Positions 1 through 64,000 of a stretch of 64,000 nucleotides of DNA are shown piece by piece. This DNA is from Streptococcus suis (GTDB lineage Bacteria > Bacillota > Bacilli > Lactobacillales > Streptococcaceae). Made by a program: the position numbers and the translations under genes. Every line of letters starts with the position of its first letter. Within the stretch, counting starts at the first letter, position 1. Below the pieces are notes generated by a model, which was not told where the DNA came from, made no database searches, and worked only from the letters and a program-made list of their open reading frames with translations. The stretch is from positions 1-64,000 of the forward strand of contig NZ_WCJE01000008.1 of the NCBI RefSeq assembly GCF_016743335.1. The letters run 5' to 3'.

Positions 1-64
1 AACCACTGCGCTGAGATGTTGACACGAACTCTGAGAAGTGGCTTTGGACTTTTTGCCCAGCCTC
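1..64 (+). repeat. 3' end of a GGGAGTGGGA-type intergenic repeat
   Basis: Bases 1-38 are the exact reverse complement of about 47413-47450. The similarity continues with a few mismatches to about base 64, where both copies end in GCCCAGCCTC. This is therefore the right end of a repeat whose other copy lies inside the composite element at 47.3-47.8 kb. It ends where Rpn-like coding sequence starts. Confidence 0.8.
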
Positions 65-526
65 ATTATTGAATTGAACAAGCTGAGTGAGGGGAAATTG
101 GCTAAGAACCAACGCTTGTGGATGGAATTTTTTGCCAATCGTGAATTTAGCCAGCAACAAACAGACGCTATCAGCAGGGCCGAACACCTGCTGGATAGAA
201 ATACATGGACAGAGGAGGAAAGGAAGATGATTGATCAACTAGCCTATAGTGCCGCCAATCATTTTGGTGAATTGGAGACTTCTTTCATACTAGGTAGAAA
301 GCGTGGTCAGGAAGAGGGGATGGCTCAAGGACTTCAAAAAGGTATTCAAAAAGGCATTCAAAAAGGTCGAGCAGAAGGTATGCTGGATGGTCAGCTCAAG
401 GTTGCTCGTCAGATGTTGGTGAAGAATTTCACGGATGAGCTGATAAAGGAACTGACAGGACTAAGTCAGGAAGATTTGGATGGTTTGAAGACTGGAGGAT
501 TGGATGAGACAAAAGCTGATTTCTAG
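38..526 (+). pseudogene. Rpn/PDDEXK-type transposase-like protein, C-terminal fragment
   Basis: The open frame has a C-terminal half typical of the Rpn (recombination-promoting nuclease / PDDEXK_2) family: an acidic helical stretch, then a repetitive Lys/Gly/Glu segment (QKGIQKGIQKG) and a short helical tail. Full-length members are about 280-310 aa and carry the PD-(D/E)XK core in the N-terminal half, which is missing. The first nine codons or so lie in the repeat that ends at base 64, so the apparent GTG start is fortuitous. I read it as a remnant truncated by the repeat. A translated product with partner-binding activity cannot be excluded. Confidence 0.7.
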
Positions 527-725
527 AATTGAATGTTGAGCATCCAAAGAGCAACTGAGTGAGACGGACGAATTAAAGAATTTTCTATGGTCATCCGTGT
601 TGTTTCAAACGATAGGAATCAGGAATTGCGTTATTTTAGTTGCAGTTTTTGTTAGCTTGGAATGATTTAGTGCGTGACAATTCTTCATCAATGTATCACG
701 TTGTAGCACATGGAGGTGGTGGTAA

Positions 726-1556
726 ATGAGAAAAGGGAAAAAGAAGAATAATATCTTTTTCTACTTGATTTTTATAATCGGATTGGGAATTTTACTCTAT
801 CCCCATATCTCAAATTTTTACTATCGTTATGAGGCGACGCACATTGTAACGGATTTTGACCAAGCCAAGTCAGGCTTAGCCTCAGCTGAAATCAAGCAAC
901 GATTGGATTTGGCTTATGCCTTTAACGAAAGTTTACACAATGTTCTTGCGGAAGATCCCTATAGTCGTTCTCGTCACGAGGCCGGTCGAGCGGAATATGC
1001 ACGGATGTTGGAAATCCATGAACGGATAGGACATGTAGAAATTCCTAAGATTGAAGTGGATATTCCCATGTATGCTGGGACTTCAGAGGAGGTCTTGCAG
1101 AAAGGGATTGGGCATTTAGAGGGGACTTCCCTACCTGTTGGCGGTCAGGATACCCATAGTGTATTGACGGCTCATTCTGGTCTTCCCAAGGCACGCTTGT
1201 TTACGGATTTGCATCGTTTAAAGCTAGGAGATGAATTTTATATTCACAATATAGGAGACGAATTGGCTTATGAAGTGGATCAAATCTTGGTGGTTGAGCC
1301 GAGTGATTTTTCTCAATTATTGGTCGTTCCAAACCAAGATTATGTAACCTTATTGACTTGTACGCCTTATATGGTGAATACACATCGACTTTTGGTGCGA
1401 GGGCACCGCATTCCTTATGTAGAGGAGGAACATCGCAAGGCGTCGAATCAGGCAGAGAAACGAATTTTGATACGCTATCTTTTATATGCTTTAGGCATGC
1501 TTGTTGCCATTGGCTTGATTTTTGTCTTGACTAAAAGGAAGAGGAGGAAGAAATGA
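726..1556 (+). CDS. srtB: Class C (pilus-type) sortase 1
   Basis: A 276-aa membrane-anchored transpeptidase of the class that polymerises pilins. An N-terminal membrane segment covers roughly residues 8-27 and a C-terminal one roughly 248-268, followed by a basic tail. The class C lid motif DPY lies near residue 79. Catalytic His150 (in LTAHSG), Cys212 (in TLLTC) and Arg221 are present. LTAHSG differs slightly from LTAHRG in the next gene. GGAGGTGG precedes the ATG. The gene overlaps the next by four bases, so three sortases form one operon. The symbol follows the srtB-C-D convention for such triplets and is assigned by order only. Confidence 0.9.
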   Translation: MRKGKKKNNIFFYLIFIIGLGILLYPHISNFYYRYEATHIVTDFDQAKSGLASAEIKQRLDLAYAFNESLHNVLAEDPYSRSRHEAGRAEYARMLEIHERIGHVEIPKIEVDIPMYAGTSEEVLQKGIGHLEGTSLPVGGQDTHSVLTAHSGLPKARLFTDLHRLKLGDEFYIHNIGDELAYEVDQILVVEPSDFSQLLVVPNQDYVTLLTCTPYMVNTHRLLVRGHRIPYVEEEHRKASNQAEKRILIRYLLYALGMLVAIGLIFVLTKRKRRKK

Positions 1557-2410
1557 TGAAGAACCTGCTGGAATCTAATCGCTTTCTTCAAAAGAAGTTG
1601 GTCCTGCGTTTGATTTTTGTGTTGGGACTGCTCATAACGCTCTATCCTTTATGTTCTCATCTATACTATCGCTACGAGGCAGATCAGGAAGTGCAGGAGT
1701 TTTATCAACTAGCCAAAGACCTGCCGACTCAAGATGTGTTAAATCGTCTCGAATTGGCTAGGGCCTACAATAAAACTTTAAATCCAAGAAAATTGCAGGA
1801 TCCCTATTCCGAGGAGGAAAAGGCTGGTCTAGCAGAGTATGCTCGGATGTTGGAGGTCAAGGAGAAAATCGGCTATGTCGAGATTCCGAAACTAAATGAA
1901 AAAATCCCTGTCTATGCAGGAACATCTGAGGAAGTCTTACAAAAGGGAGTTGGTCACTTGGAAGGTTCTTCCTTGCCTGTCGGTGGTGCCAATAGCCATA
2001 CGGTCTTGACAGCTCATCGAGGTCTTCCCACGGCCTCTCTTTTTACCAATTTGGATCAACTCAAGCTAGGAGATCGCTTTTATATTCATAATATTGCTGA
2101 GATTTTGGCCTATGAAGTAGATCAGATTTTAGTTGTTGAACCTAGTGATTTTGAGCCTGTGTTGGTGGTAGAAGAAAAGGATTATGCCACTCTTTTAACC
2201 TGTACTCCTTATATGGTCAATAGCCATCGCTTGTTGGTCAGGGGGCATCGGATTCCCTATGTTCCAGAGGTGCATGAGGAAGAAGAACCAGGTTTCTTTG
2301 TCGATAGGATGCTTTTATCCTATCTGGTAGCTGCTCTTCTCCTTATTCTCTTATTGGCAGGCTACCTCCTATTCCGAAGAAGAAAAGCGACTAGGAGGAG
2401 ACGGTCATGA
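1553..2410 (+). CDS. srtC: Class C (pilus-type) sortase 2
   Basis: A 285-aa paralogue of the preceding sortase, clearly alignable over the whole catalytic domain. It has the lid motif DPY, His155 in LTAHRG, Cys217 in TLLTC and Arg226, with N- and C-terminal membrane segments and an Arg/Lys-rich cytoplasmic end. The start overlaps the previous stop (ATGATG) and the stop overlaps the next start, so translation is probably coupled. Class C sortases join pilin subunits. No pilin gene is visible on either side, so the substrate is unknown. Confidence 0.9.
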   Translation: MMKNLLESNRFLQKKLVLRLIFVLGLLITLYPLCSHLYYRYEADQEVQEFYQLAKDLPTQDVLNRLELARAYNKTLNPRKLQDPYSEEEKAGLAEYARMLEVKEKIGYVEIPKLNEKIPVYAGTSEEVLQKGVGHLEGSSLPVGGANSHTVLTAHRGLPTASLFTNLDQLKLGDRFYIHNIAEILAYEVDQILVVEPSDFEPVLVVEEKDYATLLTCTPYMVNSHRLLVRGHRIPYVPEVHEEEEPGFFVDRMLLSYLVAALLLILLLAGYLLFRRRKATRRRRS

Positions 2411-3258
2411 AGTTGAAAATTGTTGGCTATCTATTGATGATAGTGGGATTATTGTTGCCCTTATTATTGTTCAGCAATATGACAGTTCATGAGGTGCGGG
2501 AATTTTTTGCTTACCAGAGTTATAAAAAGTCGGAGTCAGGATTTTCCCAGAAAGAGGAAGAGGTCATCGAACACTATCAGGAAGTAGTGCGGAGTGGTCA
2601 ACTGGCAACGGTTGATCCCTTTGCTGAGACTAGGAAAGATGAGCAGTCCGTATCTGATTTTGGAGATACCATCATCGGCTATGTAAGTATTCCTAGTCTT
2701 GAAATCCGCCAACCTATTCGGGTGGGAGCCAGTGATTCCCATCTTGATCAGGGGGTAGCGGTGGTATCAGGAACGGATTTGCCTTTCGGAGGTCGGGATC
2801 GTCGTAGTGTGCTGGCTGGCCACAGAAGTTGGTATAGTGATTTGCGCTTTTTCCGATTAAATGAAATGCGTGAGGGCGATGAGATTTTTGTTGAAATTGG
2901 TGAAAAAGTAGTCATCTATCGGGTCAAAAATACAGAAATCATCAAGGCAACCGATTGGCAAAAATTGCTTCCGATTGAAAAACAAGATGTCCTGACCCTG
3001 TTGACCTGTGATCCACTGGTTCCTCCCTTTGATTATCGTCTTTTGGTCAATGCCTATCGCCATCATGATAGTAGCGAGCAGGCAGTATCAGCTTCAGAAG
3101 AAAAAAGACAGTCTAGTCAAGTAGTGCTGGAATCTTATCGCAAGAAAGGTGTAAGCTTCATCGCCTATCTGACCCTTTTTGGCTGGTTCTTGTTTGTCTA
3201 TCTTGCCTACAAGTTGCTCAAGTTTGTGAGAGTGTGTCGAGTTACTAAAGTACGATAG
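2407..3258 (+). CDS. srtD: Class C (pilus-type) sortase 3, divergent
   Basis: A 283-aa sortase, more divergent than the other two. It keeps the lid (DPF), His139 in LAGHRS, Cys201 in TLLTCDP and Arg211. The usual class C TCTPY is replaced by TCDPL, as often seen in the third sortase of a pilus triplet. Membrane segments lie at the N-terminus and near residues 253-272. It ends the operon and is followed by a hairpin terminator. A housekeeping role in anchoring pili or another specialised substrate is possible. Confidence 0.87.
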   Translation: MKLKIVGYLLMIVGLLLPLLLFSNMTVHEVREFFAYQSYKKSESGFSQKEEEVIEHYQEVVRSGQLATVDPFAETRKDEQSVSDFGDTIIGYVSIPSLEIRQPIRVGASDSHLDQGVAVVSGTDLPFGGRDRRSVLAGHRSWYSDLRFFRLNEMREGDEIFVEIGEKVVIYRVKNTEIIKATDWQKLLPIEKQDVLTLLTCDPLVPPFDYRLLVNAYRHHDSSEQAVSASEEKRQSSQVVLESYRKKGVSFIAYLTLFGWFLFVYLAYKLLKFVRVCRVTKVR

Positions 3259-3282
3259 GTATAGTGTAACAGGAATAAAAGG

Positions 3283-3332
3283 AAAAAGACTTAGAGAACC
3301 ACCGTTTCTGATGGCTGTTCTAAGTCTTTTTG
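3283..3332. terminator. Bidirectional terminator between srtD and exoA
   Basis: AAAAAGACTTAGAGAAC pairs with GTTCTAAGTCTTTTT, with a two-base bulge, and a T-run follows on both strands. It lies between two convergent genes. Confidence 0.8.
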
Positions 3333-3349
3333 TTTGGCGGACTGTATTA

Positions 3350-4177
3350 TTATAGCTTAATTTCCATCACAATCGGTGTATGGTCCTGACGAGCACCGGA
3401 GTCAATCATATCTGACTTGGTTACCTTATCAGCGATACGGTCGCTGACAAGCCAGTAATCAATTCTCCAGCCTGTGTTGTTGATTTTACTGGTGCGGCTA
3501 CGTTGTGCCCACCAAGTATAGGCGTTGAGGACATCCCCATGTAAGTGGCGGAAGGTATCAGTGAAACCCTTGGCTAGCAAGTTTGTAAATCCTTCACGCT
3601 CCTCGTCTGTAAACCCTGGTGACTGGCGGTTGCTGGCTGGGTTGGCAAGGTCGATTTCTTTGTGAGCAACGTTGTAGTCACCTGTGGCTAAGACAGGCTT
3701 TTGGCTGTCAAGCTGTGATAGGTATTCAGCATACTGAACGTCCCAGATTTGACGGTCAGCAAGCCGTTTCAAGCCATCGCCAGCATTTGGCGTATAAACT
3801 TGTGTGACATAGAAGTCATCAAATTCTAGCGTGATGATACGCCCTTCAGAATCCATGGTTGTTGGAGCACCAATCTCAGGGAAGGTTATGGTTGGAGTTA
3901 GATGGTTTTTGTAGAGGAAGAGTGTACCAGCATAGCCTTTGCGTGCAGGCTCAACGGATGAACGCCAGGTATTGGCATATCCAGGGAAGTAGCTTTCCAA
4001 AATTTCTAGATGCTTTTTAGTCGGTCCCTTATCTGACAATTTTGTTTCCTGAATGGCGATAATATCAGCGTCTTCTGTCACAAGTGTATCGATGACTGCG
4101 CGTGATAATAGGGCGCGAGGAGACTCTGCAGTCAATGCAGCGTTAAGAGAATCAATGTTCCAAGAAATGAGTTTCAT
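3350..4177 (-). CDS. exoA: Exodeoxyribonuclease III (AP endonuclease)
   Basis: A 275-aa exonuclease-endonuclease-phosphatase fold enzyme for base-excision repair at abasic sites. Family motifs appear in order: metal-binding Glu44 in IQETK, a GDYN motif with the catalytic Asp/Asn mid-protein, RIDYW and the C-terminal DHTPI His. Length is normal. AAGGAAAA precedes the ATG. It is convergent with the sortase operon and divergent from the next gene. Confidence 0.93.
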   Translation of the reverse strand: MKLISWNIDSLNAALTAESPRALLSRAVIDTLVTEDADIIAIQETKLSDKGPTKKHLEILESYFPGYANTWRSSVEPARKGYAGTLFLYKNHLTPTITFPEIGAPTTMDSEGRIITLEFDDFYVTQVYTPNAGDGLKRLADRQIWDVQYAEYLSQLDSQKPVLATGDYNVAHKEIDLANPASNRQSPGFTDEEREGFTNLLAKGFTDTFRHLHGDVLNAYTWWAQRSRTSKINNTGWRIDYWLVSDRIADKVTKSDMIDSGARQDHTPIVMEIKL

Positions 4178-4289
4178 AATTTTCCTTTTCTAGTCTGTTA
4201 CTGTTTTACATTATACCAAAAATCAAACTTGTAGGCGAACAAGGGAACTTGAAAAAATTTTTATAATTCTTGTATTATAACATTAAAAT

Positions 4290-4300
4290 TGTGATACAAT
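4290..4300 (+). promoter_or_regulatory. Extended -10 promoter
   Basis: TGATACAAT (4292-4300) is an extended -10 about 33 bases before the ATG of the next gene. A TTGTAT at 4270-4275 is a weak -35 with 19-bp spacing. Confidence 0.55.
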
Positions 4301-4332
4301 AGAACTAATAAATCTGTGTCAAGGAGGTTATT

Positions 4333-5994
4333 ATGAAAAGAAAATTATTTGTTTTTGCCTGGTTAGCCCTAGTTTTGGAAATGCTAATCTACTACTGGTA
4401 CCAGTTGCCTGCTTTAAATATTTTGAGTGTGGACTTCTGGATATTTTTCCTTCAATCTGTCGGATTGGTTTGGCTCATACTTTCCATGTTCAGCTCCAAA
4501 GGTGCTTTTCAAAAGGTGACCAAGATTTCCGGTCGCCAGAGACAAGTAGATACTTATCAGATTAAAACCTCACAACTACCAGCTTACTTAAAATGGTTGG
4601 GACGAATTTGGGTATTGGTTGTCCTGGGTTTGTTGGGGCTGGGGCTTATCAACTCACGTGTATTTCGTGCTAAGGATTACGCTGCTGTCATAAGCGTCAA
4701 GGATGCGGATTTTAAAGCAGATTTTCCTGAAACAGACATATCCAAATTGGCCCTCCTAGATCGCGCCTCAGCCGAAAAAATCGGTGATACTTATCTAGGT
4801 ACCATTGACAAGGTCTCCCAGTTTGGCATTTCGGATGATTATCGCCAGATTACTATCGGTCAGCAGCCGTTTCGCGTATCGCCTTTGGAATATAAGAATT
4901 TTTGGAAATGGCTGAGCAACCATCAAGATGGGATTGGTTACTACGTGAAGGTTAATCAGACAACAGGGAAAGCAGAGCTTGCCAAGCTGAGCAAAGCCAT
5001 GCACTATTCAGATTCCGAATTTTTGCTGAATGATACCTTACGTCATCTTCGCCTGCAATACCCGACAACTATTTTTGGGAAACCATCCTTCGAAGTGGAT
5101 GACCAAGGAAATCCATGTTATATTGCAACGATTTACGAGCCAAAATTTGGACTTTCATCAAATGATCCGATTGGTGCTATTGTATTGGATGCAGTAACAG
5201 GGGAAAGTAAGAAGTATAGTCTGGAAGATATTCCAGAGTGGGTAGACCGTGTTTATTCGGCAAACAATGTTATCAGCCGTGTAGATGACCACTATACTTA
5301 TCAAAATGGTTTCTGGAATACCATTTTCAGTCAAACTGGTGTGAAAAATACAACAGACAGCTATAATTATATTTCTATCGGCTCAGATATTTATCTCTAC
5401 ACAGGTATCACCTCAGCAACTGCTGATTCATCCAACCTTGGATTCATTCTTGTCAATATGAGAACTCGTGAAATTACCAACTACAAATTGGCTTCGGCGA
5501 CTGAAACAGCAGCGCAAGAGTCCGCAGAAGGTGAAGTGCAGGAAAAAGGCTATAAAGCCACTGCTCCAAGCCTGGTTAAGTTGGCAGATACAGCCTACTA
5601 TTTAGTATCCTTGAAAGATGATGCCGGCTTGGTCAAATCATACGCTCTTGTTGATGCCGAAGATTATCAACAGGTTACTGTTAACAACGATATTGCGCTC
5701 TTAATTTCTCAAGTCACAGGAACGGATGCTTCTAGCCTTTCAGGATTGACGGTGACTGAAAATGGAGAAGTTGGTGAACAGACTGAGGTTATCAGTGGAA
5801 AAGTAGAAGCTTTAGCGAGTCAAATAATTGGCGGTGCGACAATCTACTATATTGAGTCTGAGGGAAAGATTTACAAAGTCAAAGCAACGGAAGATAGTAC
5901 AGACAAGTTGCCATTTATCAAAGTAGGAGATCACTTTAGCGGTCAGTTAGATAAGAAAAATTATCTTAAAAACTTTAAGGTTAATCCAGAATAA
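4333..5994 (+). CDS. Membrane-anchored protein of unknown function
   Basis: A 553-aa protein not assigned to a named family. Three hydrophobic segments lie near residues 5-24, 36-54 and 90-110. A long, mostly soluble region of about 430 residues follows, with repeated beta-rich motifs (YYVKVNQTTGKAEL, IVLDAVTGES, FILVNMRTREI) that look like related repeats reading out or binding something at the surface. A good AAGGAGG precedes the ATG. It is probably monocistronic: own promoter upstream, terminator downstream. Function unknown. Confidence 0.8.
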   Translation: MKRKLFVFAWLALVLEMLIYYWYQLPALNILSVDFWIFFLQSVGLVWLILSMFSSKGAFQKVTKISGRQRQVDTYQIKTSQLPAYLKWLGRIWVLVVLGLLGLGLINSRVFRAKDYAAVISVKDADFKADFPETDISKLALLDRASAEKIGDTYLGTIDKVSQFGISDDYRQITIGQQPFRVSPLEYKNFWKWLSNHQDGIGYYVKVNQTTGKAELAKLSKAMHYSDSEFLLNDTLRHLRLQYPTTIFGKPSFEVDDQGNPCYIATIYEPKFGLSSNDPIGAIVLDAVTGESKKYSLEDIPEWVDRVYSANNVISRVDDHYTYQNGFWNTIFSQTGVKNTTDSYNYISIGSDIYLYTGITSATADSSNLGFILVNMRTREITNYKLASATETAAQESAEGEVQEKGYKATAPSLVKLADTAYYLVSLKDDAGLVKSYALVDAEDYQQVTVNNDIALLISQVTGTDASSLSGLTVTENGEVGEQTEVISGKVEALASQIIGGATIYYIESEGKIYKVKATEDSTDKLPFIKVGDHFSGQLDKKNYLKNFKVNPE

Positions 5995-6001
5995 TAAGAA
6001 G

Positions 6002-6034
6002 AAAGAGTGAGGTAGAAAAGCCTTGCTCTTTTGC
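6002..6034 (+). terminator. Rho-independent terminator
   Basis: AAAGAGTGAGG pairs over 11 positions (two G-U) with CCTTGCTCTTT, followed by a short T-rich stretch. Confidence 0.7.
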
Positions 6035-6066
6035 TTGTCATCACCCATGCGAGATATTTCAACTTA

Positions 6067-6075
6067 TGGTATAAT
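6067..6075 (+). promoter_or_regulatory. Extended -10 promoter of the amino acid permease
   Basis: TGGTATAAT is a consensus extended -10. No clear -35 was seen. It leaves an untranslated leader of about 70 bases. Confidence 0.6.
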
Positions 6076-6153
6076 GGGGCGTTATGGTTCTTTGATAGGA
6101 ATCCGTAGATTATTCTGTCGAGTATCCATATTCTTATTCTGAAGGAGAATTTT

Positions 6154-7542
6154 GTGAATATATTTAGAAAAAAACAAGCAGTCAGTCGCCATAGTCAAAT
6201 GCGTCGGCATTTAGGCTTAGTTGATTTGATATTTTTAGGTATCGGTTCGATGGTTGGAACAGGTATCTTTACGGTAACTGGTTTGGCAGCAGCCCAGTAT
6301 GCAGGGCCAGCTCTGATCATCTCAATTGTTATTGCAGCAATTTCAGTTGGACTAACAGCTTTGTTTTACGCAGAATTTGCCTCGCGTATACCGACTAACG
6401 GTGGTGCCTATGGTTATCTCTACTCGGTTTTTGGTGAATTTCCTGCCTGGATTGCTGGCTGGCTGACAATCATGGAATTCTTGACTGCTGTATCGAGTGT
6501 TGCATCTGGTTGGGGAGCTTATTTGAAAGGACTGCTGGCTAATTTTGGTATCGCTATGCCGACAGCTCTGAATGGAACTTTTAACCCCACTGCAGGCACC
6601 TATGTAGACCTCTTACCAGTTCTCGTCTTGATTTTTGTGGTAGGAGTGGTCTTGCTTAATTCTAAGGCAGCTCTTCGTTTCAATTCAGCCTTGGTAGTTT
6701 TGAAATTTTCAGCGTTGGCTTTATTTATTTTAGTAGGATTATTCTTTATCAAACCAGAAAACTGGTCGAACTTCTCTCCTTTTGGTTTTGGTGCCATTTA
6801 TGGTGGACAGGCAGGAATTATGGCAGGAGCGTCTCTCATGTTCTTTGCATTCCTGGGATTTGAGTCTATTTCATTAGCAATTGATGAGGTGAAAAAACCT
6901 GAGAAGAATGTACCAAAGGGAATCGTGTTGTCTTTATCCATTGTAACAATTCTTTATATTGTAGTGACATTAGTATTGACTGGTATGGTTCACTATACTA
7001 AGTTGAATGTGGCAGATGCGGTAGCCTTTGCACTTCGAGAAGTTGGATTGGATTGGGCAGCGAGTTATATTTCTATTGTTGCAATCCTAACATTGATTAC
7101 AGTATGTATTTCCATGACCTACGCCTTGTCGAGAATGGTCTATTCCATCAGTCGTGATGGTTTGCTACCGAAATCATTGAGCCGATTGACACAAACAAGC
7201 AAGGTTCCTAAAAATGCGACCATTCTTGTGGGGATTTTTGCAGCCATTTGTGCAGGTATTTTCCCACTAGCAAGTATTGCTTCTTTCCTCAATATCTGTA
7301 CCTTAGCTTATTTGATCATGCTGGCGTTGGGTATTATTCGTCTGCGTCAGGTTGAGGGCTTGCCAAAAGCAGGACAATTTAAAACGCCATTTGTACCGGT
7401 TTTGCCAATCCTTTCCATCATTATCTGTCTGTCCTTTATGTTCCAGTACAGTCTAGATACTTGGCTTGCCTTTGGAGTATCCTTGGTCATTGGAATTTTG
7501 ATTTACTTCTGTTATGGTTATCGTCATTCGGAAGTGAAATAG
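6154..7542 (+). CDS. APC-family amino acid permease
   Basis: A 462-aa integral membrane protein with about 12 hydrophobic segments. The APC signature in the first helix (GIGSMVGTGIFTVTG) binds the substrate amino and carboxyl groups. The sequence is closest in style to the cationic amino acid transporter branch (YfnA/CAT-like). The substrate cannot be read from sequence. The start is GTG preceded by GAAGGAG. A small terminator follows. Confidence 0.85.
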   Translation: MNIFRKKQAVSRHSQMRRHLGLVDLIFLGIGSMVGTGIFTVTGLAAAQYAGPALIISIVIAAISVGLTALFYAEFASRIPTNGGAYGYLYSVFGEFPAWIAGWLTIMEFLTAVSSVASGWGAYLKGLLANFGIAMPTALNGTFNPTAGTYVDLLPVLVLIFVVGVVLLNSKAALRFNSALVVLKFSALALFILVGLFFIKPENWSNFSPFGFGAIYGGQAGIMAGASLMFFAFLGFESISLAIDEVKKPEKNVPKGIVLSLSIVTILYIVVTLVLTGMVHYTKLNVADAVAFALREVGLDWAASYISIVAILTLITVCISMTYALSRMVYSISRDGLLPKSLSRLTQTSKVPKNATILVGIFAAICAGIFPLASIASFLNICTLAYLIMLALGIIRLRQVEGLPKAGQFKTPFVPVLPILSIIICLSFMFQYSLDTWLAFGVSLVIGILIYFCYGYRHSEVK

Positions 7543-7548
7543 GTTGCC

Positions 7549-7575
7549 TCCCTTCGTAATTTGAAGGGATTTTCT
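7549..7575 (+). terminator. Rho-independent terminator
   Basis: TCCCTTC pairs with GAAGGGA, followed by TTTTCT, directly after the permease stop. Confidence 0.65.
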
Positions 7576-7653
7576 CTACAATTTTATATATTTGTGGTGC
7601 ATTTTTAAATAAAGTAGTATAATATATGTAACAAAAGAGAAAGGAGTTTTCTT

Positions 7654-8535
7654 ATGACTAATAGTGATATTCGTGCAAGGGCTACTCTTATTCGGGAGAA
7701 TACAGAGGGAATGTTAGCCTTATTTATGGCTCCCGTCTTGATTTCATTTCTGTCAGGCATGCTTAACTATGGCTTGAAACAAATCTGGGGACGAACGGGT
7801 ATCGTCTTTTGGGGAAGTACCATTGTAAAAGATGGGGTAACATGGAGTCACAATTATATATCGCTTGACCCGTCAATCATATTTGATTTTATTGCACAAT
7901 GTTTGATTGTGACGGCGTGTTTTCAACTCATAAGAGTCGTAAGAAAGCAGCGAGACAAGGTCAGCTTTTCAGAGTGTTTTAGTCTACTGGATGGGAAGAA
8001 TTTTTTACCTATTCTGGTCACGACCTTTTTGAAAATGCTCGTTATTTATATAGCTGGTTTCCCAGCTGTCATTGGGATGGCTTTACTTAGTATTTCATTT
8101 TTCAGTACAGTTTTCATTGTTGGGGCTCCGGTTGGCTATCAGCCTGATTTCTCAGGATTTTTTAGCTCCTCCTATTTTCAAATAGGAGTAATCTTAGTCG
8201 TGATTGGCTTGGTTTGTGGTCTATTAGTAGATTATGGTCTCAGTCAGGTTCAATTTCTTCTTTATGATCATTTGGAAAATAATATTTATTCTTCTCCGTT
8301 TAAATTATTCAAACAGAGTTGGCAATTGATGAAAGGTAATAAGTGGCGTCGATTCATGCTTGACTTGTCATTTATTGGTTGGTTCATCGGTATTTTACTG
8401 ACTTTTGGTTTGTTGGCCTTGTATGTTTATCCTTATTATTGGACCTGCCAAGCCCTGTTTTATGAGGATTTGATTGCCAAAAATCCTTTGTTACTTTCGA
8501 GGGTAGATTCCATTTGGTCTTCGGAACTAGGATAA
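7654..8535 (+). CDS. DUF975-family membrane protein
   Basis: A 293-aa multispanning protein with about six hydrophobic segments. The N-terminal pattern (DIRARATLIREN) and the late motif SPFKLFKQSWQLMKGNKWRRF are typical of DUF975 proteins of Firmicutes, whose role is unknown. TATAAT at 7618-7623 and AAAGGAG before the ATG give it its own expression unit. It is convergent with the next gene over a shared terminator. Confidence 0.75.
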   Translation: MTNSDIRARATLIRENTEGMLALFMAPVLISFLSGMLNYGLKQIWGRTGIVFWGSTIVKDGVTWSHNYISLDPSIIFDFIAQCLIVTACFQLIRVVRKQRDKVSFSECFSLLDGKNFLPILVTTFLKMLVIYIAGFPAVIGMALLSISFFSTVFIVGAPVGYQPDFSGFFSSSYFQIGVILVVIGLVCGLLVDYGLSQVQFLLYDHLENNIYSSPFKLFKQSWQLMKGNKWRRFMLDLSFIGWFIGILLTFGLLALYVYPYYWTCQALFYEDLIAKNPLLLSRVDSIWSSELG

Positions 8536-8564
8536 GCATAGATTTTATACAGCTACATTGAAAT

Positions 8565-8623
8565 AAAAATACAGACAGTTTCTGCTGGATTTAGCGATCA
8601 GCAAGATTCTGTCTGTATTTTTT
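8565..8623. terminator. Long bidirectional terminator
   Basis: AAAAATACAGACA pairs with TGTCTGTATTTTT, enclosing a second inner stem (CTGCTG with CAGCAAG). A/T runs flank both sides, and it separates convergent genes. Confidence 0.85.
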
Positions 8624-8633
8624 ATCATCATTG

Positions 8634-9515
8634 CTAAAGTTCAAGTTGTTTTGATGGTGATGTGAAATAGAGTTCATATACCAACCAAGTGATCATACCA
8701 GCTTGGATAAGGAGGCTGATAACTGAGCCTTCCACACCAAATGCACCACCTGACAACCAGTCTGGACCAGAGGTTTCTACTGCGATAAAGGCCTGGCCAG
8801 CCTGTGTTCCGCTCACTGGAAAGGCAAAGACATTTCCTTGGAAACAATTCCAGGCAGCATGTAGACCACCTATTACCCAAAGATTACCGGTTTTTAACAT
8901 GACTAAGCAGGCTAAAATGGCAAAGAGTGTTAGGTCGAGAAGGGGAATGAGGGAAATCCCGTCGTTACCAAGATGGAGAAAGGTAAAAAAGAGGGAGGAA
9001 ACAAGGATACCGACAGGGATATTGTGCTTGGCAGCTAGGGATGAAAACATCCAGCCTCTAGTCAATAATTCCTCTGTTGTGCCTTGAATGGACCAAGCAA
9101 GTACAAGGATAAGAAATTCTCCTACTAAATTCGCTGAGAATTGAAAACTAGTCACTTGAATAGCCCCAAATCCCCACATAAGCAAGACACAGGTGGTTAA
9201 CATAGCAGCACCTATCCCCCAACCAAGTAAGAAGTCTTTCAAAGCTCCTTTTTTTCGTATTCCAAGCCCAAGCCAAGGACTTTTTTCTACAAATCTTGCC
9301 CAGAGTATGATGGCAAGACTGATGAAGGCAAAGGCCAATAATTCAAGACTGAGTGTCACAAAGGCATTATCTATGAAAATGAAAAATAAGGGCATAAAGG
9401 CAAAGTAACCAACTGTTTCAGCTACTGCCATCAAGACCAGTGCTGTGATAGGCGATAGGATAAAATTGAGATTAAAGCGTGATTTGGCTTTCTCTGAAAT
9501 GAATGCTGTTTTCAT
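8634..9515 (-). CDS. CPBP-family intramembrane protease (CAAX-like)
   Basis: A 293-aa membrane protein with about eight hydrophobic segments. The three CPBP motifs are intact: Glu148-Glu149 with Arg153 (EELLTRG), His181 in FLHLG, and His219 with Asn223 (HAAWN). The family includes Rce1-like prenyl proteases and bacteriocin-immunity proteins. The substrate is unknown and there is no bacteriocin gene next to it. Confidence 0.85.
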   Translation of the reverse strand: MKTAFISEKAKSRFNLNFILSPITALVLMAVAETVGYFAFMPLFFIFIDNAFVTLSLELLAFAFISLAIILWARFVEKSPWLGLGIRKKGALKDFLLGWGIGAAMLTTCVLLMWGFGAIQVTSFQFSANLVGEFLILVLAWSIQGTTEELLTRGWMFSSLAAKHNIPVGILVSSLFFTFLHLGNDGISLIPLLDLTLFAILACLVMLKTGNLWVIGGLHAAWNCFQGNVFAFPVSGTQAGQAFIAVETSGPDWLSGGAFGVEGSVISLLIQAGMITWLVYELYFTSPSKQLEL

Positions 9516-9628
9516 ATTTTTCTCCTAGTTTGTGTTTAGTACCAGTCTATCATATTTTCCTATGGAAAACTAGACAGAATTTTGATAAGCGTGATATAAT
9601 GATACAAAAGTATAAAAGGAGAATATCT

Positions 9629-10246
9629 ATGAAACTAATGGATTGGCTAAGAGATTTTCAATTTGGAGAACACCAATTGGTAGGTCCATTTTTCTATGCA
9701 ACCCCGCTCGCTTTGAAATTTGAAATTGGGCCTGCAGAGGAGGCTGAAGAGCTACCTAGAAAAGTGTATCTGGATAGGGCTTATGCGCGTGCGGTTGAGC
9801 TTTTGGAGCGTGCTAGTTCAGCATACGACTATGTGGTTCTTTCACTGCTTCGCCAGGAAGATAGGGCCATCGACACTTACCTCTGGCATTTTTCATCGAA
9901 ATTTAACTTCGACAAGGTCCCTGAGCCTGAGTTGATAGAAGTGGAGGATTGGACGGGAGATGTGCTAGTCTTTGAGCGCTATCTCTTTCCGGTCGCTGAC
10001 CAAGATTTGAATGCTCTGTTGAAGGAGATTATCAAAGCCGACCATGGTGGTTTTCACTACCTTTCTGCTTCTCTTATCTTTCTATCTAGCAAGGAAAAGG
10101 TTCTGTATCATTGCTATGATGATAGGGGAGTGGATGTCGCGGTGGTGGATGACGACAAGCGTCGTCAGCTTTTTACGGACTGCCATGACCTGCTTTTTGA
10201 CTATGATATGGAGGAGATGGAGAGGAGGATGGATTTTAAAAACTAA
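9629..10246 (+). CDS. DUF3885-like cytosolic protein
   Basis: About 205 aa from the ATG at 9629, chosen because AAAGGAG lies 6-7 bases upstream. A longer frame from 9503 has no ribosome site. No signal peptide or membrane segment. The ending, Tyr-Asp-Met-Glu-Glu-Met-Glu with a preceding conserved CYDDRGVDV, fits DUF3885 proteins, a family without known function. The assignment is from recall of the family pattern. Confidence 0.65.
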   Translation: MKLMDWLRDFQFGEHQLVGPFFYATPLALKFEIGPAEEAEELPRKVYLDRAYARAVELLERASSAYDYVVLSLLRQEDRAIDTYLWHFSSKFNFDKVPEPELIEVEDWTGDVLVFERYLFPVADQDLNALLKEIIKADHGGFHYLSASLIFLSSKEKVLYHCYDDRGVDVAVVDDDKRRQLFTDCHDLLFDYDMEEMERRMDFKN

Positions 10247-10256
10247 TATAAAAATG

Positions 10257-10303
10257 CCCATGATATACTACGTATACCATGGGTTTGACTTTCAGTCAAA
10301 CCC
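10257..10303. promoter_or_regulatory. Two overlapping hairpins sharing GGG
   Basis: The first hairpin is CCCATG.TATAC pairing with GTATA.CATGGG (10257-10283). The second is a perfect 10-bp stem, GGGTTTGACT and AGTCAAACCC (10281-10303). Both need GGG 10281-10283, so only one can be complete at a time. On the minus strand the first is followed by CATTTTTAT, so it may also end minus transcripts. Confidence 0.5.
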
Positions 10304-10358
10304 TAACAACAACAGTCCTATCACAAAATAAGATTAGGAAACTGAATGGTGTGTTTAG

Positions 10359-10364
10359 TATAAT
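10359..10364 (+). promoter_or_regulatory. -10 element upstream of the accessory island
   Basis: TATAAT at 10359-10364. A hairpin (CCAACAC...TTGTA / TACAA...GTGTTAGG, 10385-10420) lies between it and the ATG at 10438. Confidence 0.4.
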
Positions 10365-10437
10365 AACGTGGGTTATTTTTTCAGCCAACACTCCTTTTGT
10401 ACTAATACAAATGTGTTAGGAAAAGCTAGGAGATCTT

Positions 10438-10743
10438 ATGGCAAAGTTTGATATTATTACAATCGAAGACAAGATTCAGCAGTTATTGGAAGTTGGCTTT
10501 GACCAAGCTTCTTTTATCTATGAATTCTTGTCTTTTTATGATATTCCAAAAGCGACAATCACTCGCATCCGTAAAGATAAAAGTGGAGAAATTAAGAACA
10601 AATTGTATTACAAGACGGTTCCTACTGATAAGTCGGTTGTGGCAGGTGTTGCTGAGATTGAAGTGGTAATTAAGGATAAAAAGTCCCAACTTAGAATAAG
10701 ATATTTCATAAATTATAAAGTGTGTGAGGTTGAAAATACGTAA
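10438..10743 (+). CDS. Small protein, probable N-terminal remnant of a larger gene
   Basis: A 101-aa frame with a good AGGAG site. Residues 1-70 (FIYEFLSFYDIPKATITRI...NKLYYKT) resemble the extreme N-terminus of large class I N6-adenine methyltransferase/type IIG-like proteins, where a DLLLAYGLPKATITR-type motif precedes the catalytic part. The last 20 or so residues are AT-rich and lead into the island. I suspect the beginning of a gene whose middle was replaced by the R-M operon, but it may be a functional small protein. No family assignment is certain. Confidence 0.5.
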   Translation: MAKFDIITIEDKIQQLLEVGFDQASFIYEFLSFYDIPKATITRIRKDKSGEIKNKLYYKTVPTDKSVVAGVAEIEVVIKDKKSQLRIRYFINYKVCEVENT

Positions 10744-10781
10744 TATGAATAGGCAGAAAAGGATAGCAAGAGGTTTTAATA

Positions 10782-12881
10782 GTGGGAAACTCAATATTAA
10801 ATAAAGCAAAATACAGTGGGAATAATACAGATGAATGGTATACAGATTATAAAACCGTAGAAAGTGAAGTACAACATTATGAATCTCAATTCATTGGAAA
10901 AAAAGTACTTTGTAATTGTGACAACCCATATGATTCCGCTTTTGCAAAATATTTTCTGAAAAATTTCAATCGATTCAACTTAAAAAAACTGGTATGTATT
11001 TCATATGCAAACTCGGAGATTCATTCAAGTGAAGATGGCAGGGGTCTTATTCTGGAGATTGACGAAATGTCACCTGCTATCATTGATTGTTTAGATGAAA
11101 ACAAGCTCTTTGACATGCTCGTAAATGATAGAAAGCTTCGAAAACTAACTGGTGACGGAGATTTTAGAAGCCCAGAATCTATAAAGTATTTAATCGATTC
11201 TGATATTGTAGTGACAAATCCACCTTTTTCTAAATTTTCAGAATTATTCTCATTGCTAACTAAGTATCATAAGAAATATCTCTTGATTAGCAACCAAAAT
11301 GCAATAACATACAAAGAAATTTTTCCTTATATAAAGAAGAATGAAGCTCGTGTAGGCTACCATTTTGGAGATATGTCATTTAAGGTTCCAGATAGTACTG
11401 AACCAAGAAAAACAAGGTTTTGGGTGGACGAATTTGGTCAAAAATGGAGAAGTTTAGGAAATGCAATGTGGCTTACAAATTTAGAGGTTCCCACTAATAG
11501 CAAAAAGAAGCTTGTTTTGACTCACAAATTCATAGAAGGTAATTATCCGAAGTATGATAATTTTGATGCAATTCACGTTTACAGAGTTTCAGAAATACCA
11601 ATGGATTATTATGGAATAATGGGTGTGCCACTTACATATTTGAAATACCATAATGATGAAATATTTGAAATTGTTGGAGAGGCAAATCATGGTTCTGATA
11701 ATGAGTATGATCTTTTTAAACCAAAAATAAATGGTAAAGAAATGTTTAAGCGAATATTGATAAAAAGACGAGAGAGTGATAAAGAAATGGAATTTAGAAT
11801 ACTTGATTTATTTTGTGGTGCAGGAGGTATGTCGTATGGAATGCATAAAAATCCTCATTTTGTAACAAAAGTTGCATTAGATGTTAACGAAAAGGTCGCA
11901 CAGACGTTCAGAAAAAATATCCCAGGCTCAGAATTGATTATAGGAGATATAAAGGACAAAGAGATAAAGAAAAAAATAATAGATCTTTCGAAAAAAAATA
12001 AAGTAAATATGATTATTGGTGGACCACCATGTCAAGGATTCTCGTTAAAAGGTAAGAAGTTAGGGTTAGAGGACCCTAGGAATTTTTTATTTATAGAATT
12101 TCTTCATTTAGTTAAGGTGTTGCAACCATTAGTTTTTGTAATAGAAAATGTAAAAAATTTGATGTCGACATCAAACGGTTGGTTTAAAGAACAAATTATA
12201 AATGAGATAAAGAAACTAGGTTATGAAGTTAGTGTAGGCATACTTAGAGCAAGTGATTACGGTGTTCCACAAAATAGAGAGAGGGTCATTTTCTTATGTA
12301 GTAAAAAAAATGCAATTTCGTTACCAGAGCCAACAGTCAAAAGCTTAACAACAGTTCGAGATGCTATTGAGGATTTAGCGTATTTGAATTCAAATGAGGG
12401 TGATTTTGAACAGAGTTATATCACAGAAGTAAGAACAGAATATCAAAAGCTTATGAGGAAAGATAGTGTGAAACTATATAACCATAGAGCCTCCAATCAT
12501 TCTGAAATTGCAATTCATAAACTTAGCATGATTCCACCAGAAAAAGGTAAGGAATATCTTCCAAAAAAACTTTTAGGAAAACAAAAATATAAATCAACGT
12601 GGGGTAGATTGAAGTGGGATGAGCCATCCCCTACTATAGATACAAGATTTGATGCAGCATCAAATGGTACAAACAATCATCCATTTTTACATCGTTCTAT
12701 TACACCGAGAGAGGCCGCACGAATTCAGTCGTTTGATGATAGATTTATTTTCTATGGTAGTAAGGTTGATATTAGAACACAAATTGGTAATGCAGTGCCA
12801 CCGCTTATGGCGAAGGCTATTGCTGATCAGATTTATGAAAATTTTGTCAATAATGAGGGTGAGGTAATTGAAAATGAATAA
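10782..12881 (+). CDS. Fused DNA methyltransferase: EcoRI-type adenine MTase + cytosine-5 MTase
   Basis: 699 aa. Residues 1 to about 330 match the EcoRI-type adenine methylase pattern: the start SILNKAK..NTDEWYT, GDGDFRSPE (124-132), catalytic NPPF (146-149), NQNAITYKEIFP, MWLTNL and PMDYYGIMGVP. Residues from about 337 form a complete C5-cytosine methyltransferase: DLFCGAGG (342-349), GGPPCQGFS with catalytic Cys417, ENV, QNRERV, REAARIQSF and GNAVPP. Each half is normally a separate enzyme. The start is GTG with AGAGG upstream and agrees with EcoRI-methylase N-termini. Codon use is AT-rich compared with flanks. The stop overlaps the next gene. The joined activities suggest protection of an asymmetric target, one strand at A and the other at C; this is inference. 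Confidence 0.92.
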   Translation: MGNSILNKAKYSGNNTDEWYTDYKTVESEVQHYESQFIGKKVLCNCDNPYDSAFAKYFLKNFNRFNLKKLVCISYANSEIHSSEDGRGLILEIDEMSPAIIDCLDENKLFDMLVNDRKLRKLTGDGDFRSPESIKYLIDSDIVVTNPPFSKFSELFSLLTKYHKKYLLISNQNAITYKEIFPYIKKNEARVGYHFGDMSFKVPDSTEPRKTRFWVDEFGQKWRSLGNAMWLTNLEVPTNSKKKLVLTHKFIEGNYPKYDNFDAIHVYRVSEIPMDYYGIMGVPLTYLKYHNDEIFEIVGEANHGSDNEYDLFKPKINGKEMFKRILIKRRESDKEMEFRILDLFCGAGGMSYGMHKNPHFVTKVALDVNEKVAQTFRKNIPGSELIIGDIKDKEIKKKIIDLSKKNKVNMIIGGPPCQGFSLKGKKLGLEDPRNFLFIEFLHLVKVLQPLVFVIENVKNLMSTSNGWFKEQIINEIKKLGYEVSVGILRASDYGVPQNRERVIFLCSKKNAISLPEPTVKSLTTVRDAIEDLAYLNSNEGDFEQSYITEVRTEYQKLMRKDSVKLYNHRASNHSEIAIHKLSMIPPEKGKEYLPKKLLGKQKYKSTWGRLKWDEPSPTIDTRFDAASNGTNNHPFLHRSITPREAARIQSFDDRFIFYGSKVDIRTQIGNAVPPLMAKAIADQIYENFVNNEGEVIENE

Positions 12882-13746
12882 TCAAATGGCTTATTTAGTA
12901 GGTATGATATTAGGAAATGGAGAAGTACAAAGGGATACCAATTACACCACAGTTACGATAGAGATACCCCATAAAAATTTACGAGATGATGAAGGGTTAG
13001 AAGTTTCAGTATATGTAAAAAGTAGTTTAGCTGATATTAGAAGTATTATTGAGCCGCTGTTAGGACATTCACTGCCTATTTCACAAACAAAGAATGTAAC
13101 AAGGGTGTCTTTTACAAAGTCTAATGAAGATTATACTATGAGAGAGATTCTCAGATTTATTGGAAATGGTGTTCACCATTCAACTATGGTAATGAATGGT
13201 GAATTATTTAATATGACTATTGATGAGAAGAAGGAATTGCTCAGAGGGGTAGCAGACGTGACTGGCTACATTAGGAAAAGTAATCTGGCTTTTGGTCAAG
13301 ATGGATGTCATAGAGTGTACATTGAGATTCCAGGTAACTGGCAATTTGTTATAGATATAGCTAATATGTTGAAAACATTAGATATACCCGTTCAAACAAT
13401 AGATTTTGGTCATCCTAACTTCAGAGATTCTAATTTAAAAAAATATAAGCAAGGAAAAACGAAATATTGGAAAAAGGAACACCAAGTTAAAATATGGGCA
13501 AATGAGTTTCTACCTATAGGATTTAATGTTGTTCACAAGCAAAGGGCATTAGAACGATATGCAGAAGAATTACTTGATTATTTAGATGAAAATAAAACCC
13601 ATCAATTCTATTGGGAGAAAGCTGTTAGGTTAAGAAGCAAGCCGATTCACCCAATGGAAAATGATGATAGTTTACCCGAAAAAATAAGAGGAAAGCATTT
13701 TGATTCATGGACTCAATTAGCAAAAGAGTTAGGATATGGCGAATAA
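12874..13746 (+). CDS. LAGLIDADG-like protein of an R-M operon
   Basis: About 290 aa from ATG 12874, with GAGGT 9 bases upstream. Its first codons overlap the end of the methyltransferase gene by 8 bases. Two segments have the form of LAGLIDADG helices: YLVGMILGNGEV near residue 7 and LLRGVADVTGYI near residue 126. Each is followed by a beta-rich stretch and then helices, as in two-repeat homing endonucleases (VYIEIPGNWQFVIDIANMLKTL resembles the post-motif region). The acidic residue that normally ends each motif is Asn in the first and Thr in the second, so cleavage by this protein alone is doubtful. It could be a DNA-recognition subunit. No intein or intron context is present. Confidence 0.6.
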   Translation: MNNQMAYLVGMILGNGEVQRDTNYTTVTIEIPHKNLRDDEGLEVSVYVKSSLADIRSIIEPLLGHSLPISQTKNVTRVSFTKSNEDYTMREILRFIGNGVHHSTMVMNGELFNMTIDEKKELLRGVADVTGYIRKSNLAFGQDGCHRVYIEIPGNWQFVIDIANMLKTLDIPVQTIDFGHPNFRDSNLKKYKQGKTKYWKKEHQVKIWANEFLPIGFNVVHKQRALERYAEELLDYLDENKTHQFYWEKAVRLRSKPIHPMENDDSLPEKIRGKHFDSWTQLAKELGYGE

Positions 13747-14239
13747 GGTAAGAAGTGAATTTGAGTTATACCCAGGTATGGTCAAATGGTTAGATACATA
13801 CCTTAGGGAAAAGTTTAAAAACAAGAGGTGTGAAGTATTTGTATTAGATTGTCACTCCGTATATTTAGATTCAATTTTAAATAAATATGATGTAATACAA
13901 TATTTTCCACAAGTTGTTGGATTGAAAATTGAAATTGATGTTTTGGGGATTGTAAGATGGAAAGATAGAGCTGAAATCTATTTTGTTGAAGCGAAAAAGG
14001 CAGCGTTAACTCTTCAAAATTTAGGACAATTATTGATATATTGTAAACTTTGTAATCCCGAAGAAGCATATTTATTATCATCTGATGGGTTAGGGAGCCT
14101 ACAAAAAGTTTTAATCAATTTAAAAAGAGAAGATTTGCTTGATTATGGGAGTGGAAAACGAATAAAAAAAATTAATGTAGCCAGATGGGATATTTCGAAG
14201 GATGGAGTAGATAATCATTCTATCATACCTAAAATATAG
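13736..14239 (+). CDS. Small PD-(D/E)XK nuclease, probable restriction subunit
   Basis: 167 aa. The core reads EIDVLG (Asp68), then after about 15 residues FVEAKK (Glu85, Lys87), then Gln98 and Tyr102 (GQLLIY): the pattern of PD-(D/E)XK nucleases with a QxxxY-like helix. At this size it is nearly only a catalytic domain, with little room for sequence recognition. It overlaps the previous gene by 11 bases and is the last gene of the operon, so a joint role with the LAGLIDADG-like protein as the restriction arm is likely but inferred. No homologue was recognised by name. Confidence 0.7.
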   Translation: MANKVRSEFELYPGMVKWLDTYLREKFKNKRCEVFVLDCHSVYLDSILNKYDVIQYFPQVVGLKIEIDVLGIVRWKDRAEIYFVEAKKAALTLQNLGQLLIYCKLCNPEEAYLLSSDGLGSLQKVLINLKREDLLDYGSGKRIKKINVARWDISKDGVDNHSIIPKI

Positions 14240-14277
14240 AGTTTTGTGGTTTAAAAAGGGATTGCTTGAATTAGAAG

Positions 14278-14415
14278 ATGGGCACACTTAATGCTGTAAA
14301 GCAGGATGCCTTCTACGATAAACGCGTTCAACTGGAGACTATTTCTCCAACCGGAAAAAAAGTTTCCGTTACTGAATGGTTTGTGGTAGAATTAGAACAA
14401 ATTGAAAAAAAATAA
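14278..14415 (+). pseudogene. Short C-terminal remnant at the right edge of the island
   Basis: A 45-aa frame (beginning MGTLNAVKQDAFYDKRVQL, ending VVELEQIEKK) whose codon use is back to the chromosomal style. It reads like the tail of a larger protein, and AAGATG here is probably not a true start. Together with the N-terminal-looking fragment at 10438-10743 it may bracket the site where the R-M operon replaced another gene. No family identified. Confidence 0.4.
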
Positions 14416-14475
14416 ATGAGCTTTTTAAACAACTAAATCTATGACAGATTATCAGCTAAACCAAAGGAGAAGTAT

Positions 14476-14562
14476 ATGGGTGCATTTCTATTTTTTACAT
14501 TTGCGATTTGTTATCTGGTAGGCATTATCGCTATAACGATTGGTCTCAGACGTAGGAAGTAG
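14476..14562 (+). CDS. 28-aa single-span membrane peptide
   Basis: ATG with AAAGGAGAAG upstream; MGAFLFFTFAI... forms one hydrophobic helix ending in RRRK. It is followed within 13 bases by a second peptide of the same design. Function unknown. The ribosome site and the positive-inside end make translation plausible. Confidence 0.5.
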   Translation: MGAFLFFTFAICYLVGIIAITIGLRRRK

Positions 14563-14574
14563 GAGGAAAGACAA

Positions 14575-14700
14575 ATGGAAGAACTCTTTATGAAACTCTT
14601 GATTTGGTTTTTAATCTTGCTTTGGGCCTCACCTGTAATTATTGTCGCATTGGCAGGTGGTTTTGTCATTTTAAGCCTATTGTTTGGCAGAAGGAAATAA
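14575..14700 (+). CDS. 41-aa membrane peptide
   Basis: ATG with AGGAGGAAAG upstream. One or two hydrophobic stretches, ending in FGRRK. It forms a pair with the preceding 28-aa peptide and precedes a membrane protein gene. Size and design resemble small type I toxin or regulatory membrane peptides, but no antisense RNA or partner could be identified. Confidence 0.5.
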   Translation: MEELFMKLLIWFLILLWASPVIIVALAGGFVILSLLFGRRK

Positions 14701-14777
14701 TGATATTGAAGCATTGCAAAAGAATGGAACCTATCGTAAAATGGTAGTATATTTCAGATATTCAGGAGGGGCTTGTT

Positions 14778-15527
14778 ATGCCTTACCGTAAATTAACATC
14801 AAGCGATCGGACCTTTATCAAAGGGCAGACGGATCGCTTGATGAATCAGATGAATAGCAATGCGGAATACTTAGCGACTGTCCAGACTTATGAGGCGGCC
14901 AAGGCCCGCATGAACCAAGCCTATCTGGCAATGGAACTGGAAGACGACCCAGAGAAAAAGGTACGACTGGCAAAATTGGTTGAAACCTATGCTGCACAAG
15001 CCCAGGCTATATTGGACGAGTGGGAGGAGAAGAACAGACATGCAGAGAAAGCGGCAAGAAATATCAAGTTGATCTTGTGGCTGACCGTACTGTTCACCCT
15101 TAGCTTTGTTTTTCCAGTCAATATCATTTTAGCCATTCTTTTTGCCGTTTGGTTTTATCGGAATTACCTTCGTTCAAGTAGAATTGCCCAATTGCCTAAG
15201 TCTACTGCGAGCCAGTCAATAGTGACAGAAGAGGAAAGTTATGAAGACTGGCTGACAGAAAAGATTGTCACACTTAACAAAGACAAGTGCCAGTGGACAG
15301 AGGATGTACTTGCAAAATATGACAGTTTGGATGAAATAGCAGCAGGTATTGGTAAAATTGACGAGATAGATAAAGAAGCTGGTAAGAAAATTCTCCATCG
15401 TTATCAAGCAATCTTAGCTGATATTGAAAAATTACCAGATTCTGACCAGAAAACCTATTATTTAGATTTTCATCGAGAAATGATAGCTGATTTGGAAAAT
15501 GTATTTGAACAGCTCCATATTGTATAA
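14778..15527 (+). CDS. Membrane protein with helical soluble arms, unknown
   Basis: 249 aa. Residues 1-95 are charged and helical, probably coiled coil (NAEYLATVQTYEAAKARMNQ). Two closely spaced membrane segments lie near residues 98-128, and a charged C-terminal arm follows. No enzyme motif seen. GGAGGGG before the ATG. A strong terminator follows. It may belong with the two small peptides upstream, as all lie in the same direction. Confidence 0.7.
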   Translation: MPYRKLTSSDRTFIKGQTDRLMNQMNSNAEYLATVQTYEAAKARMNQAYLAMELEDDPEKKVRLAKLVETYAAQAQAILDEWEEKNRHAEKAARNIKLILWLTVLFTLSFVFPVNIILAILFAVWFYRNYLRSSRIAQLPKSTASQSIVTEEESYEDWLTEKIVTLNKDKCQWTEDVLAKYDSLDEIAAGIGKIDEIDKEAGKKILHRYQAILADIEKLPDSDQKTYYLDFHREMIADLENVFEQLHIV

Positions 15528-15530
15528 GAA

Positions 15531-15565
15531 CACCGGAAACAGTTCCAAACTGGTTCCGGTTTTTC
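15531..15565 (+). terminator. Rho-independent terminator
   Basis: CCGGAA.CAGTT pairs with AACTG.TTCCGG, followed by TTTTTC. Confidence 0.85.
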
Positions 15566-15672
15566 GCTCTTCGTCAATTGACAAGAACAGAACTATAATT
15601 TTATAGAGAAGATAGACATTAGCTTTCTACTCGGCTTGTATTTAGAACCGCTTTGTGATTTAGCTGAAAATA

Positions 15673-15681
15673 TGATAAAAT
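15673..15681 (+). promoter_or_regulatory. Extended -10 promoter of metG
   Basis: TGATAAAAT at 15673-15681. A short hairpin CAGGG...CCCTG (15698-15715) lies in the leader just before the GAAAGGA ribosome site. No T-box motif is present. Confidence 0.5.
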
Positions 15682-15734
15682 AGGATGTTGTCAATAACAG
15701 GGTTTCATTTGCCCTGAATTTGAAAGGAAAAAAT

Positions 15735-17738
15735 ATGACAAAAACACCGTTTTATATCACCACACCGATTTATTATCCGTCTGGCAAGCTCCATATTGGC
15801 TCGGCCTACACAACTATTGCCTGCGATGTCTTGGCTCGCTACAAGCGTCTCATGGGGCACGAGGTTTTCTACCTGACAGGGCTTGATGAGCACGGGCAGA
15901 AGATTGAGGAGAAGGCAAAAGAGGCTGGTTTGACACCTCAAGCCTATGTTGACGGCATGGCGGTTGGCGTTAAAGAGCTCTGGAACTTGCTAGACATCTC
16001 TTACGACAAGTTCATCCGCACGACCGACGATTACCACGAGGAAGTAGTGGCGGCTGTTTTTGAAAAATTGCTGGCGCAGGACGACATTTACTTGGGAGAG
16101 TATTCTGGATGGTACTCCGTATCAGACGAGGAATTTTTCACCGAGAGCCAATTAGAAGAGGTCTTCCGAGATAAAAACGGCAAGGTAACAGGCGGTATCG
16201 CTCCCAGCGGTCACGAGGTTGCCTGGGTTTCAGAAGAATCCTACTTCCTTCGCCTCAGCAAGTATCAGGATAAGTTGGTCGAGTTCTTCAATGCTCACCC
16301 GGACTTTATCCAGCCAGACGGCCGCCTCAATGAAATTATGAAAAACTTCATCGAGCCAGGCTTGGAAGATTTGGCAGTATCTCGGACATCATTTACTTGG
16401 GGCGTGCCTGTACCGTCCAATCCTAAACACGTTGTCTATGTTTGGATTGATGCCCTACTCAACTATGCGACGGCCTTGGGTTATGGTCAGGAAGAAACAG
16501 CCAACTACGACAAGTTCTGGAATGGAACAGTTTACCACATGGTTGGTAAGGACATTCTTCGTTTTCACTCTATTTATTGGCCAATCATGCTCATGATGTT
16601 GGACATGAAGTTGCCAGACCGCTTGGTTGCTCATGGTTGGTTTGTCATGAAAGATGGCAAGATGTCTAAGTCTAAGGGCAATGTGGTCTATCCAGAAATG
16701 TTGGTCGAGCGTTTCGGCTTGGATCCGCTGCGTTACTACCTCATGCGTAGTCTGCCAGTCGGCTCTGACGGGACCTTCACACCAGAAGATTATGTTGGTC
16801 GTATCAACTACGAGCTAGCCAACGACCTTGGAAACTTGCTCAACCGAACGGTTGCTATGATTAACAAGTATTTCGGCGGTCAGGTCCCAACCTTTGTTGC
16901 CAATGTGACTGATTTTGATGCGGACTTGGCGGCAGTAGTAGCTGACAACTTGGCAAGCTACCACACCTACATGGAAGCTGTGGATTATCCACGCGCTTTG
17001 GAAGCTGTTTGGAATATCATTTCCCGTACCAACAAGTACATCGACGAAACTGCACCTTGGGTCTTGGCTAAAGAAGAAGCTGACCGTGACAAGTTGGCAG
17101 CGGTGATGGCTCACCTGACAGCAGGTCTTCGTGTGGTGGCTCATTTGATTCAACCATTTATGATGACGACGTCTAATGCTATTATGGAACAGCTTGGTTT
17201 GGGTACTGCATTTGACCTTGAAAACCTTGACTTTGCAGGTCTTCCAGCTGGTTTGACAGTGGTCGCAAAAGGCACGCCTATCTTCCCACGTCTGGATATG
17301 GAAGAGGAAATCGCCTATATCCAAACCCAAATGGGTGGTAGCTCTGCCATTTCCCAAGAGGAAGAAAAAGAATGGGACCCAGCTGACGTGGAACTCAAAA
17401 ACGAGAAAGCTGCGATCAAGTTCGAGGACTTTGATGCGGTTGAAATCCGCGTGGCCGAAGTCAAGGAAGTGGCCAAGGTGGAGGGATCTGACAAGCTGCT
17501 CAAGTTCCGTCTGGACGCTGGTGATGGACAAGACCGCCAAATCCTGTCTGGTATCGCCAAGTACTATCCGAATGAGCAAGAGTTGGTCGGCAAGAAAGTT
17601 CAAATCGTTGCCAACCTCAAGCCGCGTAAGATGATGGGCTTGCTCAGCCAGGGTATGATCCTCTCAGCCGAACACGACGGCAATTTGACACTCTTAACAG
17701 TCGATCCATCTGTGCCAAACGGCAGTCAGATTGGGTAA
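15735..17738 (+). CDS. metG: Methionyl-tRNA synthetase
   Basis: 667 aa from ATG 15735. An in-frame TTG at 15720 is rejected because the ribosome site GAAAGGA lies inside that extension. Class I signature HIGS begins at His20 and KMSKS lies near residue 308. The anticodon-binding helical domain follows, then a C-terminal EMAP-like tRNA-binding domain from about residue 565 ([11 protein letters not shown]), as in dimeric bacterial enzymes. The Cys4 zinc knuckle is absent, in line with the bacterial short-connective type. It charges tRNA-Met and initiator tRNA. Confidence 0.95.
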
Positions 17739-17755
17739 AATTGCTTAGAAAAGAC

Positions 17756-17786
17756 ACAAAAACCAGCCTAATCAGCTGGTTTTTTG
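17756..17786. terminator. Bidirectional terminator
   Basis: AAAAACCAGC pairs with GCTGGTTTTTT between the convergent metG and GNAT genes. Confidence 0.85.
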
Positions 17787-18334
17787 AGTGCTTTCCATTC
17801 CTCTTCTAGAATGGACATAATGAGTGTATCGGTGTAGCCATCTGCTGTCTTTTGGCTGTCCCGTTTGATACCTTCCAAACGAAAGCCAGCTTTTTCATAG
17901 GCACGTTTGGCGCGTGGATTGAAGGAAAAAACTTCCAGTTCCAAGCGATGTAAGCCAACCTGCTCAAAAGCAAAGTCTCTGGTCTTTTCAACTGCCCAAG
18001 AGCCCAATCCTTGTCCCAGATAACCCTCGTCAAAGATAACGATACGGAAGTTAGCAGAGCTGTTTTCCCTATCCAGTTCATTGATAACCGATTCGCCGAT
18101 GAAGGTCCCGTCAGGTGCCATCAGCATAAAATCAAACCGTTCAGAGTCGTTGACAATTCGATTGTAGTAGCTGACTACATCTTCTTTTCTATAAGTTCCC
18201 GAACTCCCCGTCAGGCGATAAATTTCAGCAGAAGGCTTGGTAAAACAGTCCTCATAATACTTCTCCGCAAAGCCCGCTTGGAAGGACTGCAAGACAAAGC
18301 CGTCCTTTTCCCATTTGGCAATTTTTTTGGTCAT
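17768..18334 (-). CDS. GNAT-family N-acetyltransferase (RimJ/RimL-like)
   Basis: 188 aa from the ATG at 18334, preceded by GGAAAGGAG; an upstream in-frame start at 18370 lacks a site. The acetyl-CoA binding motif is visible in the form GYLGQGLGSWAVEKT, and the later NPRAKRAYEKAGFRLEG is typical of RimJ/RimL-type acetyltransferases. Substrate unknown. The gene's last codons overlap the terminator shared with metG. Confidence 0.85.
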   Translation of the reverse strand: MTKKIAKWEKDGFVLQSFQAGFAEKYYEDCFTKPSAEIYRLTGSSGTYRKEDVVSYYNRIVNDSERFDFMLMAPDGTFIGESVINELDRENSSANFRIVIFDEGYLGQGLGSWAVEKTRDFAFEQVGLHRLELEVFSFNPRAKRAYEKAGFRLEGIKRDSQKTADGYTDTLIMSILEEEWKALKKPAD

Positions 18335-18401
18335 TTTTACTCTCCTTTCCAACATTTTACATTTTACCACAAGTTGCGAACTAATATAGAAAGGAGGTTC
18401 T

Positions 18402-19343
18402 ATGTTAGTTGCACTTGATGAAGACCGACAAATTTTTAATCTTTTGGAAAATCCTGCGCCACAAGGTCGCTATTCCTGTCCAGGTTGTGGAGGCCTGGTC
18501 CGATACAAATCCGGAAAAGTTCTGCGTTCGCATTTTGCCCATGTCACCCTACGGGATTGCACATACTTTTCCGAGAATGAGTCAGCCCAGCATCTGTCCC
18601 TCAAGTCCAGTCTGTATAAGTGGTTACAGGGTCAGGAAGAAGTAGAGTTAGAGGCCTATCTTCCTGCAACCAAGCAGGTGGCAGATCTCTTGGTCAATCA
18701 GCAACTTGCCTTGGAAGTCCAATGTTCCAGTCTACCCATTTCACGCTTGCAGGAACGGACTATGGCCTACCAACAAGCAGGTATAGCTGTTCTGTGGCTT
18801 CTGGGAAAGGATCTCTGGCTTGGAGAACGGCTGACCAATCTCCACAAGCAATTCCTCTCTTTTAGTATGAACATGGGTTTTCACCTCTGGGAATTGGATG
18901 ACGAGAAAAAAGAATTGCGTCTTCGTTACCTTATTCATGAAGACTTACGAGGTAAGGTCCACTGTCTGACCAAGGCCTTTCCCTTTGGTCAAGGGAATTT
19001 ACTAGATATTTTACGGCTTCCCTTTGCCAAGCAAGCCTTGTCCTATTTTACTTGTTCGGTTGATCAGGATTTGCTGGACTATGTTGCCAAGCAACTCTAT
19101 TACCGAGTTCCCAAGTGGATGAACTTGCAGGCGGAGGCCTACCAGCAAGGGAAAAACTTGCTCAGTCAGTCCTTGGATGACTTCTATCCCCAAATCCGTC
19201 TGCCCAGCTCTGCTATTGGCTTTGCCCAAATCAAACAAGACCTGACACCGATTTACCAAGCATTTGATCTGTTTTACGACAAAGCAAAAGATAAGAGAAA
19301 ACAAATCTTGTATCCACCTATAATTTATAGACAACTTGTGTAA
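18402..19343 (+). CDS. coiA: Competence protein CoiA
   Basis: A 313-aa CoiA-family protein: N-terminal zinc-finger-like CPGCGG followed by the FAH motif, then a nuclease-like region with LEVQCS (Glu/Gln of a PD-(D/E)XK-type site) and a long C-terminal helical part. Known in streptococci as a late competence gene involved in recombination of incoming DNA. AAAGGAGG precedes the ATG. A sequence like a degenerate ComX box (TTGCGAACTA) lies directly upstream but is too weak and too close to call. Confidence 0.9.
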   Translation: MLVALDEDRQIFNLLENPAPQGRYSCPGCGGLVRYKSGKVLRSHFAHVTLRDCTYFSENESAQHLSLKSSLYKWLQGQEEVELEAYLPATKQVADLLVNQQLALEVQCSSLPISRLQERTMAYQQAGIAVLWLLGKDLWLGERLTNLHKQFLSFSMNMGFHLWELDDEKKELRLRYLIHEDLRGKVHCLTKAFPFGQGNLLDILRLPFAKQALSYFTCSVDQDLLDYVAKQLYYRVPKWMNLQAEAYQQGKNLLSQSLDDFYPQIRLPSSAIGFAQIKQDLTPIYQAFDLFYDKAKDKRKQILYPPIIYRQLV

Positions 19344-19347
19344 ATAA

Positions 19348-19356
19348 TGATATAAT
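19348..19356 (+). promoter_or_regulatory. Extended -10 promoter of the lipoprotein gene
   Basis: TGATATAAT at 19348-19356, about 30 bases before the ATG, followed by ACAAGGAGG. Confidence 0.65.
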
Positions 19357-19386
19357 AAAAGAAAAGGTTTACAAGGAGGTCTTGTT

Positions 19387-20013
19387 ATGAAATTTAGTCG
19401 TTTTACCTTAGTAAGTGCTTCTTTGCTACTATTGTTTAGCTTATCGGCCTGTGCTGTAAGTCATGAGGAGGGGCAAACCACCACAGCCTCCAGTCAGCAA
19501 GTGCAAACAATCAATGAGGAAGAAGCACAGAAGTTTACCTCCCAGCATAGTCAGACAGTAGCCTCTAAAGAAGTAGCAGAGGGTGGAGGGACACTCATAG
19601 TCTTTGAAGATGGTACGGAATACCTTTTCACTGATGAATATTATATGCTTTCCTATCCAAGTGGTTGTAAGGTGACCTATTTTGACGAAAGTGGTGATTA
19701 TACTGTAGCGACTGACAAATACGAAGGTGAGGAGAAGGCAAGTGAGGCTACGGGACAGATTGGACAGTATTTTGTGGCTAGTGGCTACTCTATTTCTTTT
19801 GCAAATGATGGACATTTAACGGTTGACCTACAAGGAAACTTTGTTCATCAGGCTAATAATCAGGAGAAAAGAGGAAGTATCAAAGAGGCTGAAGGAAGCA
19901 GTTACGTTGACGGTTTGTTAAACAAATATGGCATCCCTAACCTTGCCTTTTATGACAGTTTTGTCAAAGAAGCAGTAGCAGATGCCAAGACCTACTTTAC
20001 TGCTGATGAGTAA
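19387..20013 (+). CDS. Lipoprotein of unknown function
   Basis: 208 aa with a signal peptide and lipobox LSAC (Cys21), so it is expected to be lipid-anchored on the outer face. The mature part starts with a Ser/Thr/Gln-rich linker and then a small beta-rich domain. No enzymatic motif seen. It has its own promoter and a strong terminator. Confidence 0.8.
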   Translation: MKFSRFTLVSASLLLLFSLSACAVSHEEGQTTTASSQQVQTINEEEAQKFTSQHSQTVASKEVAEGGGTLIVFEDGTEYLFTDEYYMLSYPSGCKVTYFDESGDYTVATDKYEGEEKASEATGQIGQYFVASGYSISFANDGHLTVDLQGNFVHQANNQEKRGSIKEAEGSSYVDGLLNKYGIPNLAFYDSFVKEAVADAKTYFTADE

Positions 20014-20020
20014 CTTGTAA

Positions 20021-20055
20021 GCCCTCACTTTCCGTTGGAAAGTGGGGCATTTTTA
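20021..20055 (+). terminator. Rho-independent terminator
   Basis: GCCCTCACTTTCC pairs over 13 positions with GGAAAGTGGGGC, with a T tail. Confidence 0.85.
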
Positions 20056-20085
20056 TGTTAGAATATTTTTTACGGAGGATTAATT

Positions 20086-21888
20086 ATGTCTAAACAACGT
20101 TACGAAATTGAAGAAAAATACCAGTGGGACTTGACCACCATTTTCCCAACCGATGATGCCTGGGAGGCAGAACTTGCAGATTTACAAGCTGAAACTGAAA
20201 AAACAAAAGAATTTGCAGGTCATTTGCTGGACTCAGCTAAAAGTCTCTTAGAAATTAGCGAAACGCAGCTTGGTCTTATGCGTCGCATTGAAAAACTCTA
20301 TGTCTATGCGTCTATGAAGAACGACCAAGATACTCGTGAAGGCAAATATCAGGAATTTCAAGCTAAGGCCATGGGCTTGTATGCTGCCTTTTCACAGGCT
20401 TTTGCCTTCTATGAGCCTGAATTTATGGCCATTACTGAAGAGCAGTTGGAAGCCTTTAAGGCAGAAGAGCCTACTCTTGTTCAATACAGCCACCAATTTG
20501 AAAAACTTTTAGCGGCTAAGGACCATGTCCTGTCACAAGAGGTAGAAGAAGTCCTTGCGGCGACCAGCGAGATTTTCGAATCACCTGCTGAAACCTTCTC
20601 AGTCTTGGACAATGCCAGTCTGCGTTTCCCAGAAATCGCAGATGAAGACGGTCACTTGGTGCCACTTTCACACGGAAACTACATCCACTTTATGGAGTCT
20701 AAAAACCGTGATGTCCGCCAAGAAGCCTATGAAGCTATGTACGGTACCTACGAGCAGTTCCAGCATACATACGCTAAGACCCTTCAGTCTAATGTCAAGG
20801 TCAATAACCTGAAAGCTCGTTTACGGAAGTACGATTCAGCCCGTCACGCATCACTTGCAGCTAATTTCATTCCAGAATCCGTTTACGATACATTAGTGGC
20901 GGCAGTCAACAAGCACCTTCCGCTCTTGCACCGTTATATCAATTTGCGTAAGAAACTCTTGGGTATTGAGGACTTGAAGATGTACGATATGTACACACCA
21001 TTGTCAGATTTTAGTACCAAGATTTCTTATGAAGATGCTCTTAAAAAATGCCAAGAAACCTTGGAAATCTTTGGTGAGGATTATTCGGCTATCGTTAAAG
21101 AAGCTTTTGAAAATCGCTGGATTGATGTTCATGTTAATGAAGGAAAACGTTCAGGTGCATATTCAGGAGGTGCCTACGACACCAACGCCTTCATGCTTCT
21201 CAATTGGCAGGATAATTTGGATAATATGTACACCCTTATCCATGAAACAGGGCATTCTCTTCACTCTATGTTGACTCGTAAGACTCAACCCTATGTCTAT
21301 GGTCATTATTCACTTTTCTTGGCAGAAATTGCTTCAACAACCAATGAAAATCTCCTAACAGAAAAACTCTTGGCAGAAGTAGAAGATGATAAGGAACGCT
21401 TTGCTATTCTTAACCATTACCTAGATGGTTTCCGTGGTACAGTCTTCCGCCAGACCCAATTTGCCGAGTTTGAGCAAGCTATCTACAAGGCAGACCAGGA
21501 AGGTCAAGTCTTGACGGCTGATTTCCTCAATGAATTGTACGGTCAGACAAACGAGAAATACTACGGACTTTCTGCCGAAGAAAATCCAGAAATCCAGTTT
21601 GAGTGGGCTCGTATTCCACATTTCTATTACAATTTCTATGTCTATCAGTATGCGACAGGTTTTGCGGCAGCATCAGCTCTAGCAAACAAGATTGTCAATG
21701 GTAGCCCAGAAGACAAAGAAAACTATCTCAACTACTTAAAGGCTGGTAGCTCAGATTACTCCCTCAATGTCATCGCTAAGGCTGGCGTAGACATGACCAA
21801 GGAAGATTACCTCAATGATGCCTTCAAGGTATTTGAGGCTCGTTTGGAAGAATTAGAAGCTCTAGTTGAGAAAGGTGTGCACCTCTAA
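20086..21888 (+). CDS. pepF: Oligoendopeptidase F
   Basis: A 600-aa M3B zinc metallopeptidase that cuts short peptides in the cytosol. The zinc site is HETGH (His386, Glu387, His390), with the downstream third ligand Glu in the [10 protein letters not shown] segment. Length and the N-terminal helical region are normal. ACGGAGG precedes the ATG. The following gene starts one base after its stop. Confidence 0.94.
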
Positions 21889-21889
21889 T

Positions 21890-22333
21890 ATGATTTCCTA
21901 TAAACGTTCGATTGTCATTCCCAGTGTGATTAGCCTTGTTTTAATCTTGCTGGGTCTTGGTGGTTTGACTAGACCTGAACCTTCTGTGGGAAGTGTCGTC
22001 TATTTGATATTTTTACAACCTTTGCTGGTTTATTTATATATATTGAGAAAACAAAAGGCTGTTTTTATCTTGACGAAACAGCACCTAGAATTTCAAGAAC
22101 ACTTTTGGAGTGAACGCCAGCGCCATTCGTTAGAAGAGATTGCGGAGATTCGATACATGGTTTCTCCTGTCTATCGTGGCTATCAGTCGAAACGTTTGCG
22201 AATCGTAGGAAATAAGGGAGCGCTACTTGCAGTCGTCAATTTGAATAAGCTTGATGGTGCAGATTTTAATGATATTTACCATTTTGTAGAGCAAGTAGCA
22301 CCGCATATAAGATGGGATTTTTCAAATTCATAA
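21890..22333 (+). CDS. Small membrane protein with PH-like domain
   Basis: About 147 aa from the ATG at 21890, one base after the pepF stop, with AAAGG inside the pepF end. Two hydrophobic segments (residues about 10-28 and 38-55) precede a beta-rich domain (FILTKQHLEFQEHFWSERQ...) resembling bacterial PH-like domains. Unknown role; probably co-transcribed with pepF. Confidence 0.65.
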   Translation: MISYKRSIVIPSVISLVLILLGLGGLTRPEPSVGSVVYLIFLQPLLVYLYILRKQKAVFILTKQHLEFQEHFWSERQRHSLEEIAEIRYMVSPVYRGYQSKRLRIVGNKGALLAVVNLNKLDGADFNDIYHFVEQVAPHIRWDFSNS

Positions 22334-22343
22334 TGGAGGTATT

Positions 22344-22892
22344 ATGTTAACGGAAGAACAACTACAGGACATTTTTGAACTGGCAGACCTCATGTCAAAT
22401 GGTGACAGGGAGCTATTTCTTCAACTTAGGGATGTGGTTTTTGCTAGTGATCCGAATCAGATTCTAGACTCTATTGAACGCATCTTAGAACCAGATTCAT
22501 TCGATGATTTCTTGGACCGTGTTGGGGAGTCTGAAAAGGAAAATCTTTGGTTAATCTTGATAAAATTACTAGAGCATTTTAATTATATTTGTGTGCGTGA
22601 TTATAAGGATAATCTTGAAGAGTTTATCTACTTTTTTGACCGTCTTCATCAAGTCCGCAATGCAGGGATTTCTCTCAAATTGGATTCAGTTGGATTAAAT
22701 CCAGCTGCCTCTATTTCAGAATGGGCAAGAGTTGTTGATAGCAAATATCTTGATGAAAACTTTTGTCTAGGGGCAGTAGATATGGACACGGATAGTTACT
22801 ATCTCTTTTTCAGTAAGCAAGAGACTTTTGTCCGACTTCAAGAACTAGCTGGAAATTTAGGGTATCGAATTGATTACGCTAAAAATATGTAA
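22344..22892 (+). CDS. DUF6630-like cytosolic protein
   Basis: A 182-aa acidic protein. The C-terminal pattern (LDENFCLGAVDMDTDSYYLFF) is typical of uncharacterised proteins grouped as DUF6630; the name is from recall and not certain. ATGGAGG precedes the ATG. It probably continues the pepF transcript. A hairpin AAAAGGT...ACCTTTT follows (22896-22919). Confidence 0.6.
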   Translation: MLTEEQLQDIFELADLMSNGDRELFLQLRDVVFASDPNQILDSIERILEPDSFDDFLDRVGESEKENLWLILIKLLEHFNYICVRDYKDNLEEFIYFFDRLHQVRNAGISLKLDSVGLNPAASISEWARVVDSKYLDENFCLGAVDMDTDSYYLFFSKQETFVRLQELAGNLGYRIDYAKNM

Positions 22893-22950
22893 AGAAAAGG
22901 TGGGGAAACCTACCTTTTAGCGTGTTGAGGAAGAAAATCTTGTCGGCTTA

Positions 22951-22959
22951 TGATATAAT
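22951..22959 (+). promoter_or_regulatory. Extended -10 promoter placed at the start codon of the O-methyltransferase
   Basis: TGATATAAT at 22951-22959; transcription is expected to start around 22965-22967, at or next to the ATG at 22967. Confidence 0.6.
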
Positions 22960-22966
22960 GGACTCT

Positions 22967-23686
22967 ATGGTCGAATCATATAGTAAAAACGCAAATCACA
23001 ATATGCGCCGTCCGGTTGTCAAGGAAGAAATTGTGGATTTTATGCGAACACGTCAGGCGCAAAATACAGGTTTTTTGAAAGAACTGGAAGAGTTTGCTCG
23101 TCAAGAAAATATTCCAGTTATCCCTCACGAAACGGTAGCTTATTTCCGCTTGCTGATGCAGACACTCCAACCTAAACGTATTTTAGAAATTGGAACTGCT
23201 ATTGGCTTTTCTGCGTTACTGATGGCTGAAAATAGTCCGAATTCGAAGATTACAACGATTGATCGAAATGAAGAAATGATTAGCTTTGCAAAGGAAAATT
23301 TTGCCAAATATGATCAGCGCCAGCAGATTGAATTGCTGGAAGGGGAAGCCATGGACATTCTTCCGACTTTACCAGATGACGCATATGATTTTGTTTTCAT
23401 GGATTCTGCTAAATCAAAATATATTGTATTTTTACCAGAAGTCTTGAAAAAGGTCAAAGTAGGCGGTCTAATCATTTTGGATGACATCTTCCAAGGAGGA
23501 GATGTTGCCAAAGACATCAAGGATGTCAGAAGAGGGCAGCGCACTATTTATAAGGGATTGCAACGTTTATTCGATGCGACTTTGGATAATCCAGATGTGA
23601 CTGCTAGTCTTATTTCCATGAGTGACGGTCTCCTTATGTTGAGGAAAAATAGGGAAAATGTTGACTTAAAACATACAGAAATTTAA
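22967..23686 (+). CDS. O-methyltransferase (TrmR/YrrM-like)
   Basis: 239 aa from ATG 22967. SAM-binding motif ILEIGTAIGFSALLMA and the acidic end of strand 2 (TTIDRNEE), then DFVFMDSAK and LIILDDIF, the metal-binding Asp-Asp of class I O-methyltransferases. Related YrrM/TrmR enzymes methylate 5-hydroxyuridine in tRNA; the same substrate is likely but unproven. No ribosome site precedes this ATG, and the promoter -10 ends only eight bases upstream, so the mRNA may be leaderless. Confidence 0.8.
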   Translation: MVESYSKNANHNMRRPVVKEEIVDFMRTRQAQNTGFLKELEEFARQENIPVIPHETVAYFRLLMQTLQPKRILEIGTAIGFSALLMAENSPNSKITTIDRNEEMISFAKENFAKYDQRQQIELLEGEAMDILPTLPDDAYDFVFMDSAKSKYIVFLPEVLKKVKVGGLIILDDIFQGGDVAKDIKDVRRGQRTIYKGLQRLFDATLDNPDVTASLISMSDGLLMLRKNRENVDLKHTEI

Positions 23687-23704
23687 GAAGTTTTTAAGCT
23701 TTTG

Positions 23705-23713
23705 TGTTATAAT
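23705..23713 (+). promoter_or_regulatory. Extended -10 promoter of prsA
   Basis: TGTTATAAT at 23705-23713. AAAGGAGAG follows before the ATG at 23748. Confidence 0.65.
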
Positions 23714-23747
23714 GAAAGGGTTAACGAAAAAAAGGAGAGAGTTTCTA

Positions 23748-24749
23748 ATGAAACAAACTAAAAAAATTCTTGCAGGTGCAGTAACACTCTTTGCTGCAGT
23801 AACACTCGCTGCTTGTTCCAATGCAGCTGATAAAGATATCATTACGATGAAAGGGAATACGATTACTGTGTCTGAGTTTTATGAGAAGGTAAAAACAAAC
23901 TCTCAAGCTCAACAAGTTCTATTGTCAATGATTATTAGTAATGTATTTGAAGACCAGTATGGTGACAAAGTGACTGCAAAAGAAGTCGATGAGGCTTATG
24001 ACAAAATGGCAGAGCAATATGGTGATTCATTTGCAACAGCTCTTTCTTCAGCTGGCTTGACTCAAGAAACTTACAAAGAACAAATCCGTACTAATAAATT
24101 AGTTGAGTATGCTGTAAAACAGGCCGCTGAGAAGGAATTGACTGATGAGAACTACAAGGCAGCTTATGATGCCTATACCCCAGAAGTAACAGCACGTGTC
24201 ATCAAATTGACAGACGAAGCTAAGGCAAAAGAAGTTTTAGCTGCAGCACAAGCTGAAGGTGCAGATTTTGCTCAATTGGCAAAAGACAATTCTACGGATA
24301 CTGCTACAAAAGACAATGGAGGCGAAGTAAAATTCGATTCAACTTCAACAACTGTTCCTACAGAAGTTCAAAAAGCGGTCTTTGCTTTGGATGCAGGTCA
24401 AGTAGGGGCCTCCGTTATTTCAGTAGTAGATATGACAACTTATACAACTAGCTACTATGTTGTAAAATTGGAAGCGAAGTCAGAAAAATCTGCCAACTGG
24501 GAAGACTACAAAGATAAGTTGAAAGAGATTATTCTGGCGCAAAAGCAAAGTGATTCAACATTTGTTGCTACTGTGCTAAAAGAAGCGCTCCAAAAAGCAA
24601 ACGTTAAGGTTAAAGACAGTGCTTTCCAAAATCTTCTTTCACAATATGTGACAACAGAAGAAAGCAGTTCTTCATCAACGGAAAGTAGTTCTTCGTCGAC
24701 TGAAAGCTCTTCTTCTACAACAGAATCTTCTAGTTCTTCAGGTCAATAA
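23748..24749 (+). CDS. prsA: Foldase PrsA (peptidyl-prolyl isomerase lipoprotein)
   Basis: 333 aa from ATG 23748; a frame from 23712 lies upstream of the AAAGGAG site. Signal peptide and lipobox LAAC; the mature protein is anchored outside the membrane and folds secreted proteins. The N-terminal SurA-like helical part is followed by a parvulin domain around residues 140-245 (ARVIKLTDEAKAKEV..., NGGEVKF, VFALDAGQ). The last 30 or so residues are a Ser/Thr/Glu-rich low-complexity tail, unusual for the family and possibly a wall-spanning linker. Confidence 0.93.
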   Translation: MKQTKKILAGAVTLFAAVTLAACSNAADKDIITMKGNTITVSEFYEKVKTNSQAQQVLLSMIISNVFEDQYGDKVTAKEVDEAYDKMAEQYGDSFATALSSAGLTQETYKEQIRTNKLVEYAVKQAAEKELTDENYKAAYDAYTPEVTARVIKLTDEAKAKEVLAAAQAEGADFAQLAKDNSTDTATKDNGGEVKFDSTSTTVPTEVQKAVFALDAGQVGASVISVVDMTTYTTSYYVVKLEAKSEKSANWEDYKDKLKEIILAQKQSDSTFVATVLKEALQKANVKVKDSAFQNLLSQYVTTEESSSSSTESSSSSTESSSSTTESSSSSGQ

Positions 24750-24754
24750 TTGAC

Positions 24755-25105
24755 GTTTTACTTATTAAGAATAGATACTTGATTACTTAGTTCAGAAAAT
24801 TGGCGGTTGTTGCGAGCCATCTAGGCCAAGTATCTTGCTACTTAATAGAACAATTGAATATGAGAACCTGTATTCGCAGTTTAGTACTTCTATCTAAGTC
24901 TAGTTTTTCAGCTACTCATCGTTAGTTTTTTTCAAAATACAGTCGTATTACCTTAAAAACTGCTTTGATTAGCGAAATGCTATCTCTTATATACGAGTGC
25001 TTCACTTGTAAACATAGGTTATGAAATGAGAATGACAAGTCATTGAATGAAGGTGGTACCGCGGTTTTTCGCCCTTCGTTTGATTTCTTGTTATTTTTTT
25101 GGAGG
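24755..25105 (+). promoter_or_regulatory. T-box leader (tRNA-sensing riboswitch), probably for alanine
   Basis: The conserved T-box core TGAAGGTGGTACCGCGG lies at 25048-25064. A competing terminator follows: CAAG...TGAAGG (25036-25053) with CCTTCG...CTTG (25073-25090) and TTATTTTTTT. A hairpin ACGAGTG/CACTTGT precedes the core, as stem III would. GATACTTG (24774) and CAAGTATC (24819) form an upstream stem. The UGGU bulge fits a tRNA with discriminator A, which tRNA-Ala has. The specifier codon could not be placed. The leader is about 1 kb before alaS, with one gene and a repeat block between. Confidence 0.85.
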
Positions 25106-25110
25106 TTATC

Positions 25111-25596
25111 ATGAAGCAATTTCAAGTGAAACAGCGCTTTACCTTTGGTGGTGAAAAATTTGATATTCGTGATAGTTTTGGGGATCTTGCTTATCAAGTG
25201 GAGGGCTCTTTTCTCGAAATTCCAAAACGATTTATCGTGACCAATTCTAGAGGTGGGGAAGTTTGTCAGATTACTAAGAAGTTTTTGACCTTCCTGCCCC
25301 AGTTTACCATTGATATGGCAGATGGTCATTCTTTCTACTTGCAAAAGGAATTTACTTTTTTTAAGGATCGCTATACTGTGGAAAATCTAGGTTTAATCCT
25401 AGACGGAAATATCTGGGATTTGGATTTTCGCTTGAAAAGGCCAGATGGTATGCTCGTAGCTGAAATCTCCAAAGAACTCTTTCATTTAACTTCTCATTAC
25501 TCCGTTACTGTATTGGAGGACTCCTATGCAGATTTGGTCATTTCCTTGGTGGTCGCAATTGACTACATCGAAATGATGGAAGATGCATCGAATTAA
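25111..25596 (+). CDS. LURP-one-related (YxjI-like) protein
   Basis: 161 aa. Pattern of alternating strands with a buried helix (FDIRDSFGDLAYQVEGSF..., KFLTFLPQFTIDM, FTFFKDRYTV) typical of the tubby-like LURP-one family (B. subtilis YxjI). Cytosolic, function unknown. TTTGGAGG lies right after the T-run of the T-box terminator, so it is the first gene the T-box can control. Confidence 0.8.
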   Translation: MKQFQVKQRFTFGGEKFDIRDSFGDLAYQVEGSFLEIPKRFIVTNSRGGEVCQITKKFLTFLPQFTIDMADGHSFYLQKEFTFFKDRYTVENLGLILDGNIWDLDFRLKRPDGMLVAEISKELFHLTSHYSVTVLEDSYADLVISLVVAIDYIEMMEDASN

Positions 25597-25613
25597 TCGT
25601 GAAATAATCATTC

Positions 25614-25735
25614 AGTTTAACTGGTCCGTTAAATTGAACCCGCCTAACTATCACTTATGAAAGGAAATGTTCAATTTAGATAATTTTCTGAATTGAACCG
25701 GCCCGGAAGGCTCGCTTCTTTCTAATAATTTTTCA
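25614..25735. repeat. Repeat copy R1a
   Basis: Contains TATGAAAGGAAATGTTCAAT and GTTAAATTGAACCCGCC plus GGCCCGGAAGGCTCG, all found again, reordered, at 25925-25990. Short palindromes TTAACTGGTCCGTTAA and CAATTTAG...CTGAATTG suggest a structured element. Confidence 0.6.
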
Positions 25736-25781
25736 AAATATCTAAACGAAAGGAAAGGGCATCGAGTTTATTCTGAAATGA

Positions 25782-25889
25782 ACTCGGGCTACGGACTTTG
25801 TCAAAAAGAGAAACACTTCTTAGACGCAAGCGTCTTCATCAGGTTTCCTATTTTGACGGTGTCCGCTTAACGCCCTTAGTATCTTAGTT
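25782..25889 (+). repeat. Hairpin repeat E, copy 1
   Basis: Nested complementarity: GGGC/GCCC, then GGAC/GTCC, then GTCAAAA/TTTTGAC, then GAAAC/GTTTC, and an inner hairpin AGACG-CAAG-CGTCT. It ends with TTAGTATCTTAG. It shares flanks with copies at 25980-26073 and 35212-35337. Confidence 0.65.
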
Positions 25890-25924
25890 GAACTCGGGCT
25901 ACGGACTTTCCCCTAAATTATCAA

Positions 25925-25990
25925 ATATGAAAGGAAATGTTTAATTTAACTGTTTCGTTAAATTGAACCCGCCCGGAAGGCTCGGAAAAA
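25925..25990. repeat. Repeat copy R1b
   Basis: Second copy of the R1 type: TATGAAAGGAAATGTTTAAT, ATTTAAC...GTTAAAT palindrome, then CCCGCCCGGAAGGCTCG. Confidence 0.6.
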
Positions 25991-26073
25991 AGATAAACTG
26001 CCTAGGAAATCAGGATTTCCTGTCAGTTTCCTATTTTTCAGTTGCCTTCTAATCGGGCTTGGTATCTTAGTTT
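25987..26073 (+). repeat. Hairpin repeat E, copy 2, ending at the alaS start codon
   Basis: AAAAAGATAAAC ... AGGAAAT-CAGG-ATTTCCT ... GTTTCCTATTTT, with AAACTG/CAGTTT as outer stem, then GGGCTTGGTATCTTAG. The repeat's TATCTTAGTTT end is immediately followed by the alaS ATG, which leaves no room for a normal ribosome site. Confidence 0.65.
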
Positions 26074-28692
26074 ATGAAAAATTTATCTTCTGCTCAAATT
26101 CGTCAAATGTGGTTGGATTTCTGGAAATCAAAGGGTCACTCTGTTGAGCCTTCAGCAAATCTAGTCCCTGTTAACGATCCAACTCTTTTGTGGATCAATT
26201 CTGGTGTGGCAACTCTAAAAAAATACTTCGATGGCTCTGTTATTCCAGATAACCCACGGATTACAAATGCCCAAAAATCAATCCGTACCAACGATATCGA
26301 GAACGTTGGTAAGACAGCCCGCCACCATACCATGTTTGAAATGCTTGGTAACTTCTCTATCGGAGATTACTTCCGTGATGAAGCGATTGAATGGGGCTTT
26401 GAGCTCTTGACAAGCCCAGAATGGTTTGCTTTGCCAAAAGACAAGCTCTACATGACTTACTATCCTGATGATGTGGATTCATACAATCGTTGGATTGCCC
26501 TTGGTGTTGAGCCAAGCCACTTGATTCCGCTTGAAGATAACTTCTGGGAAATTGGTGCAGGTCCTTCTGGTCCAGATACGGAGATTTTCTTCGACCGTGG
26601 TACTGACTTTGACCCTGAAAACATTGGTATTCGTCTCTTGGAAAAAGATATTGAAAATGATCGTTACATCGAGATTTGGAATATCGTATTGTCCCAGTTC
26701 AACGCAGACCCAGCTGTTCCGCGTTCTGAGTACAAGGAATTGCCAAGCAAAAACATTGATACGGGTGCAGGTTTGGAGCGTTTGGCAGCTATTTTCCAAG
26801 GGGCTAAGACCAACTTTGAAACGGATCTCTTCTTGCCAATCATTCGTGAAGTAGAAAAGATTTCAGGTAAGACCTACGATCCAGATGGCGACAACATGAG
26901 CTTCAAGGTTATTGCAGACCACATCCGTGCCCTTTCTTTTGCTATTGGTGACGGTGCCCTTCCTGGAAATGAAGGTCGTGGTTATGTCCTTCGTCGTCTT
27001 CTACGTCGTGCTTCTATGCATGGTCAACGTTTGGGCATTACAGAGCCATTCTTGTACAAATTGGTGGAGACAGTTGGCAATATCATGGAAAGCTACTATC
27101 CAGAAATACTTGAAAAACGTGCCTTCATTGAGAAGATTGTTAAGAGTGAAGAAGAGTCATTTGCTCGTACTATCCATACAGGTTCACAATTTGCTGAGCA
27201 ATTGATGGATAAATTAGCAGCAGAAGGTAAGTCTGAGATTGATGGTCGTGACATTTTCAAACTCTACGATACCTATGGTTTCCAAGTAGAATTGACAGAA
27301 GAATTGGCTGAGCACCGTGGAATGACCCTTGATATTGCTGGTTTTGAAGCGGCTATGAAAGAGCAACAAGACCGTGCACGTGCCTCAGTTGTCAAAGGTG
27401 GTTCAATGGGTATGCAAAATGAAACCCTGGCTGCTATCACAGAAGAGTCGACCTTTGTTTACGGCCAAACAGCTCTTGAAGCAAGCTTATCTGTCATTGT
27501 GGCTGATAATGCGCGTACAGAAGCAGTCTCAGAAGGTCAAGCCCTCCTTGTCTTTGACCAAACACCATTCTATGCAGAAATGGGTGGTCAGGTTGCAGAC
27601 CATGGTTTTGTGAAAAATGCTGCTGGAGACATTGTTGCGACTGTCATCGATGTGCAGAAAGCACCAAATGGTCAACCATTGCACACAGTTGAACTGTCCG
27701 CAAGCATTTCAGTTGGTCAAACCTACACACTTGAAATCGAAACAAAACGCCGTAAGGGTGTTGAGAAGAACCACACAGCAACTCACTTGCTCCATGCAGC
27801 TCTTCACAATATTATCGGCGAGCATGCAACACAGGCTGGTTCCTTGAACGAGCAAGACTTCCTCCGCTTTGACTTTACGCATTTTGAGGCAGTTACTGCG
27901 GAAGAACTTCGTCGTATTGAAGAAGAAGTCAATGAGCAAATTTGGAATGCTATCCCAGTTGTGACAGTTGAGACAGATATTGACACAGCCAAGGAAATGG
28001 GGGCAATGGCTCTCTTTGGTGAAAAATACGGTAAAGAAGTCCGCGTTGTTACTATCGGTGACTATTCTGTGGAGCTCTGTGGTGGTACCCATGTTAGCAA
28101 CACCGCTGAAATCGGTATCTTCAAGATTTTGAAAGAAGAAGGTATCGGTTCAGGTACTCGCCGTATCATTGCGGTAACAGGCCGTGAAGCCTTCCTTGCC
28201 TATCGTGACCAAGAAGATGCCCTCAAAGAAGTAGCGGCAACTATCAAGTCACCGCAGATCAAGGAAGTGCCAAACAAGGTTGAAAGTCTTGCACAACAAG
28301 TTCGTGACCTGCAAAAAGAAAATGCAGCTCTGAAAGAAAAAGCAGCGGCAGCAGCTGCTGGTGATGTCTTCAAAGAGGTCAAAGATGCTAATGGCATTCG
28401 CTACATTGCTAGCCAGGTCCAAGTTTCAGATGCAGGTGCTCTCCGTACCTTCGCTGACAACTGGAAGCAGAAAGACTACTCTGATGTCTTGGTGTTGGTT
28501 GCGGCTATCGGCGACAAGGTCAATGTCCTTGTGGCAAGTAAGTCAAGCGATGTTCATGCAGGAAACCTCATCAAAGTCCTTGCGCCAATCGTAGCAGGTC
28601 GCGGTGGTGGTAAGCCAGACATGGCCATGGCAGGTGGTAGCGATGCGTCTGCTATCCAAAACCTCTTGAACAGCGTAGCGAAAAACTTATAA
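26074..28692 (+). CDS. alaS: Alanyl-tRNA synthetase
   Basis: 872 aa, full length. Class II catalytic part (residues 1 to about 240, with [15 protein letters not shown]), the tRNA-recognition region, the editing domain with HTATHLLH and CGGTH zinc ligands, and the C-terminal C-Ala domain with [13 protein letters not shown]. The start is fixed by alignment to the usual [12 protein letters not shown]-type N-terminus, but no Shine-Dalgarno is visible: the bases before ATG belong to a repeat. It may be expressed from the T-box leader through the LURP-one gene, or from a promoter brought by the repeats. Confidence 0.95.
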
Positions 28693-28703
28693 TATAGTCA
28701 GTG

Positions 28704-28746
28704 TATATCCCTTTGTTAAAGCAACTAGCAAGGGGATATCTTTCTA
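28704..28746 (+). terminator. Probable terminator after alaS
   Basis: ATATCCCTT pairs with AAGGGGATAT, followed by CTTTCT. Confidence 0.6.
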
Positions 28747-28766
28747 TTCTAAAATGAGGAGTACGT

Positions 28767-29219
28767 ATGGAACACATCAAAGATATTTGGCAAGAGTTGT
28801 ATGATCAGGCAAAAGTCCACTATGCTCCGCATTATGTTTCGCCTTTCATTTATTCAAACCATGTTGTTGCTGCAATTGAGGCAGAAGATGGACAAATTTA
28901 CACCGGTTATTGCTTTGAGGCAACAGCAGGTGTATTTCATCTTTGTGCAGAGAGAGCCGCTGCCTTTAATATGTTTCAGGATAGTGGTCAGACAGCGATA
29001 AAACGCATTATTGCCTTTCGAGATCAAGCGCCCTCTGGAGAGGGTTCGGGAATGCCTTGCGGAGCTTGCCGTGAATTTTTGATGCAACTGTCGGCTGATA
29101 ATGCACAGACAGAAATCATGGTTGATTTTGACAAACGAGAAACCATCACATTAGGCGAACTCATGCCTTGCTGGTGGGGTGAAGAAAGAATGCAAGCTGG
29201 TACAGATCACTTGGAATAA
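28767..29219 (+). CDS. Cytidine deaminase-family protein
   Basis: 150 aa. The zinc site is Cys60-Ala-Glu62 with Cys98 and Cys101 (PCGACRE), the three-cysteine arrangement of tetrameric cytidine deaminases. It acts in pyrimidine salvage if it deaminates cytidine; a blasticidin-S-deaminase-like or other nucleoside specificity cannot be excluded, since the N-terminal substrate loop (PFIYSNHVVAAIE) differs from classic Cdd. It stands alone, with a terminator on both sides. Confidence 0.8.
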   Translation: MEHIKDIWQELYDQAKVHYAPHYVSPFIYSNHVVAAIEAEDGQIYTGYCFEATAGVFHLCAERAAAFNMFQDSGQTAIKRIIAFRDQAPSGEGSGMPCGACREFLMQLSADNAQTEIMVDFDKRETITLGELMPCWWGEERMQAGTDHLE

Positions 29220-29223
29220 TAAA

Positions 29224-29259
29224 TGAACTCTTTTATCCTTTGGGTAGAAGAGTTTTTTG
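29224..29259 (+). terminator. Rho-independent terminator
   Basis: AACTCTT pairs with AAGAGTT, followed by TTTTT. Confidence 0.7.
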
Positions 29260-29271
29260 TATGGCATTCTA

Positions 29272-29361
29272 GTCAATTTGACAACATTCATAAACTTTTT
29301 GACAAAAATTATTATTTTTTTGACAAAGATACTTGTCAAAAAGAAAAAGAAGTGTTACAAT
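29272..29361 (+). promoter_or_regulatory. Promoter with three TTTGACA boxes spaced 21 bp
   Basis: TTTGACA occurs at 29277, 29298 and 29319, each exactly 21 bp apart. An inverted TGTCAAA at 29334-29340 makes a palindrome with the third box (TTTTTGACA...TGTCAAAAA). The first box is also half of GTCAA-T-TTGAC. A promoter overlaps: -35 TTGTCA (29333-29338), 17 bp, extended -10 TGTTACAAT (29353-29361). This looks like an operator array for a dimeric regulator. Confidence 0.7.
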
Positions 29362-29422
29362 GATATCAAGATAAAAATCAAAAGGGTTCATCTAATACGA
29401 TGAACAGATAAGGAGTCACCAA

Positions 29423-29620
29423 ATGAAACAACCCTTTATGATTACAGGAACAACCGTTGCGCGTGCAGTCGAAATAGTGTCCATTCTATTATTGGCTTAC
29501 ATTCTCCTTTCTGATTTGCTGGGATGGAGCGATATGGATACAGCTCTAATGACTACTCTAATTGCTTCAATTGCTTGTATCGAAGCAAGTTTACAGATGG
29601 AGAAAAAAGGAAATAAGTAG
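29423..29620 (+). CDS. 65-aa membrane protein
   Basis: First gene after the TTTGACA promoter; AAGGAGTC before the ATG. Two hydrophobic segments (residues about 15-33 and 40-57). No family recognised. It is followed by an even smaller hydrophobic peptide. Confidence 0.65.
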   Translation: MKQPFMITGTTVARAVEIVSILLLAYILLSDLLGWSDMDTALMTTLIASIACIEASLQMEKKGNK

Positions 29621-29633
29621 AAGGAGATAGACC

Positions 29634-29738
29634 ATGAAACGATACATTTCAGCAGATATGGCAGCGATTATGATTGCAGGAGCCTGTATTGTCGGATTAT
29701 TGATTGGAGTTGCTCTAGGTTTATTGAGTTTGAGCTAG
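29634..29738 (+). CDS. 34-aa single-span membrane peptide
   Basis: ATG with AAGGAGATAG upstream; MKRYISADMAAIMIAGACIV... is one Gly/Ala-rich hydrophobic helix. It lies 13 bases after the preceding gene and 22 before the next, so clearly within the operon. Function unknown. Confidence 0.6.
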   Translation: MKRYISADMAAIMIAGACIVGLLIGVALGLLSLS

Positions 29739-29760
29739 GTGAAATAGAAGGAGAAGAAAA

Positions 29761-30315
29761 ATGGAAAATAAAAAGAAATTATACGAAGTAGATGTTAGAA
29801 GCGATAAAAAGTTGGCAGCAAGGTTGTATGTAACTACAATTTTATTAGTGTTTCCGTTCTTTTGGCTATTTGGATTCATAGCTTCTAAAGTTGAGTTTCA
29901 AAAAGTCATGAATGAGTTGCAATTTATAGAAGCACTATTTATTTTTCTATTGCTTATTATCATGCATGAATGGATTCATGGACTGTTTTTTAAAATTTTT
30001 TGTCCCAAAAATCCAGTCAAATATGGAATTAAATGGAAAACAGGGATGGCTTATGCAATCAGTCTCAACTCCCTTTATAATCGTTTCCAAACAGTTGTAA
30101 TTGCCCTTGCCCCCTTCGTTCTTATTAGTTTGGGGTTGACAGCATCTGCAATGTTTGGTTGGCTTGATAAAGGGGCTTATCAGATTCTAGCAACCATGCA
30201 TTCAGCAGCTTGTATTGGGGATTTCTATTATACCTACTTACTGATGGCAAAATTCAAAGAGGTGGCGGTAGAAGTAGCTGTAACAGAAAAGAGCTTGATT
30301 ATCTACCAAGCCTAG
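29761..30315 (+). CDS. DUF3267 membrane protein with HExxH motif
   Basis: 184 aa with about four hydrophobic segments. The second ends in HEWIHG (His69, Glu70, His73), the zinc-binding form seen in DUF3267 putative metalloproteases. AAGGAGAAG upstream. It is in an operon with a regulator and two CPBP proteases, so three predicted membrane proteases sit together. Activity is inferred. Confidence 0.75.
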   Translation: MENKKKLYEVDVRSDKKLAARLYVTTILLVFPFFWLFGFIASKVEFQKVMNELQFIEALFIFLLLIIMHEWIHGLFFKIFCPKNPVKYGIKWKTGMAYAISLNSLYNRFQTVVIALAPFVLISLGLTASAMFGWLDKGAYQILATMHSAACIGDFYYTYLLMAKFKEVAVEVAVTEKSLIIYQA

Positions 30316-30327
30316 AAAGGAAAATTT

Positions 30328-30543
30328 ATGGAATATGTCTTAAAAAATCGGCTCAAGGAGTTGCGGGCACGGGATAGCCTCAACCAGACTGAGTTGGCAA
30401 AGTTAGCAGAAGTATCACGGCAGACCATTAGCTTGATTGAGCGGGGGGAATATACGCCCTCGGTGGTCATTGCCATGCGAATTGCTCAAATTTTTAACGA
30501 AAATGTGGAAAATGTTTTTCAATTAGTGGAGGTAGAAGAATGA
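30328..30543 (+). CDS. XRE-family HTH regulator (YozG-like)
   Basis: 71 aa, a lone helix-turn-helix: LNQTELAKLAEVSRQTISLIERG is the recognition unit (quoted here as helices 2-3). Such mini-Xre proteins typically precede membrane proteins of unknown function. Its stop overlaps the next start. It is a candidate for binding the TTTGACA array, though no direct evidence. Confidence 0.88.
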   Translation: MEYVLKNRLKELRARDSLNQTELAKLAEVSRQTISLIERGEYTPSVVIAMRIAQIFNENVENVFQLVEVEE

Positions 30544-31298
30544 AACAGGGGAAACAATTAACGACAAAACAAAGATGGATGAGGAATCTTACCTATTTAT
30601 TTTTAGGAGCAATTTTCGGTGCATTTTATGGCTTTTTTGGAGTATTGATTTCTAAGTTTGGATTACCGTCTTTTGTCAATCTAGATAACTTTCTATTTTG
30701 TTTGCGTATCATTACTTTTGTCATTTTCGCTGGAACCGTATATTTTATTCTTAAGGCTAATCAAACTCATAAACTTTACCATTCTATTTCAGATGAGGAT
30801 GAAGAACGTGTTGATGAGACATATATGAAAATGTTTCGTAACCTAGAATACGCGAACATATCTTTCAATGTTGCTGCGTCATTGACTCTTTTAAATTTAG
30901 GATTAGGTTTTGGAGTTACCTTCTTAGAAAAGGGGGCACTCATGTACGGGTCAATATTTGATGCAGTTTTCTATGTCATTCTTCACATTTCTCAGATTTT
31001 TATCATGAAATTAACTCAGAAAATTCGTGAATATAAGTTGTCTGTATTTGCTACGGTAAAAGAGGTGAAGGATTTTATGGAGGCTATGGATGAGGGAGAA
31101 AAACAAGCTAACTACGAAATGAGTTTTCAAATCGTTTTCACTCTGAATCAAATTGTTTTGCCAGGTTTGTATCTTTTCCTATTTGTACTTAGCATGCTAT
31201 TGCAGGAACGACAAATTACAGCCTTTCTAGTTGTTGCCTTTCTTCACATTTACATCAATGTCATGCAGGTTCGTATGGTTCGTCGTTATTTTAAATAA
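30540..31298 (+). CDS. DUF3169-like membrane protein
   Basis: 252 aa with about six hydrophobic segments and a charged loop (HSISDEDEERVDETYMKMF) that recalls DUF3169, a family commonly next to Xre regulators in streptococci. It overlaps the regulator gene by four bases. Function unknown; a sensor or inhibitor role for the regulator is possible. Confidence 0.6.
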   Translation: MKQGKQLTTKQRWMRNLTYLFLGAIFGAFYGFFGVLISKFGLPSFVNLDNFLFCLRIITFVIFAGTVYFILKANQTHKLYHSISDEDEERVDETYMKMFRNLEYANISFNVAASLTLLNLGLGFGVTFLEKGALMYGSIFDAVFYVILHISQIFIMKLTQKIREYKLSVFATVKEVKDFMEAMDEGEKQANYEMSFQIVFTLNQIVLPGLYLFLFVLSMLLQERQITAFLVVAFLHIYINVMQVRMVRRYFK

Positions 31299-31328
31299 GA
31301 ATTTTTGAAAGAGTTTTAGGTGATAGCT

Positions 31329-31838
31329 ATGAAAAAGGAAAATCTACACATTCGAGCAATTCGTTATTTCTATGATATTGTTGGCGAGTTAGACGAGATA
31401 TCTTATGCGACCTTGACGAATTTCGGCAACAATATGTATATGCTCTTTATGACAGTGACACTGGTCAGCTTCCTAGTTAGCTTTGCGCTGGGAGAGGATG
31501 TCAAGGGAATCAGCCTCTTCTTGACATTGGTTTATTCTCAATTCAAACAGGACGCCATTATCAAAAAGTTGGGTCTGGATAAATTGTTTGTTGCCAAGGA
31601 TGATGTAAAAATGGCTCGGAAGAAAATGATGAAACGAACTCTGTATCAAACCCTACAGATTGCTGTCTACAGTCTGCTAGTTAGTATTGGCCTTTGGCAG
31701 TTTCATATCCCACAAGAAAGTGGTACCTCTGCAGCGGAGTATTTTCAGTTTGTCACGCCCATGACAGTTGTCCTGCTGACTCTTGTTGGATTCCTTAGTT
31801 TCTATATTGTTAACCGTAAGAAAATCAAACTTATTTAG
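31329..31838 (+). CDS. DUF3278-like membrane protein
   Basis: About 169 aa from the ATG at 31329, with TTAGGTGAT upstream; a GTG at 31320 is less likely. The N-terminus, IRAIRYFYDIVGELDEI, and four hydrophobic segments match DUF3278 proteins, again commonly found with Xre regulators. Unknown role. Confidence 0.6.
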   Translation: MKKENLHIRAIRYFYDIVGELDEISYATLTNFGNNMYMLFMTVTLVSFLVSFALGEDVKGISLFLTLVYSQFKQDAIIKKLGLDKLFVAKDDVKMARKKMMKRTLYQTLQIAVYSLLVSIGLWQFHIPQESGTSAAEYFQFVTPMTVVLLTLVGFLSFYIVNRKKIKLI

Positions 31839-31857
31839 TTTAGATGGAGGTCAACTC

Positions 31858-32043
31858 ATGAAAGTCTTTATGAAAATTTATCTTGTCCTATTAATCGGTC
31901 TTGGTCTCTACGCAGTTGGCTATATTTTCGGAGAGTGGCTGGCTACTGGTCAAATTGATGTGTCAACCCTGAATATCCTCTTGCCGATGGTTTTGGGCTT
32001 GCCTGCTCTGCTATTGATCGAAAAAGAAAGTAATGAAAACTGA
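31858..32043 (+). CDS. 61-aa membrane protein
   Basis: ATG 31858 with ATGGAGGT upstream. Two hydrophobic segments separated by a short acidic loop. It ends just within the next frame's upstream region. No family recognised. Confidence 0.6.
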   Translation: MKVFMKIYLVLLIGLGLYAVGYIFGEWLATGQIDVSTLNILLPMVLGLPALLLIEKESNEN

Positions 32044-32068
32044 CTTAGTGTATGTGAAGGAGATTGCT

Positions 32069-32758
32069 ATGAATAGACTTGGAAGTGTCAAAGATTGGAA
32101 TGTGGTTAAAAATTGGAAGTTTCTCTTAGTGGGACTGGTTGTCGTTGCACTGAATGTATTGACCCAGATGGCTGTGTTTACCCTACCAAATTTTGATAGG
32201 ACTAACCTACTGATTGCTGCAGCGCTCATATTGCTTGCTGTATTGCTTGGTCTTATCTTGACTGGTAAATTAGGTCTGTGGAAAGGTGAGCAGAAGTGGG
32301 GGATGGGTGCGAATGTTGGTTTTATAGTCCTCGCCTTTATCGTTATGTTTGGTCTGAAAATAATCGGTGGGCAATTGATTATGATGGAAGAGGGATACGG
32401 TCAGACGACTGCCAATCAGGAAATTATCAATAATTCAGGCTTACCAACCTTAGTTTTGTTTCTCTTTACGGTTTTCTTTGCTCCAGTTTTGGAGGAACTG
32501 CTTTTCAGAGGGATTCTTATGGGGAAAGTCTTTGGTAAGGATTCGATTGTGGGATTATTGCTATCAAGTTTTCTGTTTGGACTTATTCACAATCCAATCA
32601 ATATCGGATCTTGGGTTGTCTATGGAGGTATGGGCCTGGTCCTGGGACTCGCCTATCGTATTTCTGGCAAATATACCAATGCACTTATTCTACACAGTCT
32701 GAATAATCTTATCGGATTTTTGTTGATGCTACTGATGCAGAGTTTAGGCTTGATATAG
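32069..32758 (+). CDS. CPBP-family intramembrane protease
   Basis: 229 aa from ATG 32069, chosen because GAAGGAG lies 7 bases upstream. Motifs complete: Glu142-Glu143/Arg147 (EELLFRG), His174 in GLIHNP and His209 in LHSLNN. Part of the operon with the Xre regulator. Family roles include bacteriocin self-immunity and peptide processing; the small hydrophobic peptides in this operon are possible substrates. Confidence 0.87.
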   Translation: MNRLGSVKDWNVVKNWKFLLVGLVVVALNVLTQMAVFTLPNFDRTNLLIAAALILLAVLLGLILTGKLGLWKGEQKWGMGANVGFIVLAFIVMFGLKIIGGQLIMMEEGYGQTTANQEIINNSGLPTLVLFLFTVFFAPVLEELLFRGILMGKVFGKDSIVGLLLSSFLFGLIHNPINIGSWVVYGGMGLVLGLAYRISGKYTNALILHSLNNLIGFLLMLLMQSLGLI

Positions 32759-32767
32759 GAGAAAAAT

Positions 32768-33085
32768 ATGGAACTATTTTTATGGATTATAGTAGGTTTT
32801 CTATTTTTCAATTCTCTATCAGATAGGAAAAAAGTGAAGCAGTTGCAAGCTAGGGTAAAAAAGTTGCAGAAAACTACAAAAGGAGAAAATCAGATGTCCG
32901 TTTTATTGAAAGAATTGGTCGGAAGTAAAGCTAAAATCCGCTTTGATGAGGAATTTTCTATTGCTTATGAATACACCATTTTGGCAGTTGATGAGGAATG
33001 GGTTAAAATTTCTCGTGAATTAGCGAATGGGGAGCTTGAAACCAAGTTGGTACGAGTCGATAATATTGTTGACTTGAGCTTTTAG
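32768..33085 (+). CDS. Membrane-anchored small protein
   Basis: 105 aa: an N-terminal membrane segment (residues 2-17), a coiled-coil-like basic stretch (KKVKQLQARVKKLQ), and a small beta domain (about residues 45-105). It lies between the two CPBP protease genes with 9-base gaps, so it belongs to the same operon. Function unknown. Confidence 0.65.
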   Translation: MELFLWIIVGFLFFNSLSDRKKVKQLQARVKKLQKTTKGENQMSVLLKELVGSKAKIRFDEEFSIAYEYTILAVDEEWVKISRELANGELETKLVRVDNIVDLSF

Positions 33086-33094
33086 GGAGGGATT

Positions 33095-33769
33095 ATGTTA
33101 AAATTTATCAAACACGTCGCATTACTATTTCTATACTTTGTTGCCTATCAAATTGCTTCAGGTTTTCTCATGGTAGGACCAACTTTACAAAGCATACCAG
33201 ATATACCTGCCCAGTTGATTGACAGTACAATTTGGATTTGTGCGATAATTGGTCTTGTTCTCTCCATTGCGCTCATTATTCTGTTATGGAAGTATATCTA
33301 TCCACGTCATTCTGTTGACTATCGTGTGACAGCTTCATGGTTCCATAAGATTCAATGGCCGATATTGCTCTATATTGCATTTTTTATCTTCCAATTTATT
33401 GTACCAGTCCCAGAAAGTGAAAACCAAAAGCTTGTGATCGAATTCGTATCAGCTTATCCCTTGATTGCATTTAGCTCAGTAGTGGTTTTTGCTCCAATTT
33501 TGGAAGAATTGATTTTCCGTGGATTTTTTGCGACCTATTTCTTCCCTAAAATGGCAGATATGAAGGCTGTTGGAATCTATCTACTTGTAACGGGGTCTTT
33601 ATTTAGTCTGGTCCATATGCCAGCAACGCTTCCCCAATTTTTGATTTATTTCACGATGGGACTCAATCTAGGTTGGCTCTATCTGATCAAACGTGATATT
33701 CGTTATCCGATTGCGCTACATATGCTCAACAACGGTATTTCTTATTTGATGATTGTATTTTTAGTATAA
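33095..33769 (+). CDS. CPBP-family intramembrane protease, second copy
   Basis: 224 aa. Motifs: Glu137-Glu138/Arg142 (EELIFRG), His174 in SLVHMP and His209 in LHMLNN. Clearly a distant paralogue of the protease at 32069. Last gene of the operon, followed by a terminator. Confidence 0.87.
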   Translation: MLKFIKHVALLFLYFVAYQIASGFLMVGPTLQSIPDIPAQLIDSTIWICAIIGLVLSIALIILLWKYIYPRHSVDYRVTASWFHKIQWPILLYIAFFIFQFIVPVPESENQKLVIEFVSAYPLIAFSSVVVFAPILEELIFRGFFATYFFPKMADMKAVGIYLLVTGSLFSLVHMPATLPQFLIYFTMGLNLGWLYLIKRDIRYPIALHMLNNGISYLMIVFLV

Positions 33770-33803
33770 AAAATAAGCAGCTCAGATTGAACTGCTTTTT
33801 TTG
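33768..33803. terminator. Bidirectional terminator
   Basis: AAAAAATAAGCAG and CTGCTTTTTTT enclose an 11-base loop between convergent genes. Confidence 0.75.
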
Positions 33804-33804
33804 A

Positions 33805-34764
33805 TTATAAACCGTAAAGATAATCATCGTCCTGCATAGCTTCCACTTCACCAAGAAGATAGCCGTTACCGACTTGAGAGAAGAAGTCGTGGTTAGATGT
33901 ACCGGTTGAGATACCGTTCATGATGATTGGGTTGACATCATCTGCTGAATCTGGGAAGAGTGGATCCTGACCCAAGTTCATGAGGGCCTTGTTGGCATTG
34001 TAACGAAGGAAAGTCAAGACTTCCTCAGTCCAGCCGACTGCGTCATAGAGGGAGCGTGTGTAGCCTTCTTCATTTTCGTAAAGTTGGTAGAGCAGGTCGT
34101 ACATCCAGTCACGGAGTTTATCTTGTTCTTCCTCGGACAATTCATTGAAACCAAGCTGGAACTTGTAACCGATGTAGGTACCATGCACAGACTCGTCACG
34201 GATGATCAGCTTGATGATTTCTGCAACGTTGGCCAGCTTGTTGTTACCAAGGTAGTAGAGTGGCGTGAAGAAACCAGAGTAGAAGAGGAAGGTTTCTAGG
34301 AATACGCTGGCAACTTTCTTCTCAAGTGGTGTACCTGTTTCGTAGATTTCATTGATAATCTTTGCTTTGCGTTGCAAGTATTTGTTGCTGTTGGTCCATT
34401 CAAAGATGTCTTCAATCTCAGACTTGGTATTCAAGGTTGAGAAGATAGAAGAGTAAGACTTGGCATGGACTGACTCCATGAATTGGATGTTGTTGTAAAC
34501 AGCTTCTTCGTGCGGTGTACGAATATCGTTGCGGAGGGCTTGGACACCTGTTTCAGATTGTAGAGTATCCAAGAGAGTTAATCCACCAAAGACCTTACCA
34601 ACTAGGTCTTTTTCTTCAGCAGTAAGTTTACGCCAGTCATCCAAGTCGTTTGATAATGGGATACGTGTATCGAGCCAGAATTGCTCGGTCAACTTTTCCC
34701 AAGTTGACTTGTCAATCACATCCTCAATGGCGTTCCAGTTTATGGCTTTGTAGTAGGTTTCCAT
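33805..34764 (-). CDS. nrdF: Class Ib ribonucleotide reductase, small subunit
   Basis: 319 aa from METYYKAINW at 34764; an adjacent ATG at 34767 is equally possible. Carboxylate/His metal ligands are seen in DTLQSETG, ESVHAKSYS and RDESVHGTY, and the radical Tyr should lie after ESVHAK. Together with NrdE it makes dNDPs aerobically with a Mn or Fe cofactor. No nrdI lies nearby. It is separated from nrdE by a terminator-like hairpin and about 0.9 kb of repeats, so its supply may be uncoupled from nrdHE. Confidence 0.94.
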   Translation of the reverse strand: METYYKAINWNAIEDVIDKSTWEKLTEQFWLDTRIPLSNDLDDWRKLTAEEKDLVGKVFGGLTLLDTLQSETGVQALRNDIRTPHEEAVYNNIQFMESVHAKSYSSIFSTLNTKSEIEDIFEWTNSNKYLQRKAKIINEIYETGTPLEKKVASVFLETFLFYSGFFTPLYYLGNNKLANVAEIIKLIIRDESVHGTYIGYKFQLGFNELSEEEQDKLRDWMYDLLYQLYENEEGYTRSLYDAVGWTEEVLTFLRYNANKALMNLGQDPLFPDSADDVNPIIMNGISTGTSNHDFFSQVGNGYLLGEVEAMQDDDYLYGL

Positions 34765-34824
34765 CATATTCTCTTTCTTTTTCTTATACTTCAAATATTA
34801 TATCACAAATAGATAGTAGCCTGT

Positions 34825-34852
34825 AAAAAAATCCCCTAAAAGGGATTTTAAT
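34825..34852 (-). terminator. Hairpin with T-run upstream of nrdF
   Basis: On the minus strand AAAATCCC pairs with GGGATTTT and is followed by TTTTTTAC. It would stop transcripts coming from nrdE before they reach nrdF. Confidence 0.65.
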
Positions 34853-34880
34853 CGATTGCTTATTAGTTGCTTCACGTGTT

Positions 34881-35701
34881 GTAAGGTAGCTAGCTAATCC
34901 GCTCATAGCGGTTGGCGTAGCTTAGCTAGTTGGCTTGCCAACAGCTAGACTTGTGAAAGTTACGACCTGAGAAAAGTCGTTCGATAATAACGACTTTTCG
35001 AGGTAGTAAGCCACTTAGGTATTGACCAAATAGTCAGTACCGTTCATTCATTAGATGCTTTGGTATTAGTGTATTGCGACACGTAGAAACTGAAGACGAT
35101 ATTTCTTCAGTTTCGAAGTTAGTAAGGTAGCTAGCCAATCCGCATATAGCGGTTGGCGTAGCTTAGCTAGTTGGCTTGCCAACAGCTAAGCTTGCTACGT
35201 CAAAATCGAGTTCGGGCTAAGGACTTGGTAAAAAAGATAAACCCCTTTGAGATGCAAGGCATCTCTGCGGTATTTCCTATTTTCTCATTTCCAACTTTCA
35301 ACAGTCCCCCAGACTGTTGAAACGCCCTCACATCTTACGACACGTAGAAACTGAAGACGATATTTCTTCAGTTTCGAAGTTAGTAAGGTAGCTAGCTAAT
35401 CCGCCGATAGCGGTTGGCGTAGATTAGCTAGTTGGCTTGTCAACAGCTAAACTTGTGAAAGTTACGACCTGAGAAAAGTCGTTCGAACTTAACGACTTTT
35501 CGAGGTAGTAAGCCACTTAGGTACTGACCAAATAGTCAGTACCGTTCATTTAATAGATGCTTTAGCATTAGTGTCTTACGACACGTAGAAACTGAAGACG
35601 ATATTTCTTCAGTTTCGGAGTTAGTAAGGTAGCTAGCTAATCCGCCGATAGCGGTTAGCGTAGATTAGCCAGTTGATTTATCAACAGCTAATCTTGCTAC
35701 G
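34881..35701. repeat. Modular repeat array A-B-A-E-b-A-B-A between nrdE and nrdF
   Basis: Unit A (73 bp, GTAAGGTAGCTAGC...ACAGCTA..CTTG) starts at 34881, 35122, 35383 and 35624. Unit B (168 bp, TGAAAGTTACGACCTGAG...) fills 34954-35121 and 35456-35623. Its last 45 bases also stand alone at about 35338-35382. After A2 a hairpin repeat E is inserted. A2 and A4 both end in CTACGT, and A4 runs into the nrdE stop codon. Each unit contains perfect hairpins (AAAGTCGTT/AACGACTTT; ACTGAAG/CTTCAGT; ACTGAC/GTCAGT; TAGCTAATC/GATTAGCTA). Confidence 0.9.
35212..35337 (+). repeat. Hairpin repeat E, copy 3
   Basis: TTCGGGCTAAGGACTTGG, AAAAAAGATAAAC, an inner hairpin GAGATGC-AAG-GCATCTC, TTTCCTATTTT, then hairpin TTCAACAGTC/GACTGTTGAA and ACGCCCTCACATCTTA. 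Same frame as copies before alaS, with a different inner stem. Confidence 0.65.
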
Positions 35702-37861
35702 TTAGATCACACAACTTTCACATTGGTTTGCGCCGACTTCTTCGCCGTCATCGGTAAAGGTACGGATGTAGTAGATAGACTTGATACCTTTGTTGAAGGC
35801 GTAGTTACGAAGGATAGAGAGGTCACGTGTGGTTTGTTTGTTCTCTTTTTTCCATTCATAGAGTTCTTTTGGAAGCTCGCTGCGAAGGAAAAGAGTGAGT
35901 GATAAACCTTGGTCGACGTGTTCTGTTGCAGCAGCGTAGACATCAATGACCTTACGCATATCCATATCGTAGGCAGATTTGTAGAATGGAATGGTTTCTG
36001 TTGCCAAGCCAGCTGCTGGATAGTAAATTTTACCGATTTTCTTCTCTTGGCGTTCTTCAATCCGTTGTGTGATTGGGTGGATAGAAGCAGACACGTCGTT
36101 GATGTAGCTGATGGAACCGTTTGGAGCAACAGCTAGGCGGTTTTGGTGATAAAGACCATCAGCCATGACTTTCTCACGGAGGTCAGCCCAATCTTGTCCG
36201 CTTGGAATGAAAATTCCTTCAAAAAGCTCTTTGACACGGTAAGATTGTGGTTGGTAATCCCCAGTCACATACTTGTCGAAATAAGTGCCGTCTGCGTATT
36301 TTGATTTGTCAAAATTATGGAAAGTAGCTTTGCGTTCGCGGGCAATGTTATTTGATTCTACTAAAGTCCAGTAGTTGAGGAGCATGAAGTAGATGTTGGT
36401 AAATTCTACGGCTGTTTTTGAACCGTAATCGATCAAGTTTTGAGCCAGGTAGGAGTGAAGTCCCATAGCACCGAGCCCGATAGAATGCGCACGTTCATTT
36501 CCAGCCTCGATAGACGGCACCGCAGAAATGTGTGAGTGGTCAGTAACGTAAGTAAGAGCGCGTGTCATGGTGCGGACGGAAAGTCCAAAGTCAGGCGATT
36601 TCATCAGGTTGACAATGTTGGTCGAACCCAAGTTACATGACACATCTGTACCCATTGTTAAAAATTCTTGCTTGTCGTTGATAACACTCGGTGTTTGAAC
36701 TTGAAGGATTTCTGAACAGAGGTTTGACATGATAATCTTGCCGTCAACAGGGTTGCTACGGTTAGCTGTATCGATGTTGATAACGTATGGATAGCCAGAT
36801 TCTTGTTGTAGTTTGGAAATTTCTGTTTCCAAGTCACGTGCCTTGATTTTTGTCTTACGAATGCGAGGGTTTGCTACCAACTCGTCGTATTTTTCTGTGA
36901 TGTCAAGGTAGCTATAAGGGACACCGTATTCCAACTCAACTGAGTATGGGCTGAAGAGGTACATATCTTCGTTTTTACGTGCCAATTCGTAGAATTTATC
37001 AGGAACGGTGATACCGAGTGATAAGGTCTTCACACGAACTTTCTCATCGGCATTTTCTTTCTTAGTCGAAAGGAAGGAAATAATATCTGGGTGGAAAACA
37101 TCTAGGTAAACAACCCCAGCCCCTTGGCGTTGCCCAAGCTGGTTAGAATAGGAGAAGCTGTCTTCGAAGAGTTTCATAACAGGAACAACCCCAGAAGCCG
37201 CCCCCTCATAGCCCTTGATTGGAGCACCTGCCTCACGCAAGTTGCTAAGGGAAATACCAACCCCACCACCGATACGAGACAATTGCAGAGCAGAGTTGAT
37301 AGAACGTCCGATGGAGTTCATATCGTCTGTGACTTGGATGAGGAAGCAAGATACCAACTCACCACGACGGGCACGACCTGCGTTGAGGAAAGAAGGAGTA
37401 GCTGGCTGGTAACGAAGATGAATCATTTCGTTAGCCAAGTTGAGTGCCAACTCTTCATTTCCCTCTGCAAAATACAAGGCGTTGAAGAGAACACGGTCTT
37501 CCATGCTCTCCAAATAGTAGGCACCGTCGTTTGTTTTGAGGGCGTACTGATTGTAGAACTTGTAAGCAGCCATGAAAGACTTGAAGCGGAAGTTTTGGTC
37601 TTTCAAGAATTGGTCAATTTTGATGATAAATTCTGGACTGTATTGGTCCAAAAACTCTTTTTCAAGGTAATTTTCTTCTAATAGATAAGCAATCTTGTCT
37701 AAAATACTATCAAATTGCTTGGTATTTGGGAGGACGTTTTCTTTAAAGAAGGCCTTAACCGCTTCTTGGTCCTTGTGGAGTGGGATTTGCCCATTAACAG
37801 GACGGTTGATTTCGTTATTTAAACGGAAGTAGGACACATCGCCTAATTCTTTCAAACTCAT
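35702..37861 (-). CDS. nrdE: Class Ib ribonucleotide reductase, large subunit
   Basis: 719 aa, normal for NrdE. Active-site cysteines include that in LVSCFLIQ and in SNLCSEI; the C-terminal CESC pair (Cys714, Cys717) is re-reduced by NrdH. It lacks the N-terminal ATP cone of class Ia, as expected. On the minus strand it follows nrdH by 43 bases. Its stop codon sits directly against the end of the modular repeat array. Confidence 0.95.
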   Translation of the reverse strand: MSLKELGDVSYFRLNNEINRPVNGQIPLHKDQEAVKAFFKENVLPNTKQFDSILDKIAYLLEENYLEKEFLDQYSPEFIIKIDQFLKDQNFRFKSFMAAYKFYNQYALKTNDGAYYLESMEDRVLFNALYFAEGNEELALNLANEMIHLRYQPATPSFLNAGRARRGELVSCFLIQVTDDMNSIGRSINSALQLSRIGGGVGISLSNLREAGAPIKGYEGAASGVVPVMKLFEDSFSYSNQLGQRQGAGVVYLDVFHPDIISFLSTKKENADEKVRVKTLSLGITVPDKFYELARKNEDMYLFSPYSVELEYGVPYSYLDITEKYDELVANPRIRKTKIKARDLETEISKLQQESGYPYVINIDTANRSNPVDGKIIMSNLCSEILQVQTPSVINDKQEFLTMGTDVSCNLGSTNIVNLMKSPDFGLSVRTMTRALTYVTDHSHISAVPSIEAGNERAHSIGLGAMGLHSYLAQNLIDYGSKTAVEFTNIYFMLLNYWTLVESNNIARERKATFHNFDKSKYADGTYFDKYVTGDYQPQSYRVKELFEGIFIPSGQDWADLREKVMADGLYHQNRLAVAPNGSISYINDVSASIHPITQRIEERQEKKIGKIYYPAAGLATETIPFYKSAYDMDMRKVIDVYAAATEHVDQGLSLTLFLRSELPKELYEWKKENKQTTRDLSILRNYAFNKGIKSIYYIRTFTDDGEEVGANQCESCVI

Positions 37862-37904
37862 AATCGCAATCTCTTTCTATATAAATAATCAAGGGAAGTA
37901 GTTC

Positions 37905-38123
37905 TTAAACTAGTGCCTTTAATTTTGCTGGTTGGAAGCCAGAGAAGACTTCATTCTCAGTTTCAATAACTGGAGCTGAAGAAAAGCCTAATCCTTTCAC
38001 ATGCTCGATATATTCAGGTTGCTCGTCTAGGTTGATTTCTGTATAGGCTACATTGTGCTGGTCAAGAAATTTCTTGCTCATTTTGCATTGTACACAATCA
38101 TTTTTTGAATAGATAGTAACCAT
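37905..38123 (-). CDS. nrdH: Glutaredoxin-like NrdH redoxin
   Basis: 72 aa with the redox motif Cys10-Val-Gln-Cys13 and the C-terminal FSGFQPAKL of NrdH proteins. It donates electrons to NrdE. AAAGGAGAAAAAG precedes the ATG. First gene of the nrdHEF operon. Confidence 0.95.
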   Translation of the reverse strand: MVTIYSKNDCVQCKMSKKFLDQHNVAYTEINLDEQPEYIEHVKGLGFSSAPVIETENEVFSGFQPAKLKALV

Positions 38124-38205
38124 TCTTTTTCTCCTTTTTTGATTAAAATCACCAATCTAGAATACTAGATTTTGGGGTCAAAGTCAAGAAGGAAGTTTAT
38201 TTATA

Positions 38206-38253
38206 TCACAAAATATAGTGTATTAAAAAATGAATAAACACCATATATTGTAC
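38206..38253 (-). promoter_or_regulatory. Two NrdR-box-like sites upstream of nrdHEF
   Basis: TCACAAAATATAGTGT (38206-38221) matches the consensus acaCwATATaTwGTGT-like box at about 14 of 16 positions. ACACCATATATTGTAC (38238-38253) matches at about 13. Their starts are 32 bp apart, three helical turns, as usual for paired NrdR boxes. nrdR itself is not in the window. Confidence 0.8.
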
Positions 38254-38476
38254 ATATCTGAACAAATCTAACCGTATCTTTTTTGTATAAAAGTGCTGTA
38301 GATAGCTTCTATAGCTATCTTAGCAGCTGTGGAGATTGGCGTTAATGGTAAAGGTAAATGAAATAATCAAAGTTAAATTGAATTGAAAAGTGGTTTTTGA
38401 GGACGGCAACTCAAGAAATTTCTTCTGTAGATTACTTAACATGTCATAAAATGTAACATATCAAGTAAACTGTATA

Positions 38477-38506
38477 TTGAATAAATATTATGATTTGTAT
38501 TATACT
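38477..38506 (+). promoter_or_regulatory. Promoter of the acnA-gltA-icd operon
   Basis: TTGAAT (38477-38482), 18 bp, TATACT (38501-38506), then GAAAGAGG before the ATG. The rest of the 38124-38536 gap holds the NrdR boxes and AT-rich DNA; no other element was seen. Confidence 0.6.
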
Positions 38507-38536
38507 ATTACATAATGTTGAAAGAGGTAACAAGTC

Positions 38537-41206
38537 ATGGAAAAAAAGTATGTAAAACGCTTACTACACCGAGAGAAAAATTATACTTATTATTCATTGG
38601 ATGCGGTTGCAAACGAATATAAGGTTGATATCCATTCGCTTCCTTATACAATTCGTATCTTGTTGGAAAGTCTTTTGAGGAAAGAAGATGGTGTAGATGT
38701 TACTAAAAATAACATAAAGGATTTGTTATCTTATCAAGCTACTTCACCAAAAGGAGAGGTTCCGTTTAAGCCCAGTCGTGTCATTCTACAAGATTTTACA
38801 GGTGTTCCTGTCGTAGTAGACTTAGCTTCAATGCGAGATGCTGTAGTGAAAGCAGGAGGACGACCTGAGTTGATAAATCCTGAGATTCCGGTGGACCTTG
38901 TCATTGACCACTCAATTCAAGTAGATGTTTTCGGTACAGAAAATGCCCTAGAAAAGAATGTAGCTTTGGAATTTGAACGAAACAATGAACGGTATGAGTT
39001 TTTAAAGTGGGCTGAGAATTCATTTGAAAATTACCGTGCTGTACCACCCGCAACAGGGATTATCCATCAGGTCAATATTGAATTTCTTAGTGATGTCATC
39101 ATTAATCATGACGGCTTGCTCTATCCTGATTCCATGTTTGGGACGGACAGTCATACGACTATGATCAATGGTATCGGCGTACTTGGCTGGGGAGTTGGTG
39201 GAATAGAGGCGGAAGCAGCAATGCTGGGTGAGGCTTCATATTTCCCAATTCCAGAAGTGATTGGCGTTCGTCTAACTGGTCAACTTCCTAAGGTGGCAAC
39301 CGCAACTGACTTGGCTCTGAAAGTGACGCAACTTCTACGACAAGAAAATGTTGTTGGTAAGTTTGTCGAGTTTTTTGGACCTGGTTTACCCAATCTCGCT
39401 TTGGCTGATCGGGCAACTGTTGCCAATATGGCACCGGAGTATGGTGCTACATGTGGCTATTTTCCGATTGATGCCGAAACCTTGCACTATATGAAATTGA
39501 CCAATCGTTCCGAAGAACACATTGCCTTGACTGAGGCATATGCCAAAGCCAATCATCTTTTCTATGACCCAGAACAAATTCCTACTTATACAAAAATATT
39601 GGAAGTAGATTTATCAACGGTTGTACCATCTATATCTGGACCCAAACGGCCTCAAGATTTGATCGAATTGACAGAGGCTAAAGCTGAATTTCAAGCAAGT
39701 GTGACACGAGAAGTTGGCGTTCGTGGCTTTGGTTTGGAAATAGCAGAGCTTGAAAAACAAGTAAGGGTCAATTATGCAGATGGGGAGGAGATTATCCAAA
39801 CAGGACATGTTGCCATCGCAGCGATTACCTCATGTACAAATACATCCAATCCGTATGTCCTTTTGGCGGCAGGATTACTGGCAAAAAATGCGGTAGAAAA
39901 AGGTCTGGCAGTTTCTAAGGCGGTCAAGACGTCATTGGCACCAGGCTCAAAAGTAGTGACTGGCTACTTGAAAAAATCAGGTTTGCAGACCTATCTAGAT
40001 ACCTTAGGGTTCAATTTGGTTGGTTATGGTTGTACAACTTGTATCGGTAACTCAGGTGATCTGCGTCCTGAAGTAGCGGAGGCGATTAAGGAAGAAGATT
40101 TATTGGTCTCTGCGGTATTATCTGGAAATCGTAACTTTGAAGGACGGATTAATCCATTGGTTAAAGCTAATTTCTTAGCGAGCCCACCGCTTGTTGTTGC
40201 CTATGCTATTGCAGGAAATATGAATGTAGATTTAACAAGGGATCCGCTGGGGTATGATGAGAAGCAACAAGCTGTCTACCTTGCGGACATTATGCCAAGT
40301 CGTGAGGAGGTAGATGACTACATTGAGCGTTATGTGACTCGTGACCTTTATAAGGAAGAATACCAACAGGTATTTACAGATAGTCAGGCTTGGAATGCGA
40401 TTGAAACAAAAACGGATAAGAATTACAATTGGAATTCATCTTCAACCTATATTCAAAATCCTCCCTATTTTGACAATATGCAGGCAGATTTATCCATAAA
40501 ACCACTGGAAAATTTATCTGTTTTGGCTAAATTTGGCGATACCGTAACGACAGATCATATTTCCCCGGCAGGGAATATTGCACGATTGAGTCCAGCCGCT
40601 CGTTATCTCGAAGAGAATGGCATTGTTTATAAGGATTTTAATTCTTATGGAAGTCGTCGTGGAAATCACGAAGTCATGATGCGTGGGACTTTTGCAAATA
40701 TTCGTATAAAGAATGAGCTGGCAGCTGGAAAAATTGGTGGTTGGACAAGAGTTGGCGACGAGATTCTTTCAATCTATGATGCGGCTATGAGATATAAGGA
40801 AGCTGGTGTCGGTAGTATTGTTATTGCTGGTAAAGACTATGGGATGGGGTCAAGCCGTGATTGGGCAGCCAAAGGTTCAAGTTTACTTGGTGTGAAGGCT
40901 GTTCTTGCTGAGTCATTTGAGCGGATTCACCGTTCAAATTTAGTGATGATGGGTGTTCTTCCTTTACAATTTTTAGAAGGTCAGTCGGCAGAAAGTCTTG
41001 GCTTGACTGGACATGAAAGCTATACAATTGATTTGCCAGAAGATGTCGGTGTTGGTCAAATTGTAACAGTCCATGCGCAAACAGACGAGGTTAAAAAGGA
41101 GTTTCAAGCTCTGGTGCGGTTTGATGCAGAAGCGGATATTCGTTATTATCGCCACGGAGGTATTTTACCTATGGTAGTAAGAAAGAAATTAGGAGGAAAG
41201 GTATGA
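38537..41206 (+). CDS. acnA: Aconitate hydratase
   Basis: 889 aa, AcnA/IRP1 type. Iron-sulfur cysteines in [10 protein letters not shown] and [24 protein letters not shown] and the swivel domain SRDWAAKG are present. Converts citrate to isocitrate. It overlaps gltA by four bases. With the two next genes it makes a partial TCA branch ending at 2-oxoglutarate, as in streptococci that can make glutamate. Confidence 0.95.
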
Positions 41207-42321
41207 CAGAAACGAATGGGTTAAAAGATGCGATTGCCTGTGATACGCGAATCAGTGCAATTGAAAATGACCGTTTGTCCTATGCAGGGTATGACATTGC
41301 TGAATTGATGGAGAATAACGCTTCTTTTGAGGAAGTCATCTATCTTCTGTGGAACCTGCATTTGCCAACTCAGATTGAATTAAATTATTTTGAGAAAAGT
41401 CTGCGAAAAGAATATGCGATTTCAGATGCGGTAGAGCAATGTATTCTGATTCAATCACGGCGACATTTGCATCCTATGAGCGTGTTGCGTTCGACTGTAT
41501 CTCTCCTTGGAGTATATAATGTACACGCTGAAGAGAATTCGTTAGAAGCATTGTATGAACAATCTATTCAGATTATGGCCAAGGTTCCGACGATTATTGC
41601 AACATTTGCTCGTTTGAGACGTGGATTGGTTCCAATCGAACCGCGGGCTGATCTGGGTTTTGCGGCGAATTTTCTTTATATGCTGAACGGTGAGGAGCCG
41701 AGTGATTTGCAAATCAAAGCGTTTAACAAAGCTTTGGTGCTTCATGCTGATCATGAATTGAATGCATCTACTTTTGCTGCGCGTGTCACGGCATCAACGT
41801 TAACGGATTTATATTCTTGTGTCACCACGGCAATTGGGACTCTGAAAGGCTCATTGCATGGTGGTGCAAATGAACGAGTGTTTGACATGTTGCTGGCTAT
41901 TCGTGAGAGTGGTGATACCGAGAGATATTTGCAGAAGAAGCTGGATTCGAAGGAAAAAATTATGGGATTCGGCCATCGAGTCTATAAAACGGTTGATCCT
42001 CGTCAAGAGTACTTGAAGGAGATGGCGCGTGATTTGACATTCGGAACAGACGATGAAGCGTTTTATAGATTGTCAGAGGAAGTAGAGAGTTTTATTAAAA
42101 ACAAAAAAGGTTTAATTCCAAACGTAGATTTTTATTCGGCGACAGTTTACCATGTGCTAGGTATTGATAGTGATATTTTTACATTGATTTTTGCAATGAG
42201 CCGTATGGCGGGGTGGATTGCACATGTCCAGGAACAACGGAAAAATAATAAATTGATTCGTCCGCGCTCTTCCTACTTAGGTGGTAGGAATTTGGTTTAC
42301 ATCCCGATTGGAAAGAGGTAA
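41203..42321 (+). CDS. gltA: Citrate synthase
   Basis: 372 aa, short Gram-positive type. Catalytic His in SLHGGANE, another in MGFGHRVYK, and the Asp in the [12 protein letters not shown] region are all present. Condenses oxaloacetate and acetyl-CoA. AGGAGGAAAGGT ribosome site inside acnA; the next gene starts three bases after its stop. Confidence 0.94.
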
Positions 42322-42323
42322 AT

Positions 42324-43505
42324 ATGGCAGAAAAAATCCTGATGAGAGAGGGGCGGTTAATTGTCCCAGATTGTCCCGTTATTCCCTATATTGAAGGAGA
42401 TGGTATTGGCAGGGATATTTGGTCAGTCAGTCAAAAAGTTATTGATGCTGCAGTGAAAAAAGCCTATGCAGGTCAACGTTCTATTCAGTGGAGGGAGGTT
42501 TTGGCAGGAGAAAAGGCTTATGAATCAATAGGAACTTCTTTGCCGAATGAGACACTGGAAATAATCCGTGAGCATTTAGTTGCAATCAAAGGTCCCTTGG
42601 GGACGCCGATTGGGAAAGGTCATCGTTCTCTTAATGTTGCACTTCGTCAAGAATTAGATTTGTATGCCTGTGTGCGTCCGATTCGCTATTTTAAGGGAGT
42701 GCCAAGTCCGCTGAAAGAGCCTGAAAAGACGGATATTACTATTTTTCGTGAAAATACAGAAGATATTTATGCAGGTATTGAATGGGAGGCTGGTTCAGAT
42801 GAAGTTGCCAAAGTCATTTCCTTTTTACAAGAAGAAATGGGAGTGGTAAATATCCGTTTTCCAGAATCTTCAAGTATTGGTATCAAACCGATTTCGGAAG
42901 AAGGGAGTAAACGCCTCATTCGCTCTGCAATAGAATATGCCCTAGAACATCAATTGAAGAAGGTGACCTTAGTTCATAAGGGAAATATTCAAAAGTTTAC
43001 AGAAGGCGGTTTCCGCAAGTGGGGTTATGAATTGGCGAAAGAAGAATTTGCTACAGAACTTGCAGAGGGGATTTTGGTAGTAAATGACATTATTGCGGAT
43101 AACTTTCTGCAGCAGATTTTATTGGCGCCGGAAAACTTCCAGGTGGTTGCTCTTACAAATCTAAATGGAGATTATGCATCAGATGCTCTTGCGGCTCAGG
43201 TCGGAGGAATAGGCATCTCACCGGGTGCCAACATTAACTACCAGACAGGTCATGCTATCTTTGAAGCAACGCATGGAACTGCTCCCGATATTGCAGGAAA
43301 GGATTTGGCTAATCCATGTTCCCTCTTGCTTTCTGCTTGTATGATGTTGGAATATATAGGCTGGAAAGAAGCAGCTGCTTTAATTATTCAGGCCTTGGAA
43401 GATGCTTTTATAAATAAAAATGTTACGCTTGATTTTGCTAAAATTTTGGACGTTGCTCATCAATCTACTAGTCAATTTTCAGAAGTTCTAATAGATTCTA
43501 TTTAA
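42324..43505 (+). CDS. icd: Isocitrate dehydrogenase (NADP)
   Basis: 393 aa. [12 protein letters not shown] at the N-terminus; the substrate-binding Ser and Args lie in [31 protein letters not shown]; metal-binding Asps in [24 protein letters not shown]. It makes 2-oxoglutarate. The family length in bacteria is a little over 400, so this is a normal short version. Confidence 0.94.
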
Positions 43506-43570
43506 TGAAGAAAAAGTAAACTGAACCTCTCTTTTTATGACGGAAACATGAAAGAAAGGTAAAAAAATCT

Positions 43571-43599
43571 TGAAAATGATTTCAAAAAGTGGTATAATG
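43571..43599 (+). promoter_or_regulatory. ptsHI promoter with a cre-like site in the spacer
   Basis: -35 TTGAAA (43571-43576), 17 bp, extended -10 TGGTATAAT (43591-43599). TGAAAATGATTTCA (43572-43585) fits the CcpA consensus TGWAANCGNTNWCA at 13 of 14 positions and overlaps the -35. Confidence 0.75.
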
Positions 43600-43660
43600 T
43601 CTTTTGTAAGGGTTATCACAAATAACTCACAATTTTGTAAAAATAAAGGAGAATCCAAAT

Positions 43661-43924
43661 ATGGCTTCAAAAGACTTCCACATTGTGGCAGAAACAGGTA
43701 TCCACGCTCGTCCAGCAACTTTGCTTGTTCAAACTGCTAGCAAATTCGCTTCAGACATCACTTTGAACTACAAAGATAAATCAGTTAACCTTAAATCTAT
43801 CATGGGTGTTATGAGTCTTGGTGTTGGTCAAGGTGCTGACGTAACAATCTCTGCTGAAGGTGCTGATGCTGACGACGCAATCGCAGCTATCACTGAAACA
43901 ATGGAAAAAGAAGGATTGGCATAA
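43661..43924 (+). CDS. ptsH: Phosphocarrier protein HPr
   Basis: 87 aa. His15 in GIHARPA takes phosphate from enzyme I; Ser46 in LKSIMG is the HPr-kinase site that with CcpA drives catabolite repression. AAAGGAG before the ATG; codon use is highly biased, as expected for an abundant protein. ptsI starts four bases after the stop. Confidence 0.97.
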
Positions 43925-43928
43925 GAAT

Positions 43929-45662
43929 ATGACAGAAATGCTTAAAGGAATCGCAGCATCTGATGGTGTTGCCGTTGCTAAGGCATATCTACTCGTTCAG
44001 CCAGATTTGTCCTTCGAAACTGTTACAGTTGAAGATACAAATGCAGAAGAAGCTCGTTTGGATGCAGCTCTTGCAGCATCTCAAAACGAGCTTTCTCTTA
44101 TTCGTGAGAACGCAGTAGCTAGCCTAGGTGAAGAGGCCGCAGCCGTATTTGATGCACACTTGATGGTTCTTGCTGACCCAGAAATGATTGGTCAAATTAA
44201 GGAAACTATTCGTGCTAAGAAAACAAACGCTGAGACTGGTTTGAAAGAAGTAACGGATATGTTCATCGCTATTTTTGAAGGTATGGAAGATAACCCATAC
44301 ATGCAAGAGCGTGCAGCAGATATCCGCGACGTTGCAAAACGTGTCCTAGCTCACTTGCTTGGCGTTCGTTTGCCAAACCCTGCGACAATTGATGAAGAGT
44401 CAATCGTTATTGCACATGACTTGACACCTTCAGATACAGCACAATTGAACAAACAGTTTGTAAAAGCCTTTGTAACAAACATCGGTGGTCGTACAAGCCA
44501 CTCAGCTATCATGGCTCGTACACTTGAAATTGCTGCTGTTTTGGGGACAAATAACATTACTGAAATCGTTAAAGATGGCGATGTACTCGCTGTTAACGGT
44601 ATCACAGGTGAAGTGGTTATCAACCCTTCTGAAGAAGTGATTGCAGAATTTAAAGCGGCTGGTGAAGCTTATGCAAAACAAAAAGCTGAGTGGGCACTTT
44701 TGAAAGATGCTCAAACAGTAACAGCTGACGGAAAACACTTTGAATTGGCAGCAAATATCGGTACACCAAAAGACGTTGAAGGTGTAAATGATAACGGTGC
44801 AGAAGCTGTTGGTCTTTACCGTACAGAATTCTTGTACATGGACTCACAAGACTTCCCAACAGAAGACGAGCAATACGAAGCTTACAAGGCTGTTCTTGAA
44901 GGTATGAACGGCAAGCCTGTTGTGGTTCGTACAATGGATATTGGTGGTGATAAGGAACTTCCTTACTTCGACCTTCCACACGAAATGAACCCATTCCTTG
45001 GTTTCCGTGCCCTTCGTATCTCTATCTCTGAGACTGGTAACCAAATGTTCCGTACGCAGTTGCGTGCCCTTCTTCGCTCATCAGTACATGGTAAACTTCG
45101 TATCATGTTCCCAATGGTTGCCTTGTTGACAGAATTCCGTGCAGCAAAAGCAATCCTTGAAGAAGAAAAAACAAACTTGTTGGCAGAAGGTGTTGCAGTC
45201 GCGGATGATATCCAAGTTGGTATCATGATTGAAATCCCTGCAGCAGCAATGCTTGCAGACCAATTTGCTAAAGAAGTTGACTTCTTCTCAATTGGTACAA
45301 ACGACCTTATCCAGTACACAATGGCTGCTGACCGTATGAACGAACAAGTGTCATACCTCTACCAACCATATAACCCATCAATCCTTCGCTTGATCAACAA
45401 TGTTATCAAGGCAGCGCACGCAGAAGGCAAATGGGCTGGTATGTGTGGTGAGATGGCTGGTGATCAACAAGCTGTTCCACTTCTTGTAGGTATGGGCTTG
45501 GATGAGTTCTCTATGAGTGCAACATCTGTACTTCGTACACGTAGCCTTATGAAGAAACTTGATACAGCTAAGATGGAAGAATATGCTCACCGTGCCTTGA
45601 CAGAATGTGCAACGGCAGAAGAAGTTCTTGAACTTCAAAAAGAGTATGTTGATTTCGATTAA
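43929..45662 (+). CDS. ptsI: PTS enzyme I (phosphoenolpyruvate-protein phosphotransferase)
   Basis: 577 aa from ATG 43929; an overlapping upstream start inside ptsH is rejected. Phospho-acceptor His191 in [12 protein letters not shown]; the C-terminal TIM-barrel has the PEP-binding TMDIGGDK and FFSIGTNDL, with the catalytic Cys in GMCGEMAGD. Transfers phosphate from PEP to HPr for sugar uptake. Codon bias as for ptsH. Confidence 0.96.
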
Positions 45663-45672
45663 TAAGAAATTT

Positions 45673-45709
45673 AAAGTTTGGAGTAGATAAACTACTTCAA
45701 ACTTTTTTT
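45673..45709 (+). terminator. Rho-independent terminator of ptsHI
   Basis: AAAGTTTG.AGTAG pairs with CTACT.CAAACTTT, followed by TTTTTG. Confidence 0.9.
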
Positions 45710-45798
45710 GTATGCTCCAGCATTGAGTACTATATATTTTTTGAGATATACGGCTTAAAATACTTTGAAGATTGAAATTAACTTGAAAGAAAATTTGA

Positions 45799-45843
45799 AA
45801 TTTTCTAAAAATTGTTGCAAAATAAGATTTGTTATGTTACAAT
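45799..45843 (+). promoter_or_regulatory. gapN promoter with a CodY-like box
   Basis: -35 TTGCAA (45815-45820), 17 bp, extended -10 TGTTACAAT (45835-45843). AATTTTCTAAAAATT at 45799-45813 differs from the CodY consensus AATTTTCWGAAAATT at one position and touches the -35. Confidence 0.65.
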
Positions 45844-45871
45844 AATCACATTATACTCAAAGGAGGAAAAA

Positions 45872-47296
45872 ATGAAGGCGTATAATAATTATATTAACGG
45901 TTCTTGGGTTGGTTCAGAAAAATCAATCGCGATTCACTCACCGATTAATCAAGAAAAACTTGGTACAGTACCTGCTATGTCAAAAGAAGAAGTTGATAAG
46001 GCGATGGATGCCGCTAGAAAGGCATTGCCCGCTTGGCGTGCCCTTTCAGCATTTGAACGTGCTCAATATTTGCATAAGGCAGCAAATATTTTGGAAGAGC
46101 GTAAGGATGCAATCGGTGAAATTTTAGCTAAAGAAGTTTCGAAAGGGATCAAGGCTTCCATCGGAGAAGTGGATCGTTCTGCCCACCTCATTCGTTTTGC
46201 TGCAGAAGAAGGTTTGCGTGTTTATGGTTCATCTTTAGAGGGTGGAACCTACGAACCAACTGCTAAGTCAAAGGTTTCCTTGGTTCGTCGTGAACCGGTA
46301 GGTATCGTATTGGCGATTGCGCCTTATAACTATCCTGTCAATTTGTCTGCTTCAAAAATTGCTCCTGCCTTAATCGGTGGCAACGTAGTTATGTTTAAAC
46401 CACCTACACAGGGTTCAATTTCTGGTCTATTGTTGGCGGAAGCTTTTGCAGATGCTGGTATCCCAGCGGGTGTCTTTAATACCATTACTGGTCGCGGTTC
46501 AGAAATTGGTGACTACATCATTGAACATCCAGAAGTAAACTTCATTAACTTTACGGGTTCAACGCCAATTGGTCAAAAAGTCGGTAAATTAGCAGGCATT
46601 CGTCCAATTATGCTTGAATTGGGTGGTAAGGATGCAGCAGTTGTTATGGAAGATGCGGATTTGGACCACACTGCAAAAGAAATTGTAAGTGGTGCCTACA
46701 GCTATTCAGGTCAACGTTGTACGGCTATTAAGCGTGTCCTTGTTATGGATTCTGTAGCTGATGAATTGGCTGCGAAGTTGAAAGCAGAAGTTGAGAAATT
46801 GACTGTCGGTGATCCATTTGAGAACAAGGACATTACGCCAGTTATTGACGAACAATCAGCAGAATTTATTGAAGGTCTGGTTAGAGATGCTCAGGCAAAA
46901 GGTGCAACTGAATTGACACCATACAAACGTGAGAAAAACTTGATTTGGCCAACCCTTCTTGACCATGTTACACCAGATATGGAAATTGCTTGGGAAGAAC
47001 CGTTTGGACCAGTTCTTCCAATTATTCGTGTTTCATCATTGGATGAAATGTTGGAATTGTGTAACCAATCTGAGTATGGTCTTCAATCTTCTATCTTTAC
47101 AAGCAACTATCCATTTGCTTTTGATTTTGCTTCTAAATTAGAAGTTGGTACGGTTCATATCAATGCCAAGACCCAACGTGGTCCAGATAACTTCCCGTTC
47201 TTGGGTGTCAAGGGTTCAGGAGCAGGTGTTCAAGGTATCCGTTATAGTATCGAAGCGATGACGAAAGTGAAGTCAGTGGTATTTGACGTTCAATAA
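45872..47296 (+). CDS. gapN: NADP-dependent non-phosphorylating GAPDH
   Basis: 474 aa, ALDH superfamily. Start ATG 45872 with AAAGGAGGAAAAA; a longer frame from 45812 is rejected. Catalytic Cys283 (SGQRCTA), general base Glu249 (LELGG) and the oxyanion Asn in PYNYP. Oxidises glyceraldehyde-3-phosphate to 3-phosphoglycerate making NADPH, the main NADPH source in streptococci that lack the oxidative pentose-phosphate route. Confidence 0.94.
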   Translation: MKAYNNYINGSWVGSEKSIAIHSPINQEKLGTVPAMSKEEVDKAMDAARKALPAWRALSAFERAQYLHKAANILEERKDAIGEILAKEVSKGIKASIGEVDRSAHLIRFAAEEGLRVYGSSLEGGTYEPTAKSKVSLVRREPVGIVLAIAPYNYPVNLSASKIAPALIGGNVVMFKPPTQGSISGLLLAEAFADAGIPAGVFNTITGRGSEIGDYIIEHPEVNFINFTGSTPIGQKVGKLAGIRPIMLELGGKDAAVVMEDADLDHTAKEIVSGAYSYSGQRCTAIKRVLVMDSVADELAAKLKAEVEKLTVGDPFENKDITPVIDEQSAEFIEGLVRDAQAKGATELTPYKREKNLIWPTLLDHVTPDMEIAWEEPFGPVLPIIRVSSLDEMLELCNQSEYGLQSSIFTSNYPFAFDFASKLEVGTVHINAKTQRGPDNFPFLGVKGSGAGVQGIRYSIEAMTKVKSVVFDVQ

Positions 47297-47302
47297 AATA
47301 AT

Positions 47303-47755
47303 AAGGGAGTGGGACAAAAATTGGTAACCCGCAGGGTTCGATGAGTCGTTAGCCCACCCCCGCACAGTTGAGTAGGGCTGTAAAGAGGCTGGGCAGAAAG
47401 TCCAGCCTCGCTTCTCAGAGTTCGTGTCAACATCTCAGCGCAGTGGTTGATTGGCAGATTTGTTCGTGTTTCACACTCCAAATCTGACCTATACGACTGA
47501 TGCGAACAGAGTTCGCTTCATCTCCAACCTCAAACTGTCTCCCAGACAGTTTGAGCTGTGTGGGGGTGGGAGTGAAACAGTCTGGGAATAGACTGTTTCA
47601 GCTCAACAACTAGAAATAAAGACTTGTTGACGAACTCTTTTTAAACTGGTCGAGTTCTTTCCCACTCCCTAATTAGAGCCCACTCAACCACTGCGTCAAG
47701 TTTAACTATTGAAAAAAACTAAGGAGGCCAGGACTTTTGTCCCAGCCTCTTTTAC
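47303..47755. repeat. Composite nested repeat (outer copy interrupted by an inverted inner copy)
   Basis: Outer left arm GGGAGTGGGACAAAAA...CAGTTGAGTAGGGCT (47305-47379) is complementary to the outer right arm AGAGCCCACTCAACCACTG...TTTGTCCCAGCCTC (47675-47752). Between them, 47385-47670 is a second member of the same family in reverse orientation: read on the minus strand it runs AGGGAGTGGGAAAGAA...CCACTGCG...GAGGCTGGACTTTCTG. It contains perfect hairpins such as CTCAAACTGTCT/AGACAGTTTGAG and GAAACAGTCT/AGACTGTTTC. The right end of another copy lies at bases 1-64. No open frame of note lies within. Confidence 0.75.
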
Positions 47756-47825
47756 TTACGTACTGGCAACCATTCATTCACGAAAAAAAGTTCTAACCTC
47801 AAAATGAGATTAGAACAGGATTTGG

Positions 47826-49313
47826 TTATTTAGCTTGATAAAACTTATTGTGTTGGTAGATAGGGTCAAAGGTAAGATTGATGCCTAATTTACGAAGGAC
47901 ACTCTTGTCTTCATCAGATAGGATAACAGTCGAATGAGCTTCGCTACCATTTAATTGGCCTAATTCTTTCATGGCACGTGCAGCAAGAGGGCTGTCTTGT
48001 GCAGTAATGGCAAGGGCGTTAAGAATCTCACTTGCATCGAGTCGTGTATTGGTCTTATCCAGATAATCTGCCTTCAATTCTTGAATTGGACGGATGTAGT
48101 TTGGTTCGATGAGAAGTGTTTCATCATCGATGTTAGCAATTTGCTTGATAGCATTCAGGAGGACAGTTGCAGTTGGTTTAAGGAGGTCGGATGTCTTACC
48201 TGTTACAATCTCTCCAGTTGGTAACTGAATAGCAAGGGCAGGGCTAGTTGTCAGCTCTGCTTTTTCGCGCGCAGCGATAACAACCTTACGATCTGCTGGT
48301 GTCACGCCGACTTCATTCATGAGGAGTTCAATCTTTTTAACTGCTTGCTCGCTCACCCGCTCTGCTTTGAAATCAACCAAGGTCTGGTAGTAGCGGCGGA
48401 TGATTTCTTGCTTGGAAGCCTCAATAGCAGCTTCTTCATCAACGATGGAGTAGCCCACCATGTTAACGCCCATATCTGTCGGTGAGGCGTAAGGTGATTT
48501 GTTCAAAATACGTTCAAAGGTACGGTTGAGGACAGGGAAGACCTCGATGTCACGGTTGTAGTTGACCGCAGTTTTGCCGTAAGTTTGCAGGTGGAAGGGG
48601 TCGATCATGTTGAGGTCGTCTAGGTCGGCAGTTGCTGCTTCATAGGCCAAGTTAACGGGATGGTGGAGTGGTAAGTTCCAAACTGGGAAGGTTTCAAACT
48701 TGGCATAGCCTGATGTTACGCCATGCAGTTGGTCGTGGTAAAGTTGGGAGATACAGGTCGCCAATTTACCTGAACCAGGTCCAGGTGCGGTGACAACTAC
48801 GAGATTGCGACTAGTTTCAATGTAGTCATTTTTGCCCATACCTTCTGGTGAGATGATGTGGTCAATATCAGAAGGATAGCCCTTGATTGGGTAGTGGAGA
48901 TAGGACTTGATACCGTGTTTTTCCAACTGTTTGCGGAAGGCGTCTGCGGCTGGTTGATTGCGGTACTGGGTAATGACCACAGAACCAACATAAATATCAA
49001 TATCATTAAATGTATCAATCAAGCGGAAGACTTCTTGGTCGTAAGAAATGCCTAGGTCGCCGCGTGCCTTAGAATGCTCGATATTGCTGGCATTGATGGT
49101 GATGACAATTTCTACTTGGTCTTTTAATTCTTGGAGGAGTTTGATTTTATTATCTGGTTCATAGCCAGGTAAAACACGGGCTGCGTGGAAATCTTCCAGC
49201 ATTTTTCCGCCAAATTCCATATAGAGCTTGCCTTCAAACTGAGCAATTCGTTCTAAAATATGGTCACGTTGCAAATTCAAATATTTAGTTGAATCAAATG
49301 CGATTTTTTTCAT
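47826..49313 (-). CDS. DUF1846 family protein
   Basis: 495 aa from ATG 49313, with GGAGGACA upstream. DUF1846 is widespread in Firmicutes; it has an NTPase-like segment with a glycine-rich loop ([14 protein letters not shown], near residue 180) and a C-terminal region with [15 protein letters not shown]. The biochemical role is unknown. Its 5' leader contains a full intrinsic terminator (see separate entry), suggesting attenuation. Confidence 0.85.
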
Positions 49314-49359
49314 AAATATGTCCTCCAAATGTGTATTATTCTCTGGGAAAACAAAAAAT

Positions 49360-49446
49360 AGCTCCCTAAAACTAGGGAGCCTTTTCTCCGACCTCTCAAA
49401 AGAGGTGCCCGAACAATACTATAACAAACTGTGCTAATCTTGTCAA
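49360..49446 (-). promoter_or_regulatory. Promoter and attenuator-like leader of the DUF1846 gene
   Basis: Minus-strand promoter: -35 TTGACA (complement of 49441-49446), exactly 17 bp, -10 TATAGT (complement of 49418-49423). About 30 bases after the expected start lies CCTCTTTTGAGAGG, then terminator GGCTCCCT...AGGGAGC with TATTTTTTG (49355-49382). GGAG-AAAAGG-CTCC could pair instead and break the terminator. The full leader is about 100 bases. No known riboswitch was recognised. Confidence 0.65.
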
Positions 49447-49469
49447 GAAAAAGTCAGATAGAAGAAAAA

Positions 49470-49562
49470 TTAAACAAGTGTTTAAAAAATATTTAATTTT
49501 TATAAAATTAAGTATTGACTTTATCAAAATAAAGTGTAAAATTATATTAAACAAATATTTAA
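49470..49562 (+). promoter_or_regulatory. Promoter of the MFS pair flanked by two operators
   Basis: TTAAACAAGTGTTTAA (49470-49485) and TTAAACAAATATTTAA (49547-49562) are near-identical 16-bp palindromes 77 bp apart. A promoter lies between them: TTGACT (49515-49520), 16 bp, TAAAAT (49537-49542). The second overlaps the start region. Likely sites for the ArsR-type regulator encoded at 52164. Confidence 0.7.
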
Positions 49563-49583
49563 TTTTATTAAAAGGAGTTTCTT

Positions 49584-50852
49584 ATGAAAAAATTAGTCAA
49601 CAATAAATTGTTCCTGTCCAGCTTTGTAGCAGACTTGATTTCTAACTTTGGAGATACGCTTTACTATCTGGCCCTGATGAACTATGTATTGCTTCTACCA
49701 GATACCAAATTTGCTCTGGCCATGATTACCGCATCTGAAACCTTGCCGATTTTGGCTGGTCTCTTTATCGGGATTTGGGCAGACAAGACCAAAAACAAAT
49801 TGGATACCATCCTAGCGACCCTACTGGTTCGTGTTGGTTTGTATACCTTGGTTGGCTTCTTGATGGGATTTTCCCCAGCCCTGTGGATTGTAGCAGTCGT
49901 ATGTGTCATCAATTTCCTGTCTGACCTTGCTGGTCAATACGAAAACGGTCTCTATATGCCAGTCAGCTTGCGGGTTGTGGCTGCTGAAGACCGTGAAACA
50001 GCTATGGCTTTTAAAATGACTGTTAAAAATCTCTTGCAGATCGCCTTTCAAGCCAGTGGTGCCATCCTGATCGGATTTATGTCTTATCAAAACCTAGCCT
50101 TCTTCAACGCTGGGACCTTCTTGGTCAGCCTTGCGATTATGGCAGGTTTGCGTCCAGCTTTTGCCAAGTTGTTGAAAGAGAATCCTATCCAAGAAGCTGA
50201 GCAAACAGAAACAGAAGCAGGCATTATCAAGGGGATTGGTCAGAGTATCAAAGATTCCTACCAAGCCGTGCAGAATATTCCTGTTCTTAAAGCGTCAATC
50301 ATTACCATTGCAAGCTTGAATGCGATTTTTACTGCCCTCTCACCATTAGCAATTCTTAATATGAAGGAGTTTTCAGACTTTGTGATTGTCAATGCGGGGA
50401 CAACGGTGGCTCTGATTTCCATTCTCTTCTCAGTTGGTAGTATCTTGGGGTCAAGTATCGGTATGGCTTTGTTCAAAAATGTTAGCTTGGTCAACCTCCT
50501 CAAGTTCTCTACTCTTATGCCTGTTTTACTTTTCTCAGGTTTCTTTCTTCACAACATCTATGTAGTATTGGCAGTGATCTTCGTAACGGCAGTGACACTG
50601 GGAATTTTCAACCCGAAAATGAGTGCTCTGGTTATGAATGAACTGCCAGAGGATAAATTGGCAACTGTCGGTGGTGGGATTGATGCTTTCTGCCAGATTG
50701 GTATGGTAGCTGGTCAAGCCTTGGTTGCTCTTATGGTGACGGTGCTTTCTGCGACAAGTATTTCTCTCATCTTCCTCTTGCTTTCTGTGGGACTCTTGGG
50801 TTATAGCATTTTTACAGGAAAAAATACTGAAAAGATTGTAGCTAGTGCATAG
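49584..50852 (+). CDS. MFS transporter, copy 1
   Basis: 422 aa with about 12 hydrophobic segments. The loop GIWADKTKNKLDT after helix 2 is the MFS motif A region. Members of this MFS_3-like group export drugs, peptides or metal-related compounds; substrate unknown. AAAGGAG upstream. Closely similar to the next gene over its whole length, so a tandem duplication; the two could form a heterodimer. Confidence 0.85.
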   Translation: MKKLVNNKLFLSSFVADLISNFGDTLYYLALMNYVLLLPDTKFALAMITASETLPILAGLFIGIWADKTKNKLDTILATLLVRVGLYTLVGFLMGFSPALWIVAVVCVINFLSDLAGQYENGLYMPVSLRVVAAEDRETAMAFKMTVKNLLQIAFQASGAILIGFMSYQNLAFFNAGTFLVSLAIMAGLRPAFAKLLKENPIQEAEQTETEAGIIKGIGQSIKDSYQAVQNIPVLKASIITIASLNAIFTALSPLAILNMKEFSDFVIVNAGTTVALISILFSVGSILGSSIGMALFKNVSLVNLLKFSTLMPVLLFSGFFLHNIYVVLAVIFVTAVTLGIFNPKMSALVMNELPEDKLATVGGGIDAFCQIGMVAGQALVALMVTVLSATSISLIFLLLSVGLLGYSIFTGKNTEKIVASA

Positions 50853-50886
50853 ATAGAAAAATTTGACTACTAGAAGGAAAATTACT

Positions 50887-52158
50887 TTGAAAAAGATACT
50901 CAACAATAAATTGTTCTTATCAAGCTACCTAGCAGATGTGATTTCCAACTTTGGCGATACGCTTTACTATCTGGCTTTGATGAACTATGTCTTGTTTTTA
51001 CCAGATACCAAGTTTGCCTTGGCCATGATTACGGTTTCTGAAACTCTGCCAATCTTGTCGGGACTTTTTATGGGAATCTGGGCTGATCGGACAAAAAATA
51101 AATTGGATACGATTTTGGCTACTCTGGTGATTCGTTTTGTTCTTTATGCCCTCGTTGGCTTACTGATGGGATTTACACCAGCCCTGTGGATTGTAGCGGT
51201 AGTTTGTGTGGTCAATTTCCTATCTGACTTGGCTGGTCAGTATGAAAACGGGCTTTATATGCCACTTAGCCTGCGGGTCTTGGAGGCAGAAGACCGTGAA
51301 ACAGCCATGGCTTTTAAGAATACCGTGGGCGGCATCTTGATGATTGTCTTTCGATCCAGCGGTGCCATTCTCATCGGTTTCATGTCTTACCAGAATCTTG
51401 CCTTTTTCAATGCTGGGACCTTCTTGGTCAGCCTTGCGATTATGGTAGGTCTGCGTCCAGCTTTTGCCAAGTTGTTGAAAGAAAATCCTATCCAAGAGGT
51501 TGAACAAACTGAAACAGAAGCAGGACTTGTCAAGGGAATTGGTCAGAGCCTTAAAGAATCTTATCAAGCCATTCAAAACATCCCTGTACTAAAAGCTTCT
51601 ATTCTGACCATTTCGGGTATCAATACGGTTGTTAGTGCCGTATCTCCCATGGTTATCCTGTCTATGAAGGAATTTTCAGACTTCGTGATTGTCAATTCTG
51701 GTATAACTCTTGCCTTGGTATTCAATCTATTTTCTGTTGGTTACATCCTTGGCTCTAGTCTAGGTATGGCTTTCTTCAAACATATCAGCTTGTCTAACCT
51801 GCTCAAGTGTTGTACAGTTTTGTCGGTCATCCTGTTTGTTGGCTTCTACCTTCATAATATTTATATTGTGATGGCGACTATCTTAGTCACTACCATGACG
51901 ACTGGCATTATCAATCCAAAATTGTATGCCCTGATAATGAATGAACTACCCGAAGATAAATTGGCGACTATCAATGCAGGAATGGGGACTATATTTAATA
52001 TTGGGATGCTTGCAGGCCAAGCCTTGGTCGCCCTTATGATAACAATCTTATCTGTTACAAGTATTTCCCTCATCTTCCTCTTGCTTTCTGTGGGACTAGT
52101 AAGCTATACTATTCTTGTGGGGCGTAGGCCTAAAAATGAAGTAGTTGTTAAAGCTTAG
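50887..52158 (+). CDS. MFS transporter, copy 2 (TTG start)
   Basis: About 423 aa. Alignment with copy 1 puts the start at TTG 50887 (LKKILNNKLFL against MKKLVNNKLFL), with GAAGGAAAA upstream; another TTG at 50863 is in frame but has no ribosome site. Twelve hydrophobic segments and the same motif A loop. Differences from copy 1 are concentrated in helices 7-11, which could change the substrate. Confidence 0.82.
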   Translation: MKKILNNKLFLSSYLADVISNFGDTLYYLALMNYVLFLPDTKFALAMITVSETLPILSGLFMGIWADRTKNKLDTILATLVIRFVLYALVGLLMGFTPALWIVAVVCVVNFLSDLAGQYENGLYMPLSLRVLEAEDRETAMAFKNTVGGILMIVFRSSGAILIGFMSYQNLAFFNAGTFLVSLAIMVGLRPAFAKLLKENPIQEVEQTETEAGLVKGIGQSLKESYQAIQNIPVLKASILTISGINTVVSAVSPMVILSMKEFSDFVIVNSGITLALVFNLFSVGYILGSSLGMAFFKHISLSNLLKCCTVLSVILFVGFYLHNIYIVMATILVTTMTTGIINPKLYALIMNELPEDKLATINAGMGTIFNIGMLAGQALVALMITILSVTSISLIFLLLSVGLVSYTILVGRRPKNEVVVKA

Positions 52159-52163
52159 AAAGT

Positions 52164-53210
52164 ATGCGTATGAAATTAGATTACCGAGATTATAGAAGCG
52201 AAATTGTCGAAAAATTTTTTATTCCTTTAATTGTTACGGAACGTGAGGAACCGATTGAGGCGGATTTTTCACAGAAAGAAAAAGACATTCTCAAAGATGC
52301 CTTGGACATTCGTGATGAGATGGAAGAAAAGTTGGCAGATTTTCGTCAGGAAGTCAATCAAGTCTTTGTCTGGGGACATATCTTTACAATCCTGCACACC
52401 TTGTATTTCTACCTCTTGGATCAAGGACAGGATCCTAAGACAGTCGAGGAAGCTTGTCAATTGATTTTAAAGCTGTCTCAAGAAGAAGTAGAAGATGCCA
52501 TGCGAACCATGTTGGCGTCTGAAAATGACGGACATCGTGAGAAGACCCTTAGCCTCATGGAACTTTTGGAAAAAACGGATAAAAAGCCGACAGATAAGTG
52601 GTACTGGTCACTGGCTATTCGCAATCCCCTGGAAACAGTTCAGCGGTCTGTCCATCTCTTGGATAAGATGCTGCCAATCTATCAGCCCTATTTTGAGCAG
52701 GCAAGGACAGAGAGGGAAACCTTTGCTCGTGAATTTGACATTGAAAAACTCTATCAAGAGTCCAAGCGGTTATCCATGACTAGCTTGGATGCTTTGAGTG
52801 TTGAAAATGCTCAATTCTTCGTTCTCAGTCCGTGGAATTATTGGTTTGCTTATTATGGCAATGAACAATTTGACTATATGAAAGTCGCTCTTTTAGCGTC
52901 CTGTCGAATTGATCAGATTATGCTGTCAAATGACGAGCTGGATCTGGATGATTTGACAACGGCTCTTAAAGTCATCAGCGATAGCACGCGCTATCAGGTC
53001 TTGGTGGAACTGACCAAGCCTCATGCCAAGAGCAAGGACATCGCAGAGCGACTCAATATCACAGGAGCAGCTGTATCCTTCCACACCCAAAAGCTGATTA
53101 ACGGCGACCTGCTTCTCTTTAATGCTAAAGACAAGAATGTCAAATACAGTGTCAATCGGGATTTACTCCAACAGGTGATTGATAAGTTGAAAGAAGATTT
53201 TGATTTGTAA
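52164..53210 (+). CDS. ArsR-type winged-helix regulator with long N-terminal domain
   Basis: 348 aa. The last 90 residues are an ArsR-like winged helix: LKVISDSTRYQVLVEL, AERLNITGAAVSFHTQKL. The N-terminal 250 residues are helical, without a recognised domain, much longer than simple ArsR proteins. It lies 5 bases after copy 2, in the same operon, and probably controls the promoter with the two TTAAACAA palindromes. An ATG at 52170 is an alternative start. Confidence 0.8.
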   Translation: MRMKLDYRDYRSEIVEKFFIPLIVTEREEPIEADFSQKEKDILKDALDIRDEMEEKLADFRQEVNQVFVWGHIFTILHTLYFYLLDQGQDPKTVEEACQLILKLSQEEVEDAMRTMLASENDGHREKTLSLMELLEKTDKKPTDKWYWSLAIRNPLETVQRSVHLLDKMLPIYQPYFEQARTERETFAREFDIEKLYQESKRLSMTSLDALSVENAQFFVLSPWNYWFAYYGNEQFDYMKVALLASCRIDQIMLSNDELDLDDLTTALKVISDSTRYQVLVELTKPHAKSKDIAERLNITGAAVSFHTQKLINGDLLLFNAKDKNVKYSVNRDLLQQVIDKLKEDFDL

Positions 53211-53214
53211 AAAA

Positions 53215-53246
53215 GCCTTGTAAGTTAAGTCTTACAAGGTTCTTTT
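53215..53246 (+). terminator. Rho-independent terminator
   Basis: CCTTGTAAG pairs perfectly with CTTACAAGG, followed by TTCTTTT. Confidence 0.9.
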
Positions 53247-53252
53247 GTGCTT

Positions 53253-53465
53253 ATACTCTTCGAAAATCAAAATCAGACGTTGTTGACTTGATTTGATGAG
53301 TGAAAAGGTCCAGTGGATCTTTTCAGCCTGTTCCCTTGAAATATAATAAGGAACAGTGTTCTATCCGCATCTTACGGTCACGAACCAAGTTCGTCTAATT
53401 TCCGACCTCCAACAGTCTATTCCCAGACTGTTGGAGCTAGTCTGTTTTTGATTTTCTTTGAGTAT
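53253..53465. repeat. MITE-like element with 26-bp terminal inverted repeats
   Basis: Left end ATACTCTTCGAAAATC (53253 onward) and right end GATTTTCTTTGAGTAT (to 53465) are inverted repeats over 26 bases with about five mismatches. It is 213 bp, with no coding capacity, and contains the perfect hairpin CTCCAACAGTCT/AGACTGTTGGAG (53407-53436). The right end covers the last codons of the acyltransferase gene. Confidence 0.75.
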
Positions 53466-54444
53466 TAATGATTAACCAGCTGAGCAGTTGGCAAGTGATG
53501 ATGGTGATAAAGAAAACCAGCCAACCTTGCTGTATTTTGGTCAGGGAACTAGTTTCTAGGAAGAAAAAGCTGATTTCCACTGGGATAACATGGATAAAAT
53601 AATAATAGCTGGCGTATCCTTTGAGAAATTGGAATTTTTTCTGGCGGAAGAGATCTGTGGTTAGGGTCCAGGCGACTAGATAGGCTGTGAATGGAATCAG
53701 GCTAAATAGAAAGTTCTTGTCGTAGCCCTGTTTGAGATAGATGACAGTGGCTTCAAAAGCTAAAAGGGCTGAGCAGACAAGTAGTTTGTTTTTTTGTCGG
53801 TATTGGAAAATGGGGTGATTGAGTTTGTCGGCTAGATAAAAGCCTGTCAGGACAAAAATCGGTGCGTAGAAGAGGCCGTTGCGGCTGGTGAAAAAGAAGG
53901 TTTTGTAGCTGTCAAATGCGGTCAGGAAAATCGATTCTGCCAGGTAGGAGGAGTAGGTTTCGACTGAGCCTAGGAGATAGAGAAGGCAGGCTAGACAAGC
54001 TGTGATGCGCCAGCCCCATTTCTCCAAGGAAAAATGGACGAGGACAAGTCCTAGCAAGAAGGCGGGCATGTACCAGAGTTGGTAGCTGGTGCCGGTGTAG
54101 GTCAGGCCGACTAGGAGTGCGAGGGGATAGTAGGGGAAGGGGATTTCTTGGAGTGTTAGGTAGATGAGGTAGAAGGGCAGGTAGAGGGCGGACCAGGTCA
54201 AGTATTGTTTGCTGTAGCGGATGAGGTATTGTTTGGAGAGACTAGAGTAGTTATGTCGGAGGAAGAAGCTGGCGGTGACCATGAAGTAGGGGACGACCAT
54301 GCGGCTAAAGATTGATTTTTGGATGAAGTGGAGCTGGTCTGCTTCAAATAACCTGCGGCAATGGAGGGCGATAACGAGAATGGCTCCGATGAACTGGATG
54401 AGGGAGAGTAGTGATGTATTGAGTGGTTTTGTCTTATTTTGCAT
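53437..54444 (-). CDS. Acyltransferase-3 family membrane protein
   Basis: About 335 aa from ATG 54444; a TTG-initiated extension to 54546 has no ribosome site. About ten hydrophobic segments, with the family's catalytic His in IALHCRRLF of the first helix region. The family includes OatA-type and WchA-type O-acetyltransferases acting on wall or capsule polymers. The last eight residues (TQRKSKTD) and the stop are encoded by the terminal repeat of a MITE-like element, so the original C-terminus was probably different. Confidence 0.75.
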   Translation of the reverse strand: MQNKTKPLNTSLLSLIQFIGAILVIALHCRRLFEADQLHFIQKSIFSRMVVPYFMVTASFFLRHNYSSLSKQYLIRYSKQYLTWSALYLPFYLIYLTLQEIPFPYYPLALLVGLTYTGTSYQLWYMPAFLLGLVLVHFSLEKWGWRITACLACLLYLLGSVETYSSYLAESIFLTAFDSYKTFFFTSRNGLFYAPIFVLTGFYLADKLNHPIFQYRQKNKLLVCSALLAFEATVIYLKQGYDKNFLFSLIPFTAYLVAWTLTTDLFRQKKFQFLKGYASYYYFIHVIPVEISFFFLETSSLTKIQQGWLVFFITIITCQLLSWLIINTQRKSKTD

Positions 54445-54566
54445 GCTAACGTTTTTCTTTTTTTCTTCTATTTTATCGAAATCTGATGAATATGTAAATG
54501 TTTGCAAAAAGATGTGGAGAGGTGCTGGCTGAAACTTAGTTGACAAGAGAAGTCCAGTGGAAAATA

Positions 54567-54575
54567 TGGTATAAT
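54567..54575 (+). promoter_or_regulatory. Extended -10 promoter of rnc-smc-ftsY
   Basis: TGGTATAAT (54567-54575). The TTGACA at 54540 is 24 bp away, too far for a normal -35. Confidence 0.6.
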
Positions 54576-54633
54576 GTTAGGACGGAGTAAATGTAAACCA
54601 TCTATTTCGTTTAAGTTAGAAAGGAGCATATAG

Positions 54634-55320
54634 ATGAAAGATTTACGTGCAAAATTATTGGCTGATTTTGGGATTGATTTTTCGGATTTGAATTTATTAG
54701 AAACGGCTTTTACCCATACTTCTTATGCCAATGAGCATCGCCTTCTAAAAATTTCACATAATGAACGCTTGGAATTTTTAGGAGACGCTGTTCTCCAATT
54801 GATGATTTCCAAGTACCTCTATAAAAAATATCCTGATAGACCGGAAGGTGAGATGTCCAAGTTGCGTTCGACCTTTGTACGTGAGGAGTCTTTGGCTGGT
54901 TTTTCACGTGCTTGTGGTTTTGATCGGTTTCTTCGTCTTGGTAAGGGGGAAGAGAAGTCTGGAGGGCGAAATCGCGATACTATTTTAGGAGATGCTTTCG
55001 AGGCGTTCTTAGGAGCTCTGCTATTGGACAAGGGGGAAAAGACCGTGGAGGAATTTATCCATAAGGTCATGATTCCTCGTTTAGAAAAAGGGAATTTTGA
55101 GCGCGTGACCGACTATAAGACTGCTTTGCAGGAAATTTTGCAGGTCAATGGTGAGATTGCTATTTCGTATCAAGTAATAGCTGAGTCTGGACCTGCCCAT
55201 GATAAGACCTTTGAAGTGGAGGTATCTGCTGATCAGCGTGTGATTGGTCGTGGTCGTGGTCGCTCTAAGAAATTAGCTGAACAAGCCGCCGCCAAAAATG
55301 CTGTGGAGGCTAGAGGATAG
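54634..55320 (+). CDS. rnc: Ribonuclease III
   Basis: 228 aa. Signature [12 protein letters not shown] with catalytic Glu/Asp, the second acidic site [10 protein letters not shown], and a C-terminal double-stranded RNA binding domain (from about residue 155, TALQEILQ...AAKNAVEA). Processes rRNA precursors and structured RNA. GAAAGGAG upstream; smc follows two bases after the stop. Confidence 0.96.
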
Positions 55321-55322
55321 GT

Positions 55323-58300
55323 ATGTATCTTAAATCGATTGAAATGCAGGGCTTCAAGTCCTTTGCGGATAAGACTAAGGTAGTCTTTGATCGTGGAGTG
55401 ACAGCCGTTGTAGGGCCGAATGGTTCTGGCAAGTCCAATATTACAGAAAGTCTACGTTGGGCCTTGGGGGAATCTTCTGCCAAGAGCCTACGTGGAGGCA
55501 AGATGCCAGACGTCATCTTTGCGGGAACAGAAAGCCGTAAGGCTCTTAACTATGCCTCGGTTGTCGTGACCTTGGATAATAGCACAGGTTTTATCGCCAA
55601 TAAACAGAAAGAAATCAAGGTAGAACGCCACATTTATCGATCTGGTGATAGTGAGTACTTGATTGATGGGCAAAAGGTTCGTCTACGGGATATTCATGAT
55701 CTTTTCATGGATACGGGCTTGGGACGTGATTCTTTCTCTATCATTTCACAAGGGCGGGTTGAAGCAATTTTCAATTCCAAGCCTGAGGAACGCCGTGCTA
55801 TTTTTGAAGAGGCGGCAGGGGTCTTAAAATACAAGACGCGTAAAAAAGAAACAGAAAGTAAGCTGGCTCAGGCTCAAGGCAACTTGGACCGCTTGGATGA
55901 TATTATCTATGAATTGGATAATCAGGTCAAACCATTGGAGAAACAGGCACAAACTGCTAAGAAATTTCTAGAATTAGATGGTCAACGTAAGGAATTATAC
56001 TTAGATGTTTTGGTGGCTCAGTTGTCGCTTGGTAAGGAAAAGTTATCGGAAAAAGAAGCCGAACTAGAGTCTGTCAAAACGGAATTGACTAGCTACTACA
56101 AACAGCGTTCTGAGCTGGAGCAAGAAAATCAGAACTTGAAAGAGAAGCGCCACCGCCTTTCAGAACAATTGGAGCGTGAACAGGCAGTTCTGTTGGATTT
56201 GACCAAGTTAATCAGTGATTTGGAGCGAAAAATTGAGGTTCATAAACTGGAATCTAGTCAAAACGAATCAAGTCGTCAAGAAGCGCTGGCGCGTTTGGAA
56301 AACTTGTTGACTAGACGAGAGCAGTTGGCAGAACAGATTGAGCAAAAGCAAGAAATGCTTACGCAATTAGATAGTTCCTTATCTAGCTTGAAAGACGATA
56401 TTGCTGCGGTAGACAAAGAAATTTCCTACTTTTCAGAAGATCCTGATCAGGTTTTAGATCATCTGCGTGAACAGTATGTTGCTCTGATGCAGGAAGAGGC
56501 AGAAGCTTCAAACCGTCTGACCAAGATTCAGCAGGATATTGCCAATCAAATCAGTCTTTCTGAGAGTAAATCTGAAGACTTGGCACGCTTGCAGACGGAA
56601 AAACAAACAGCTCAAGAAGTACTTGATAAGAGTCGGAAAAGTTTAGAAGAAGCTGATCACGTGTTACGCCAGTTGCTTGAGAGCTATCAGATCAAAAAAA
56701 CAGAATTGGATCAAGTCCAGACTGCTTATCAGGCTGAGCAAGGTCACTTGTTTGATTTGCTGGATCAGTTGAAAGGCAAGCAGGCTCGCCAGTCTAGTTT
56801 AGAAGCTATTTTAAAAAATCATTCCAATTTCTACGCGGGGGTTAAGGCTGTCTTACAGGCGGCACCAAGCTTAGGAGGAATTATTGGAGCAGTCAGTGAA
56901 CAATTGACCTTTGATACTCGTTACCAAACGGCTTTGGAAATTGCTCTTGGCGGTGCTAGTCAAAACGTCATCGTTGAAGATGAAGCGACTGCTAAACGAG
57001 CTATCGCATTTTTGAAAGAAAAACGGCAAGGACGGGCAACCTTCTTACCTCTAACAACTATCAAGCCACGTCAGCTTTCTGGACAGCAAATCTCTTTGCT
57101 AGAATCTTCCGATGGATTTTTGGGTTTAGCGAGTGATTTGGTGACTTATCAGCCAAATTTAGATGCGATTTTCCAAAATTTGCTAGGCACTATCGCGATT
57201 TTTGATACCATTGACCATGCCAATCAGGCGGCGCGGGCAACCAAGTTTCAAGTGCGTATGGTGACCATGGATGGAGCGGAAATCCGTCCTGGTGGAGCCT
57301 TTGCTGGTGGTAGCAATCGAAATAACAGCACGACCTTTATCAAACCAGAACTAGATGCTCTTTTAGGAGAAATAGCAGAGCTGTCTAGCCAGTTGCAGGA
57401 GCAAGAAAGCTTGGTTGCAGCTAAGAAAACTAGCTTAGACCAGACCAGAGAAGCCTTGGAAACGATTAAGGCGGAGGGGGAAGAAGCTAGATTGAACCAG
57501 CAGAGCGCAAGGATTCATCAGGAACAGGCAGAAAATAGACTGGCTCAGCTATCAGCCCAGTATGACCTGCAAATGAGTCAGGTTAGTCCGACCATTTTGA
57601 CTGAGCTAGAAGAGGCTGCTGCTAAGGAAGAAGTAAATGTCCAAGCCTTGAATGAGAAAAAACTAGCCTTGGACCAACAAATCAATCAAGTCCGTGATAA
57701 TCGCGACAGTATTCAAGAAAGCTTGCAGAAACTACAGACTCAGAAGGGTCAACTAACTTTGGAACAGGCTGAACTGACTAGCCAACTTCGTTTTGAACAG
57801 ACAGATTTGAGACGTTTGCAAGAAGAAAAAGTGGTTGCAGATAAGGAAATTTCTCTTTTAGAGGATATGATTGACCAGAAGCTAGAAGCTCTTGAAGATA
57901 CTAGTATTGAGATTCTTGAAGAACAATTGCAGGCCGCATCTGATAAGCAGAACCAGACCAATCAGATTCTAATTCGCTTAAAGTTTGAATTGGAAGATAT
58001 TGATGGGCAGTTTGAAGACTTGGAAGAAAGATTGCAACAAGCTCGGACTAAGAATGATGATTTGATTCGTAAGCAGGCTAAGTTAGAGGCGGATTGTGAG
58101 CAAGCGGGCGATAAATTACGGACTCTACTTGGTAATTTGACCGAGCATTTTAAATTGAGTTTTGAAGCTGCCCAGTCTCAGGCTAAGGAAGTTGAGAATC
58201 TTGCAGTTGCTGAACAAAGCCTCAAAGACCTAGAAAGAGCTATTCGTGCTTTGGGCCCAGTCAATTTGGATGCTATTGAGCAGTATGACGAGGTTAATAA

Positions 58301-58856
58301 TCGCCTTACCTTCCTCAATGAGCAACGGACAGATATTTTGTCGGCGCGTGATTTACTACTAGATACTATCCACGAGATGGATGATGAAGTCAAAGAGCGC
58401 TTCAAGGTTACTTTTGAAGCTATTCGTGAAAGCTTTAAGCAGACATTCAAACAAATGTTTGGCGGTGGTTCAGCGGATTTGATTTTGACAGAAGGTGACC
58501 TATTGACTGCGGGTGTGGAGATTTCAGTTCAACCTCCGGGTAAGAAAATTCAATCTCTCAATCTTATGTCAGGTGGCGAAAAAGCCCTTTCGGCCCTCGC
58601 TCTGCTATTTTCCATTATCCGTGTTAAGACCATTCCTTTTGTAATTCTCGATGAGGTGGAGGCAGCCTTGGATGAGGCCAATGTCAAACGTTTTGGCGAC
58701 TACCTCAACCGATTTGATAAGGAGAGTCAGTTTATCGTCGTGACCCACCGTAAGGGGACCATGGCTGCAGCGGATGCCATGTATGGGGTGACCATGCAGG
58801 AATCTGGTGTGTCCAAGATTGTTTCCGTTAAGCTGAAAGATGTGGAGAAATTATGA
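55323..58856 (+). CDS. smc: Chromosome segregation SMC ATPase
   Basis: 1177 aa. Walker A GPNGSGKS (31-38) at the N-terminus, long coiled coil, hinge around residues 510-650 (GIIGAVSEQL, NVIVEDEATAKRAI), second coiled coil, and the C-terminal signature LMSGGEKALSALALLF and Walker B VILDEVEAALDEAN. Condenses and separates the chromosome with ScpAB. It overlaps the following gene by four bases. Confidence 0.97.
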   Translation: MYLKSIEMQGFKSFADKTKVVFDRGVTAVVGPNGSGKSNITESLRWALGESSAKSLRGGKMPDVIFAGTESRKALNYASVVVTLDNSTGFIANKQKEIKVERHIYRSGDSEYLIDGQKVRLRDIHDLFMDTGLGRDSFSIISQGRVEAIFNSKPEERRAIFEEAAGVLKYKTRKKETESKLAQAQGNLDRLDDIIYELDNQVKPLEKQAQTAKKFLELDGQRKELYLDVLVAQLSLGKEKLSEKEAELESVKTELTSYYKQRSELEQENQNLKEKRHRLSEQLEREQAVLLDLTKLISDLERKIEVHKLESSQNESSRQEALARLENLLTRREQLAEQIEQKQEMLTQLDSSLSSLKDDIAAVDKEISYFSEDPDQVLDHLREQYVALMQEEAEASNRLTKIQQDIANQISLSESKSEDLARLQTEKQTAQEVLDKSRKSLEEADHVLRQLLESYQIKKTELDQVQTAYQAEQGHLFDLLDQLKGKQARQSSLEAILKNHSNFYAGVKAVLQAAPSLGGIIGAVSEQLTFDTRYQTALEIALGGASQNVIVEDEATAKRAIAFLKEKRQGRATFLPLTTIKPRQLSGQQISLLESSDGFLGLASDLVTYQPNLDAIFQNLLGTIAIFDTIDHANQAARATKFQVRMVTMDGAEIRPGGAFAGGSNRNNSTTFIKPELDALLGEIAELSSQLQEQESLVAAKKTSLDQTREALETIKAEGEEARLNQQSARIHQEQAENRLAQLSAQYDLQMSQVSPTILTELEEAAAKEEVNVQALNEKKLALDQQINQVRDNRDSIQESLQKLQTQKGQLTLEQAELTSQLRFEQTDLRRLQEEKVVADKEISLLEDMIDQKLEALEDTSIEILEEQLQAASDKQNQTNQILIRLKFELEDIDGQFEDLEERLQQARTKNDDLIRKQAKLEADCEQAGDKLRTLLGNLTEHFKLSFEAAQSQAKEVENLAVAEQSLKDLERAIRALGPVNLDAIEQYDEVNNRLTFLNEQRTDILSARDLLLDTIHEMDDEVKERFKVTFEAIRESFKQTFKQMFGGGSADLILTEGDLLTAGVEISVQPPGKKIQSLNLMSGGEKALSALALLFSIIRVKTIPFVILDEVEAALDEANVKRFGDYLNRFDKESQFIVVTHRKGTMAAADAMYGVTMQESGVSKIVSVKLKDVEKL

Positions 58857-59662
58857 TTAACAAAATTTACGCCAGTGATATGGATGGTACCTTTTTACGA
58901 GAAGACCATAGTTTTGATAAGGAACGGTTTCGTCGTATACTGAATCAGTTTAAGGAAAAAGGTTATTTATTTGTGGCAGCAAGTGGGCGATCTATGCAAA
59001 GCCTGAAACTTGTTTTTGAAGATTTTGTAGATGAAATCGGTTTTGTGGCAGAAAATGGTTCAATCGTTGAATATCAGGGGCAGACTATCTTTATGGATGA
59101 TCCAATTAGTCCTGAAATCTATCTGCCGATTATCGCGGGTATTGATGCAGGTCCCTTTGGTAGCAGTCAGTCCATGGTGCTGTCTGGACTCGAAAACTTT
59201 TATTTATTAAAAAATGCTGAGCCTCAGTTTTTAGAAGCGATGACGAATTATTACGCACATTTTCGATTGGTAGACACATTTGAAGAAGTTCGAGAAGAGA
59301 TTATAAAAATCAATGCCAAATTTTCTCCTGTGGAAATGGACGATGCCAGACGATGGTTAAATGATACATTTGAAGGTGTAACGGCCATGACAACTGGTTT
59401 TGACAATATTGATATAATTCCAAGTGGTTCAAATAAATCAGTTGGATTGAGCCATCTCTGTGCTCATTTTGGAATTACCAGTCAGGATGTAGTGGCATTT
59501 GGTGATAATCAAAATGATTTAGATATGTTTGACTTTGCAGGTCTGGCTCTTGCGACAGAAAATGCAAGAGAGGAAGTGAAGGCCCAGGCAGATTCTATTA
59601 TTGGTCATTGCAATGATGGAGCAGTATTAGCCTATTTAGAGGAGGAAGTAAATGGCAATTAA
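58853..59662 (+). CDS. Cof-type HAD hydrolase 1
   Basis: 269 aa. HAD motif I ASDMDGTFL with catalytic Asp, motif II VAASGRS, and motif IV FGDNQNDLDMF. The Cof (IIB cap) type acts on sugar phosphates and cofactors. It starts within the smc stop (ATGA) and overlaps the next gene by 11 bases. Substrate unknown. Confidence 0.88.
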   Translation: MINKIYASDMDGTFLREDHSFDKERFRRILNQFKEKGYLFVAASGRSMQSLKLVFEDFVDEIGFVAENGSIVEYQGQTIFMDDPISPEIYLPIIAGIDAGPFGSSQSMVLSGLENFYLLKNAEPQFLEAMTNYYAHFRLVDTFEEVREEIIKINAKFSPVEMDDARRWLNDTFEGVTAMTTGFDNIDIIPSGSNKSVGLSHLCAHFGITSQDVVAFGDNQNDLDMFDFAGLALATENAREEVKAQADSIIGHCNDGAVLAYLEEEVNGN

Positions 59663-60464
59663 GTTGATTGCATTGGATTTGGATGGAACGTTGCTGACAT
59701 CAGACAAACGAATTTCAGAAGCTAATAAAAAGGCCTTGCAGGCAGCGCGTGAGTGTGGAGTTTATGTAGTTCTGACAACAGGGCGTCCTTTACAAGCTAT
59801 CGGTACTTTTCTAGAAGAACTAGATCTGCTAGGGGAGAATCAATATTCGATTACATTTAACGGTGGTCTAGTACAGGAAAATACAGGTCGAGTTTTGGAT
59901 AAGGTTGGCTTCACCATTGAAGATGTCCGTGCCATCCGTCGTGTGACAAATGACTTGGACCTGCCTCTGGATGTTCTCTATGGTGGTGATGTCTATTCTC
60001 TACCATCAGCCCATGAATCACTTTATCTGACTTGTAATCCATTGCTTAATAAAATTGTGGCAAGCGATGAGGAAATGCCAGAAGATTTTGTCTACAATAA
60101 GGCAGTTTCAGCTGTGGCAGCAGACTTTTTGGATGGACAAATTCCAAAAATTCCTGCGGAATTGTACGATCGTTTCGAGATTTTCAAATCGCGTGATATT
60201 CTGCTCGAGTGGAGTCCAAAAGGTGTTCATAAGGCAAATGGTCTGGCCAAGTTGATTGGACATCTGGGGATTGATCAGTCAGAAGTTATGGCTTGTGGCG
60301 ATGAAGGGAATGATCTTTCGATGATTGAATGGGCTGGTCTGGGTGTTGCCATGGCTAATGCGACTGATGAAATCAAGTCTGCGGCCAACCTTGTCCTGCC
60401 AAAAACTAATGATGAAGATGGCATTGCTTGGGCCATCGAGCACTATGTATTGAATGAGGACTAG
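59652..60464 (+). CDS. Cof-type HAD hydrolase 2 (YidA-like)
   Basis: 270 aa. Motif I ALDLDGTLL, motif II VLTTGRP, lysine-containing motif near KGVHKANG and motif IV CGDEGNDLSM. Closest in pattern to YidA sugar phosphatases. Ribosome site GAGGAGG inside the preceding gene. The next ATG follows its stop by one base. Confidence 0.88.
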   Translation: MAIKLIALDLDGTLLTSDKRISEANKKALQAARECGVYVVLTTGRPLQAIGTFLEELDLLGENQYSITFNGGLVQENTGRVLDKVGFTIEDVRAIRRVTNDLDLPLDVLYGGDVYSLPSAHESLYLTCNPLLNKIVASDEEMPEDFVYNKAVSAVAADFLDGQIPKIPAELYDRFEIFKSRDILLEWSPKGVHKANGLAKLIGHLGIDQSEVMACGDEGNDLSMIEWAGLGVAMANATDEIKSAANLVLPKTNDEDGIAWAIEHYVLNED

Positions 60465-60465
60465 T

Positions 60466-61740
60466 ATGGGATTATTTGATCGATTATTTGGACAAGAAAA
60501 ACAAGAGGAGCAAGTCGCTCTTGTTGAAGAAGTGGAAAGGGAGCAGTCGGCTTCTAGCGAAGATACAGTAACTACTGAAGTTGAGTCTGCTACTCAAGAA
60601 ATGGAAGATTTCCAGTCTGAAGTAGCAGAGCCTGAATTGACAGCCGAGCAAGAAGCTCAGAAACAACGGACCTTAGACATGATGGCTCAATATTATGCAG
60701 CCAAAGAAGCCGCTGCGGCTCGAGTGAAGGAAGCGCAGGAACAAGGCTTTGACCCTGCTATTCAAACCAAGGTCAAAGAAGAGCCTGTTCAGGAAGTGGC
60801 TCCAGTAGAGCAAGAAAGTGAGCAGGATAAGTACCAGCGTACCTTGAAAAAGACACGTACAGGCTTTGGGGCAAGGCTCAATGAATTCTTTGCCAATTTC
60901 CGTTCGGTTGATGAAGAATTTTTCGAAGAGTTGGAAGAAATGCTGATTTTGTCAGACGTAGGTGTGCAAGTTGCTTCTACGCTGACAGAGGAGCTCCGCT
61001 ATGAAGCCAAGCTACAAAATGCCAAGAAGACAGATGAACTCCGTCGGGTTATCATCGAAAAATTGGTGGATATTTACGAAAAAGATGGTCAATTCAGCGA
61101 GCAAATCAATTTCCAAGATGATTTGACAGTCATGCTCTTTGTCGGTGTCAACGGTGTTGGGAAGACGACGTCTATCGGTAAGTTAGCCTACAAGTACAAG
61201 CAGGCTGGCAAGAAGGTCATGTTGGTCGCAGCGGACACCTTCCGTGCGGGTGCGGTAGCCCAGCTGGTCGAGTGGGGGCGCCGTGTCAATGTGCCAGTAG
61301 TCACAGGACCTGAAAAGTCAGACCCAGCTAGTGTGGTTTTTGATGGGGTAAAACGTGCCGTGGCAGAAGGCGTGGATATTCTCATGATTGACACAGCAGG
61401 TCGCTTGCAAAATAAAGATAACCTTATGGCAGAGCTGGAAAAAATCGGTCGCATCATCAAACGGACCCTACCTGATGCACCGCATGAAACCCTCTTAGCA
61501 TTGGATGCTTCCACAGGTCAAAACGCTCTCAGTCAAGCCAAGGAATTTGCAAAAATTACCCCATTGACGGGTCTTGTCTTGACCAAGCTAGACGGTACTG
61601 CAAAGGGTGGTGTCGTTCTAGCTATCCGTCAGGAACTAGATATTCCAGTTAAGCTGATTGGTTTCGGTGAGAAAATCGATGATATCGGAGAATTCAAATC
61701 CGAAGAGTTCATGCGTGGGCTTTTGGAAGGATTGGTATAG
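60466..61740 (+). CDS. ftsY: Signal recognition particle receptor FtsY
   Basis: 424 aa from MGLFDRLFG at 60466. Acidic, Glu/Gln-rich A region (residues about 10-110) for membrane contact, then the NG GTPase: GVNGVGKTTSIGKLA, DTFRAGA, DTAGR, TKLDGTAKGG. Receptor for SRP-ribosome complexes at the membrane. The operon ends here with a terminator. Confidence 0.96.
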   Translation: MGLFDRLFGQEKQEEQVALVEEVEREQSASSEDTVTTEVESATQEMEDFQSEVAEPELTAEQEAQKQRTLDMMAQYYAAKEAAAARVKEAQEQGFDPAIQTKVKEEPVQEVAPVEQESEQDKYQRTLKKTRTGFGARLNEFFANFRSVDEEFFEELEEMLILSDVGVQVASTLTEELRYEAKLQNAKKTDELRRVIIEKLVDIYEKDGQFSEQINFQDDLTVMLFVGVNGVGKTTSIGKLAYKYKQAGKKVMLVAADTFRAGAVAQLVEWGRRVNVPVVTGPEKSDPASVVFDGVKRAVAEGVDILMIDTAGRLQNKDNLMAELEKIGRIIKRTLPDAPHETLLALDASTGQNALSQAKEFAKITPLTGLVLTKLDGTAKGGVVLAIRQELDIPVKLIGFGEKIDDIGEFKSEEFMRGLLEGLV

Positions 61741-61780
61741 AAAAAAGTCGTTAGTTCAACAAGAACTAGCGACTTTTTCT
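61740..61780. terminator. Bidirectional terminator
   Basis: AAAAAAGTCG.TAGTT pairs with AACTAGCGACTTTTT between the convergent ftsY and GNAT genes. Confidence 0.85.
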
Positions 61781-62323
61781 ATCTGTATGTAACAGTGAGT
61801 AAATGGCAATATCCACAATACCACGATTGTTTCGAGCGGCTTGGCGGAGAGTTCCTTCATAGGTCATACCGACTTTTTCCATGACACGACCAGAAGGACG
61901 GTTCTCACTATCGTGAACAGCCGTAATCCGTAAACAACCAACTTCTTCCAGCAGAAAGTGAGTGACTGCTTCAAGGGCTTCGGGCATATAACCTTGGCCC
62001 CACCACCTGCTACCTAACACCCAACCTAATTCAGCAGCCTGTACTCTTTCATCAAGGCTGACAACGGAAATATCTCCAATGGGGTGCTGATTTTCTTTGA
62101 GCTCGATTACCCACCTGTATGTTTTTTTCTGTGAATAGGATTGGATACAGAACTGGATGTAGTCTTGGGTGTCTTGAATTGTCTGATGAGTTGGCCAGGT
62201 CAGATAGGTGGTAACCTTTTCATCTGAAGTCCAGTTTTGGAAAACGGGCTCAACATCTGTTGCTTGAAAAGGGCGTAAAATCAGTCGTTCTGTTTCTAAA
62301 ATCTGAGTTCCTTTATGTTGCAT
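61766..62323 (-). CDS. GNAT acetyltransferase (RimJ/RimL-like)
   Basis: 185 aa. Pattern of ribosomal-protein-alanine acetyltransferases: TERLILRPFQATD at the start, WVLGSRWWGQGYMPEAL for acetyl-CoA binding, and NRPSGRVMEKVGM. Substrate unknown. The start lies just after the end of the upstream gene, with its GAGGAGG inside that gene, so the two are co-transcribed. Confidence 0.87.
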   Translation of the reverse strand: MQHKGTQILETERLILRPFQATDVEPVFQNWTSDEKVTTYLTWPTHQTIQDTQDYIQFCIQSYSQKKTYRWVIELKENQHPIGDISVVSLDERVQAAELGWVLGSRWWGQGYMPEALEAVTHFLLEEVGCLRITAVHDSENRPSGRVMEKVGMTYEGTLRQAARNNRGIVDIAIYSLLHTDRKSR

Positions 62324-62324
62324 C

Positions 62325-62999
62325 TCATTTCCTCCTCAATAATGCCTCAATCCAGTCGGGTGCGTAGGCAGAAGTACAGCCTTTTGGAACTTTCATGTCC
62401 GCATAGACGGCCAATTCCTGACCGATTGCAAGGCCTTGTTCCAGATAGTTGGGATAGGCAACCGCAATCTCCACCAAGCATTGATTCATGGTCCATTGAA
62501 TAAGTGGGTCTGCGGTTTGCAAATGCTCGCTAATATAAGCTAGAGTTTCTTCGATTTCTTGATTTGAAGCTGAATTACCCGCAAAGTATTTGGCACGAAG
62601 GAACCAACCTAGGCGTTGAAAGATGGCTGGTTTTTGGGCAAGCAAGGTTTCTTCCCAATCCCTACTGTCTTTTCGTTTACTGAGAATGATAGAAGCCAGT
62701 TTATCGAGAACATTGACTGAAACCTGTTCACTGAGGCAGTTCTCTAAATCAGCTAGGGCTAGCTGGTCTGGCTTGGTTTTTGCCAGTTGAATAGCCAGAT
62801 ATTGAGCTTCTAGGATACCCGTTTGCCAGAGAGGGGCAAACAAGTCCAGTCGATTTTTATAAGCTTTTGCGATACTAGAAATAGCTCCCATTGGAACGCC
62901 GTAGTAGGGCTTGGTTTCGCCAATTTTTTCATAACGCTTGAGGGTGCCAGCATGGCTGGCTGCTTCAAGTTGGGTGAGTAATTCTTTTATTTGTGTCAT
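62325..62999 (-). CDS. DNA alkylation repair (AlkD-like) HEAT-repeat protein
   Basis: 224 aa, all helical. The N-terminal form KYYGVPMGAI-like (here PYYGVPMGAISSIAKAY) is typical of AlkD-related proteins, followed by repeated helix pairs. Known AlkC/AlkD proteins remove bulky alkylated bases; this member could be a relative with another role. TGTGTCATG start region with GAGGACTAAT upstream. Confidence 0.75.
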   Translation of the reverse strand: MTQIKELLTQLEAASHAGTLKRYEKIGETKPYYGVPMGAISSIAKAYKNRLDLFAPLWQTGILEAQYLAIQLAKTKPDQLALADLENCLSEQVSVNVLDKLASIILSKRKDSRDWEETLLAQKPAIFQRLGWFLRAKYFAGNSASNQEIEETLAYISEHLQTADPLIQWTMNQCLVEIAVAYPNYLEQGLAIGQELAVYADMKVPKGCTSAYAPDWIEALLRRK

Positions 63000-63016
63000 G
63001 GTAATTAGTCCTCTAC

Positions 63017-64000
63017 CTAGAATCGAATTTGCACAGTCAGTGAAAATTTCTCTTGTTCGTTTTCAGAAAAAAACATCCCAGCACCAGTCCGTTTGCTTGA
63101 AGGACTATCAAATTTTGTATTGCGGTATAAATATTCTCTCAATTTATTCCGATCGTAGATATGGTAACATAGGATTTCGCCGTCTTCCTTCACTACAATA
63201 TAGCCTCCATTTGCATCTTCCAAACCAGACCATTTTGAATTAGGTTCCATACCCAGGGCAATAGCTGCAAGTAAATCTTTTACTTTGTATTCCACTAATT
63301 CCATATCTTCATTGTAGAGTTGACAGTAAGTTTTTACTACATCCGAAACAGATTTGCCGTTAACAGAGTAAGAAGTTAGAAAGAGATAGGCGAGTATTTC
63401 AGGCATACGATAATCAATCATTTGTAAATTTCTCTCAAATGTTGAGTTGGGGAGACTATCGAAGATGAGTTCAACCTTATTTTCCTTTAAATACTGTATG
63501 CGGTCCTTGATTTTATTTTTGGTAGAAATTGAATGGACCTGTTCTTTCAATTTTTCAGAAATATCAGATGAACACCGATAGTGGATGCGAGTAGCTCCAC
63601 TTGCATTTAACAAAGTAGGCTTGCTTCCTATATATGATTTTATGGAAAAGCCAATAAAAGGTTGTGTGCCTGTGAAATGGTCATGAATTTTAAAGATAAT
63701 GTCTTTTTTGCTGTCATTACTGGCCTTGATTTTATCTACTTTGAGTTTTGTTAGTAAGGGCTCTATTTCTGGAATTTCAAAAGTCCCCTTACCATTTTGA
63801 ATAGCTTTTAATAAAATATCAGCAGACTGTTTGAACTCTTGAATAGGAACACGTAGCAACTCTCTTCCATTTTCTTCTAAAATGATGCAGTTAGAATTGC
63901 TATCTCTGATATACTCCTTTTTAAAGTCTTCATGGAGGTTCAATGCAGATAATATCGTATAGAATAAATGTTCAATCTTGTTTAATCGTTCATCGGCCGC
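63017..64000 (-). CDS. HpaII-type restriction endonuclease (5' end outside window)
   Basis: The frame is open to the window edge: upstream of the apparent TTG at 63943 nineteen more codons (reading AADERLNKIEHLFYTILSA) continue the family N-terminus, so at least 327 residues belong to it. The pattern fits HpaII-type enzymes: GKGTFEIPEIE, GFSIKSYIGSKPTLLNASGATR, CYHIYDRNKLREYLYRNTK and the ending LTVQIRF. HpaII itself cuts CCGG; the target here is unproven. A cognate cytosine methyltransferase is expected beyond the right edge. Confidence 0.75.
   Translation of the reverse strand, partial: AADERLNKIEHLFYTILSALNLHEDFKKEYIRDSNSNCIILEENGRELLRVPIQEFKQSADILLKAIQNGKGTFEIPEIEPLLTKLKVDKIKASNDSKKDIIFKIHDHFTGTQPFIGFSIKSYIGSKPTLLNASGATRIHYRCSSDISEKLKEQVHSISTKNKIKDRIQYLKENKVELIFDSLPNSTFERNLQMIDYRMPEILAYLFLTSYSVNGKSVSDVVKTYCQLYNEDMELVEYKVKDLLAAIALGMEPNSKWSGLEDANGGYIVVKEDGEILCYHIYDRNKLREYLYRNTKFDSPSSKRTGAGMFFSENEQEKFSLTVQIRF

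Follow-up and report, generated by a model that had tools for sequence, protein, structure and literature searches.

The window analysed here, a 64,000-nucleotide stretch of a Streptococcus suis contig, carries three overlapping forward-strand genes, M, P2, and P3. M (10782-12881, GTG start, 699 aa) encodes a fused adenine and cytosine DNA methyltransferase, P2 (12868-13746, starting at TTG 12868 or ATG 12874) a protein of predicted LAGLIDADG fold and proposed recognition subunit, and P3 (13736-14239, ATG start, 167 aa) a small predicted PD-(D/E)XK nuclease and proposed cleavage subunit. The open reading frames give the overlaps of 8 bases (with P2 read from ATG 12874) and 11 bases described in the initial annotation, and the AT-rich block reported there is visible as a GC content of 31-34% in 1-kb windows over positions 10500-14500 vs. 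37-48% in the flanks. By operon order and domains, DNA methylase genes adjoin candidate cognate endonuclease genes, as expected of a Type II restriction-modification (R-M) system, and profile searches of M, P2, and P3 found no ATPase or helicase family match. Phages, plasmids, and many bacterial genomes carry this set of genes as well, indicating that the grouping is not due to chance. Carriers of the trio include a Lactiplantibacillus plantarum plasmid (NZ_CP060181), [Ruminococcus] torques ATCC 27756, Ruminococcus albus 8, and Peptoniphilus asaccharolyticus DSM 20463. P2 and P3 are labelled “hypothetical protein” in the four annotated records inspected.

As the initial annotation proposed, M joins an EcoRI-type adenine methylase to a complete C5-cytosine methylase, both with Pfam matches far above cut-off. 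The N6-adenine methyltransferase domain (10797-11768, aa 6-329) matches EcoRI_methylase (PF13651) at E 2.5e-94 and 316.9 bits (curated cut-off 26.4) and has an NPPF motif at aa 146-149, which is present in 66 of 67 EcoRI-type relatives, the single exception being truncated by a contig end. The C5-cytosine methyltransferase domain (11793-12836, aa 338-685) matches DNA_methylase (PF00145) at E 4.2e-74 and 250.3 bits (cut-off 22) and contains PPCQ, ENV, QNRER, and GNAVPP motifs, whose roles we take to be those generally ascribed to them; PPCQ, ENV, and QxRxR occur in 75/76 C5 relatives, the exception being a broken locus (L019). The EcoRI R-M system shares the Pfam family of its adenine methylase with M, whose adenine domain is 43.9% identical to the methylase beside an annotated EcoRI on plasmid pU90-3. 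Unlike that system, however, the trio has an additional C5 methylase and different restriction genes, and EcoRI endonuclease models matched neither P2 nor P3 in profile searches. The methylase fusion was considered as the main novelty of the locus and ruled out: in 36 of the 67 loci with an EcoRI-type enzyme, including a few broken or truncated ones, the adenine and cytosine methylases are separate genes. The two states switch back and forth, with ~14 changes on the P2 tree, and the fusion is incidental.

The AlphaFold2 model of P2 (pLDDT 89.0, pTM 0.89) gave 39 Foldseek matches at E ≤ 0.001, every one of them LAGLIDADG, and VIA matched it to PI-SceI (Z 15.3, rmsd 3.3, 187 aligned), I-DmoI (Z 13.8, rmsd 2.9, 167 aligned), and WhiA (Z 13.0). 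P2 shares a duplicated LAGLIDADG fold with PI-SceI and I-DmoI but, unlike them, lacks catalytic acids and is encoded alongside methylases and a distinct nuclease. Where a catalytic acid ends each motif of a LAGLIDADG enzyme, P2 has Asn17 (12916-12918, motif 1) and Thr132 (13261-13263, motif 2) in 77/77 sequences, window included, in a register to the motifs that we take from general knowledge of the family. Two distant homologues (35% and 21% identity) likewise have no acid at either position, with R and A in one and G and I in the other. The predicted fold and these invariant residues uphold the earlier description of P2 as a LAGLIDADG scaffold that has lost its catalytic acids. Searched by sequence, P2 has no Pfam match above cut-off, no NCBIfam or PADLOC match, and one PHROG match at E 0.061; weak Pfam matches among the 77 P2 proteins include Hom_end (three members), LAGLIDADG_2 (one), and LAGLIDADG_3 (one). 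The commonest Pfam match, DUF2525 (13 members, best E 0.0021), was judged to be chance.

P3 was modelled by AlphaFold2 with a pLDDT of 95.0, and its predicted fold is PD-(D/E)XK, based on VIA matches with Z up to 8.4 (PaqCI; 7.0 for FokI) together with the active-site motif. Among the structural matches are Type IIS cleavage domains, the small subunit of R.BspD6I (2p14; Z 7.2, rmsd 3.5, 115 aligned), and the modification-dependent enzymes MspJI and AspBHI; Foldseek alone gave no match at E ≤ 0.001. The putative active-site core (13937-13996, forward strand) comprises Asp68 (13937-13939), Glu85 (13988-13990), and Lys87 (13994-13996), which are invariant together with E8 and Q98 in 74/74 sequences (window included) and are retained in a P3 homologue at 23% identity. 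The model, the VIA matches, and the invariant D...ExK agree with the initial view of P3 as a nearly bare PD-(D/E)XK domain. Sequence searches with P3 gave no Pfam match above cut-off, no NCBIfam or PADLOC match, and one PHROG match at E 0.027; a PPL4 match (E 0.0014, 18.9 bits, cut-off 25) was judged to be chance. PDB sequence searches with P2 and P3 returned nothing meaningful.

We compared the operon with 88 further P2 loci, a set seeded with P2 that contains 83 different P2 sequences, is therefore non-independent, and includes many metagenome bins. The arrangement is conserved: P3 lies directly downstream of P2 in 86 of the 88 loci (overlapping it in 85, using longest reading frames), 86 have an adenine methylase, with both exceptions on contigs of 3.1-3.3 kb, and 76 have a C5 methylase. 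The remaining 12 carry an N4/N6-type methylase, each with an SPPYW motif, which is typical of N4-cytosine enzymes; their best named NCBIfam matches, however, are adenine-specific models, far below cut-off, so either base may be their target. The methylases pair as EcoRI-type with C5 (67 loci), TaqI-like with N4/N6-type (12, among them L072), TaqI-like with C5 (7), or C5 only (2). A quick tree built from P2 of the 86 complete loci shows at least five changes of pair type. Identities between loci correlate most strongly for P2 and P3 (pairwise r 0.75, 86 loci), followed by P2 and C5 (0.62, 75 loci) and P2 and the EcoRI-type methylase (0.50, 66 loci).

The C5 target-recognition region has 66.1% identity between the two P2 subfamilies, where the N-terminal and C-terminal catalytic parts have 65.5% and 73.7%, respectively; across the swap of the adenine partner, the three values are 65.0%, 66.4%, and 69.8%. 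Conservation of the target-recognition region thus matches that of the N-terminal catalytic part, and the within-family alignment suggests one recognition site common to the family. A search for this site among words depleted from 652 kb of flanking sequence, run without a control set, found none tied to the system, the most depleted words being GGACC, CCAGG, six-base palindromes, and A-rich words.

Profile searches in all frames found no P3 in L011 and L030, and both methylases are retained in the two loci without P3. L011 keeps P2, which may therefore have a use independent of P3, or the locus may be decaying. P2-P3 without any methylase was found in none of the 88 loci, as expected if the pair is toxic when unprotected. 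Not all of the more distant relatives carry two methylases: in L114, a distant P2 adjoins a single SPPYW methylase and P3 was not found, and in L115, P2-like and P3-like genes were seen with only one C5 methylase. Further homologues of the P2-like proteins of L115 and L114 were found neither in viral contigs nor in 18 other genomes of the order of genome G524, and searches of plasmids (L115 query) and phages (L114 query) matched only the main P2 family again. In a 398-genome phylum sample, P3 occurs only in the window's own genome, too few for an unbiased co-occurrence test.

We consider it likely that the operon represents a Type II-like R-M family whose endonuclease consists of P2 (recognition) and P3 (cleavage). 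P2 would bind DNA through a LAGLIDADG fold devoid of both catalytic acids and read a specific, probably asymmetric sequence, and P3, translated from an overlapping frame, would be recruited by P2, with the conserved C-terminal tail of P2 (H261-Y290) as one possible contact surface, and then cleave. With P2 lacking an active site, cutting both strands would need two copies of P3, brought together as a P3 dimer or by the meeting of two P2-P3 complexes, with nicking as the outcome otherwise. The methylase parts would protect the host site by N6-adenine methylation of one strand and C5-cytosine methylation of the other, and P2-P3 would restrict phages. The comparative sequence data favour the division of labour suggested in the initial annotation, in that P2 and P3 stay paired while the methylases are swapped, and the putative active site of P3 is kept where P2 has none, in distant homologues too; the fusion to which that model assigned protection of both strands is inessential. 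With somewhat less assurance, we favour a broader reading, in which a widespread restriction family uses a domesticated, catalytically dead homing endonuclease to read the sequence and a generic PD-(D/E)XK nuclease to cut it, as a natural equivalent of the engineered FokI fusions. The family would have kept one site across several phyla while unrelated enzymes took the place of its adenine (EcoRI-type or TaqI-like) and of its cytosine (C5 or probably N4) methylases in one lineage after another, and the deeper branch L115 would have moved to another site.

Among known systems, the heterodimeric Type IIT/IIS enzymes R.BspD6I, BtsI, and BsrDI resemble the trio in having two restriction genes, with a small PD-(D/E)XK subunit of the R.BspD6I type that, like P3, lacks a recognition domain, and their two methylases are sometimes a single chain, according to PMC4081073. 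However, their large subunit recognises the site and cuts one strand, whereas P2 is a LAGLIDADG protein without catalytic acids. In R.BspD6I, the small subunit is active only with a catalytically active large subunit, unlike the proposed P3 with a dead P2. PMC4081073 characterises Type IIT by two different catalytic sites, of which only that of P3 was found in P2-P3, and by two methylases per asymmetric site, one for each strand, to which the two domains of M would correspond given the proposed asymmetry and strand assignment. The Type IIS systems Alw26I, Eco31I, and Esp3I share the pair of one m6A and one m5C methylase, acting on complementary strands according to a title cited in PMC4659465. 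That article gives the Eco31I-type locus a single cognate endonuclease and describes no LAGLIDADG part, whereas the restriction part of the trio is two genes, P2 and P3. The TaqI-like methylases of L011, L072, L073, and L088 score 57.7-66.5 bits against the Alw26I-family model (cut-off 353.5), on par with BREX PglX models. Of the combination for which the initial annotation knew of no described R-M type, the m6A and m5C pair does have a precedent at asymmetric sites; the unusual part of the system is the dead LAGLIDADG subunit.

P2 could instead be a transcription regulator, either a dead LAGLIDADG factor like WhiA or an analogue of C proteins, with P3 alone as the restriction enzyme. C genes often lie directly before R genes in R-M systems, and P2 without P3 in L011 would fit such a role, as would the strong structural match to WhiA, a LAGLIDADG relative without catalytic residues that binds promoters, according to PMC4255298. 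WhiA (DUF199) has kept DNA binding and lost catalysis, as proposed for P2, but it is a transcription factor with a C-terminal sigma-like helix-turn-helix domain. P2 shares the fold and lies in an R-M operon, and at the level of sequence profiles it has no match to that second domain; the WhiA model is absent from the 14 Pfam families matching any of the 77 P2 proteins at E ≤ 0.1. No exact upstream word of 6-9 bases exceeded shuffles across 58 non-redundant loci, despite the high conservation of P2, in a crude search that misses degenerate operators. Moreover, the 167-aa P3 alone would have to read a site protected by two different methylases, and P2 and P3 show the strongest identity correlation of the pairs tested. 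We therefore regard a regulatory P2 as unlikely.

The recognition-cleavage model also fares better than readings in which P2-P3 acts otherwise. Conservation of N17, E19 (74/77), D130, and T132 places the former active site of P2 under constraint, and P2 might still be a nuclease through unusual residues; the heterodimer would then be Type IIT-like, with a LAGLIDADG site in one subunit and a PD-(D/E)XK site in the other. Loss of the catalytic acids abolishes LAGLIDADG cleavage, however, and their absence from all 77 sequences and from the distant homologues makes this quite improbable. LAGLIDADG ancestry and carriage by phages, plasmids, and variable chromosomal sites would suit a selfish nuclease of the homing type, accompanied on its moves by a methylase cassette and not acting as a restriction enzyme, but the constant presence of two methylases, exchanged for non-homologous ones, fits self-protection, and no intron or intein surroundings stood out on reading through loci; we give this reading very little weight. 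Hardly any probability attaches to a Type IV-like arrangement, in which the methylases regulate genes and P2-P3 attacks modified or foreign DNA and not unmethylated sites: MspJI and AspBHI are among the structural matches of P3, but a modification-dependent nuclease needs no methylase, and P2-P3 never occurs without one in the 88 loci.

According to a 2023 paper, no LAGLIDADG enzyme had been described from R-M systems. Among the papers listed by full-text searches of the open literature (including PMC4081073, PMC11997821, PMC4659465, PMC4255298, PMC6261011, PMC4619093, PMC9957025, PMC551604, PMC11279042, and PMC3009677), none appeared to describe a LAGLIDADG protein as an R-M subunit, and PMC4619093 reports that the Type IV enzyme GmrS does not contain the LAGLIDADG and HNH motifs earlier proposed for it. 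Should P2 be the reader, a scaffold from homing endonucleases would have been turned into the specificity subunit of a restriction enzyme. Two classes of site-specific DNA enzymes would thereby be connected, and recognition and cutting would be divided between proteins as small as 292 and 167 aa. The system could also yield a new asymmetric specificity and, for engineering, a naturally split design of reader and cutter, and would give a function to the P2 relatives at 138 genome loci. In the window, an MmeI-like relic adjoins the trio, and the corresponding site is empty in genome G252 and holds Type III-like genes in G247; the chromosomal locus of the trio is a site of R-M turnover.

The region at 10782–14239 consists of three overlapping genes, M (10782–12881), P2 (12868–13746) and P3 (13736–14239), in a block with a GC content of 31–34% vs. 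37–48% on both flanks. Pfam matches show that M joins an EcoRI-family adenine methylase and a C5-cytosine methylase in one chain, and its adenine part shares 43.9% identity with the methylase adjoining the annotated EcoRI of E. coli plasmid pU90-3. Searches with P2 and P3 found no Pfam matches above cut-off, no NCBIfam or PADLOC matches, and a single PHROG match each (E 0.061 and 0.027). The genome belongs to Streptococcus, and the closest named loci are from Streptococcus suis (P2 identity 99%).

The P2 structure predicted from a 77-row alignment (pLDDT 89.0, pTM 0.89) has a LAGLIDADG fold: every one of the 39 Foldseek hits with E ≤ 0.001 was a LAGLIDADG protein, either a homing endonuclease (natural or engineered), an intein, a maturase, or WhiA, and structural comparison (VIA) aligned it with PI-SceI (Z 15.3, rmsd 3.3, 187 aligned), I-DmoI (Z 13.8, rmsd 2.9, 167 aligned), and WhiA (Z 13.0, rmsd 3.7, 186 aligned). 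Active LAGLIDADG enzymes carry an acid at the last position of each motif. In P2 these positions are N17 and T132 in 77/77 sequences, and R/A and G/I, none acidic, occupy them in two remote homologues (35% and 21% identical). For P3 (pLDDT 95.0), Foldseek alone was weak, with no matches at E ≤ 0.001; structural comparison (VIA) aligned the model with, among others, PaqCI (Z 8.4, rmsd 4.2, 128 aligned), EcoT38I (Z 8.0, rmsd 3.4, 122 aligned), the small subunit of R.BspD6I (Z 7.2, rmsd 3.5, 115 aligned), and FokI (Z 7.0, rmsd 4.2, 120 aligned). Residues E8, D68, E85, K87, and Q98 of P3 are invariant in 74/74 sequences and are retained in a P3-like protein of only 23% identity at the distant locus L115. 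Since P2 is without catalytic acids and P3 has kept these residues, the family has a single recognisable active site, in P3.

Searches for P2 relatives gave hits in two phages, in two plasmids that encode an identical P2 protein, in IMG/VR contigs, and at 138 genome loci, the best 80 of which were analysed. Removal of 13 repeated records left 88 loci besides the window, which are related to one another and were typed by similarity to the query proteins. Named isolates among the best 80 of the 138 genome loci include Streptococcus, Peptoniphilus, [Ruminococcus] torques, Ruminococcus albus, and Treponema socranskii, as well as a Streptobacillus isolate with a broken copy; many of the remaining loci come from metagenome bins, among them Bacteroidales, Desulfobulbaceae, Alphaproteobacteria, and Saccharibacteria. 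P2 was found in five of 284 Streptococcus genomes and P3 in four of these five and in none of the others, and among 398 genomes of the phylum a P2-like gene occurs in four and P3 in one, the window’s own genome. P3 directly follows P2 in 86/88 loci and overlaps it in 85, taking the longest reading frames.

The methylases vary around this core. An adenine methylase is present in 86/88 loci, the two without being contigs of 3.1 and 3.3 kb, and a C5 methylase in 76/88; the remaining 12 carry an N4/N6-type methylase. The EcoRI-type and C5 pair accounts for 67/88 loci (31 fused and 36 split, the latter taking in a few broken or cut loci such as the frameshifted L019 and L039, cut at a contig end), the TaqI-like and N4/N6-type pair for 12/88, the TaqI-like and C5 pair for 7/88, and C5 only for 2/88; at L010, for example, each methylase has its own gene and the two genes overlap. 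The motif NPPF is found in 66/67 EcoRI-type, NPPY in 19/19 TaqI-like, and SPPYW in 12/12 N4/N6-type methylases. Pfam scans found N6_N4_Mtase in 4/4 N4/N6-type enzymes (L011, L072, L091, L095) and N6_Mtase in 4/4 TaqI-like enzymes (L011, L072, L073, L088). SPP motifs are typical of N4-cytosine enzymes. However, the best named NCBIfam matches of the four N4/N6-type enzymes scanned were adenine-specific models, far below cut-off, so that N4-cytosine is only the probable target base. By a quick tree of P2, complete loci switched methylase pair at least five times, and the fused or split state changed about 14 times. On Lactobacillaceae plasmids, EcoRI-family adenine methylase genes also stand ahead of a DUF262 gene (L119 1934–4106; L120 802–2981), a combination without an annotated EcoRI adjoining.

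We compared the C5 target-recognition region (aa 510–625) among members of the family only. C5 enzymes of one of the two P2 subfamilies are 66.1% identical in this region to those of the other (885 pairs), vs. 65.5% in the N-terminal and 73.7% in the C-terminal catalytic part; when C5 enzymes with an EcoRI-type partner are set against those with a TaqI-like one (413 pairs), the values are 65.0% vs. 66.4% and 69.8%. This region normally diverges upon a change of specificity, and the simplest reading is therefore a single conserved target that would be marked on an adenine and on a cytosine, with presumably one mark on each strand. A word-depletion scan of flanking DNA for the recognition sequence was uninformative. 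Pairwise identities correlate more strongly between P2 and P3 (0.75, 86 loci) than between P2 and the C5 methylase (0.62, 75 loci) or the EcoRI-type methylase (0.50, 66 loci).

Two loci, L011 and L030, lack P3 and retain both methylases, and P2–P3 without any methylase was found in 0/88 loci, a pattern predicted for a toxic endonuclease that needs protection. In L030, an ORF of ~260 codons without a match to the P3 profile lies in P3’s place downstream of P2 (~7960–8750). Among the three distant relatives in the 398-genome phylum sample (L114–L116), the P2-like gene of L114 adjoins one SPPYW methylase and a transposase-like gene, with no P3, and L116 looks like a methylase–P2 deletion chimera. 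L115 (5931–8978) combines a single C5 methylase, whose target region could not be aligned, with a P2-like protein of 464 aa (21% identity) and the P3-like nuclease; this locus suggests a deeper branch with another site.

We propose that P2 would recognise the target DNA, that P3, recruited by P2, would cut it, and that M would protect host DNA; this model has to assume either two copies of P3 or nicking. Dead LAGLIDADG proteins can retain DNA binding, as described for WhiA (PMC4255298). Three observations weaken the main rival, the less likely reading that P2 is a regulator: no common upstream word was found in 58 loci, the methylases are swapped, and P2 and P3 are strongly coupled. Both a methylase pair and a two-subunit endonuclease have precedents in the literature (PMC4081073 section 35; PMC4659465). 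In R.BspD6I, the large subunit makes nicks, and activity of the small subunit depends on a large subunit that is itself catalytically active (PMC6261011); pairing one small cutter with an inactive reader is thus a real departure. The trio also differs from Type IIT, which is defined by two catalytic sites, and P2 from homing endonucleases, which are defined by catalytic acids. We found no precedent for a dead LAGLIDADG subunit in restriction-modification in the full-text literature searched (REBASE being outside the search), and therefore, from sequences and models, classify the trio as a putative variant of Type II restriction-modification whose new part would be this subunit.

Further genes accompany some loci. 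In 5/88 loci, P3 is followed by a gene for a TrlF-family PHP and AAA ATPase, a relative of the anti-phage protein Ppl; family members were recorded at L010 (6403–8991), L014 (1955–4543; NF045780, 570 bits vs. 350), L017, L018, L019, and L067, and might back up the system as a guard or second line. A small protein of ~111–125 aa occurs at variable positions in 18/88 loci (e.g., L034, L055, L069, L075, and L011 6842–7192, the last with no Pfam match above cut-off). In six other loci, a 341–358 aa protein with an N-terminus similar to it by eye precedes P2, and 2/2 tested have a NOV_C C-terminus.

The locus itself was compared over 10232–14777 with loci L107 and L108. Its flanks recur in genome G252 (98.4% and 95.8% identity), where ~90 bases separate them vs. 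4.5 kb here, making it an empty site, and in G247 genes resembling Type III mod/res by eye follow the same upstream gene. Just upstream of M, a 101-codon forward-strand ORF (10438–10743) resembles, over residues 6–64, the N-terminus of plasmid DNA methylases (≤47.8% identity, 19 records), several of them annotated as Type IIL MmeI; judged by this similarity, it is probably a relic of an earlier restriction-modification system at the same spot. The spot, flanked by a DUF3885 gene and one encoding 249 aa, looks like a site of turnover or exchange for such systems.
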